Virus record (IMG/VR): IMGVR_UViG_3300017917_003890
Coordinates: 1 to 33,164 of that record
From: a virus
Length of the DNA stretch: 33,164 nucleotides
Strand: one strand, 5' to 3'
The notes under the pieces: generated by a model
What the model was told of the DNA's origin: nothing
Databases searched by the model: none
What the model saw: the letters and a program-made list of their open reading frames with translations, nothing else
Program-made: the position numbers and the translations under genes
In this document: positions 1-33,164 of the stretch, one piece after another
How positions within the stretch are numbered: position 1 is the stretch's first letter
How the letters are laid out: the number at the start of each line of letters is the position of its first letter

Positions 1-13
1 CTAGCTAATTACT

Positions 14-20
14 AGGAGGA
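14..20 (+). promoter_or_regulatory. Strong Shine-Dalgarno site of the first gene
   Basis: AGGAGGA lies 6 nt before the ATG at 27, separated from it by a T-run. It is close to the ideal complement of the 16S rRNA 3' end and fixes the start of the first gene. Confidence 0.85.
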
Positions 21-26
21 TTTTTT

Positions 27-614
27 ATGACTATAGCATTTGTATTGGGCAACGGTGTCAGTAGACAAGGATTAGATTTAAATCTGCTGAAAACACTTGG
101 CACAATTTACGGATGTAATGCTCTTTACAGAGAATTTACTCCAGATGTGTTAGTCAGCACAGATACACCAATCAGTCAACGTATACAAACAGAAGGTTAC
201 AGTAAAAATAATCGGATGTATACAAGAAACCCTATACCATCGTTGGGTGCGCAGAGACTGCCACAAGAGTACTTTGGATTTAGCTCAGGACCTGCTGCTG
301 TAGGAATAGCTGCTTTTGACAAAAATAAGCGAATTTATTTGCTTGGATTTGACATGGGACCTGACCAGTTTGGAAAATTTAACAATGTCTATGCTGACAC
401 TGAATTTTACAAGAAGAGTTCGTCGGTGCCCACTTACACCGGGAACTGGATAAAACAATTACTGACAGTAATGAAAGAACACAGCACAATAAAATTCATA
501 CGTGTCATGGGCGAAACTACCGCTGAAATTCCCGAATTAAGAGGTGCCAAAAACCTTGATCACATGGGATTGGGAGAGTTCCTAACCCGTATAAATAACA
601 CAAAGGAACTCTAA
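27..614 (+). CDS. Glycosyltransferase-like (GT42 / DUF115-like) protein next to fibre genes
   Basis: A 195-aa protein with an ideal ribosome-binding site. The N-terminus (VLGNGVSRQGLDLNLLK, then YGCNALYREF and VLVSTD) has the G-N-G-x-S ... C-N pattern seen in GT42 sialyltransferase-like and DUF115/MptE-like nucleotide-binding folds. Residues about 86-110 (SSGPAAVGIAAF then IYLLGFDM) look like the second half of the same Rossmann-type fold, where GT42 enzymes have a T/S-G motif followed by a strand ending in G-x-D. No signal peptide or membrane segment is visible. The stop abuts the ATG of the first fibre gene, so the two are co-translated. An attractive inference is that it modifies the Ser/Thr/Asn-rich fibres or a host glycan, but the catalytic residues cannot be assigned by eye. 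Similar small proteins occur beside fibre genes of other aquatic T4-like phages without known function. Confidence 0.5.
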   Translation: MTIAFVLGNGVSRQGLDLNLLKTLGTIYGCNALYREFTPDVLVSTDTPISQRIQTEGYSKNNRMYTRNPIPSLGAQRLPQEYFGFSSGPAAVGIAAFDKNKRIYLLGFDMGPDQFGKFNNVYADTEFYKKSSSVPTYTGNWIKQLLTVMKEHSTIKFIRVMGETTAEIPELRGAKNLDHMGLGEFLTRINNTKEL

Positions 615-2108
615 ATGGCTATCTATAAGCGTGTTGCTGGCAACCTTGTTGTTCAAACTGTGGGTGCTACTGATTCTGTTACATTTCAAGGCCTGACCGC
701 CAATACTGCCACAGTCATCATTGATGGTAATTTGACTGTTACTGGCAACGCTGCACTCACTGGTAACATTTCTGGTGACAACATTTTTAACGGCACAACA
801 AGTATTGCTATTCCTGTGGCCAGCGGCAATGCCAATATTACCATTGGTGGCACCAGCAACGTAGCTGTTTTTGCTACCACGGGCACTTATCTCAAAGGAA
901 TTGCCAGTGTCACTGGCAACGTAACAGTAGGAAATTTATCAACAGCAGGAAACGTTAATACCTCAAATCTTATTATTAACAGCAACGGTAGTGAATACAT
1001 AAACTTTACTTCAGCAACTGGTGTCGATCCTGTTATACGTTTTACTGATGCAAACACTACTGGTGCATTGGCAGCAAACATTGGCGGCATTGAATGGTAT
1101 ACCAATGATGCCACTGGAGCAGGTGCCAGGGTTACTGCTGGTATCAAAGCAGTTTACAGTGATACCAATGGCAACACAAATATTTTAATTCAAACAGGTG
1201 CAACTACTACACCTGCAACTAGAATTGCTATTGTGGGCGCAACAGGCAACGTTGGGTTTGGTGGTAACGTAGCACCGGCTCATACAGTGGCAGTAACTGG
1301 CAACATTTATGCTAGTACTCAAATCACTGCTGTGGGCAACATTGCAGGTGGCAATATCAACACCGCCGGGCTGGTCAGTGCAACTGGCAATGTCACTGGC
1401 GGAAACATAAACACTGCTGGATTGATTACTGCAACCGGCAACATCACTGGCGGTAACATTATTAGTTTGGCTGCTGTTAGTGCAGGTTCGGCAGGTGTAA
1501 GTGCAACCGGCAATATCACCGGTGGTAACGTCAATTCAAACCAATTAATATCAGCAACAGGAAACATTTTTTCAGGCGGTAATTTACTAACTCAAGGATA
1601 TGTCAGCGCCACAGGTAACTTGCTTGGCGCTGAATTACAAGCTGCAAACGCCAATATATCAAGCAGAATGTACGGATCTGGTATAGGTGTTGAAAACATT
1701 GTGTGGCAAAGCACAGATGCCAACATCAGTTCTGCCAGCATGGCCAACGTGGGTACCTTGGGATTCTCGGCTTTGGCTGGATCAACTTATAAGTTTGAAG
1801 CATATTTGCCTGTAATACCCACTGGCTCTACCACTACAGCATTTGCATTAAACTTCTCTGCTGGAACATGCTATTATACATTGAGTTCTCAAACTACAGC
1901 AACATCGGCATTTGCAATTGCTAGCTCTACAACGTCAGATTCTACAGGCACAACTCAATCCATGACTGGCACTGATTTAAGAACAGTCAAAATCGAAGGC
2001 ACATTCTACCATACTGGCAACGTCAATGTGGCGGTCCGCGCCCAGACCAGTGCTGCAAACGTAGCAGTTAAAAGCGGTGCTTATCTCACTTACACAAGAA
2101 TCGGCTAA
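615..2108 (+). CDS. Repeat-containing tail fibre-like structural protein (497 aa)
   Basis: The ATG directly follows the stop of the upstream gene, with AGGA about 8 nt ahead. The N-terminal third is irregular beta-rich sequence. Residues about 235-350 consist of 17-residue repeats (SATGNVTGGNINTAGLI type) shared with the two following long proteins. The C-terminal 150 residues (from about RMYGSGIG to the end) are not repetitive and resemble a beta-sandwich fibre tip: hydrophobic strands around LAGSTYKFEAYLPV and a conserved-looking end, SGAYLTYTRIG. The composition (Gly, Asn, Thr, Ala, Ser, almost no Cys) is typical of trimeric fibre shafts. The role is inferred as receptor-binding or whisker/fibre; no named family is certain. 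Confidence 0.65.
   Translation: MAIYKRVAGNLVVQTVGATDSVTFQGLTANTATVIIDGNLTVTGNAALTGNISGDNIFNGTTSIAIPVASGNANITIGGTSNVAVFATTGTYLKGIASVTGNVTVGNLSTAGNVNTSNLIINSNGSEYINFTSATGVDPVIRFTDANTTGALAANIGGIEWYTNDATGAGARVTAGIKAVYSDTNGNTNILIQTGATTTPATRIAIVGATGNVGFGGNVAPAHTVAVTGNIYASTQITAVGNIAGGNINTAGLVSATGNVTGGNINTAGLITATGNITGGNIISLAAVSAGSAGVSATGNITGGNVNSNQLISATGNIFSGGNLLTQGYVSATGNLLGAELQAANANISSRMYGSGIGVENIVWQSTDANISSASMANVGTLGFSALAGSTYKFEAYLPVIPTGSTTTAFALNFSAGTCYYTLSSQTTATSAFAIASSTTSDSTGTTQSMTGTDLRTVKIEGTFYHTGNVNVAVRAQTSAANVAVKSGAYLTYTRIG
1345..1641 (+). repeat. 17-codon repeat block in the 497-aa fibre protein
   Basis: Successive units of about 51 nt encode variants of [ST]ATGN[IV]xGGN[IV]. The DNA units are diverged at third positions, so this block is old compared with the exact repeats farther downstream. 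Confidence 0.7.
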
Positions 2109-2112
2109 ACTC

Positions 2113-2154
2113 TAATCCGCATCTTTTGGTAAATACACCAGAGGATCCGGATTA
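2113..2154 (+). promoter_or_regulatory. Long RNA hairpin burying the RBS of the giant fibre gene
   Basis: The arm TAATCCGCATCTTTTGGT (2113-2130) pairs with ACCAGAGGATCCGGATTA (2137-2154): 15 Watson-Crick pairs, two G-U pairs and one C-C mismatch over 18 positions, with loop AAATAC. The Shine-Dalgarno sequence GAGGAT (2141-2146) is entirely inside the 3' arm. There is no T-run after it, so a terminator is unlikely. In a transcript reading through from the upstream gene the ribosome site of the gene at 2158 would be masked. Confidence 0.75.
2128..2135 (+). promoter_or_regulatory. Late-promoter-like octamer GGTAAATA
   Basis: It matches 6 of 8 positions of the T4 late consensus TATAAATA and sits 22 nt before the ATG at 2158. 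It lies at the tip of the 2113-2154 hairpin. With T4 spacing the transcript would begin near 2141, after the 5' arm and loop, leaving GAGGAT free. Confidence 0.5.
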
Positions 2155-2157
2155 CCT

Positions 2158-5100
2158 ATGGCACAACAAATAATAAACGTTGGTAACGTGGCCAACGATG
2201 GAACAGGCGAAGCGTTACGTGATGCGTTCATCGCCGTAAACAACAATTTTACAGAGCTGTATGCAAATGGCACAGCGGGCAGCAATGTGGTAATCACTGG
2301 TAACACCATCAGTGTTACTGGCATTAATAACAATCTTGTATTGGCAGGCAACGGTATTGGCAATATACAAGCCAACAGCACAATTGTACCTGCAATAGAC
2401 GGTGTATTCAACATTGGTACATCAACAAACAAATTTAACACAATACAAGCACAATATTTTGTAGGTAATGGCAGCGGACTTACTGGTGTAGTTGCAGACG
2501 TTACAGAAATAGCCAATGGTTCAAGCAGCATCAGCATTCCGGAAGTCAACGGCGATGTAACAATTAACTCTCGAGGCGTTTCTAATGTTGCTGTTTTTGG
2601 AAGCACAGCATCAACTTTTAAAGGCAACATATTGCCAGCAGCAAATGTTGCTTACAATATTGGATCTTCTACAGCTCGATGGCATAATCTTTACCTCAGT
2701 GGCAACACCATTTATCTAGATGATGCAACAATCAGTGCAAATTCAACAAGCTTGATACTAACAAGCCCACTAGGCGGAACGTTTACACTAACCGGCAGCG
2801 AAGATTTTTCAACAAATGCAATCAGCTTTGGAACTTCATCTGTTGATATACCAGTTGCAAATAGCAACGTTAATATCAATGTAGCTGGAGTACAAGCTGC
2901 TAAGTTTACTTCAACTGGCCTACAAACTTTAAACGCCAGCGTAGCCGGCAATGTGCAAGCTGCATACTTCATTGGCGACGGCGGCTTCTTATCTAATGTT
3001 ACTGCTACTGGTAACATGGCCGTAACACAGATTCAAAATGGATCAACTGTTATATCTATTCCTGCATCCAATGGTAATGCAGTGTTTACTGTTGGTGCCA
3101 TACCCAATGTTTTAGTTGCTTCTCCTAGTGGAGTAACAATTGGTGGCAACTTACAAGCCAATTATTTGTTGGGTAATGGTGCAGCAATCAGCGGCCTAAC
3201 ACAAACAATTACATCTAATGTTGCAGCGTATTTGCCAACATATACTGGCAATTTGGCAGCACTGCAAGGCAATGTAATCACCGCTGCTAATGTTGCAGCA
3301 AATTATTTTGTTGGCAATGCTGCGGCATTGACAAATATTCCAGCAGCCAATCTTGTTGGAGTCATTGCCTCTACCAGCAACATTGGAACAACTGCTAATG
3401 TTATTGCCAATGTGTTTGTTGGTACTACACTGCGAACAACAAACAGTGCCACAGTTGGATCGCTGAGCACTACAGGCAATGTTCAAGCTGGAAACGTTAG
3501 AACACAAGGCACAGTAAGCGCAACTGGTAACATTGAAACTGCAGGTTATTTTGTCGGTAATTTTGCCGGAAATATCACTGCCAATATTGTTGTACCTGGC
3601 TCAAACACACAGGTATTGTTTAACACCAATGGTAGCGCGGATGCTGTAGGTGGATTCACTTACAACAAAGATTCTAACACTGTATCGGTTTTAGGAGACA
3701 TCAGCGCCCAAGGAAACATAATAAGCGGGAATATTGAAACTGCTGGTGATATCAGTGCAGTTGGAAATGTTGTTGCTGCAACTTTTACAACTTCAGGAAC
3801 CAATGGAAATATTAGCGGAGCCAATGTAATATCGTCGGCATCAATGACAGCCGCTGGCAATATTTCTGGTGGCAATATTATTGCCAGTGGAGCATTGAGC
3901 ACAACTGGCAACGTTGTTGGAGCCAATTTAAATGGCGTAAGGTTAAGTCTCAGTGGCAACGTAATCAGCCCAATCAATACTGATCAAAACTTTACAACAA
4001 CTGCCAACGTAAATGCCGGCACAGTTAATGCAACCAGTGTGCAAGGTAATTTGATTGGGTCGGTGCTGGCCAATGATTTGACAACAGTGTTTGATGCGGC
4101 CAACAACACTGTTAACACAAACAAAGTTACTGCTGGCAATGTCAGTGCAACAGGAACAGTTAGTGCAGTCAGTGGAACATTTAACACTGTATCTGCGGTT
4201 GGTAATATTTCAGCAGCCAATGTCAATACTTCATCGCTGTATCTAACTGGTAATATTTTTGGAAATATCAGCACAACCAACAACATTGTTACTACTGGTA
4301 ACATTACTGGAAACTACATTTTTGGTAATGGCAGTCAACTGACTGGACTGCCAGAAACTTATGCTAACTCAAACGTACAAGCCTATTTGCCAACGTACAC
4401 AGGAAACTTGGCTGCATTACAAGGCAATGTAACTACTACTGCCTCAGTTAATGCTACTAATTTGAGTTTGTCTGGAAATGTTTTGAGTGTAATTTCTACA
4501 AACTCAGACATCAATACAACTGCCAATATCTCTGCTAGTTACTATACTGGTAATGGCAGATTACTCACTGGCATTATCAGCAGCTACGGAGACAGTAATG
4601 TTGCAGCATATTTGCCAACTTATTCAGGAAATTTAGTTTCGTTAACAGGGCCAGTTACAACAACATCAACTATTACAGGTGCTGTTGTTTCATCTACTGG
4701 CAATGTGGTTGGTGGTAATATTGTAACTGCTGGATCAGTTAGTTCTACTGGCAATGTGGTTGGTGGTAATATTGTAACTGCTGGATCAGTTTCTGCTACA
4801 TCTGTAATTTCTGCTGCTGGCAACGTCATAGGTGGCAACATCAACACAGCAGGACAAATCAGTGCAACTGGAAACATTACCACTGCTGGTTATATTGTTG
4901 GTAATGTAATTGGTAATATTTCAGTATCGGGTTCTAACACACAAATACTGTTCAACAATCAAGGACTGGTAGGAACTGCTGCTGGATTTACTTTTAATTC
5001 AGCAAGCAATGTCTTTAGCACTCCAGGATCAGTGACCGCAGTAGGCAACGTACTCGGCGGCAATTTGCTCACTGGCGGTCTAATCAGTGCTCTTGGCAAT

Positions 5101-7920
5101 GTTTTTGGCGGAAACCTTAATTCTGCAGCATTGGTCAGTGCTTCGGGCAATGTCATAGGTGGAAATATTGTAACCAGCGGAGCAGTTAGTTCTACGGGAA
5201 TGGTAAGTTCCGCTGGCAACGTAGTTGGTGGAAATATAGTTACTGGAGGTATAATTACTGCCGCTGGTAACGTCATTGGTGGCAACATTGTTACCAGTGG
5301 AGCATTGAGCACAACCAGCAACGTAGTTGGCGGCAATATCAACACTTCTGGATTGATATCTGCAGCAGGCAATGTAACAAGTGGGAACTTGACCACAGGT
5401 GGTCTGGTTACAGCAACAGGCAATGTCATAGGTGGAAATATTGTCACAGTTGGATTGATGCAATCTGGATCAATTAATACAACCGGTGATGCATTAGTTG
5501 GCGGTAATTTAACAGTAAATGGAAATCTTGTTTACGTCAACGTTGAATCTCTCAACATCAAAGACCCGATACTAGCCATTGGTAGAGGACCAAACAACAC
5601 TCCGTTGTCTAGCAATGATGGAAAAGATCGAGGCGTTGATTTATTCTATTACGACACACAAGAAAAACAAGCATTCATTGGATGGGATGTTAGCACAGCA
5701 AAGTTGATTGCTGCTGCAAACGTATTGATTGCCAACGAAGTTGTAACAGTACAACAATATGGAACGTTTGTAGTAGGCAGCTTAGAATCAACTACTGTTT
5801 CGGCCGCAGGCAATGTAACTGGCGGGAACTTGGCCACTGCTGGACTGATTACAGCAACTGGTAACATCACTGGCGGAAACATAAATGCCGCTGGATTGAG
5901 TCTAAGTGGCAATGTTGTATCTCCATTGAATATAACCGGAAATATCACCAGCGGCAATATTATTTCTGCTTCTGCAATCAGTGCCGGAGGCGCATTATCG
6001 GCAACAGGGGCAATTTCTGGAGCATCGTTAACTGCCAGCGGTAACGTAGTTGTAGGCAACGTCAACACAACCGGACTGATTACAGCAACTGGAAATGTCA
6101 CTGGCGGAAATATTGTAACAGGCGGTTCAGTAAGTGCTGCTGGTGCAGTGAGCGCATTTGGAAATGTCACCGGTGGCAATGTTGTAACACTTGGTTTAAT
6201 TAGTTCTCTGGGAAATATTACCGGCGGAAACATCAATACCGGCGGGCTAATAAGTGTAACAGGCAACATAACAAGTGGAAACGTCAACACCGGAATACTA
6301 AGTGCAACTGGTAATATTCGCGGTGGCAATATCAATACAGCCGGGTTGGTCAGTGTTACAGGAAATGTTATTGCAGGCAATATCCAAGGTGGTGCCAACG
6401 TCAATGCTACTACACTAACAGGAACCACAGTTTCAGTTACTGGCACTATCACAGGTGGCAATTTAGCCACTGGTGGAACAGCAAGTGCTACGGGTAACAT
6501 TACCGGCGGCAATTTATTAACCAGTGGTTTGATATCTGCTACAAGCACCGTCACCGGCGGCAATCTAGCTACCACAGGTACTATTACTTCTGGATCAACC
6601 GTTTCGGCCGCAGGCACCATCACTGGCGGTAATTTAACAACTGCCGGAACAATTACTACAAGTTCTACTATATCTGCCACTGGTAACATTACTGGCGGCA
6701 ATATCTTGGGTGGTGCCAATGTTAATGCTACTACTTTTACAGGCAGCACAGTCAGTGTCAGCGGAACAATCACTGGTGGCAATGTAAACACTGGTGGTGT
6801 TGTCAGTGCTGCTGGAAACATTACTGGTGCAAATATCAACACCAGCGGCGGTGTTTATGTAACTGGTAACATCAGTGCAACTGGTAACATCACAGGTAGT
6901 TATATCTTTGGTAACGTTGTCGGATCATTCTCTGTTCCAGGATCAAACACACAGGTGTTGTTCAACAACAACGGAGTTGCTGGAGCCGACGACGGATTTG
7001 TTTACGATTCAGTTGCTAATACATTAACTGTTGGTGGCAAGATAGTAACAACCAACGGCGGCGACTTAGACGTAGCCGGACGTATCAGTGCTACTGGAAA
7101 CATTATTACTGGTGTTGGAAACATAAGCGGCGGAAACGTATTAGCGACTGTGATGATTGCAACCGGTAACATCACCGGAGGTAACATTCTTACTTCTGGA
7201 TTGGTTAGTTCAACCGGAACAATTACCGCAGCATCAAATATTTCTGGAACCAATATCAATGGATCTGGTGTAGTATCTGCTGTTGGCAACATCATTGGCG
7301 GAAACATTAACACTGCTGGACAAGTATCTGCAGTCGGCAATGTCACAGCTGGTAATGTCAACGGCGGTGCAAACGTATTTGCTACTACTCATACAGGTAC
7401 CACAGTCAGCGTCACTGGTAACATCACAGCTGGTAATGTCAACGGCGGTGCAAACGTATTTGCTACTACTCATACAGGTACCACAGTCAGCGTCACTGGC
7501 ACCATTACTGGCGGTAACTTGGCAACTGGCGGCACTGTTAGTGCAACTGGAACAATTACATCAGCAGGAAATATTGTCGGAGCAAATGTAAACAGCACAG
7601 GTTTGGTAAGCGCCAGCGGAAACTTGGTTGGTGGAAATGTTACAACGTCTGGACTAATTACTGCCACAGGTAACATTACTGGTTCAAATATAAACGGCGG
7701 CGTTCTTTCGGCAACATCAAACGTTGTTGGCGGAAATTTAAATGCAGCCGGATTGAGTCTAAGCGGAAATATTGTAAGTGCATTGAACTCGACCTTCAAT
7801 ATCACAACCACTGGCAATATTTCTGCCAATAACATCACTGCTACAAACTCCATAAATATTGCAGGAGATCAAGTAGCTACAGTAGACGACGCAACTGCAT
7901 TAGCAATTGCATTAGGATAA
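2158..7920 (+). CDS. Giant repeat tail fibre-like protein (1920 aa)
   Basis: The N-terminus (INVGNVANDGTGEALRDAF then NNNFTELY) is a recognisable start module of T4-like phage structural proteins. Then follow YFVGNGSGLTGV-type elements, NVQAYLPTYTGNLAALQGNV-type elements (about residues 352-372, 740-760, 815-835) and long arrays of the 17-residue unit SATGNITGGNINTAGLI, in places alternating with a 27-residue variant containing GGANVNATT. Three copies of a GSNTQVLFN...G element (about 481, 926, 1601) punctuate the arrays. Residues about 1128-1200 hold a non-repeat module, KDPILAIGRGPNNTPLSS then GKDRGVDLFYYD, common in aquatic T4-like fibres. The short C-terminus (GDQVATVDDATALAIALG) lacks an obvious tip or chaperone domain. 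It is probably a long trimeric beta-structured shaft. The start has SD GAGGAT in a hairpin. Confidence 0.75.
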   Translation: MAQQIINVGNVANDGTGEALRDAFIAVNNNFTELYANGTAGSNVVITGNTISVTGINNNLVLAGNGIGNIQANSTIVPAIDGVFNIGTSTNKFNTIQAQYFVGNGSGLTGVVADVTEIANGSSSISIPEVNGDVTINSRGVSNVAVFGSTASTFKGNILPAANVAYNIGSSTARWHNLYLSGNTIYLDDATISANSTSLILTSPLGGTFTLTGSEDFSTNAISFGTSSVDIPVANSNVNINVAGVQAAKFTSTGLQTLNASVAGNVQAAYFIGDGGFLSNVTATGNMAVTQIQNGSTVISIPASNGNAVFTVGAIPNVLVASPSGVTIGGNLQANYLLGNGAAISGLTQTITSNVAAYLPTYTGNLAALQGNVITAANVAANYFVGNAAALTNIPAANLVGVIASTSNIGTTANVIANVFVGTTLRTTNSATVGSLSTTGNVQAGNVRTQGTVSATGNIETAGYFVGNFAGNITANIVVPGSNTQVLFNTNGSADAVGGFTYNKDSNTVSVLGDISAQGNIISGNIETAGDISAVGNVVAATFTTSGTNGNISGANVISSASMTAAGNISGGNIIASGALSTTGNVVGANLNGVRLSLSGNVISPINTDQNFTTTANVNAGTVNATSVQGNLIGSVLANDLTTVFDAANNTVNTNKVTAGNVSATGTVSAVSGTFNTVSAVGNISAANVNTSSLYLTGNIFGNISTTNNIVTTGNITGNYIFGNGSQLTGLPETYANSNVQAYLPTYTGNLAALQGNVTTTASVNATNLSLSGNVLSVISTNSDINTTANISASYYTGNGRLLTGIISSYGDSNVAAYLPTYSGNLVSLTGPVTTTSTITGAVVSSTGNVVGGNIVTAGSVSSTGNVVGGNIVTAGSVSATSVISAAGNVIGGNINTAGQISATGNITTAGYIVGNVIGNISVSGSNTQILFNNQGLVGTAAGFTFNSASNVFSTPGSVTAVGNVLGGNLLTGGLISALGNVFGGNLNSAALVSASGNVIGGNIVTSGAVSSTGMVSSAGNVVGGNIVTGGIITAAGNVIGGNIVTSGALSTTSNVVGGNINTSGLISAAGNVTSGNLTTGGLVTATGNVIGGNIVTVGLMQSGSINTTGDALVGGNLTVNGNLVYVNVESLNIKDPILAIGRGPNNTPLSSNDGKDRGVDLFYYDTQEKQAFIGWDVSTAKLIAAANVLIANEVVTVQQYGTFVVGSLESTTVSAAGNVTGGNLATAGLITATGNITGGNINAAGLSLSGNVVSPLNITGNITSGNIISASAISAGGALSATGAISGASLTASGNVVVGNVNTTGLITATGNVTGGNIVTGGSVSAAGAVSAFGNVTGGNVVTLGLISSLGNITGGNINTGGLISVTGNITSGNVNTGILSATGNIRGGNINTAGLVSVTGNVIAGNIQGGANVNATTLTGTTVSVTGTITGGNLATGGTASATGNITGGNLLTSGLISATSTVTGGNLATTGTITSGSTVSAAGTITGGNLTTAGTITTSSTISATGNITGGNILGGANVNATTFTGSTVSVSGTITGGNVNTGGVVSAAGNITGANINTSGGVYVTGNISATGNITGSYIFGNVVGSFSVPGSNTQVLFNNNGVAGADDGFVYDSVANTLTVGGKIVTTNGGDLDVAGRISATGNIITGVGNISGGNVLATVMIATGNITGGNILTSGLVSSTGTITAASNISGTNINGSGVVSAVGNIIGGNINTAGQVSAVGNVTAGNVNGGANVFATTHTGTTVSVTGNITAGNVNGGANVFATTHTGTTVSVTGTITGGNLATGGTVSATGTITSAGNIVGANVNSTGLVSASGNLVGGNVTTSGLITATGNITGSNINGGVLSATSNVVGGNLNAAGLSLSGNIVSALNSTFNITTTGNISANNITATNSINIAGDQVATVDDATALAIALG
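4693..4791 (+). repeat. Exact 48-nt tandem repeat, period 51 nt
   Basis: Positions 4693-4740 are identical to 4744-4791. The period is 51 nt, so exactly one 17-residue fibre unit is duplicated, with no synonymous change. This points to recent slippage or unequal recombination. Confidence 0.9.
7343..7499 (+). repeat. Exact 76-nt tandem repeat, period 81 nt
   Basis: Positions 7343-7418 are identical to 7424-7499. The 81-nt period corresponds to one 27-residue unit (TAGNVNGGANVFATTHTGTT core). The lack of silent differences marks a very recent duplication inside the giant fibre gene. Confidence 0.92.
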
Positions 7921-7924
7921 TAGT

Positions 7925-8260
7925 ATGGCAAACACTTTTACAAGAAAACTCGCTAGACAAGTTGGTACTTCAGCTATCCAGGTTGGTAGTTATGAAGTAC
8001 CTTCTGCTACAACCACAGTGGTAGTTGGACTCAGCGTTACCAACATAACTGGCGGAGCAATTACTGTTGATGTATACATTCAAGACAATGCAGCAAACAA
8101 CACATATCTAGCAAATGATGCACCCATTAGCTCAGGTTCAAGCTTGGTTGTAGCCGGTGGCGATCAAAAGATTGTTTTAATCACAGGCGATAAAATTTAC
8201 GTGCAAAGCAGTGCAGCAAGTAGTGCAGACGTGGTAATGAGCATAATGGAAATCACATAA
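7925..8260 (+). CDS. Small virion-associated protein (111 aa), fibre cassette
   Basis: It starts 4 nt after the giant fibre gene; AGGATAATAGT before the ATG supplies a ribosome site from the end of that gene. The protein is beta-rich, without Cys, signal peptide or membrane segment. Landmarks are FTRKLARQVGTS at the N-terminus, ITGGAITVDVYIQDNAAN in the middle and DKIYVQSSAASSADVVMSIME at the end. This looks like a compact single-domain beta-sandwich. Similar roughly 110-aa proteins sit between fibre genes of aquatic T4-like phages. An adaptor, collar or fibre-joint protein is the natural guess, but no function is established. Its stop overlaps the next start as TAATG. Confidence 0.6.
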   Translation: MANTFTRKLARQVGTSAIQVGSYEVPSATTTVVVGLSVTNITGGAITVDVYIQDNAANNTYLANDAPISSGSSLVVAGGDQKIVLITGDKIYVQSSAASSADVVMSIMEIT

Positions 8261-11200
8261 TGAGTTACGTTGGTATTAATCCTCAAACACAACTGCTGAA
8301 TACTAGCACCGAAACCTTTAGTGGTAATGCAGTAAACATGCAGTTTACGTTATCACGAAGTATAGCGTCAGCATCGGATATTGACGTTTTAATCGGTAAT
8401 GTACTTCAGCGTCCGTTTGCTGATTATACCGCTGGAAATGTCACACTGTTGTTTAGCAGTCCTCCTGCCAGCGGCACAAACAACATCACCGTAACTTATC
8501 GTGCTGGTGCATTAAACAGCTTGAACTTGGAAGTGCAAGCATTTGGTGCTGGAACAGTTGGCTCTCCAAGTATATACAGTGTTGCAGCCAATAACACTGG
8601 TTTATATTGGGGCAATGCCACAACTTTAAATGTTGCAGTGGCCGGTACCAACAAGGTATCGATTACAAACGACAACAATTCTCATAGTGCAACCGATGGT
8701 GCATTGAGAGTACAAGGCGGAATTGGTGCAACCGGTAATGCTCACATAGGTGGACATGTACATGTTCTCGGCACCGATCCAAGCACATCAGTATCAACTG
8801 GAGCGTTACTGGTGGCCGGCGGTGCAGGTATTACAGGCAACCTTAACATTGGTGGCGGCATTACCTGTGTTGGCGACTTTGTGGTCAATGGAACATTTAC
8901 TACCACAGGAACTGATAGTCTTGACGTAACTGATCCATTTGTATTTTTGGCCAATGCCAACCCTGGCGACACATATGATACTGGAGTAACCAGTCAATAC
9001 AACGATGGCGTTGTAACTAGGTATACCGGTTACTTTAGAGATATCACTGATTCAAAATATAAATTTTTTAGCAATTTAACAGTAAGACCAACAACCACAG
9101 TTGCCACAGATGATCCAAGTTTTAAATACGCAGACGTTGTTGGCGCAAACATAAGTGCAACTGGAAATGTTAGTGGCACTTATTTTGTTGGTAACGGCAG
9201 TTTTCTAACTGGAATCAGTACCACCACAAATACTATTTTTAATGCAAACTCAACAATAACAATACCATCTACCAATGGAAATATTGTTGCAAATGTCAAT
9301 GGTGCAACGGTTGCAGTTATAAGTGCTTCGGGCATGGTAGTCACCGGAAACATAAGTGCAAGCACTACAATTACTGCCACAAGCAATATTACCGGTGGTA
9401 ATATTCTCACAGCCGGCATTATCAGTGGAACAGGCAATATTACTTCAGCATCAAATATTTCAGGTGCAAATCTTGTAACTGGCGGATTAATTAGTGCAGC
9501 AGGTACAGCCACAGTTGGTAACTTAAACACCGGCGGATCAATTAGTGCAGCCGGTAACATCACAGGTGGAAACGTTAACACTGCAGGATTGGCCAGCATT
9601 GGCGGAAACGTTCAAGGTGGAAATTTACGAACCGCAGGCCTAGTAAGTGCTACAGGAGATGTATACGGTAACAATCTTTCAGCAACTACTGCTATTACTT
9701 CTGGCGGAACAATCAGCGCAACCACCAACGTATTGGCAGGATCAAGTGTCAGTGCTGTCGGTGCAGTCAATGCTGGATCTACAATAAGTGCCGTTGGAAA
9801 CATCACTGGTGCTAACATTAATGTTACAAATGCAAGTTTAAGTGGCAACGTTGTTTCAGCGCTCAACGTTACTGGGGCAATCACTGGTGCGTCTGTAACC
9901 GCAGTAGCAAACGTTCAAGGAGCCAACGTTAGAAGTTCAGGCGCATTGAGTGTAGCTGGCACTACAACATTGGCAGGACAAGTTGATTTAACTACAACCA
10001 CTGGTACAATTGGAATCGGAACAAGTCAGACCACAGGAACCATTACAATTGGTGCCACAGGTCAAACTGGTGCAATAACAATTGGACAATCCACTGATAC
10101 TCAATCTATTAGTTTGGGTACTGGAATTACAGCCAACGCAAAAACAAAAACTATTGAGATTGGAACCAACGGCACTACTGGTTCTACCACTACAATTAAT
10201 ATTGGACCTGGCGGCGCAACACCGGGTGCCGGAACCACTAATTTTGCAACTGGTATCACTGTAGCAATTGCAAATACTGGAGCATCAGCTCTAAGCGTAG
10301 CAGGTAACATCACTGGCGCCAACTTAAGAACAGGTGGCACTTTATCAGCAACTGGTAACGTATCTGGTGGCAACATTATCAGTGCTGCTGCAATAAGCGC
10401 AGGTGGATTGATCAGTGCTGCAGGCACAGTAACTGGCGGTAATTTAGCCACTGGCGGAACAATAACCACAGGATCTACTATATCGGCTACAGGTACTATT
10501 ACAGGTGGCAACGTTCTCACAGCAGGCCTAATTAGCTCTACTGGAAACATTACTTCGGCCGGAAACATTGCTGGTGGCAATGCTATTATTACAGCGTTGG
10601 TACAAGGTACAACGCTGAGTGCATCTGGAAACATAATTGGCGGAAATTTAAATGCTGCAGGATTAAGCCTCAGCGGAAACGTTGTCAGTGCAATTAATTC
10701 AACTAGTAGTATAGCTACAACAGGAAATATCAACGGTGGAAACCTTAATGCAACTAGCTCAGTTACTGGCTCAGTTGTAAGTGTAACTGGCACCATTACT
10801 GGTGGTAATTTGGCCACTGCTGGTACCATTACCACCAGTTCTACAATATCAGCAACTGGTAATATCACTGGCGGCAACATCCTTGGTGGAGCCAACGTCA
10901 ATGCTACCACATTTACTGGCTCTACCGTAAGTGTTACTGGCACCATTACAGGTGGCAACTTGGCCACAGGCGGTACAATATCAGCAACTGGCAATATCAC
11001 AGGTGGCAACATTTTGGGTGGAGCCAACGTCAACGCTACAACCCATACAGGTACTACTGTGTCAGTTACAGGCACTATTACTGGTGGTAACGTAAACACT
11101 GGTGGTGCAGTATCAGCAACTGGTAACATCACTGGCGGTGGATTAGTTGGAACTTTGTACACCAACAGTATTATCAATACTGGTGCTAACCTTACTGGTA

Positions 11201-11634
11201 ACATTGGTAGTGCAACATTGTATTTTAATACTGTGTTTGCCAAGGCTACTTCTGCTCAATATGCCGACCTAGCAGAAAATTACACAGCAGATGCAGATTA
11301 TGAACCAGGTACAGTGTTGAGTTTTGGCGGCAACAATGAAGTTACTTTGTCGGCTGAATCAAACGATGCAAGGGTTGCCGGTGTAGTAAGCACAAATCCT
11401 GCTCACCTAATGAACAGTTGTATTGATTCTGAGTATGTTGCTGCAATTGCATTACAAGGTCGAGTACCAACCAAAGTTGTTGGCATAGTGCGCAAAGGAG
11501 ACATGATGGTTTCTGCTGGCAACGGCCATGCCCAGGCATGCAGTTCTCCAGCAATTGGAACTGTGATTGGAAAAGCACTTGAAAACTTTGATGGACCTTC
11601 GGGTATCATTGAAATTGTTGTAGGACGTTTATAA
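8260..11634 (+). CDS. Repeat tail fibre-like protein with C-terminal peptidase-G2-like tip (1124 aa)
   Basis: It starts in a TAATG overlap with the upstream gene. The N-terminal domain (about 1-95, MSYVGINPQTQ then LIGNVLQRP) is paralogous to the protein encoded at 11634. Residues about 210-300 hold a module, DPFVFLANANPGDTYDTG then YTGYFRD, typical of aquatic phage fibres. Residues about 300-960 are 17-residue repeats with 27-residue variants, interrupted near 570-650 by short hexapeptide-like repeats (GTIGIGTSQTTGTITIGATG). The last 125 residues (QYADLAENYTADADYEPGTV, VAGVVSTNPAHLMN, GRVPTKVVGIVRKGDMMVS) are a distinct domain resembling the peptidase-G2-like tip of phage fibres, which in known cases assists trimerisation. 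Autocleavage is not demonstrated here. Confidence 0.72.
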   Translation: MSYVGINPQTQLLNTSTETFSGNAVNMQFTLSRSIASASDIDVLIGNVLQRPFADYTAGNVTLLFSSPPASGTNNITVTYRAGALNSLNLEVQAFGAGTVGSPSIYSVAANNTGLYWGNATTLNVAVAGTNKVSITNDNNSHSATDGALRVQGGIGATGNAHIGGHVHVLGTDPSTSVSTGALLVAGGAGITGNLNIGGGITCVGDFVVNGTFTTTGTDSLDVTDPFVFLANANPGDTYDTGVTSQYNDGVVTRYTGYFRDITDSKYKFFSNLTVRPTTTVATDDPSFKYADVVGANISATGNVSGTYFVGNGSFLTGISTTTNTIFNANSTITIPSTNGNIVANVNGATVAVISASGMVVTGNISASTTITATSNITGGNILTAGIISGTGNITSASNISGANLVTGGLISAAGTATVGNLNTGGSISAAGNITGGNVNTAGLASIGGNVQGGNLRTAGLVSATGDVYGNNLSATTAITSGGTISATTNVLAGSSVSAVGAVNAGSTISAVGNITGANINVTNASLSGNVVSALNVTGAITGASVTAVANVQGANVRSSGALSVAGTTTLAGQVDLTTTTGTIGIGTSQTTGTITIGATGQTGAITIGQSTDTQSISLGTGITANAKTKTIEIGTNGTTGSTTTINIGPGGATPGAGTTNFATGITVAIANTGASALSVAGNITGANLRTGGTLSATGNVSGGNIISAAAISAGGLISAAGTVTGGNLATGGTITTGSTISATGTITGGNVLTAGLISSTGNITSAGNIAGGNAIITALVQGTTLSASGNIIGGNLNAAGLSLSGNVVSAINSTSSIATTGNINGGNLNATSSVTGSVVSVTGTITGGNLATAGTITTSSTISATGNITGGNILGGANVNATTFTGSTVSVTGTITGGNLATGGTISATGNITGGNILGGANVNATTHTGTTVSVTGTITGGNVNTGGAVSATGNITGGGLVGTLYTNSIINTGANLTGNIGSATLYFNTVFAKATSAQYADLAENYTADADYEPGTVLSFGGNNEVTLSAESNDARVAGVVSTNPAHLMNSCIDSEYVAAIALQGRVPTKVVGIVRKGDMMVSAGNGHAQACSSPAIGTVIGKALENFDGPSGIIEIVVGRL
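10849..11112 (+). repeat. 132-nt super-repeat (17 + 27 codons)
   Basis: Two consecutive units, 10849-10980 and 10981-11112, share the same order of a 27-residue and a 17-residue fibre module (44 codons together). They differ mainly at third codon positions. The same 17+27 order occurs in the giant fibre gene around 6430-6790, so the super-unit spread between paralogous fibre genes. Confidence 0.75.
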
Positions 11635-12026
11635 TGAGCTATCTTGGCTATACCCCACAAGTTGGGCAATATCGTAAAATGGACAATTTGACATTCAACG
11701 GTGTTACTCAAACATTTAATATCACCGTCGGCGGCGAAGCATTCAGCCCAGCTACATCATTTGCGATGTTGGTTGTGCTTGATGGAACACCATTGAATCC
11801 TGGGGTAGATTTTAGTATATCTGGTGCGACCATTAGTTTTGCAACACCACCTGCTGCACTGACTCCGTTCTTTGCATTGATATTTGGTGACACACTATAT
11901 ACTGGTACACCCAGCGATGCAACAGTAACAAATTCAAAATTAGCAAATGGTGCAATAAGCTGGAACAAGTTCGATACAAATACGCAGTCTCGCCTGACTG
12001 CCAATCAAATTATATTTGGAGTTTAA
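11634..12026 (+). CDS. Stand-alone fibre N-terminal-domain paralog (130 aa)
   Basis: It starts in a TAATG overlap with the preceding fibre gene. The start MSYLGYTPQ and the following pattern (a strand-rich segment, VVLDGTPLNPGVDFSISG, then ATISFATPPA) parallel the N-terminal 95 residues of the 1124-aa fibre (MSYVGINPQ, VLIGNVLQRPFADYTAGN, LLFSSPPASG). It lacks any repeat shaft and ends in a short segment, DATVTNSKLANGAISWNKFD, which in other phage fibres leads into a shaft. It may be a free-standing attachment or baseplate-joint subunit, or the remnant of a longer fibre gene. The reading frame is intact and closely spaced in the operon, which favours a functional small protein. Confidence 0.6.
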   Translation: MSYLGYTPQVGQYRKMDNLTFNGVTQTFNITVGGEAFSPATSFAMLVVLDGTPLNPGVDFSISGATISFATPPAALTPFFALIFGDTLYTGTPSDATVTNSKLANGAISWNKFDTNTQSRLTANQIIFGV

Positions 12027-12029
12027 AAG

Positions 12030-15000
12030 ATGGCAAGAAAAAGAATATATGAATATGTGTTTTCACCTGGAACTGCCGGGCTGGGCACAGTTAAGATGCA
12101 GGGTCGCTATAACCTAGCTGACATCTTGGCCATCTATGACACCACCACAAACACAAACATCTACAATTTTGCCGACACTTCCCTGGGCGGAACAATATCT
12201 TGGGCAGCAGGAACAACTGCTGAATTTCCAACTGCCTATGCCGGTGTAACTACACTTACACTAGATGCTGACACCAGCATGTTAAGTGCCAGTGACAAGT
12301 TAGCAATTTACATTGAAAACCAATATCTTGAAACACAACCATGGGCGTTTGGTGTAGATGCAATTGGTCGAAGCCGTGTTGCCAGCCCCGAAGCATTGAT
12401 TGACGCTGACTTTGAATACGGTTTACAGAATACCAAATGGCAAAATTATTCAACCAACAATAATATCCCAGGATTCTACGAAAACACAGGCGCGGATGTT
12501 GTATATTCTACCAACGGATATGTTAGTTTATTAGCTGGTGATGACGTTATTACATCCAACGTTGACACAGCAGTACGACTCAGTAATCCTGGATCTCCAA
12601 CTTGGGTAGCCGATGACTTTGCATTGTTGATTAGCCAAACTCAAGGTGACACTTCGGGTCTTTCTAGTACCTGGCTAACTGCCAACGTTTTGAGCCCGCA
12701 AGAACGACAATTCACTGTGGCAAGCACAACTGGATTTAGCACTGGTGATAACGTTGTAATTATTCCTCGACCAACTTCGGGAGGAACTACTATTGCTACC
12801 AATATTACCAGCACAGCAACTACCACTGTAGTTGTTGCCAGTGCTTCTGGTGCAGGTATTGCAGACGGCTGTTATCTTATTGTGCAAACAGATACTGCCA
12901 ACGTTTATGAAACCATGGCAGTTACTAACGTAAGCACAAATACATTAACAGTAATTCGTCAAACCAACAAAACAAATGCTGCTGGTGCAAACATCACAGC
13001 TGGCAACGCTGTGTATGTTGTGCCAGCTATTGAAATTGCGCAAGTTCTTGCAGTATCTGGCAGTACACGACTTGATCTTAGTCGAGGATGGTACAACATT
13101 CCTAGCGTGAGTTCCGCTGCAATAGGATCTATTATTCAGAAATGCAGCGCCAACGTAGAGTTGGTTCAACACACTGCCATCAGTACCGCAGTCAACGGCT
13201 CGCAAACTATCAGTCGCAGCGCATTTAGCTCTACTGCTTTAACTGCTGCCGGCGCAGGAAGTTTAATGGTTAGGATGACTGGAGTGTATAACGCCAGCAC
13301 CAGTGCATCAATGCCATTGGTTGCAGTTAATGCGCCAGACAACGGTATTGGCGGTGCCGGAAATTATGTTACAACTATTAACTTGGGTTCAAGCAACGCC
13401 GAAGGCATCAACATCGTTGGATCCACTGGTTATAACACAAACAATTTTTCTTACTATCCACATAGAGATCCAGCACTGGCATTGGGATATCCTTTGAACC
13501 AGACTGACACTGTAATTAGAGAAGCTTTTCCGTTTACAGGTGCTGACCTTGATATCCTGAGTATTACCAGCGACGGATCAAATCCAAGCACTATTACAGT
13601 AACAACTACCTATGCTCACGGTCTTGTTCCCGGTACCCCGATTCTTGTGAGTATGCAATCAGGCACCAATACTGCTTATGCTACTGGAAGTTTCTTGGTT
13701 CTGAGCGTACCTAGTACAACTACATTTACGTATCAGGCAAAAACTGGTGCAGTCGTCTCTGGATCCTTGGCCGGAGTGATCAACGTTAGAAGTAACGCTG
13801 TGTTCTTGCCTCGACCGTTCGACGGTGGTGTTGTGCTTGGCCCAGGAGTGCCCACACGTGGTGCCAGTGCCACACGCCAGACTAAAAAATATTTCCGTTA
13901 TCAATCTGGTAAAGGTATTTTGTTTACATCTGGAACAATGCTCAAGCCAACGCTGGACATTATTTCTATAACTGCCAACGGTACCTCAGCTGGAAGCACA
14001 ATCACTGTAACCACAGACCTTGAAAATGGATTGCAGATAGGTGCAACTGTTACGCTGAGTGGAATTTACACCAGTGGTTATAATGGATCTGGATATAGAA
14101 TCACCAGCATTGTCAGCGACACATCATTCACTGTTACTGCACAAACTACATTAGGATCGGCCACCCCGGCATTGGCGCCACAACCACGTGTTAATGTCAC
14201 TGGATGGCATGGCGCCAGTATTCGAGCTGGTATTTTTGACGATCAAAACGGTATGTTCTGGGAATGCGACGGTATTAATATCAATGTTGTACAACGCAGC
14301 TCAACATTCCAGGTTGCAGGATTAGTGTCTGTTGGTGTTGGATCTAACTTGGTAGTGGGCGACGGAACAAGCCGCTTTCAAGAACAGCTCAACAACGGTG
14401 ATGTAGTAGTTATTCGTGGAATGACACACACTGTAACTTCGATTCTAGATGAACAAAGAATGACAGTGGTTCCGACCTACCGAGGCGTTTCAAATCAAAA
14501 TCGTGTCAAAATGTGTTTGAGACAAGAGATTCGAGTCAAGCAAAGTGATTTTAACATTGACCCGTTGGATGGAACAGGACCAAGCGGTTATACTTTAGAT
14601 GCCAGCAAAATGCAGATGTTGGGAGTCGAATATTCATGGTACGGAGCAGGATATGTACAGTGGATGATTCGTGGTCAAAACGGCGAGTTTGTCATGGCAC
14701 ACCGTCGACCAAATAACAATACAAACAACGAAGCTTATCTACGCTCAGGTAACCTACCTGCAAGATATGAAGCAGTCAATGAATCTCCAGTCAGCAGTCT
14801 AGACGGTGCAATCAATGCAAGTCAAACAATAATTACATTGTTAGATGCAAGCGGATATCCTGACGCCAGTGTTACATATCCAGCATATGTAATGATCGAC
14901 AGTGAAATTATCAAATACTCAGGAAAAACCGGAAATCAATTGACAGGCTGCACTCGTGCTGCCACTTTCCAGCAATGGATTGAAGGAGCTAACCGTAGCT

Positions 15001-15995
15001 TTACATCCAGTGCTGCTGCAAGTCATGCTGACAATACTGGAGTGATTTTAATCAGTAATACCTGTACTCCGGTAGTTAACCACTGGGGTAGTTCGGTAAT
15101 CATGGACGGTGGCTTCAATGGTGACCAAAGCTATCAGTTTACATTTAACCGTACCAACTATGGTTTACCAGCAACTATTGGTCAGAAACAAGTTGCGTTT
15201 GCAATGCGATTGGCGCCCAGTGTAAGCAACAGTGTCATTGGTGATTTAGGCGAAAGAGATCTTATTAACCGAGCTCAGCTTTCAATGAGTAACATGATTA
15301 TCAACATCAGTGCTGGACGATTCTTGATCGAAGGCGTTCTCAATCCAAACAACATTGATGCCGCTAACACAGTGTGGTCCGGACTAAACAATCTAGGTGG
15401 TGGATACCAACCAAGTTTCTGCCAATTCTCAGTCGCACCAAAATTCACAGATTCAACCACTGGTGGTTTAACTGGGTCAACATTTGGTACCACTGGTGGT
15501 TTTTCAAAGAGCGGTACAAAGCCATTATTTGGCAGCACACGAACATACGCTGGTTTAACTCCGACTGTGGTATCTAGTTCGGGCACTGGAGCAAATATTA
15601 CAGTACAACTCACTGCTACTGGCACAACCTACAACGATAGCACAGTTCAAATCACTGTGCAAAATCCAGGATCGGGTTATGCTGTGGGAGATACACTGAA
15701 AATTCTTGGCAACGTCATTGGCGGGTCTACTCCAACCAACGACTTGGCATTGACAGTTGTTGCAATTACCACTGAATTAAGTGGCGGCGAGCGTTTGTTT
15801 GCTATTCCAATTTCGACAACCAACTCTGGACAACTTGACCTAAGTTCAGTTAAGCAAATTGGAACCAGTGCAATACCTGGCACGGGTGTGTATCCAAACG
15901 GACCAGAATTGCTGGCTATTCAAATCACCGCACTGGTATCTAGTTCAAACCCAGTAGGTGAAATACAGCTACAATATCAAGAAAGCCAGGCTTAA
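12030..15995 (+). CDS. Large virion structural protein (1321 aa), probably tail or baseplate
   Basis: GGAG 8 nt before the ATG comes from the end of the upstream gene. Residues about 118-150 contain the element ALIDADFEYGLQNTKW, which I recognise from large structural proteins of aquatic T4-like phages. Two copies of a small beta module (about 514-575 with TTYAHGLVPGTPILVSMQSG and 650-705 with TTDLENGLQIGATVTLSG) occur in the middle, and a related TGFSTGDNVVI element near 235. Another recurrent element, GQLTGCTRAA-like (here NQLTGCTRAATF), lies near 970. The C-terminal 100 residues are beta-rich. There is no signal peptide. Its place at the end of the fibre cassette suggests a baseplate-attached or fibre-network component. 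The precise part is unknown; a gp10-like role is only one possibility. Confidence 0.6.
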   Translation: MARKRIYEYVFSPGTAGLGTVKMQGRYNLADILAIYDTTTNTNIYNFADTSLGGTISWAAGTTAEFPTAYAGVTTLTLDADTSMLSASDKLAIYIENQYLETQPWAFGVDAIGRSRVASPEALIDADFEYGLQNTKWQNYSTNNNIPGFYENTGADVVYSTNGYVSLLAGDDVITSNVDTAVRLSNPGSPTWVADDFALLISQTQGDTSGLSSTWLTANVLSPQERQFTVASTTGFSTGDNVVIIPRPTSGGTTIATNITSTATTTVVVASASGAGIADGCYLIVQTDTANVYETMAVTNVSTNTLTVIRQTNKTNAAGANITAGNAVYVVPAIEIAQVLAVSGSTRLDLSRGWYNIPSVSSAAIGSIIQKCSANVELVQHTAISTAVNGSQTISRSAFSSTALTAAGAGSLMVRMTGVYNASTSASMPLVAVNAPDNGIGGAGNYVTTINLGSSNAEGINIVGSTGYNTNNFSYYPHRDPALALGYPLNQTDTVIREAFPFTGADLDILSITSDGSNPSTITVTTTYAHGLVPGTPILVSMQSGTNTAYATGSFLVLSVPSTTTFTYQAKTGAVVSGSLAGVINVRSNAVFLPRPFDGGVVLGPGVPTRGASATRQTKKYFRYQSGKGILFTSGTMLKPTLDIISITANGTSAGSTITVTTDLENGLQIGATVTLSGIYTSGYNGSGYRITSIVSDTSFTVTAQTTLGSATPALAPQPRVNVTGWHGASIRAGIFDDQNGMFWECDGININVVQRSSTFQVAGLVSVGVGSNLVVGDGTSRFQEQLNNGDVVVIRGMTHTVTSILDEQRMTVVPTYRGVSNQNRVKMCLRQEIRVKQSDFNIDPLDGTGPSGYTLDASKMQMLGVEYSWYGAGYVQWMIRGQNGEFVMAHRRPNNNTNNEAYLRSGNLPARYEAVNESPVSSLDGAINASQTIITLLDASGYPDASVTYPAYVMIDSEIIKYSGKTGNQLTGCTRAATFQQWIEGANRSFTSSAAASHADNTGVILISNTCTPVVNHWGSSVIMDGGFNGDQSYQFTFNRTNYGLPATIGQKQVAFAMRLAPSVSNSVIGDLGERDLINRAQLSMSNMIINISAGRFLIEGVLNPNNIDAANTVWSGLNNLGGGYQPSFCQFSVAPKFTDSTTGGLTGSTFGTTGGFSKSGTKPLFGSTRTYAGLTPTVVSSSGTGANITVQLTATGTTYNDSTVQITVQNPGSGYAVGDTLKILGNVIGGSTPTNDLALTVVAITTELSGGERLFAIPISTTNSGQLDLSSVKQIGTSAIPGTGVYPNGPELLAIQITALVSSSNPVGEIQLQYQESQA

Positions 15996-16426
15996 ACCAC
16001 AAAATCCTGCTCTAACAGCAGGATTTTGTTTTTTACAGTTTCAATGTTAACAGTGTTCCATAACCCTGGGTGCATGGGCTTGGGAAAGTGGCCACTGTCT
16101 AGCCAAGCATAACCCAAGTGCTCGTGATTGAGCACTGGCACAAACTCTGTTGCTACAAGACATACCCAGGTGTGATATTCAAATGCACCGTCGGCAGAAG
16201 TGAATTTTTCTAAAGGAACTAGTCTAAGATATTCAGGAAAACTACCTAGTTCTTCTATGCACTCACGTTCCATGCCACCCAGCAGTGTTTCCCCTGCTTC
16301 AACTTTGCCGCCGGGCAAACCCCAAGTTCCGGGATTTTTGCTGTCGTTTCTTAGCAAATAAAGATATCTACTAGTTGCAAGGCTTCTAAACCAAACACCT
16401 ACTGCTTTCAAAGCACAAGTCTCCAT
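15992..16426 (-). CDS. Nudix hydrolase (144 aa)
   Basis: With the ATG at 16426 a full Nudix box spans residues 40-62: G40, E46, R54-E55 and E58-E59 are all present (core KVEAGETLLGGMERECIEEL). Positions 56 and 62, usually aliphatic, are Cys and Ser. Nudix enzymes cleave nucleoside diphosphates linked to another group with Mg2+. In phages they act on nucleotide pools, ADP-ribose/NADH-like compounds or RNA caps; the substrate here cannot be told. I prefer this start over an upstream alternative because GGCGGA precedes it and it overlaps the gp15 stop by only 19 nt. The 3' end overlaps the opposing structural gene by 4 nt and contains that gene's terminator hairpin. It is the last gene of the gp14-GIY-gp15-Nudix unit. 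Confidence 0.88.
   Translation of the reverse strand: METCALKAVGVWFRSLATSRYLYLLRNDSKNPGTWGLPGGKVEAGETLLGGMERECIEELGSFPEYLRLVPLEKFTSADGAFEYHTWVCLVATEFVPVLNHEHLGYAWLDSGHFPKPMHPGLWNTVNIETVKNKILLLEQDFVV
15999..16034 (+). terminator. Intrinsic terminator of the fibre cassette
   Basis: A 13-bp perfect stem (15999-16011 with 16017-16029), loop CTAAC, followed by a run of T to 16034. It lies just after the stop of the 1321-aa gene and ends + strand transcription. The same DNA encodes the last dozen codons of the opposing Nudix gene. On the - strand there is no T-run after the hairpin, so it is directional. Confidence 0.88.
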
Positions 16427-17811
16427 GTTCCGCCAGCGTACACACCTTGATAACTCTTGACCCAAGAATCACCGTTCCATTCGTATTGTATACCAGTAGT
16501 CATATTTGTAACATATTGACCACCGTGTTGTAAAGAAGCACGGAAAACTACTTGCCAATATCCATCCCGATACTCGATGATATCGTTTGCACTGGCAATC
16601 AGCGGACGTCCGTTTGCGCCAAGCCAGGCTTCTGCAGGACTTATATTATTGGTGCTACCGGTGTCTTCGGTCAATAGGTAACGTTGCCCCTCAATTGCAC
16701 TGTCCAATCCATTGAGAGGTCCGCTGATCAAAGGATTTATAATTGCATCAATTGGAGCAAGTGTATTTTGAGGAACAGTATCGATATCAACATCAAATAA
16801 CAAAAATCTACTGTCGCTGGGATCAATTGTTATAGTTCCTACTACTTCGGACTCGTCGGCTTGCGTAAGTCTCAATTGACTGACACCCGGACGAAGCACG
16901 CCATATAAATCAATAATAGCTGGCCAAGCCAATACACTGTTGGGAATGGCCTGTGTAGGATCTAGTGTGTCATTTACGGGCTGCTCAAGATCCACAGTTA
17001 AACTGTTGATACATTGAATTCTATTGCCAACAACAATTACTCCGTAATTATAAGGAGTAATGATTTGTCTGGTTCCCAACAACAAGTCGTTGTTGACCAC
17101 AGCATTGACCAAGTCACCCTGTGCATCATACATGGATGCAATGACTCGTTCAACAACTCCCAGCTTCTTGATCTTGGCAGGAGGACTGATCCATATTGGC
17201 AAACTGAATTTAAGTGTGGCAATATCAATTGGATTTTCTGTACCTACAGGAATGGTTCTTGACGACCAAGTAACACTGTCAAGCTCAACTACACTAAGGC
17301 TGGTCCAGTCAATAAAGTTATCGGTGCTTTGAATCTCAAGACTAGGGTTGAACAATGTAAGCATCTGCTCCAACAATTGTAGTTTTTGATTGGTGTTAGA
17401 AGTCCAAATGTCAAGTGTAATACCTAGTTTGTAAGGAACTGGCATCAATCGTTCGATTGTAAATGCAGAACCTTGTGTGGTTTCGTATGTTTCAGTTTCT
17501 GGATCATATGTACGCTGACGTACATTGACTTTGCTAACATGATAAGGTTCTTGCATGCGTGGACGATCATATTCCAAGCTAGAAATATAAAAGGTCATCA
17601 ACGGTGTTGATGGCAAACTGTTGGCTGAGTTTTGCTGTATCACGGTTTGTGCATTACGACTAGCATCGCCGTAGCGTACAGGCACACGCAGAAGTGCAGC
17701 AGCCTCAGTACCATCTGTTTCTCTGCCATATTCCACTTGAAAGTTGGAAACTATTCTAGTAAATTGCAGTAAAAATCGACGTATTTGTTCATCATAAAAA
17801 TAGGCTTGAAT
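16408..17811 (-). CDS. 15: Proximal tail / sheath stabiliser protein gp15, apparent ATT start
   Basis: The N-terminal region (AYFYDEQIRRFLLQFTRIVS then LLRVPVRYGD) matches the order of T4 gp15 (YFYNSSFRR ... IRVPITYAS). TPLMTFYISSLEYDRP and the segment with DWTSLSVVELD continue the similarity. Gp15 caps the sheath and joins tail to head. The protein is about 467 aa against 272 in T4. The extra C-terminal half ends in W-rich beta elements (EWNGDSWVKSY, GGTWRLVL). No ATG lies near the homologous start. GAGGAG (17824-17819) is followed after 7 nt by ATT in frame, exactly where homologs begin (x-AYFYDE). The only other nearby candidate is a GTG at 17850 without a ribosome site. The gene start lies within the 3' end of the GIY-YIG gene. 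Confidence 0.8.
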   Translation of the reverse strand: MQAYFYDEQIRRFLLQFTRIVSNFQVEYGRETDGTEAAALLRVPVRYGDASRNAQTVIQQNSANSLPSTPLMTFYISSLEYDRPRMQEPYHVSKVNVRQRTYDPETETYETTQGSAFTIERLMPVPYKLGITLDIWTSNTNQKLQLLEQMLTLFNPSLEIQSTDNFIDWTSLSVVELDSVTWSSRTIPVGTENPIDIATLKFSLPIWISPPAKIKKLGVVERVIASMYDAQGDLVNAVVNNDLLLGTRQIITPYNYGVIVVGNRIQCINSLTVDLEQPVNDTLDPTQAIPNSVLAWPAIIDLYGVLRPGVSQLRLTQADESEVVGTITIDPSDSRFLLFDVDIDTVPQNTLAPIDAIINPLISGPLNGLDSAIEGQRYLLTEDTGSTNNISPAEAWLGANGRPLIASANDIIEYRDGYWQVVFRASLQHGGQYVTNMTTGIQYEWNGDSWVKSYQGVYAGGTWRLVL

Positions 17812-18334
17812 TTTTATTCTCCTCGGCCAACAGGCGTTTTTGTTCTTCACGCTTTTTACAACGAATTGAATGTGCTAATTTCATTTCTTCGGACCAGCGT
17901 TTTACATGCGGTTTACCTTTTCCGGGATGTGATTTGCCCTTCATTGCACCACCGTCTCTTCTTTTCCAACCCCCGACTTTTGTAGTTGCATGTCGCAGTT
18001 TTTGTGCTGCCTTCATGCGTTCTATGCTTTCGGGACTATGTGTCTTGTTACCGCCTGCTTCTCGGTTGTTATACACTACAATGTCTTGGGTCCTGTAATG
18101 GTTAAGCCAGTATTCTTCCTTGGCGTTTAATTCATCAACGGAACTAGCAGAATCAATTATTTCCCACACAAAAGATTCCTTACCGTATTTTCTAATACTG
18201 TCGTATAAGTAGCTTTTTTTACCACGGCGAGCATCGGCTAAATGAGCGTACCACCGCATCTTGGGGTTTTTTTGAATGGTTTGGCCAATGTAGACTTTTC
18301 CATTTGAAGTGTTTGTTATTTTGTAAATATGCAT
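17792..18334 (-). CDS. GIY-YIG homing endonuclease, free-standing between gp14 and gp15
   Basis: A 180-aa protein. IYKITNTSNGKVYIGQT (residues 3-19) is a GIY-YIG motif. RWYAHLADARRG (about 27-38) supplies the conserved Arg helix and EEYWLNHY (about 72-79) the metal-binding Glu. The C-terminal part, SPESIERMKAAQKLR followed by MKGKSHPGKGKPHVKRW, resembles NUMOD3-type DNA-binding repeats. These enzymes nick or cut a site in related phage genomes that lack the insert, so the element is copied by repair. No intron is evident: gp14 and gp15 are complete on either side. Its last codons overlap the start region of gp15 by 20 nt. A CATAAATA box ends 4 nt before the ATG. Confidence 0.88.
   Translation of the reverse strand: MHIYKITNTSNGKVYIGQTIQKNPKMRWYAHLADARRGKKSYLYDSIRKYGKESFVWEIIDSASSVDELNAKEEYWLNHYRTQDIVVYNNREAGGNKTHSPESIERMKAAQKLRHATTKVGGWKRRDGGAMKGKSHPGKGKPHVKRWSEEMKLAHSIRCKKREEQKRLLAEENKNSSLFL
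17819..17824 (-). promoter_or_regulatory. Shine-Dalgarno site that selects the ATT start of gp15
   Basis: GAGGAG on the - strand, 7 nt ahead of the in-frame ATT at 17811-17809 and inside the last codons of the GIY-YIG gene. Its ideal strength and spacing are the main reason to place the gp15 start there. Confidence 0.7.
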
Positions 18335-18338
18335 CCTT

Positions 18339-18346
18339 TATTTATG
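18339..18346 (-). promoter_or_regulatory. Late-promoter-like CATAAATA before the GIY-YIG gene
   Basis: 7 of 8 matches to TATAAATA, ending only 4 nt before the ATG at 18334. The promoter lies in the loop of a possible stem in read-through RNA (18373-18367 with 18333-18327, ATATGCA with TGCATAT), which would include the start codon. Confidence 0.5.
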
Positions 18347-18374
18347 TGTCGAGGTAGAAAAATTGTTGCATATA

Positions 18375-19751
18375 TTACTCGTTTGGCTGTCCTGGTTGCG
18401 TACCTGGTCTTGGACGCGGCGGCTTAAAACCGTTGTCATCACCGTTGTCTGCACGTGGACGTAATGCTTCGCTGAGACTCTGGCGGCTAGGAATATTGCC
18501 CAGGTCCTTGGTATTAACAGTGTATGTATTGTTGACAAAGCTGGAACGCAAAGTATTGTTGCTAGGCCCGTTGTTGAGATTGGTACGGACTTTGTCCTCA
18601 ACTTTGATCCAACGTTTGCCATCAAATCGGAACAAACGATTTGGGAAATAGTCTAGGCGCAGACAATAATCGCCTTGCGCAGCACCCAGAGGAAAAGCAA
18701 CACCTGTGGTTACCGGCAAGCCATTTGGAGGAATACCGTCGCCAGTTAAGTAACCACTGGTGTAGCCATCGCCGGTGGGGGTCACAGACATTCCACTAAC
18801 AGTAGAATCTACAGTAGGTTGTGTTTCGTCAGCAGTTAATCCAGCAGGATTAGCAGGTTGATCTAATTCAGTAGTGGGCTCAACATAATATGTTGTGGTG
18901 TCATAACCAGACAGCGGAACCTCCACATCTGCTTGTTGTAGGATAGCATCGTTGAGCTGGTAATCTTTGGGTCGTGTGGACATTTGATCGCTGACAGTAG
19001 GAGGATCGTACGGTTGCCAGTAGTTGGTATCTGTGATATCTGTGCCAGCTGGAACGTTTTGTGTAGCCTGGAAATATACATCGCCTTGGTTGACAATGGT
19101 GCCTTCTGGATAAAAATTACCCGGGTCCCAAATGTTTTGTTCAACCATGGGCTTGTCTGTGACTTGTTTGAACTCTTGACTATTGGTCAACGGTGTTGCT
19201 TTGACACGCCAGGTATGCGGCAACCAAGTTTGACTAAAGCCTTCGCTGGCAAATGCTGCATCTTGAATAACGTAATATTTGGGCAGCGGTAGCGGAATAC
19301 TAGGGTCCAATGGATGATAGTCTTTTAGGTTAGGAATCTCTAATACATCACCGTTCATGAGCTTACGACCAATGGTATCAATCATGTCGTTGTAATGAAA
19401 CGTGATAAACAACGTGTCATTGTTTAAAAACAGTCCAAACTGGCTCAAATCAAAGTCGATGTCTTGTTGGTTGTAAACACCTCGTAATGTGTATACATCA
19501 GGATCGTATGAGCGATCGCGAGTTTCTAACAACAGCAAGTCTTGTATGTTCAGTGGATTTTCAGTATCGTAAATTGGCTGTGTTGCATCGCCGTTGCCCG
19601 AAAGAGCCGAGTCTTGACCGCCCGGTTGGGCACCCATGAACTTGTGGATAAAGATATCCAGTCCACCAACTGTGTACATTTCGGATATGGTTCGATCCAA
19701 AAACTGATAGTCTCTTGTTCTATTTGGGCGGTATAAACTTAGGCGTGGCAT
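18375..19751 (-). CDS. 14: Neck protein gp14 (458 aa)
   Basis: I assign gp14 from the order DFDLSQFGLFLNNDTLFITF, GRKLMNGDVLEIPNLKDY, LPKYYVIQDAAFASEGFSQT and WLPHTWRVKATPLTNSQEF, which is the conserved core of T4-type neck proteins, and from its adjacency to gp15. Gp14 with gp13 forms the collar that accepts the tail. It is much longer than T4 gp14 (256 aa). Residues about 209-250 form an insert, NIWDPGNFYPEGTIVNQGDV then YFQATQNVPAG and YWQPYD, laid out like a small chitin-binding type (CBM5/12) fold. The C-terminal 100 residues hold the W-motif RFDGKRWIKVED and a basic Pro/Gly-rich tail. The ATG follows a CATAAATACTA box by 7 nt with no Shine-Dalgarno site. It heads the - strand unit, divergent from the gene at 19827. 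Confidence 0.7.
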   Translation of the reverse strand: MPRLSLYRPNRTRDYQFLDRTISEMYTVGGLDIFIHKFMGAQPGGQDSALSGNGDATQPIYDTENPLNIQDLLLLETRDRSYDPDVYTLRGVYNQQDIDFDLSQFGLFLNNDTLFITFHYNDMIDTIGRKLMNGDVLEIPNLKDYHPLDPSIPLPLPKYYVIQDAAFASEGFSQTWLPHTWRVKATPLTNSQEFKQVTDKPMVEQNIWDPGNFYPEGTIVNQGDVYFQATQNVPAGTDITDTNYWQPYDPPTVSDQMSTRPKDYQLNDAILQQADVEVPLSGYDTTTYYVEPTTELDQPANPAGLTADETQPTVDSTVSGMSVTPTGDGYTSGYLTGDGIPPNGLPVTTGVAFPLGAAQGDYCLRLDYFPNRLFRFDGKRWIKVEDKVRTNLNNGPSNNTLRSSFVNNTYTVNTKDLGNIPSRQSLSEALRPRADNGDDNGFKPPRPRPGTQPGQPNE

Positions 19752-19758
19752 AGTCTAG

Positions 19759-19766
19759 TATTTATG
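19759..19766 (-). promoter_or_regulatory. Late promoter CATAAATACTA of the gp14 unit
   Basis: CATAAATA followed by CTA closely matches the extended T4 late consensus (TATAAATACTATT). It ends 7 nt before the gp14 ATG, so a T4-like start site would give an mRNA with only a few leader bases. Confidence 0.65.
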
Positions 19767-19772
19767 GGCAGG

Positions 19773-19801
19773 TTGACCATAAATTGGACAAGTGCTATAA
19801 T
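19773..19801 (+). promoter_or_regulatory. Near-perfect sigma70 promoter with extended -10
   Basis: TTGACC (19773-19778), 17-nt spacer, TATAAT (19796-19801) preceded by TGC. It is followed by AAGGAG and the ATG at 19827. It would be read by unmodified host RNA polymerase, hence early, and is back to back with the gp14 late promoter. Confidence 0.88.
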
Positions 19802-19826
19802 TACAAAATCACAACAAGGAGCCCCC

Positions 19827-20966
19827 ATGGTTGCTGTAGCAAAAAGTATTAAGCCACTGAATCCCCGCAGTCCTGACACCAAATATGTTGGGGACGAGCC
19901 TCTGTGGCGTAGTCAACCCACAGAAGATCGTTTTACCGCTTTGAGCCGTGCATTTAATTGGTACAATTACTTTTACGGCAAAAAAGAAGCCAAAGACTTT
20001 GTTGCGGCTTACTTGGACTTGCACGATCGTGCCCGGGACGCCAAAAAGATTCGCAGTCTCAGTGACAGTCAAATTCGTCTGACCACGGGCTGGCTGTGTC
20101 GTATGAGCATGATGGGACTGCAACTCAGCGAACACGAACAAATCAAGCTAGACAATTTGATTGCCGAATTGCTGGCAATCAAAGACGCACCCAAGACAGA
20201 AGTTAGTACTGACGAGCCTGAAGTGCCCAAAACTACAATTCAGGACCGCCTGCGTGAAAAAGTGTCCGAATGCTTGGGCGAGCTTGACGGTTTGTTCGAC
20301 GAGTTTCTTACGTCGGGTGCCAAGCTCAATGCTGACTACAAACCTGTGGCATTGATGCGTAGCATGAACATTGCCCCGCAGATGATTTCCATGATCCGTG
20401 ACACTTGGGCCCGTAAACTCACTGAGTTTGAAACAGCAGTTGAAGGCAAAGATGCCGACTTGGCCAAAGGCTACGACTATCTAACCAAAACACAACTTAA
20501 AAACTGTGTTAAGTTCTGCGAGCTTGTGATCTCAGACTGCGGCAGCTATGTGCAGATCAAGAAAGTGGAACGCAAGCCTCGCAAGGTCAAGCCTGTGAGC
20601 CCGGAGAAAAAGGCAGCTAAGTTCAAGATCTGTGCAGAATTTGCTGAACTCAAACTCAAGTCACTGCCTGCGGCACAACTGGTAGACAAGAGCGAAGCAT
20701 GGCTATATGACAGTAAAAAGCGCAAGCTGATCCACCTTGTGGCTGATGAATATGCCAAAGTGTTCACGGTTAAAAACAATGCTGTAGTGGGATTTAGTAC
20801 CACAGAAACTGTGCAAAAGACACTGCGCAAACCGGCCGAGCAGCTCAAAGCAATTCAAACAGCAGGAAAGCCAGCAGCTCGCAAAGCATTCAAGGATATC
20901 AAAGCCACTGAAACTGCGTGGAATGGCCGCGGCAGTGAAAACATTGTAATCCTTAGAGCGTGGTAA
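19827..20966 (+). CDS. Unknown protein (379 aa) behind an early-type promoter
   Basis: The start at 19827 is chosen because AAGGAG precedes it and because it lies just downstream of a sigma70 promoter; an ATG at 19764 would be upstream of that promoter. The protein is largely helical and charged: an N-terminal domain (to about residue 130, with WRSQPTEDRFTALSRAFNWY), an acidic linker, a helical middle, a very basic stretch (KKVERKPRKVKPVSPEKKAA, about residues 245-265) and a C-terminal domain with EAWLYDSKKRKLIHLVADEY and GFSTTETVQKTLRKP. There are no catalytic motifs, membrane segments or Cys clusters. I recognise it only as a conserved hypothetical of aquatic T4-like phages. The codons look more GC-rich than in the fibre genes. 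The basic linker suggests nucleic-acid binding, but this is inference. Confidence 0.75.
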   Translation: MVAVAKSIKPLNPRSPDTKYVGDEPLWRSQPTEDRFTALSRAFNWYNYFYGKKEAKDFVAAYLDLHDRARDAKKIRSLSDSQIRLTTGWLCRMSMMGLQLSEHEQIKLDNLIAELLAIKDAPKTEVSTDEPEVPKTTIQDRLREKVSECLGELDGLFDEFLTSGAKLNADYKPVALMRSMNIAPQMISMIRDTWARKLTEFETAVEGKDADLAKGYDYLTKTQLKNCVKFCELVISDCGSYVQIKKVERKPRKVKPVSPEKKAAKFKICAEFAELKLKSLPAAQLVDKSEAWLYDSKKRKLIHLVADEYAKVFTVKNNAVVGFSTTETVQKTLRKPAEQLKAIQTAGKPAARKAFKDIKATETAWNGRGSENIVILRAW

Positions 20967-20981
20967 CTTGATTGGGGCAGT

Positions 20982-20989
20982 GCTAAATA
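20982..20989 (+). promoter_or_regulatory. Late-promoter-like octamer GCTAAATA of gp13
   Basis: 6 of 8 matches to TATAAATA, lying directly before the hairpin 20990-21008. The T4-type start site would fall near 20995, inside the 5' arm of that hairpin. Confidence 0.5.
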
Positions 20990-21008
20990 TTGAGAACGGA
21001 GTTCTCAA
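20990..21008 (+). promoter_or_regulatory. RBS-sequestering hairpin in front of gp13
   Basis: TTGAGAAC (20990-20997), loop GGA, GTTCTCAA (21001-21008): a perfect 8-bp inverted repeat. The Shine-Dalgarno CGGAG spans the loop and the base of the 3' arm, and the last paired base is the A of the gp13 ATG. Early read-through RNA from the promoter at 19773 would carry the whole hairpin. A late RNA begun near 20995 would lack most of the 5' arm. Confidence 0.75.
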
Positions 21009-21778
21009 TGACTGAAACCAGCGACAACACACTGCCCCAATTAAAGCAGAACCTAATTGAATATGTACAGCTTCAGCTGGCAAATCAAATCGTAGATCTA
21101 GAGCTGGATCCAGCACACTACGAAGCTGCCTATCAGAAAACCATTGGCACTTATCGCCAGCGGGCACAAAACGCCTATGAAGAAGCTTACATCTTCATGG
21201 AACTGGTCAATGACGTTAGCATTTACACACTGCCGCAAGAAGTGGCCAGTGTGCGTCAAGTATTTCGTAGAACATTTGGTAACAGCCAAGGTCCGTTTGC
21301 TTCAAACTTTGATCCGTTTGCACAGGCCAGCATCAACGTTTACTTGATGAATTTCAACTCTGCAGGTAACCTTGCTACCTACGACTTCTATACACAATAC
21401 GTGGAACTGGCTGCACGTATGTTTGGCGGGTTCATGAACTACACGTTCAATCCAGTGACCAAAAAATTACAGCTGATTCGTGACCCCAAAGGCACTGGCG
21501 AACATGTGTTGCTTTGGACATATCAACTCAAGCCTGAAATACAACTGCTGAGTGACTACCAAATCCAACAGTGGATCAAAGATTACATGGTTGCAAACTG
21601 CAAAATGATCATTGGCGAGGCTCGTGAAAAATTTGCTACCATTGCAGGCCCACAAGGTGGTGGTCAGCTCAATGGTGCCGCAATGAAGTCAGAAGCCAAA
21701 GAAGCCATGACTGAACTGATTGAACAACTCAAGACCTATGTAGATGCAAGTCAGCCATTGACTTGGGTTATTGGTTAA
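21008..21778 (+). CDS. 13: Neck protein gp13 (256 aa)
   Basis: The C-terminal half carries the most telling gp13 signature: IIGEAREKFATIAGPQGGG, then LNGAAMKSEAKEAMTELIEQ and the end PLTWVIG. The N-terminal part (LIEYVQLQLANQIVDLELDP, AYQKTIGTYRQRAQNAYEE, YTLPQEVASVRQVFRRTFG) also fits. Gp13 binds the portal vertex and, with gp14, forms the neck to which the tail attaches. The length is near T4 gp13 (309 aa). ATG 21008 is chosen because ACGGAG sits 6 nt upstream; a TTG at 20990 would lie within the hairpin. The stop overlaps the next start in TAATG, so translation of the next gene is likely coupled. Confidence 0.85.
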   Translation: MTETSDNTLPQLKQNLIEYVQLQLANQIVDLELDPAHYEAAYQKTIGTYRQRAQNAYEEAYIFMELVNDVSIYTLPQEVASVRQVFRRTFGNSQGPFASNFDPFAQASINVYLMNFNSAGNLATYDFYTQYVELAARMFGGFMNYTFNPVTKKLQLIRDPKGTGEHVLLWTYQLKPEIQLLSDYQIQQWIKDYMVANCKMIIGEAREKFATIAGPQGGGQLNGAAMKSEAKEAMTELIEQLKTYVDASQPLTWVIG

Positions 21779-22500
21779 TGGACAACACGTTAGTTGTAGG
21801 TTGCAGTTTTGTATCCTGTTTGTTGAACGACGATAACAATATTGGGTACCCTCGTTACACAGTATTTGCATCACCAGGCTCAGGAAATCAAGCCATTGCT
21901 GCTCGTGCAATATATGAGTTAAGCAGTCAAAAATACAACAGTGCTGTGATCTTATGGTCTGGAATCAACAGACTTGATGCTACTTTAAGCAAAGAACTAC
22001 AACAAAATTCTTACCCAGATGACCCACATATTTGGACAGCAAAGTGTGATGTAGGGTCAATGGTTTGGTATCACGCCGGCGGTTTAGCCGGCGGCGGCTT
22101 TGGACCGGGTACTACTGCCCCAAAACCAATCTCGGACTATTTTTATAATCAATACATGGCAGCTATGGTAAGTGACAGGTACCTAACCGAATTGTCATTG
22201 CTCGGTATAATTTCTGCGCAGTCTCTCTTGGAACGACTCAAATTGCCATATAAAATGGGATTTATATATGATATACACCAGGACACTGATCCAGCAAATC
22301 ACAATAGTCACGGCCATGGAAAAATTAATTCCGACACGCCCTTGTATAATCTAGTAGATTGGGAAAAGTTTACCAAATTTGAACCACCCTACGAATGGGC
22401 AAAAAAACAAAATTTACTAAGCGACGATAATTATCACCCGACTACAAATGCAATGATTGAGTGGTTTAAGTTGTCCATGGACATTGACTTGCAAGCGTAA
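21778..22500 (+). CDS. SGNH/GDSL-hydrolase-like protein (240 aa)
   Basis: It begins in the TAATG overlap with gp13. SGNH blocks can be read in order: VVGCSFVS (Ser10, block I), SPGSGNQAIAARAIYE (Gly/Asn, block II), ILWSGINRLD (block III-like) and DDNYHPTTNA near the C-terminus (Asp/His, block V). These enzymes hydrolyse ester or acyl groups on lipids or glycans. Here O-acetyl groups on a host surface glycan or on a phage sugar are possible targets. Related GCSF ... WSG ... HP proteins occur in aquatic T4-like phages with no proven activity. No signal peptide is visible. The translational link to gp13 suggests production with virion parts, so it could be virion-bound, but that is inference. 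Confidence 0.65.
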   Translation: MDNTLVVGCSFVSCLLNDDNNIGYPRYTVFASPGSGNQAIAARAIYELSSQKYNSAVILWSGINRLDATLSKELQQNSYPDDPHIWTAKCDVGSMVWYHAGGLAGGGFGPGTTAPKPISDYFYNQYMAAMVSDRYLTELSLLGIISAQSLLERLKLPYKMGFIYDIHQDTDPANHNSHGHGKINSDTPLYNLVDWEKFTKFEPPYEWAKKQNLLSDDNYHPTTNAMIEWFKLSMDIDLQA

Positions 22501-22512
22501 TTCTGCTACAAT
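22484..22512 (+). promoter_or_regulatory. Sigma70-type promoter with extended -10 inside the SGNH gene end
   Basis: TTGACT (22484-22489), 17-nt spacer, TACAAT (22507-22512) preceded by TGC. It starts within the last codons of the upstream gene. Transcription would begin near 22519, essentially at the start of the exonuclease gene. Confidence 0.75.
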
Positions 22513-22517
22513 GCAGA

Positions 22518-23039
22518 ATGGATCTAATGATTGACCTTGAAGGTTTGGCCACCGGACCGGACGCAACTATTCTAACTATAGCCGCACAAGCGTTTGATCC
22601 GCTTGGCCACGGCTATTATGAACAATCTTACTATGCTAGAGTTACTCTAGAAAGCCAAGAAAATCGTCAAATTGAACAAGGCACCATTGACTGGTGGGCC
22701 ACACAACCTGCTATAATTCGAGATGAGGCTTTTGCCGAAGACAATCGTATTCCACTGGACCAAGCACTTGACGGCTTGGGCAAGCTGATCTGGCACTCCA
22801 AGAGAATCTGGGCCCAAGGTCCTACTTACGATATGAACATTCTTGAGCATGCTTACAAGAGCTATAACAAGCCCTTGCCTTGGAAATATTTCATGGTGCG
22901 GGACAGTCGCACAGTGTTTAGCCTATGGCCTGATCAGCCCATTCCGCCTACCAGTCACCATGCTCTGGAAGATTGTAGACGTCAAATTGGCATGCTGCAA
23001 AATACATTACGGCACCTCAAAGTAACTGAACTAAAATGA
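22518..23039 (+). CDS. DEDDh 3'-5' exonuclease (Rv2179c-like / DnaQ fold)
   Basis: Catalytic residues of the DEDDh family are all visible: D6 and E8 (MIDLEGLATG), D105 (GPTYDMNILEHA), and H147 with D152 (HHALEDCRRQ). IDWWATQP and IWAQGPTYDMNIL resemble the Rv2179c-like exoribonuclease subfamily, which is common in phages. It removes nucleotides from 3' ends of RNA or DNA with two metal ions; RNA turnover or DNA repair are both possible. There is no Shine-Dalgarno site before ATG 22518. The expected transcript start (about 22519) would even exclude it, so ATG 22527 (residue 4), which retains the full active site, may be the real leaderless start. The stop overlaps the kinase start as ATGA. Confidence 0.88.
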   Translation: MDLMIDLEGLATGPDATILTIAAQAFDPLGHGYYEQSYYARVTLESQENRQIEQGTIDWWATQPAIIRDEAFAEDNRIPLDQALDGLGKLIWHSKRIWAQGPTYDMNILEHAYKSYNKPLPWKYFMVRDSRTVFSLWPDQPIPPTSHHALEDCRRQIGMLQNTLRHLKVTELK

Positions 23040-23641
23040 ACATTTTTCAAGCTTCTGAAACACAAAAAAAACCCGAGCTACCCAAGCTGCTGATCATCGG
23101 CAATGCTCGTCACGGCAAAGATACTGTGTGCGAAATTTTGCGTGATGAATTTGGATACAGTTTCCGTTCTAGCTCGGACTTTTGTGCTGAACGTTTTATC
23201 TACGCTGCCCTCAAAGACAAGTACGGTTATACCAGCTATGAGCAGTGCTTTGAAGATCGTCACAATCATAGAGCAGAATGGTATGACATGATACACGATT
23301 ACTGCCGTGATGATTATGCTAGACTAGGCAGAGAAATTTTTGCCGAAAATGACATTTATTGCGGATTGCGAAACAAAGCCGAGTTTCATGCCATGAAAAA
23401 CACAGGTGTGTTTGACTATGCAATTTGGGTCGATCGCTGCGATCATTTGCCACAAGAAGATCGCTCAAGCATGAGCTTGGAAATTTGGATGGCTGACTAT
23501 GTTATTGACAACAACGGTACATTGGCAGATCTAAAACGCAACACTCGTGAACTTGTTATGCGTCTGGTTGAAGATCACCGGCACGCCATACTGAATCAGA
23601 TTTTGCTAAATCGACTTCGCAGTTACGGCACACAGTTTTGA
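23036..23641 (+). CDS. Deoxynucleoside monophosphate kinase-like P-loop protein
   Basis: A 201-aa protein with the Walker A sequence GNARHGKDT (residues 22-30), the GKDT form typical of phage dNMP kinases (T4 gp1 type) and dephospho-CoA-kinase-like folds. Farther on, YAIWVDRCDHLPQEDRSS has the Arg-rich lid pattern and SLEIWMADYVIDNNGTLADL the typical end (D-x-V-I-x-N-x-G-T). The enzyme would phosphorylate dNMPs to dNDPs to feed phage DNA synthesis. The exact nucleotide specificity is unknown and a different small-molecule kinase is not excluded. The start is ATGA-coupled to the exonuclease, so the two form an early metabolic pair. Its 3' end overlaps the convergent HNH gene by 86 nt. Confidence 0.75.
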   Translation: MNIFQASETQKKPELPKLLIIGNARHGKDTVCEILRDEFGYSFRSSSDFCAERFIYAALKDKYGYTSYEQCFEDRHNHRAEWYDMIHDYCRDDYARLGREIFAENDIYCGLRNKAEFHAMKNTGVFDYAIWVDRCDHLPQEDRSSMSLEIWMADYVIDNNGTLADLKRNTRELVMRLVEDHRHAILNQILLNRLRSYGTQF

Positions 23642-23903
23642 GATTCTTTAACGCAACATTGTTGAGATCTCCGTCAACATGATACACTAAAGTTTGTGCC
23701 GAGTAGCGGGCTTTAAACCCGCACTTGTCGCAGATCATTTTCTTTCGATACCCTGCTGCTTCCCAGCGGGGTATTCTCTTTTTAAGACCACGGCCTTTGC
23801 GGAGACAGTTGTCGCAGCGTGTACGATAATGTCTGACATCATCCTTGATGTAGTTTACAGCACAAGGGCGCTGGTTACAAGCTTGACAAATAGGTCTTTG
23901 CAT
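23556..23903 (-). CDS. HNH-type endonuclease-like zinc protein (115 aa)
   Basis: Using ATG 23903, four CxxC pairs are visible (C6/C9, C30/C33, C58/C61, C92/C95), enough for two zinc sites. YHVDGDLNNVALKNLKTVCR followed by NC is the beta-beta-alpha HNH core with H75, D77 and N81. Such proteins cut or nick DNA, as free-standing homing enzymes or packaging-related nucleases. This family, ending in WRAGDLQPD, recurs in aquatic T4-like phages at stable positions, which argues against a purely selfish role. A TTG 27 nt upstream could extend it, but the homologous start is at MQRPIC. No Shine-Dalgarno site is seen; a CATAAATA box ends 4 nt before the ATG. The final 86 nt overlap the kinase gene in antisense. 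Confidence 0.78.
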   Translation of the reverse strand: MQRPICQACNQRPCAVNYIKDDVRHYRTRCDNCLRKGRGLKKRIPRWEAAGYRKKMICDKCGFKARYSAQTLVYHVDGDLNNVALKNLKTVCRNCEVDLAKSDSVWRAGDLQPDA

Positions 23904-23907
23904 GAAA

Positions 23908-23915
23908 TATTTATG
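23908..23915 (-). promoter_or_regulatory. Late-promoter-like CATAAATA before the HNH gene
   Basis: 7 of 8 matches to TATAAATA on the - strand, ending 4 nt before ATG 23903, the same spacing as before the GIY-YIG gene. The transcript would start about at the ATG. Confidence 0.55.
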
Positions 23916-23964
23916 GTGGACCTTTGCCAAAGGGCAGCGTAGAGTGGTGATTTTGGAGGATATC

Positions 23965-23972
23965 TATAAATA
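23965..23972 (+). promoter_or_regulatory. Consensus late promoter TATAAATA of the sheath gene
   Basis: Exact T4 late -10 element (TATAAATATTAG), 26 nt before the sheath ATG, with AAAAGGA (23984-23990) as ribosome site between them. It is the best late promoter of the window, in front of one of the most abundant virion proteins. Confidence 0.85.
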
Positions 23973-23998
23973 TTAGAAACTTGAAAAGGAACCCCATT

Positions 23999-26900
23999 AT
24001 GGCTCTAGTATCACCCGGCGTAGAAGTTACAGTAATTGACGAAAGTCAATACATTCCTTCAGCAGTTAACACAGTACCTTACTTTGTTGTAGCCACAGCT
24101 CAGAACAAAGTCAGCAGTGACGGTATCACTGTTGCAGCTGGTACACTTGCTGCAAACGCTAACAAAACTTATCTAATTACCAGTCAGCGAGACCTTGCTG
24201 CTACCTTTGGTGTGCCATTCTTCTACAACACCACCACTGGCACCCCAATCAACGGTTACGAGCTCAACGAGTATGGCTTACTTGCTGCATACTCTGCATT
24301 GGGTGTTACCAATCGTGCGTATGTGCAGCGTGTGGACATTGACCTAACAGAACTTACAGCCAGTTTATCTCGACCAACAGGTCAACCTAACAACAATAGT
24401 TATTGGCTAGATACATCCAACAGTAACTGGGGCATCTTCGAATGGAATCAAACAACTGCAACTTGGACCAATAAAACTCCGATAGTTGTCACCAGCTCAG
24501 CTGATGTTGTTGGCGGTGATGGAACTGATCCAGCTGCTGATTGCACTCCGTTAGACAGCGTTGGCAGCATTGGTGATTATGCTGTTGTTGCTTTGGATCC
24601 TTACATTTATGGATACTACAAACGATATGACAACACCTGGGCCTTGATTGGTAGTGATTCATGGAAAACAGCATGGCCTACAGTGGTTGGCACAAATGCT
24701 CCGACTAGCTTAACAGTTGGCGATACTATTATTGTCAACGGCACAGTAGTTGCTGTTCCTGTGACAAATACAGTTGCAGGACTTGCCACAGCAATCACTA
24801 ATGCCTTGTCTGGCTTTGGTGTTTCTGCTTCATCGTCCAACGGTAAACTAGCTTTTTATGCAAATTCAACTGCAAGCAGCGACGGGTCAACATTGTCTGA
24901 CGATGGCATTGTTAACATCACTGCAGGTGCAGTCAACGGCACAGCTTTGTTAACTGCACTGGGTTTAGCTGAAGGAACTTATGCTGCTCCTCAATATCTT
25001 CCTGCTTACAGCTACCAAGCTCCTCGTTGGCGCACCACTGATGCTGCAGGCGGCAGACCAACTGGCTCTGTCTGGCAGAATATCAGCAGTGCAAACAACG
25101 GCTTAAATCTGTCTGTTAAAAAGTACAGTACCACTCTTGGCGAGTGGGTAAAGCAGAATTGCCCAGCATATGCCAATGATTATGCTGCATTGTATGGAAT
25201 TGATCCCAGCGGTGGTGGCAAAAATATTCCGGTCGGCACAACTTATGTTGGGTATAATAGTTCTCAATACCTAACCACTCCGCTGACTACTTTCAGCTTT
25301 ACAATACTAAACCGCTATTCTTTCGGCGCACTAGAAGTCACCGGCTCTACCGTGTTTGGTACTAGCCCTGCATTTACTGTTGGTAATCGATTTACAATCG
25401 CTGCCAGCGCAGCCGGAAGCTCAACACCAAATACTGGAATAGCAATAATTGGTGGTACAGGAACTGTGTCTGATTTTATTGCCGCAGTTAGTTCAGCTAA
25501 TGTGCCTTATGTTAGCGCCAGCGTAAATTCAGCAGGAAACATTGTGCTCACACACAGCCAAGGCGGAACTATTGCACTGGCCAATACCTTGGGCACACCA
25601 GTAACTACTGCAGGTTTTACTTTGCAAACACCAAAAATTCGTAGAAGTTTTGTTAATGCAAATACATTGGTGTTGAGCAACTTTGTAGACACTCCTTTGT
25701 TTACATATTCAGCTGACAACGTTGCACCGCAGCAGGATCCTGCAGACGGTCGCCTGTGGTACTACAGCTCTGTATCTGATGTAGATATCATGATCCAAGA
25801 CAACGGCATTTGGCAAGGCTATCAAAATGTAAACAACGACGTTCGTGGCTTTGACCTAAGTCTAACCAATGCCAGCGGCCCTATTGTTGCTGCATCTGCA
25901 CCGACTACACAAAACGATGTTGCCGAAAGTCCGTTGCAATATGGTGACTTGTGGATCGATTCCAGTGACTTAGAAAATTATCCAATGATTTATCGTTGGG
26001 AGCCAGTCAACGGCGTAGCTCAATGGGTTGCAGTCAACACCACAGACCAAGTTACTCAAAACGGTATCTTGTTTGCAGATGCACGTTGGGCACCAAACGG
26101 CACAACTGATCCAGTTGCTGATCCGTTCCCAACAATTGAAAGCTTGCTGACCAGCAACTACCTGGATCTAGACGCACCCGATCCAGCACTGTATCCACAG
26201 GGTATGCTGTTGTTTAATACTCGTCGCAGTGGTTACAACGTCAAGAGTTTCCAAAGCAATTATTTCAATTCTGACAGCTTCCCTGACGATGTACTACCTG
26301 CAGTCAAGAGCACATGGCTCACTGCCAGTGGCAACAAGGACAACGGTTCTATGTGGAGCGGTCGTCTTGCACAGCGCCAGATGATTGTTAAAGCATTTAA
26401 ATCTGGCATCGACACCAGCATTGCAGCACGTGAAGAGCAAAACGAGTTCAACATTATTGCTACACCTGGCTACCCAGAATTAACACCAAACATGATTGCA
26501 CTCAGCAACGAGCGTAACAATACACTGTTTGTTGTTGCTGATACTCCAATGCGTTTGAGCAATGCTGGTAATGACTTGGTTGCTTGGGCTACCAACAACA
26601 ACGGCGAAGGCTTGACAACAGAAGATGGTAATGTGGCAACCAGCAATTATGCTGCTGCATTCTATCCAAGCTGCCAGACCACTGACCTCAGCGGTAACAC
26701 AGTTGTTGCACCTCCAAGCCACATGATGGTACGTACAATTCTTCGCAGCGATGCTGTAAGTTATCCATGGCTGGCACCAGCTGGTACACGTCGTGGTGTA
26801 GTTGACAACGCTACTGCCATCGGTTACATTGATGCAGCCACAGGAGAATTCCAACAGATTGGTGTAAGCCAAGCAGTTCGCGACATCCTGTACGAGCGCA

Positions 26901-27307
26901 ACATCAACCCAATCACCTTTATTCCAGGTGTTGGTATTACCAACTTTGGTAACAAGACTACAACTACAACAACCACAGCGTTGGATCGAATCAACGTTGC
27001 ACGTTTGATCTGCTTCTTGCGCTCACGCCTGGAGCAAATTGGTAAGTTGTACTTGTTTGAACCCAACGACGAAATTACTCGCAATGAAATCACCAACACT
27101 TGCAACAGCTTGATGATTGACTTGATTGCTAAACGAGCAATTTACGACTACTTGGTAGTTTGCGACTTGAGCAACAACACTCCTGCACGTATCGACCGCA
27201 ACGAGTTGTGGGTGGATATTGCTATTGAACCAGTCAAGGCAGTGGAATTTATCTATATTCCGTTGCGTATCAAGAACACTGGCGAGATCTCTGGAGCAGC
27301 AGCCTAA
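23999..27307 (+). CDS. 18: Tail sheath protein gp18 (1102 aa)
   Basis: The N-terminus MALVSPGVEVTVIDESQY is the classic sheath start. The C-terminal domain (SYPWLAPAGTRRGVV, INPITFIPGVGITNFGNKT, ICFLRSRLEQIGKLYLFEPN, DLIAKRAIYDYLVVCD, VEFIYIPLRI) is the conserved sheath core that polymerises around the tube and contracts. At 1102 aa it is well above T4 gp18 (659 aa). The extra mass lies in the middle, probably as surface-exposed insertions: residues about 237-320 (VGDTIIVNGTVVAVPV, LATAITNAL) and 457-540 (VGNRFTIAASAAG, VSDFIAAV) are two similar small modules like flagellin hook 'IN' domains. W-rich hairpins (YKRYDNTWALIG, YRWEPVNGVAQWVAVN) flank them. The start is fixed by AAAAGGA; a TTG at 23981 is an artefact of frame extension. 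Confidence 0.95.
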   Translation: MALVSPGVEVTVIDESQYIPSAVNTVPYFVVATAQNKVSSDGITVAAGTLAANANKTYLITSQRDLAATFGVPFFYNTTTGTPINGYELNEYGLLAAYSALGVTNRAYVQRVDIDLTELTASLSRPTGQPNNNSYWLDTSNSNWGIFEWNQTTATWTNKTPIVVTSSADVVGGDGTDPAADCTPLDSVGSIGDYAVVALDPYIYGYYKRYDNTWALIGSDSWKTAWPTVVGTNAPTSLTVGDTIIVNGTVVAVPVTNTVAGLATAITNALSGFGVSASSSNGKLAFYANSTASSDGSTLSDDGIVNITAGAVNGTALLTALGLAEGTYAAPQYLPAYSYQAPRWRTTDAAGGRPTGSVWQNISSANNGLNLSVKKYSTTLGEWVKQNCPAYANDYAALYGIDPSGGGKNIPVGTTYVGYNSSQYLTTPLTTFSFTILNRYSFGALEVTGSTVFGTSPAFTVGNRFTIAASAAGSSTPNTGIAIIGGTGTVSDFIAAVSSANVPYVSASVNSAGNIVLTHSQGGTIALANTLGTPVTTAGFTLQTPKIRRSFVNANTLVLSNFVDTPLFTYSADNVAPQQDPADGRLWYYSSVSDVDIMIQDNGIWQGYQNVNNDVRGFDLSLTNASGPIVAASAPTTQNDVAESPLQYGDLWIDSSDLENYPMIYRWEPVNGVAQWVAVNTTDQVTQNGILFADARWAPNGTTDPVADPFPTIESLLTSNYLDLDAPDPALYPQGMLLFNTRRSGYNVKSFQSNYFNSDSFPDDVLPAVKSTWLTASGNKDNGSMWSGRLAQRQMIVKAFKSGIDTSIAAREEQNEFNIIATPGYPELTPNMIALSNERNNTLFVVADTPMRLSNAGNDLVAWATNNNGEGLTTEDGNVATSNYAAAFYPSCQTTDLSGNTVVAPPSHMMVRTILRSDAVSYPWLAPAGTRRGVVDNATAIGYIDAATGEFQQIGVSQAVRDILYERNINPITFIPGVGITNFGNKTTTTTTTALDRINVARLICFLRSRLEQIGKLYLFEPNDEITRNEITNTCNSLMIDLIAKRAIYDYLVVCDLSNNTPARIDRNELWVDIAIEPVKAVEFIYIPLRIKNTGEISGAAA

Positions 27308-27313
27308 TGAAAA

Positions 27314-27336
27314 GGGGACCGATTTTTTCGGTCTCC
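27314..27336 (+). terminator. Hairpin between sheath and tube genes
   Basis: GGGGACCGA (27314-27322) pairs with TCGGTCTCC (27328-27336), 9 bp with one G-U pair and a T5 loop, 6 nt after the sheath stop. No T-run follows, so it may be an RNA-end or processing hairpin rather than a strong terminator. Its 3' arm (TCTCC) could alternatively pair with the tube ribosome site GGAGA (27359-27363). Confidence 0.55.
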
Positions 27337-27342
27337 GATTCA

Positions 27343-27350
27343 GGTAAATA
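27343..27350 (+). promoter_or_regulatory. Late-promoter-like octamer GGTAAATA of the tube gene
   Basis: 6 of 8 matches to TATAAATA, the same variant as at 2128. It lies 19 nt before ATG 27370 with AGGAGA in between. Confidence 0.5.
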
Positions 27351-27369
27351 AACATATAGGAGATAACAA

Positions 27370-28011
27370 ATGGCAGTTTCATCACTACAGCGTATGACAG
27401 TACCGTTGGCCAGCGACCAAAGTTCGCCGTCACAAGGTCTGTTGATGCCCAAACTCAAATATCGCTTTAGAGTGATGTTTGAAAACCTTGGCATTTCTAA
27501 GCCAACAACAGAATTAACCAAGCAAGTTGTTTCAGCCGGACGTCCAAATTTGACTTTCGAAGAAATCACATTGCCGATTTACAACAGTACACTTAAACTA
27601 GCTGGTCGTCACAGCTGGGCAGACATCACTGTTGCAATTCGCGACGATGCCTCTGGCAGCGTAAGCAAGCTAGTTGGCGAACAGTTGCAGAAGCAAATGG
27701 ACTTCTTGGAGCAGGCTAGTGCAGCAGCTGGCGGCGATTACAAGTTCTTGACCAAGATTGAAATTCTAGACGGCGGCAACGGTGCTGCGACCCCAGTGGT
27801 TCTAGAAACTTGGGAATTGTATGGTTGCTATATCAAAGGAGCCAACTACGGCGACCTGAACTATGGTACCAACGAAGCAGCTCAAATCGAACTGACCATT
27901 GCTTATGACAACGCTAACCAGACACCAAACGGTACAGGCGTTGGTACAGCAATTGGCCGTGTTGTCGGAGACGTCGTAACAGGTGTCGGCGGCGGCACAC
28001 AAGCTGCTTAA
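27370..28011 (+). CDS. 19: Tail tube protein gp19 (213 aa)
   Basis: It follows gp18 as in T4. The sequence has the T4 tube pattern: KLKYRFRVMFENLG, KQVVSAGRPNLTFEEITLP, WADITVAIRDDASGSVSKLV, TPVVLETWELYGCYIKGANY, GDLNYGTNEAAQIELTIAYD. It forms stacked hexameric rings of the inner tube through which DNA passes. The length is close to T4 gp19 (163 aa) plus a Gly-rich tail (GTGVGTAIGRVVGDVVTGVG) that could close a lumen or act as a flexible end. AGGAG sits 8 nt before the ATG. It is followed by a second tube-family gene 16 nt downstream. Confidence 0.92.
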   Translation: MAVSSLQRMTVPLASDQSSPSQGLLMPKLKYRFRVMFENLGISKPTTELTKQVVSAGRPNLTFEEITLPIYNSTLKLAGRHSWADITVAIRDDASGSVSKLVGEQLQKQMDFLEQASAAAGGDYKFLTKIEILDGGNGAATPVVLETWELYGCYIKGANYGDLNYGTNEAAQIELTIAYDNANQTPNGTGVGTAIGRVVGDVVTGVGGGTQAA

Positions 28012-28027
28012 TACAAGGAATTAACCT

Positions 28028-29167
28028 ATGCCATCGTTTGGTCAACAACTCTGGCAAGGTTTTACTAACGTAGACAGCTTGCGTGATGCACGTCACGCAA
28101 GCAAAGTCTTTACACCAAACCAGTTTGAACTAAAACCTCGATTTAAGTTTTTGTTTCATGTCAGCTTTACGCTGAACTATGAAGAAATTCCAGGACTCAA
28201 ATCTGCCATGGGTGTAGACGATGTCAAGAATTTGAGTTACGTTGTTAAAACAGTTGATCTGCCAAAATTCACAGTCAGCAACGAAACGCTGAATCAATAC
28301 AATCGCAAACGTGTGATACAGACCAAGGTCAACTATGATCCTGTAAATATTACGTTCCATGACGATTACGGCGACAACGTTCGCAACATGTGGTACAATT
28401 ATTTTTCGTATTACTACAAAGATCCTAGTCAACAATATCTAACAGTCAATAATGTCAATGGCAGCATGGGACCGTCTCAGGTTCGTGCTGCAGGTTTTGG
28501 ATACAATGCTCGTGACATCTACAGCGAAAGTAGAGTGGGCAATGTCAACGATTGGGGTTTCATTGGCGAAGCCTATACTGACGGTCCTCCTAAAACTGAC
28601 ACAGGAAAACCTCCTTTCTTTAGAGATATTAGAATTTTTGGCATGGACCAGCACAAGTATGCTGAGTATGTGTTGATCAATCCAATTATTACAAACTGGG
28701 CACACGATCAGTACAACTATGCCGAAGGCGGCGGTACCATGCAAAACACAATGACCATTGCCTACGAAACCGTAAAATACTATCAAGGTGCAATTGGCAA
28801 GTCTCGACCAGATGCCAATGTTCCTGGATTTGCAGATCCCGGCCACTATGATACAGTGACAAGCCCAATCAGTCGTCCAGGTTCCACTGCAACTATCATG
28901 GGTCAGGGCGGATTGTTGGACACAGGAGCAGGTATTTTGGAAGATCTACAAAGTGGAAGCTTGTTAGGCGTTATTGGTGCTGTACAAAAAGCAGGAACTG
29001 CCTATAACACATTCAAAGGTAAAAATCTCAAGAGTATTGCTGTCAGTGAAGCCACAGCACTGGGTACACAAGTTATACAATCGGCTGGTCCAGGCGCAGT
29101 AAGAAACGTGGTTGGACGAGCCAACGGTATGTTCTTCCCAACTCCACAATCGCCTAAGACTAATTAA
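28028..29167 (+). CDS. Tube-family protein, probably baseplate tube-initiator (gp54/gp48-like, 379 aa)
   Basis: AAGGA precedes the ATG. The first 260 residues repeat the tube-fold order seen in gp19: FKFLFHVSFTLNYEEIPG, SYVVKTVDLPKFTVSNETLN, YDPVNITFHDDYGDNVRNMW, FFRDIRIFGMDQHKYAEYVL and MQNTMTIAYETVKYYQGAIG. The extra C-terminal 110 residues are Gly/Ala-rich and end in GMFFPTPQ. In T4, gp54 (320 aa) and gp48 (364 aa) are gp19-fold proteins that start tube polymerisation on the baseplate, and the size matches them. The location beside gp19 rather than with baseplate genes leaves open a specialised tube or tail-terminator variant. The family call is firm; the specific role is inferred. Confidence 0.75.
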   Translation: MPSFGQQLWQGFTNVDSLRDARHASKVFTPNQFELKPRFKFLFHVSFTLNYEEIPGLKSAMGVDDVKNLSYVVKTVDLPKFTVSNETLNQYNRKRVIQTKVNYDPVNITFHDDYGDNVRNMWYNYFSYYYKDPSQQYLTVNNVNGSMGPSQVRAAGFGYNARDIYSESRVGNVNDWGFIGEAYTDGPPKTDTGKPPFFRDIRIFGMDQHKYAEYVLINPIITNWAHDQYNYAEGGGTMQNTMTIAYETVKYYQGAIGKSRPDANVPGFADPGHYDTVTSPISRPGSTATIMGQGGLLDTGAGILEDLQSGSLLGVIGAVQKAGTAYNTFKGKNLKSIAVSEATALGTQVIQSAGPGAVRNVVGRANGMFFPTPQSPKTN

Positions 29168-29171
29168 TAAC

Positions 29172-29531
29172 ATGAGCTCAATTAACTATACCAATTACAA
29201 CCTTGATCAAACTGTGCGAGTGTTTGACAGTTTCTACGAGTATGATGTTAACATTCCAGTCAACGAGTATGATGTTGTTTACAGTTATTTTCGCAGTCAA
29301 ATGACCACTGATTTAGCTGCTGGAAATTTTACTGTGAGCTTGTTTAGGGTTGCTGAAGAAACTAACATACCAGCATTGACATTGTTGGAAGCATTTCAAG
29401 GCAACAACGGTGTAAGCATTGATGTTAATTTGGCTTATTACCTCAACAGCATTCGCAATCGTGCTACATTGTTAGGTGTAGGAGTTCCGTTACAAAGCAA
29501 TTTCTACGCTGCTAGATTAGTTGTACAATAA
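29172..29531 (+). CDS. Small unknown conserved-type protein (119 aa)
   Basis: ATG 29172 lies 4 nt after the upstream stop; an upstream in-frame start at 29112 would overlap the tube-like gene by 56 nt and is less likely. No clear Shine-Dalgarno site is seen, so translation probably depends on coupling. The sequence is acidic and helical with aromatic residues: VFDSFYEYDVNIPVNEYDVV, SLFRVAEETNIPALTLLEAF, VNLAYYLNSIRNRATLLGV and a C-terminal YAARLVVQ. I have seen proteins of this form near tail and head-completion genes of aquatic T4-like phages, but do not know a function. A virion assembly or completion role is suggested only by its neighbours. The stop overlaps the gp4-like start (TAATG). 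Confidence 0.65.
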   Translation: MSSINYTNYNLDQTVRVFDSFYEYDVNIPVNEYDVVYSYFRSQMTTDLAAGNFTVSLFRVAEETNIPALTLLEAFQGNNGVSIDVNLAYYLNSIRNRATLLGVGVPLQSNFYAARLVVQ

Positions 29532-29962
29532 TGGCTAAATGGGCACAAGGGTTCTATCAAATACAAAATCCTGAAAAGTATGTGGGCACAAACAAGCCTA
29601 GATATCGTTCAGGGTGGGAACTCAGCTTCATGCGTTTTTGTGACACCAACAGCAATGTAATGCAATGGGCCAGCGAAGCCATACAGATTCCTTACAGACA
29701 TCCCTTGACGGGCAAACAGACAATTTATGTGCCTGACTTTTTGATTACCTATCGCACCAGAGATAACAAACTACGTGCTGAGTTAATTGAAATAAAACCC
29801 AAAAAACAAAGTGTAGTTGAAAGCAAAATGAGCAGCCGGGACCGTGCGGTAGTAGCAATTAACTACGCTAAATGGGACGCTGCAACCAAATGGTGCCGCC
29901 AACAAGGCATTTCTTTTAGAGTCATTACCGAAGACCAAATGTTCCACAACGGTCGAGGTTAA
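29531..29962 (+). CDS. 4: Head completion protein gp4-like, TnsA-type nuclease fold (143 aa)
   Basis: It matches T4 gp4 closely in order: YRSGWELSFMRFCDTNSNVM, QWASEAIQIPYRHPLTG, YVPDFLITYRTRDNK, LRAELIEIKPKKQ, INYAKWDAATKWCRQQGISF. The elements E30, D69 (VPDF) and E88-x-K90 (EIKPK) form a PD-(D/E)XK nuclease core like TnsA. In T4, gp4 finishes filled heads before tail joining and may trim packaged DNA ends. The length equals T4 gp4 (150 aa). It begins in TAATG coupled to the preceding gene. Confidence 0.88.
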   Translation: MAKWAQGFYQIQNPEKYVGTNKPRYRSGWELSFMRFCDTNSNVMQWASEAIQIPYRHPLTGKQTIYVPDFLITYRTRDNKLRAELIEIKPKKQSVVESKMSSRDRAVVAINYAKWDAATKWCRQQGISFRVITEDQMFHNGRG

Positions 29963-29965
29963 GCC

Positions 29966-29973
29966 ACTAAATA
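29966..29973 (+). promoter_or_regulatory. Late-promoter-like ACTAAATA before the gp16-like gene
   Basis: 6 of 8 matches to TATAAATA, ending 4 nt before ATG 29978. The bases around it (GCCA 29963-29966, TGGC 29974-29977) can form a 4-bp stem with CTAAATA as loop, directly abutting the ATG. No Shine-Dalgarno site is present. Confidence 0.45.
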
Positions 29974-29977
29974 TGGC

Positions 29978-30475
29978 ATGACTCGCAAACTCGAAGAACT
30001 TTTTGACCTCCCTCCCAGCGAAGAAGAAATCAACGCTGCGGTCCCTGCACTTCCTGCCAACAAAGAAACCCTCAAAGCCTTAGACGACACAATCGACAAG
30101 ATCGATGAAGCCTTGCCTGGGGTCAAAGGTTTGGAAGCCACAGATACGGAAATGGATGAATTGGCTAATCTAGCAACATCCAGTTACAAAGATCTCATGG
30201 ATCTAGGCATGCAGGTTGATAGTCGTTTTGCCAGCGAAATATTCTCAGTAGCCAGTAACATGCTGGGACATGCTATCACAGCCAAAACAGCCAAACTAGA
30301 CAAAAAGCTCAAAATGATCGACTTGCAACTTAAAAAAGCTCGACTAGATCAACAGCAACAAGAAAAAGAAGCCGACAGTGGTGCAGTGCAAACAGGCAAC
30401 GGAGTAATATTAAGTCGCAATGACTTGCTGGAGAGAATCATTGGTCGTAAAGATCAAAACAGCAAAAAAGAATAA
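29978..30475 (+). CDS. 16: Probable small terminase subunit gp16 (165 aa)
   Basis: The size equals T4 gp16 (164 aa). The layout is a short acidic N-terminus (ELFDLPPSEEE), a linker, a central helical pair (SSYKDLMDLGMQVDSRFASE, IFSVASNMLGHAITAKTAKL, DKKLKMIDLQLKKARLDQQQ) that would form the oligomeric coiled coil, and a C-terminal segment with VILSRNDLLERIIG comparable to the C-terminal large-terminase-contact region. Gp16 recognises phage DNA and stimulates the gp17 motor. Gp17 is not in the window and may lie downstream. The assignment rests on layout rather than on a catalytic motif, so another helical assembly protein is possible. An overlapping - strand frame exists but lacks any supporting feature. 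Confidence 0.68.
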   Translation: MTRKLEELFDLPPSEEEINAAVPALPANKETLKALDDTIDKIDEALPGVKGLEATDTEMDELANLATSSYKDLMDLGMQVDSRFASEIFSVASNMLGHAITAKTAKLDKKLKMIDLQLKKARLDQQQQEKEADSGAVQTGNGVILSRNDLLERIIGRKDQNSKKE

Positions 30476-30478
30476 ATA
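30471..30478 (+). promoter_or_regulatory. Late-promoter-like AATAAATA
   Basis: 7 of 8 matches to TATAAATA, overlapping the stop codon of the gp16-like gene and 18 nt before ATG 30497, with AGGA between. Classic late spacing. Confidence 0.6.
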
Positions 30479-30496
30479 TACAACAGGATATCCAAC

Positions 30497-31105
30497 ATGA
30501 AACCATTTGCAAAATACCTAGCTGAAAGCGAACGTACATACAACTATCGTATCAAAGTAGTTGGTGATGTACCCGCTGGATTCTTTCGTGACCTCAAAGA
30601 CAAGTTAGCACAGTTTGACGTTGTCAAAATGGGCGATGCTAAAACTACACCAGTGCGTAAAGTTAACCAAGACTTTCCTGCCTTCCCTAATCAAAGCATG
30701 AGCATTGTTGACGTAGAATTCCGTTACCCAGCCATTGAGCCACAGATCAAACAACTAGCTCAAATCATGGGCATGGATCCAAATCGCATTGTAATGAATA
30801 CCGTACCTTACGAAGAAAGCATGCGTGAGGAAAGCGACAAGATCGATGATGAAAACAAAGATCTGTTAAAAGATACAAATTATCCTGTACCTGATCCATT
30901 GCAGAAAAATCTCAAGAAGGATTACAGTGCAGAACCCTATGACCATGTTGTGTTGAAGAACGCATACAAGAGTGATTTCACCGTGGCTGGTGGTAAGACG
31001 CCCGCAGCCAAGACTACAAATGATTTGCCACAAGGAACCAAGAGTCCTATCAGCAATATCAAGCGTCCACCAAAGCCAGCAACTGGCGCCCAACCTCGAG
31101 GATAA
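30497..31105 (+). CDS. Unknown protein (202 aa) with capsid-targeting-like N-terminus
   Basis: The first residues MKPFAKYLAESE closely parallel the capsid-targeting sequence of T4 internal proteins (IPI: MKTYQEFIAEA), which the gp21 protease removes after an L/I-x-E motif; here LAE. The body (residues about 15-105) is a compact alpha/beta domain, YNYRIKVVGDVPAGFFRDLK, MSIVDVEFRYPAIEPQIKQL, MGMDPNRIVMNTVPYEESM, followed by an acidic stretch and a disordered Pro/Lys-rich tail. Similar proteins occur near terminase genes in aquatic T4-like phages. The inference is a protein packed in the prohead core and possibly injected with DNA. Spacing to the next gene is 6 nt, and AGGATATCC supplies the ribosome site. 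Confidence 0.65.
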   Translation: MKPFAKYLAESERTYNYRIKVVGDVPAGFFRDLKDKLAQFDVVKMGDAKTTPVRKVNQDFPAFPNQSMSIVDVEFRYPAIEPQIKQLAQIMGMDPNRIVMNTVPYEESMREESDKIDDENKDLLKDTNYPVPDPLQKNLKKDYSAEPYDHVVLKNAYKSDFTVAGGKTPAAKTTNDLPQGTKSPISNIKRPPKPATGAQPRG

Positions 31106-31111
31106 TAACAA

Positions 31112-33082
31112 ATGACATTCTTTTACGATCTAAACAAAAAACTCAAAGAAGTGTTAGACACTCCTAAGAGTGAACACAAGCAACTCAACGAGCGTGACAT
31201 GAGCCGTGCTGCCAAAGGCTATGAGAAGTATGGCAAAGAAGGCATGGAAGCCTTGGCCAAGGCTGGCCGCGAAGGCAAAGCACTGGACCCAGTGCGTAAA
31301 AAATACGACAAGTATGATGAGTCAGTTGAAGAAGGCTCCACCGGGGACTATTCAGCCAAGAAGGCACGTGCTGGCAAGGACATTGGCAAGCCAGGCAAGA
31401 ACTTTGAAAAGATTGCCAAATCAGCTGGCGAGCGTTACGGCAGCAAAGAACGCGGCGAAAAAGTTGCCGGTGCTGTGTTGAACAAGCTTCGTGGCAAGAA
31501 CGAAGGCGTGGAAGAAGGTCTAGGCGATGTAGTTCGCAAAGGTGTTGCTGTTGCCAAGAAAGTTGGCAGCAAGGCACTAGACACACTGGGCCACGGCAGC
31601 GACGAAGAACTGCGCAAGGACCTACAACGTAAAATGGGCTTACCTGCTACAGGCGAAAAGCCACGCACACCGTTGGCCAAAGAGTCTGCCCCAATGACAC
31701 CTAAGCAAAAGAAGTTTGCTGCTCTTGCTGAACCCAAAGACAAGATTACATTCGCTGACAAGATTGCCGGTGCTAAGAAAGAAGTTGACGAAATGCTAGG
31801 CGACGTTGCTGCCGAAGCAATGAAGGGCGCTGTTGGCGCTACTCGCAAGATTGCTGGCAAGCGTTATGGCGGTGCTGCACAAGTAGACGACGAACCCGAA
31901 GTTAAGCCAGCTGTACCACGTGGCCGCGGTCGTCCCAAGAAGCCTACTGGCACAGAACAAGGTGGAGAGCTCAAGCCTGACTGGTCTGCTTTTGGCGTTA
32001 AGACTGTTAAGCTGCCTGCTCACAAAGGCAACGTTACAAAGCACAAGCTCAGCGACAAAGAGCCAGGCGAAAAAACCAACGAAGCCGACGAAGGACAGAT
32101 CAAGGCTGCTATCAAGATGTTGAAAAAGGCCGGCTACAAGGTTGAAAAACACGAGGAAGAACTTGACGAAAAAGCTGTAAGCAAAAAGCAACAAAAGTTC
32201 ATGGGTATGGTTCATGCTGCACAAAAGGGTGAGAAACCAGCCAGCAAGGAAGTTGCCAAAGTGGCCAAGACTATGAAAAAGTCTGACGCCGAAGACTTTG
32301 CTGCTACCAAGCACAAAGGCTTGCCAGAAAAGGCTCCTAAGAAAGAAGATGGAGCAGACAAGTCTGCTGAAAAGCCAAAGAAGGCCAAGAAAGAAAAAAC
32401 TGAAGAAGCTGGTGGCACAGGTACACCCACTGCCAGCAGCGGATTTAGTTTTGGCAAGGGAATTTACGATTCGATGAATCGCGAACTTGAAAACATGATT
32501 GCCGAAGGCATGAATGTCAGTATGAACATGAACAACGACAGTCACGGCGGTCCAAGCAAGAGTTTGACTGTTACTGCCACCGACGAAGATGCTGAATACC
32601 TGGGCAAACTGTTGAAGATGGCAGGACTAGGCGGTCACGGTGATCAAGAGCAAGGCGGCTGCGGATGTGGTACAAGCCCATGCTCATGTAACAATGCTGA
32701 ACAAGTTGATGAAAACAGCCCAGACTGGCCAACTGACGAAGTTACCAGCGACGATGCTATGCAATATTCAGGCGGTTTAAACAAGCCCAAAGCAACAGGT
32801 CAAACCACAGTACCGGTTATTGCTAGTCAAGACGAGCGTCAACACAGCTATGCTGACATGGAGGAAGATGCTATCCACCGCATGATGGAAATGGCTGGCA
32901 TCAAAAAAGATAAAAAAGTTGAAGAAGATGATGTCGAAGAAGGCAATAAATTTACTGGTAACCTAGCCAAGGCTCGTGCTGCTGGTAAAAAAGAAGCCGA
33001 CTTAGATGGCGACGGAGACATGGAAAAAGTCAAAGAAAGCATTTTTAACTTAACAAACCAGTGGAAAGTATACAAGGGCTAA
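31112..33082 (+). CDS. Mosaic, probably head-internal or core protein (656 aa)
   Basis: GAGGA before the ATG. The start FFYDLNKKLKEVLD is recurrent in aquatic T4-like phages. Then follows a chain of short modules. Residues about 75-130 are basic (GDYSAKKARAGKDIGKPGKN, ERYGSKERGEKVAGAVL). About 269-278 is an AT-hook-like PRGRGRPKKP. About 354-406 resemble bacterial DUF3008 (VSKKQQKFMGMVHAAQKGEK, DFAATKHKGLPEK). About 515-528 form a Cys cluster (GCGCGTSPCSC). About 535-590 hold DWPTDEVTSDDAMQYSGGLN and a conserved-looking end, and about 628-640 an EF-hand-like DLDGDGDME loop. No membrane segment or enzyme domain is seen. Lys/Glu richness and multiple L-x-E sites fit a packaged, protease-processed core or DNA-binding protein. 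This is inference. Confidence 0.6.
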   Translation: MTFFYDLNKKLKEVLDTPKSEHKQLNERDMSRAAKGYEKYGKEGMEALAKAGREGKALDPVRKKYDKYDESVEEGSTGDYSAKKARAGKDIGKPGKNFEKIAKSAGERYGSKERGEKVAGAVLNKLRGKNEGVEEGLGDVVRKGVAVAKKVGSKALDTLGHGSDEELRKDLQRKMGLPATGEKPRTPLAKESAPMTPKQKKFAALAEPKDKITFADKIAGAKKEVDEMLGDVAAEAMKGAVGATRKIAGKRYGGAAQVDDEPEVKPAVPRGRGRPKKPTGTEQGGELKPDWSAFGVKTVKLPAHKGNVTKHKLSDKEPGEKTNEADEGQIKAAIKMLKKAGYKVEKHEEELDEKAVSKKQQKFMGMVHAAQKGEKPASKEVAKVAKTMKKSDAEDFAATKHKGLPEKAPKKEDGADKSAEKPKKAKKEKTEEAGGTGTPTASSGFSFGKGIYDSMNRELENMIAEGMNVSMNMNNDSHGGPSKSLTVTATDEDAEYLGKLLKMAGLGGHGDQEQGGCGCGTSPCSCNNAEQVDENSPDWPTDEVTSDDAMQYSGGLNKPKATGQTTVPVIASQDERQHSYADMEEDAIHRMMEMAGIKKDKKVEEDDVEEGNKFTGNLAKARAAGKKEADLDGDGDMEKVKESIFNLTNQWKVYKG

Positions 33083-33084
33083 TC

Positions 33085-33164
33085 ATGAAGTCACTGCGCG
33101 AATATCTAATCGAAACTGAAGAAACATTTGATCGCCCCACTGTGGGCGACAACTTCGCAATCAA
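33085..33164 (+). CDS. Start of a further gene with capsid-targeting-like N-terminus (partial)
   Basis: ATG 33085 lies 2 nt after the previous stop, with AAGGG about 6 nt upstream. The frame is open to the window edge. The N-terminus MKSLREYLIETEETF again resembles T4 capsid-targeting sequences (M-K-x-[YF/L]-x-E-[FY]-[IL]-x-E), like the product of the gene at 30497. The rest is cut off, so no function can be assigned. Confidence 0.6.
   Translation, partial: MKSLREYLIETEETFDRPTVGDNFAI

Follow-up and report, generated by a model that had tools for sequence, protein, structure and literature searches.

A candidate late promoter-in-hairpin gate before a giant fibre-like gene of large uncultured phages

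In phage T4 some genes are preceded by a leader hairpin that late RNA escapes, since it starts without the hairpin's 5' arm (PMC3014915, PMC2988022); the late RNA of gene e, the lysozyme gene, lacks the 5' arm in this way (PMC3014915). The T4 late promoter is a box at positions -13 to -6 (PMC2988020). The lysozyme type of gate is known from a few T4 and Aeh1 genes, and an element of the same anatomy is described here that is fixed before a giant fibre-like gene.

The window, that is the whole stretch of DNA analysed, is a virus record of 33,164 bases with a T4-like tail and neck module (tail sheath, tail tubes, gp3-like sheath stabilizer, gp4-like head closure). The hairpin considered here lies downstream of the stop (2108) of a 497-aa ORF and upstream of the ATG (2158) of a 1920-aa ORF. 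The features are as follows, with the basis of each in brackets.

592..597, + strand: TAAATA, putative late-promoter core of ORF 615 (ATAAATAA nearly invariant in homologues)
615..2108, + strand: upstream gene for a 497-aa fibre-like protein, its stop 4 nt 5' of the hairpin (ORF; homologues)
2113..2154, + strand: RNA hairpin (folding, covariance model, covariation, arm swap)
2128..2135, + strand: predicted T4-type late promoter GGTAAATA, positions -13 to -6 (near-invariance in relatives; TAAATA enrichment)
2140..2146, + strand: ribosome binding site AGAGGAT in the 3' arm of the hairpin (sequence; unpaired probabilities)
2141, + strand: predicted late transcription start, +1 (T4 spacing; PMC2988020)
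2158..7920, + strand: gated gene for a 1920-aa fibre-like protein, MAQQIINVGNVANDGTGEALRDAF... (ORF; N terminus conserved in relatives)

PHROG and Pfam gave no match for the 1920-aa ORF or for the 497-aa protein. In a distant relative the N terminus of the gated gene matches 'baseplate wedge tail fiber protein connector', and by way of this weak homology the label 'fibre' is plausible for the 1920-aa ORF. Searches of cultured phages returned one weak Bradyrhizobium phage match for the fibre N terminus (protein) and no match for ORF 615-2105 (protein) or window 1-8000 (DNA). Close relatives are thus absent among cultured phages, and viral contigs contain many relatives; homologues of the 497-aa protein occur in 259 candidate stretches of such contigs.

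Hairpin and late promoter

The first-pass annotation had described an 18-position stem (15 Watson-Crick pairs, two G-U pairs and one mismatch) with the loop AAATAC, a late-promoter-like sequence at its tip and the Shine-Dalgarno sequence wholly in the 3' arm, and sequence and folding bear out this anatomy. The 17 pairs form an outer stem of 7 bp (2113-2119/2148-2154) and an inner stem of 10 bp (2121-2130/2137-2146) on either side of the mismatch C2120 x C2147, and the loop occupies 2131-2136. The 5' arm reads TAATCCG-C-ATCTTTTGGT and the 3' arm ACCAGAGGAT-C-CGGATTA; GGTAAATA is present at the tip, and AGAGGAT is contained in the 3' arm.

The region 2100-2165, whose folding energy had been proposed as a check, folds at -24.3 kcal/mol (z -5.6), and 0 of 200 shuffles fold equally well. 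Across both strands of the 33 kb, 112 of 22,066 66-nt windows (0.5%) fold at least as well as the hairpin, so its energy alone is unremarkable; the hairpin is remarkable for its place and conservation rather than for its energy. An Rfam search with the hairpin gave no family at the curated threshold, the best score (18.1 bits against a gathering score of 100) being at chance level.

GGTAAATAC at 2128-2136 is the sole exact copy within the window. The promoter differs from the T4 consensus TATAAATA at -13/-12, where it reads GG; late promoters of Aeh1 also deviate from T4 at these positions (PMC2988020). With the T4 spacing, +1 is placed at the first G of GAGGA, and by analogy with T4 a transcript would start there, at 2141. 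In two large relatives 36% and 33% of TAAATA occurrences lie 4-45 nt before ORF starts, as against 0-14% for permuted hexamers in the same two genomes. Judged from sequence, TAAATA has late-promoter character in the relatives, and promoter activity is predicted.

A late sigma of the gp55 type is matched in 10 of 14 large relatives, among them G001 (306 aa, phrog_12791, E 6e-75), and no such match is present in four of the 14 records; the window itself is a 33-kb fragment. Sigma-70-like sites in 1-2300 occur at chance frequency, so early promoters in this region can be argued neither way. Elsewhere in the window a terminator-like repeat, GGGGACCGATTTTTTCGGTCTCC, lies at 27300-27370, just 5' of the GGTAAATA late promoter of the tail tube gene.

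Masking of the ribosome site

The folding computation gives the ribosome site an unpaired probability of 0.002 (0.2%) in RNA that reads in from upstream, and of about 0.68-0.94 in RNA that starts at 2141. Within the longer RNA, then, the site is sequestered in the 3' arm of the hairpin, and the putative late promoter, recognized by its sequence and the TAAATA enrichment, lies inside the hairpin and 5' of the site; both traits are those of the T4 switches. Among 21 gene starts of the window the fibre-gene ribosome site is the most buried (mean unpaired probability 0.07; others 0.33-0.88). A scan of late promoters for upstream sequence that pairs with the ribosome site ranks the hairpin first in the window and likewise in G001. 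In two T4 stretches scanned as a control, e and soc rank first in theirs, and the leader at 10637, beside the annotated I-TevII gene, also folds strongly; the e, soc and I-TevII-type leaders are documented T4 cases (PMC3014915, PMC2988022).

The element is probably a promoter-in-hairpin translational gate. RNA reading through from upstream would contain both arms and fold, burying the fibre ribosome site; phage late polymerase (gp55 type) would start at the loop promoter and give RNA from about 2141 that, being without the 5' arm, would leave the site free and be translated. Most of the fibre would then come from the gene's own late promoter. We infer that the hairpin folds and represses in vivo, and probably, as for the T4 lysozyme gene, only RNA begun at the loop promoter is translated.

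The upstream stop lies 4 nt 5' of the stem, and in most relatives 19-20 nt separate it from GGTAAATAC; this position would also suit a constant brake or coupling device that acts on every RNA and is opened by ribosomes ending at 2106-2108, the promoter-like loop being incidental. A ribosome at that stop would presumably, from general footprint knowledge, cover the RNA up to about 2119-2121; with RNA hidden up to 2119-2121, however, the ribosome site is still more than 96% paired. In other relatives, moreover, the distance from stop to promoter is 24 to 52 nt, and the promoter sequence hardly changes and never leaves the loop. We consider a brake of this kind unlikely and retain the promoter-in-hairpin gate.

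The leader of ORF 615 serves as a control: its relatives keep promoter and ribosome site, but mostly without a hairpin. ATAAATAA in this leader is nearly invariant, though ATA accounts for 17.5% of Ile codons in one relative. In the window phage a 9-bp repeat around the ORF 615 late promoter (574-614: AGAGTTCCT...TATAAATAACACAA...AGGAACTCT) masks the ribosome site of this gene as well; as a second gate it was rejected, being weak or absent in most relatives.

Conservation and linkage to the fibre gene

In 62 relatives that have the upstream gene, the leader contains a nearly fixed core, TTTTGGTAAATACaCCAGAGGAc, between variable flanks; this conservation is not built into the set, because the relatives were gathered through the upstream protein. 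Across 52 distinct related leaders there is little change in promoter and ribosome site, part of the relative set having been retrieved by a pattern containing the promoter core, and the arms vary. The arms vary together, as in TAATCC/GGATTA, GTATTCC/GGAATAC, AAACAAG/CTTGTTT, CAATCA/TGATTA, GTAAACTTA/TAAGTTTAC and ATAGATACG/CGTATCTAT.

Of the cells in a 33-row alignment 79.4% pair, and sliding the partner leaves no more than 50% paired; 40 cells are changed on both sides, compared with 19.3 in shuffles. Pair 11-47 is UA in 18 rows and AU in 12, with four changes on the poorly resolved tree of fibre N termini. RNAalifold recovered no more than the inner 6 pairs, since bulges displace the outer arms from one relative to the next, and an arm-swap test was therefore used: over the 52 distinct leaders the mean energy is -16.0 kcal/mol with the cognate 5' arm and -11.9 kcal/mol with a swapped one (Wilcoxon p 1.7e-9, an optimistic value because the rows are related). 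By covariation and arm swap the stem is thus conserved with compensatory changes, as the first-pass annotation had suggested looking for.

Conservation of the structure has two exceptions, L067 and L070, in which the stem is rearranged and the ribosome site mostly unpaired (0.76 and 0.68); L013, L115, L149 and L186 are among several leaders with weak stems or partial masking. The rearranged stem of L070 is ATCCTGG/CCAGGAT, with promoter and AGATGA in the loop (fibre leaders of L067 and L070, about 7000-7060).

The promoter stands at the centre of an inverted repeat, as it might if the dyad worked in DNA, as an operator or a cruciform around the promoter. In the leaders, however, 107 of 755 pairs are G-U, C-G and U-G interchange, and in 48 of 52 leaders the sense strand gives the better fold of the two; frequent G-U pairs and better sense folding point to RNA, and a function of the dyad in DNA is very improbable.

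A covariance model scores the window hairpin at 73.9 bits (E 4.6e-15; the window is included in the model) and finds one strong copy in each of 14 large relatives, whose records span 108-364 kb; one record has a further match, no better than chance (E 0.6). The 14 were selected for having the element or the upstream gene, so copy number and place are informative and frequency is not. The genes 5' of the element vary, coding for the 497-aa fibre-like protein, a homologue of the window's 1124-aa protein or a protein of the Fe-S biosynthesis type, with an HNH endonuclease between the last of these and the element in L119; despite these differences the element remains before the fibre gene in the larger relative set. 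It tracks the fibre gene, not the upstream gene, and therefore serves the gene downstream.

The same linkage bears on whether the hairpin, which directly follows the upstream stop codon, forms the 3' end of the upstream gene as a terminator or processing site: the element is kept with the fibre gene even where another gene stands upstream. Against an intrinsic terminator, the + strand continues after the stem with CCTATGG instead of a T tract and has no terminator call at 2113-2160, and we consider a 3' end structure of either kind to be highly unlikely.

Two further leaders were seen in G011. A 98-aa gene (L209:1779-2075, - strand) has in its leader (about 2076-2130) a 10-bp repeat, ACTCCTACAT/ATGTAGGAGT, with the loop CATAAATA and the ribosome site in the 3' arm, and this leader is likely a second gate of the same kind as the fibre hairpin. 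A 146-aa gene with a signal-peptide-like start (L214:1749-2189, + strand) has a strong hairpin of -21 kcal/mol around TGTAAATA just 5' of its start.

Read-through RNA and comparison with T4

The first-pass annotation read the element as an early-off/late-on switch, of which the loop promoter, the masking, the conserved stem and the anatomy of T4 e stand; that the silenced RNA is early is not supported in the window clade. Virion-type genes adjoin the element on its upstream side in the window and near relatives, and some of them, ORF 615 included, have their own late promoter; the upstream block of G001 comprises portal and capsid genes that have late promoters, together with a homing endonuclease gene and one gene of opposite orientation. 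The silenced RNA is therefore probably partly late, and because the upstream genes of this clade are of late type the 'early' rationale of T4 is not directly transferable. Late read-through into the hairpin could come from TAAATA at 592-597.

In a second clade (L119, L109) non-structural genes, for superoxide dismutase and Fe-S protein, lie upstream, and early or middle read-through, which fits the T4 logic better, is plausible there. In L119 (4171-10209) genes for superoxide dismutase, Fe-S biosynthesis, NAD synthetase, a cell-wall hydrolase and HNH stand directly before the fibre gene.

The gene order of the window clade favours, at least partly, exclusion of late polycistronic RNA, a matter of amount, over exclusion of early RNA, a matter of timing; the gate may fix how much fibre is made rather than when. 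It is possible, and we suggest it only tentatively, that in this lineage of large uncultured phages the one gate per genome, on a giant host-contacting fibre gene, is a stoichiometry insulator and not an early-off switch; late polycistronic RNA would then be shut out too, and fibre supply would depend on the gene's own promoter only.

The literature searched holds no report of T4-like late promoters inside fibre-gene hairpins. The closest described system is T4 gene e, ATACCTTC-TATAAATACTT-AGGAGGTAT, in which, as in the window hairpin, the late-promoter sequence is flanked by the two arms and the ribosome site forms part of the 3' arm. The window hairpin differs in its longer, two-part stem, and its sequence relation to e is limited to the promoter core; e gates a lysis enzyme behind early read-through, whereas the gated gene here codes for a giant fibre-like protein behind largely virion-type genes. 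The ribosome site is also sequestered in long RNA, as here, in T4 soc, gene 49, I-TevI/II/III and segB and in Aeh1 mobE (PMC2988022, PMC3014915), and in the scan soc and the I-TevII-type leader have the late-promoter box inside the hairpin; these genes are on early or middle transcripts, in contrast to the virion-type neighbours in the window. Late promoters of S-PM2, KVP40 and Aeh1 share the NATAAATA-type core (PMC2988020, PMC2984593). The window element is best taken as a new member of the T4 e/soc/I-TevI switch type, placed in a gene context new to that type; comparative support for it is broad and spans a large group of uncultured phages, and it suggests that such gates can act between late genes, which would alter their presumed purpose.

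Follow-up and report, generated by a model that had tools for sequence, protein, structure and literature searches.

Results

A gp15 gene with ATT at the start position

The window analysed here comprises 33,164 nt (IMG/VR virus record IMGVR_UViG_3300017917_003890, positions 1 to 33,164) and carries on its minus strand, in this order, a gp14-like neck gene, a gene for a free-standing GIY-YIG homing endonuclease, gp15 and a NUDIX gene (Table 1). The gp15 product was identified by matches to PF16724 (E=1.4e-26) and phrog_11196 (E=4.5e-84), both obtained with the frame read from GTG 17850 as the query, and both the T4-gp15_tss domain and the neck-gene neighbour are present. For the gp14-like gene, no Pfam match was found, and its name follows from its position and from the naming scheme of a preliminary description of this DNA.

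Table 1. Features of the gp15 region of the window
Feature	Positions	Strand	Basis or remark
gp15 (tail terminator / sheath stabiliser), frame beginning at the ATT	16408..17811	minus	467 aa; PF16724, phrog_11196, T4 gp15
ATT initiation codon (predicted)	17809..17811	minus	lines up with the homologs' initiator ATG
Shine-Dalgarno sequence GAGGAG	17819..17824	minus	Glu-Glu codons near the 3' end of the GIY-YIG gene; 7 nt to ATT
GTG, rival standard start	17848..17850	minus	nothing SD-like before the GTG
Free-standing GIY-YIG homing endonuclease, 180 aa	17792..18334	minus	PF01541 E=4.3e-10, phrog_314; no Rfam intron
CATAAATA, T4-type late-promoter-like element before the endonuclease gene	18339..18346	minus	sequence; function inferred
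gp15 5' remnant (original start)	18342..18371	minus	ATG CAA CAA TTT TTC TAC (MQQFFY), then CTC GAC ACA TAA
gp14-like neck gene, ATG start	18375..19751	minus	phrog_11591 E=2.1e-81

As the preliminary description had claimed, no ATG lies in frame at the homologous start of gp15; the alignments with relatives and with T4 gp15 confirm that GAGGAG, a 7-nt spacer (AATAAAA, 17818-17812) and an in-frame ATT are found there, with the ATT at the position of the homologs' initiator Met. In the alignment with T4 gp15 (PDB 4huh), which is a marginal match (E 0.048), residue 3 of the T4 protein (GYFYN) falls on residue 3 of the window protein (AYFYD), and T4 Met1 corresponds to the ATT codon. The codons that follow the ATT are CAA GCC TAT TTT TAT GAT GAA. 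Upstream, the gp15 frame runs back to a TAG that lies 22 codons before the ATT, and the sole standard start between the two is GTG 17850, 39 nt 5' of the ATT.

The ATT was also said to lie inside the final codons of the endonuclease gene, and it does, the stop of that gene being at 17794-17792. The 3' end of the endonuclease gene overlaps gp15 by 20 nt with a shifted stop; the ATT lies within the last codons because a TAA, which precedes the ATT in the relatives L002 and L525, became AAA in the window. The duplex of GAGGAG with the assumed anti-SD ACCUCCUUA has an energy of -8.9 kcal/mol. The ATT is thus aligned with the homologs' initiator and preceded by a strong SD at normal spacing, as in AUU-initiated bacterial genes. 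Based on these sequence features, gp15 of the window most likely starts at ATT.

The original gp15 start is found upstream of the endonuclease gene

In the endonuclease-less relative L001, the sequence directly after the gp14 stop reads ATG CAA CAA TTC TTT TAC GAC GAA CAA. The remnant upstream of the endonuclease gene in the window matches this start after the gp14 stop (ATGCAACAATTCTTTTAC in L001); therefore, the old gp15 start is still there, cut after codon six. The preliminary description had considered that the insertion damaged the old start; however, the old ATG is undamaged and lies before the endonuclease gene, 560 nt 5' of the ATT. By contrast, its suggestion that the insertion is tied to the ATT start is supported; the last endonuclease codons supply the SD and the old start is stranded. 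In many relatives, the C-terminal codons of the endonuclease gene, AAG GAG AAY TAA, are the gp15 SD. In total, these sequences indicate that the GIY-YIG gene displaced the gp15 start and did not mutate it.

Among 26 endonuclease-bearing gp15 loci (the window, L002 and 24 others), the 5' remnant is start-bearing in 12, startless in 4 and absent in 10; in six of the latter (L101, L122, L137, L138, L180 and L266), the ATG of the endonuclease gene occupies the former site of the gp15 ATG. Remnant-bearing relatives have CATAAATAAA or a similar sequence at the late-promoter position, usually 3' of the remnant; the T4-type late-promoter consensus is TATAAATA in the available part of PMC3014915. Insertion points are at the gp15 ATG or a few codons past it. 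The presence of the endonuclease at this site is polymorphic among relatives, with at least 23 changes on a gp15 tree. In L088, the stranded remnant upstream of the endonuclease gene begins with ATT, and therefore the ATT allele is older than the insertion there.

ATT and ATC starts recur in gp15

We sampled 80 gp15 loci by a scan for the N-terminal core in which the start codon was not a criterion, using the 80 matches listed. Among these matches, the start is ATG in 63, ATT in 7, TTG in 4, GTG in 3, ATC in 1 and unresolved in 2, i.e. about 1 in 10 relatives among the matches listed (8/80) have ATT or ATC. In a separate set of 80 IMG/VR gp15 homologs, the start is covered in 78, of which 10 have ATT. 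Moreover, a targeted scan for ATH at the gp15 start position gave 114 stretches; after removal of duplicates and of loci near contig ends, the pooled distinct gp15 loci from targeted scans, which were sought by start codon, include 53 with ATT and 19 with ATC, and the ATH scan gave no ATA start among them. Thus, the ATT is not a one-off. In L020, L021 and L182, TAA is found immediately 5' of the ATT. Further relatives (L193-L312) start gp15 with TTG (at least 55 distinct loci) or GTG (at least 25), frequencies that are biased by the search patterns, the BTG scan covering the matches listed. Altogether, the gp15 start codon, which by comparison of sequences would be ATG, ATT, ATC, TTG or GTG, appears unusually unstable among relatives.

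Right after the start, with the pattern-fixed part excluded, pN/pS is 0.16-0.23 for ATT loci versus 0.12-0.21 for ATG loci, and it is 0.217 in 23 ATT/ATC loci without a standard start in the first 30 codons. Purifying selection after ATT is the same as after ATG, which argues that the N-terminus is translated. The window's own record (L081) has a row in the gp15 tree used for the SD comparison and was left out of the counts for SD energy, endonuclease association, pN/pS and gp14.

In seven reference phages, gp15 is annotated from ATG, in one of them probably wrongly: in Vibrio phage 2.275.O (L412:1962-2060), the annotated ATG lies upstream of GGAG-GTG-GCT-AAA, and that GTG is probably the real start. 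The mechanical TTG starts of window ORFs 20990 and 23981 are probably wrong, and internal ATG codons (MTETSDNTL and MALVSPGVEV) fit better. In ATC loci without endonuclease (L083, L091, L106 and others), the ATC lies 2 nt past the gp14 stop, and the SD (GGGAG) lies within the last gp14 codons.

ATT and ATC starts are accompanied by a strong SD

SD strength was calculated as the duplex energy with the same assumed anti-SD, and an SD of -6 kcal/mol or below was scored as strong. ATG gp15 loci (n=139) have a median of -3.0 kcal/mol, and only 8/139 have a strong SD; by contrast, the median is -8.4 at ATT loci (n=53) and -8.2 at ATC loci (n=19), and all 53 and all 19 are strong. From the pattern-biased scans (at least 25 GTG and at least 55 TTG loci), a strong SD was found in 3/25 GTG and 22/55 TTG loci. 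On a gp15 tree of 254 rows, built with the start region excluded, at least 40 changes separate ATT/ATC from other starts; of 29 independent pairs on supported branches, about 25 combine the strong SD with ATT/ATC and 0 show the opposite (p about 6e-8). The changes counted by parsimony may partly be recombination of start cassettes instead of new mutations.

The gp14-like gene follows the same pattern. Among 163 distinct starts at the exact position, 149 are ATG (3 with a strong SD), 12 are ATT (12 strong) and 2 are GTG (2 strong), and the SD energies of ATT and ATG starts differ (Mann-Whitney p 1e-8). ATT thus makes up 12/163 of the gp14-like starts, and 6/87 in loci unselected for the gp15 start. 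The combination of a weak SD with ATT was not found in any gp15 or gp14-like locus scored, and a strong SD with ATG is rare, which is the pattern that would be expected under selection for a moderate initiation rate.

ATT alleles occur with and without the endonuclease

With L081 excluded, 37 ATT and 16 ATC distinct gp15 loci have no detectable endonuclease, and 15 ATT and 3 ATC loci have one. Since ATT alleles exist without any endonuclease, coupling to it is not required. The earlier proposal of dosage control by coupling to the endonuclease thus fails as a general reason with respect to coupling; however, dosage control in the wider sense, in which a weak codon would balance a strong SD, fits the data well.

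The association of endonuclease and ATT in gp15 is modest after correction for phylogeny: of 19 independent pairs, 8.8 favour it and 1.1 oppose it (median p 0.02, range 0.002-0.34). Among the 80 matches listed, with 5 loci with little upstream DNA excluded, ATT/ATC was found in 2/4 versus 6/71 loci (Fisher test, p 0.054). The table of all distinct loci gives 18/25 versus 53/254 (p 3.5e-7), and gives no frequency since loci were sought by start codon. The endonuclease-bearing loci with a standard start have ATG (5) or GTG (2); six ATG loci with an artefactual match to the N-terminus of the L095 query were dropped from these counts.

Two endonuclease-less loci resemble the endonuclease 3' end. 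In L179, 49 nt separate gp14 from the ATT, and 43 of 46 aligned positions are shared with the 46 nt that precede the ATT in the endonuclease-bearing L088; in L114, 23 of 26 nt immediately before the ATT are identical to an endonuclease 3' end. Both have the appearance of a scar left by a deleted endonuclease, with the SD and ATT still in place. Finally, an Asn-Gln N-terminus accompanies ATT/ATC in 13/14 gp15 loci, whether the endonuclease is present or not.

The same layout at other genes

A scan for AAGGAGAAYTAAAATT gave at least 103 distinct places, and among the matches listed, 53/103 have an open frame that extends for at least 60 codons from the ATT. Among the matches listed, many of these ATT frames belong to recognisable families, with partly putative names: gp14-like (8), gp15 (6), ITKRLEELF (5), gp21-like (4) and others. 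ITKRLEELF is the homolog of window gene 29978, of which the window copy has ATG; an endonuclease-like gene lies upstream in 5/5 ITKRLEELF cases among the matches listed. Stranded 5' pieces were found in the ITKRLEELF loci L477 (ATGACGCGAAAATTG) and L453 (ATGACGAAGAAACTCGAA), and L494 has the same layout at another gene. In L470, the endonuclease gene opens with the first codons of the target gene itself (MSAD), and the target gene restarts with ATT AGT GCA GAT. Among the matches listed, an endonuclease or its remnant lies upstream in 16/53 ATT cases (14 tblastn matches, and L470 and L498 judged individually) versus 1/102 ATG controls, a control that was not clade-matched. ATT after a strong SD was also found in L518, L473, L504, L421 and L490, in frames that, from their residues, are presumably amidotransferase-like, SSB-like and QueE-like.

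Tentatively, these cases might represent a class of homing endonucleases (GIY-YIG and HNH) that invade start sites and carry a 3' restart module (AAG GAG AAY TAA and AUU), a reading to which we give slightly less than an even chance. Such an endonuclease would take over or strand the start of an essential late gene, make that gene dependent on it and leave an SD and AUU scar after decay; gp14-like, gp15, gp21-like and several other starts would have been rewritten in this way. If such a class exists, the genes concerned would be mis-started by callers based on ATG, GTG and TTG.

Translation factors in large contigs

A phage initiator tRNA that reads AUU or AUC was considered as a candidate and set aside; G002, a 212 kb contig with an ATT gp15, is without any tRNA. 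Ile(GAU) tRNAs are encoded in G001, G004 and G007. Dense tRNA arrays were found in L662 (30 genes) and L687 (21 tRNAs and a permuted tmRNA with the tag ANDSQFALAA). No phage IF3 was found in 12 large contigs. bS21 is encoded in six of the 12 (G002:C1:111101-111259 and five others) and is not diagnostic because it is also found in contigs with an ATG gp15. In the accessible text of PMC9723584, phage bS21 is proposed to favour phage transcripts late in infection; it could help SD-driven AUU starts, which we regard as a lead only. When four contigs were searched genome-wide for ATT starts with a crude score, most of the output was noise and only gp15 of G004 was clean; because the search overlooked the ATT gp15 genes already known in G001 and G002, it says little on the rarity of ATT per genome.

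Discussion

We consider it probable that gp15 of the window is initiated with fMet at AUU (17811-17809), at a start displaced by the endonuclease gene and with a strong SD as compensation. The GIY-YIG endonuclease gene, together with its own late-promoter-like element, which may direct late transcription, would have been inserted just within the gp15 5' end, stranding the original ATG and five further codons upstream. gp15 would now be translated from a duplicate of its N-terminus that starts with AUU and has its SD in the last codons of the endonuclease gene. AUU would be poorly decoded and the strong SD would compensate, giving a modest output suited to a low-copy tail protein. Weak SD with AUG and strong SD with AUU/AUC would have been exchanged many times in gp14-like, gp15 and other genes, with or without endonuclease, and at least some AUU alleles may be the leftover of a lost endonuclease.

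According to the available part of PMC13009471, S. aureus cvfC1 is initiated at AUU with an extended SD, at a reduced level, and an AUA site in ccpN is conserved with B. subtilis. In what is accessible of PMC2268962, non-canonical starts of E. coli are repressed when additional IF3 is supplied. Based on the S. aureus AUU and E. coli IF3 precedents, and assuming a similar host, we read the gp15 start as a low-output AUU start rescued by its SD.

Among the alternatives, ATT could be an escape from homing: the ATG of a presumed homing site would change to ATT or ATC, making ATT alleles uncuttable with or without an endonuclease, and the strong SD would pay the translational cost. This is consistent with insertion points that coincide with the ATG or follow it by a few codons, with a start codon that has no synonymous option, with the enrichment of ATT/ATC among endonuclease-bearing loci and with ATT haplotypes that differ in the next codons too (the Asn-Gln codons). 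However, in L088 the insertion was into an ATT allele, and the endonuclease-bearing L053, L062, L066 and L322 have ATG; we consider escape unlikely.

Slightly less likely still is obligatory coupling, i.e. an AUU that is usable only by ribosomes that have finished translating the endonuclease or gp14 gene immediately before. Most ATT starts do lie 11-15 nt past the gp14 stop or adjoin the endonuclease stop, but the ATT is distant from an upstream stop in L139 (133 nt) and L119 (upstream ORF not found); moreover, ATG starts are equally close to gp14, and coupling would need no strong SD.

It is improbable that the endonuclease gene resides in a self-splicing intron with the exons MQQFFY and DEQIRRF, the ATT region being intron and the splice joining ATGCAACAATTTTTCTAC to GATGAACAAATA. 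The joined exons would give exactly the L001 N-terminus MQQFFYDEQIRRF; however, the inserted element of ~560 nt is almost wholly endonuclease ORF, and no group I intron RNA core was found with Rfam, which gave no match at E<=1 in window positions 17600-18500 and none at the gathering threshold in 12 sources. Moreover, the start-bearing 5' piece was not found in 14/26 endonuclease-bearing gp15 loci, in which the restart is present nonetheless, and an intron leaves unexplained both why the N-terminus is present in a second, coding version preceded by an SD and why ATT loci without endonuclease exist.

Even less probable is initiation at GTG 17850 within the endonuclease gene, which would add 13 codons. 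This GTG is the only upstream standard start in frame, and L002 has GTG at the same place, but no SD precedes it (the homologous GTG in L002 scores +0.8 kcal/mol), the 13 codons belong to the endonuclease gene, read in a different frame, and are not found in homologs, and 63/72 ATT/ATC gp15 loci have no standard start from the upstream in-frame stop to the ATT/ATC. In many ATT gp15 loci, codon 13-14 is a standard start, at which minor initiation may occur. Finally, the probability of a sequencing or assembly error at 17809 is negligible: the window is one metagenome contig, but the ATT is identical in L002 and L525, error is refuted in the relatives, and chance and error are excluded because ATT recurs (in L002 on another contig and in 53 distinct gp15 loci).

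The variation of the gp15 start among relatives is a natural comparative experiment on the trade-off between SD strength and start codon, and the predicted displacement suggests a route by which homing endonucleases enter an essential gene without killing it. Gene finders restricted to ATG, GTG and TTG would overlook such starts in this group of large environmental phages. For annotation, the rule would be to look for a strong SD with ATT/ATC where the ATG of the homolog is missing, often just past an endonuclease gene.

AUU starts are usually regarded as an oddity confined to a few genes, infC and pcnB among them, and the tail gene 26 of phage T4 has an internal AUU start. Whereas the AUU of T4 gene 26 is internal and gives a shorter product, the AUU predicted here is the only start of the full protein. 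For E. coli infC and pcnB, AUU starts are named in titles cited in PMC13009471 and PMC2268962. As far as these sources are available, the bacterial genes infC, pcnB, cvfC1 and ccpN likewise use AUU or AUA with low efficiency, with an extended SD in S. aureus; unlike in those genes, the starts described here are in phage structural genes, the start codon switches among relatives, and the starts are partly tied to mobile endonucleases.

In the part of the literature searched that was accessible, we found no description of AUU starts at homing-endonuclease junctions in phages. The free-standing Seg and Mob endonucleases of T4-like phages lie between conserved genes, are polymorphic, and some overlap their neighbours (PMC2988022, available part), and the window endonuclease resembles them in all three respects; by contrast, it lies in the 5' end of an essential gene, strands the start and supplies an SD and ATT, which is not in the accessible accounts of Seg and Mob. 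In T4 gene 60, an endonuclease insertion (mobA) splits two genes and translation is unusual (PMC3014915, available part). There, ribosomes bypass the interruption; here, gp15 would be initiated afresh.
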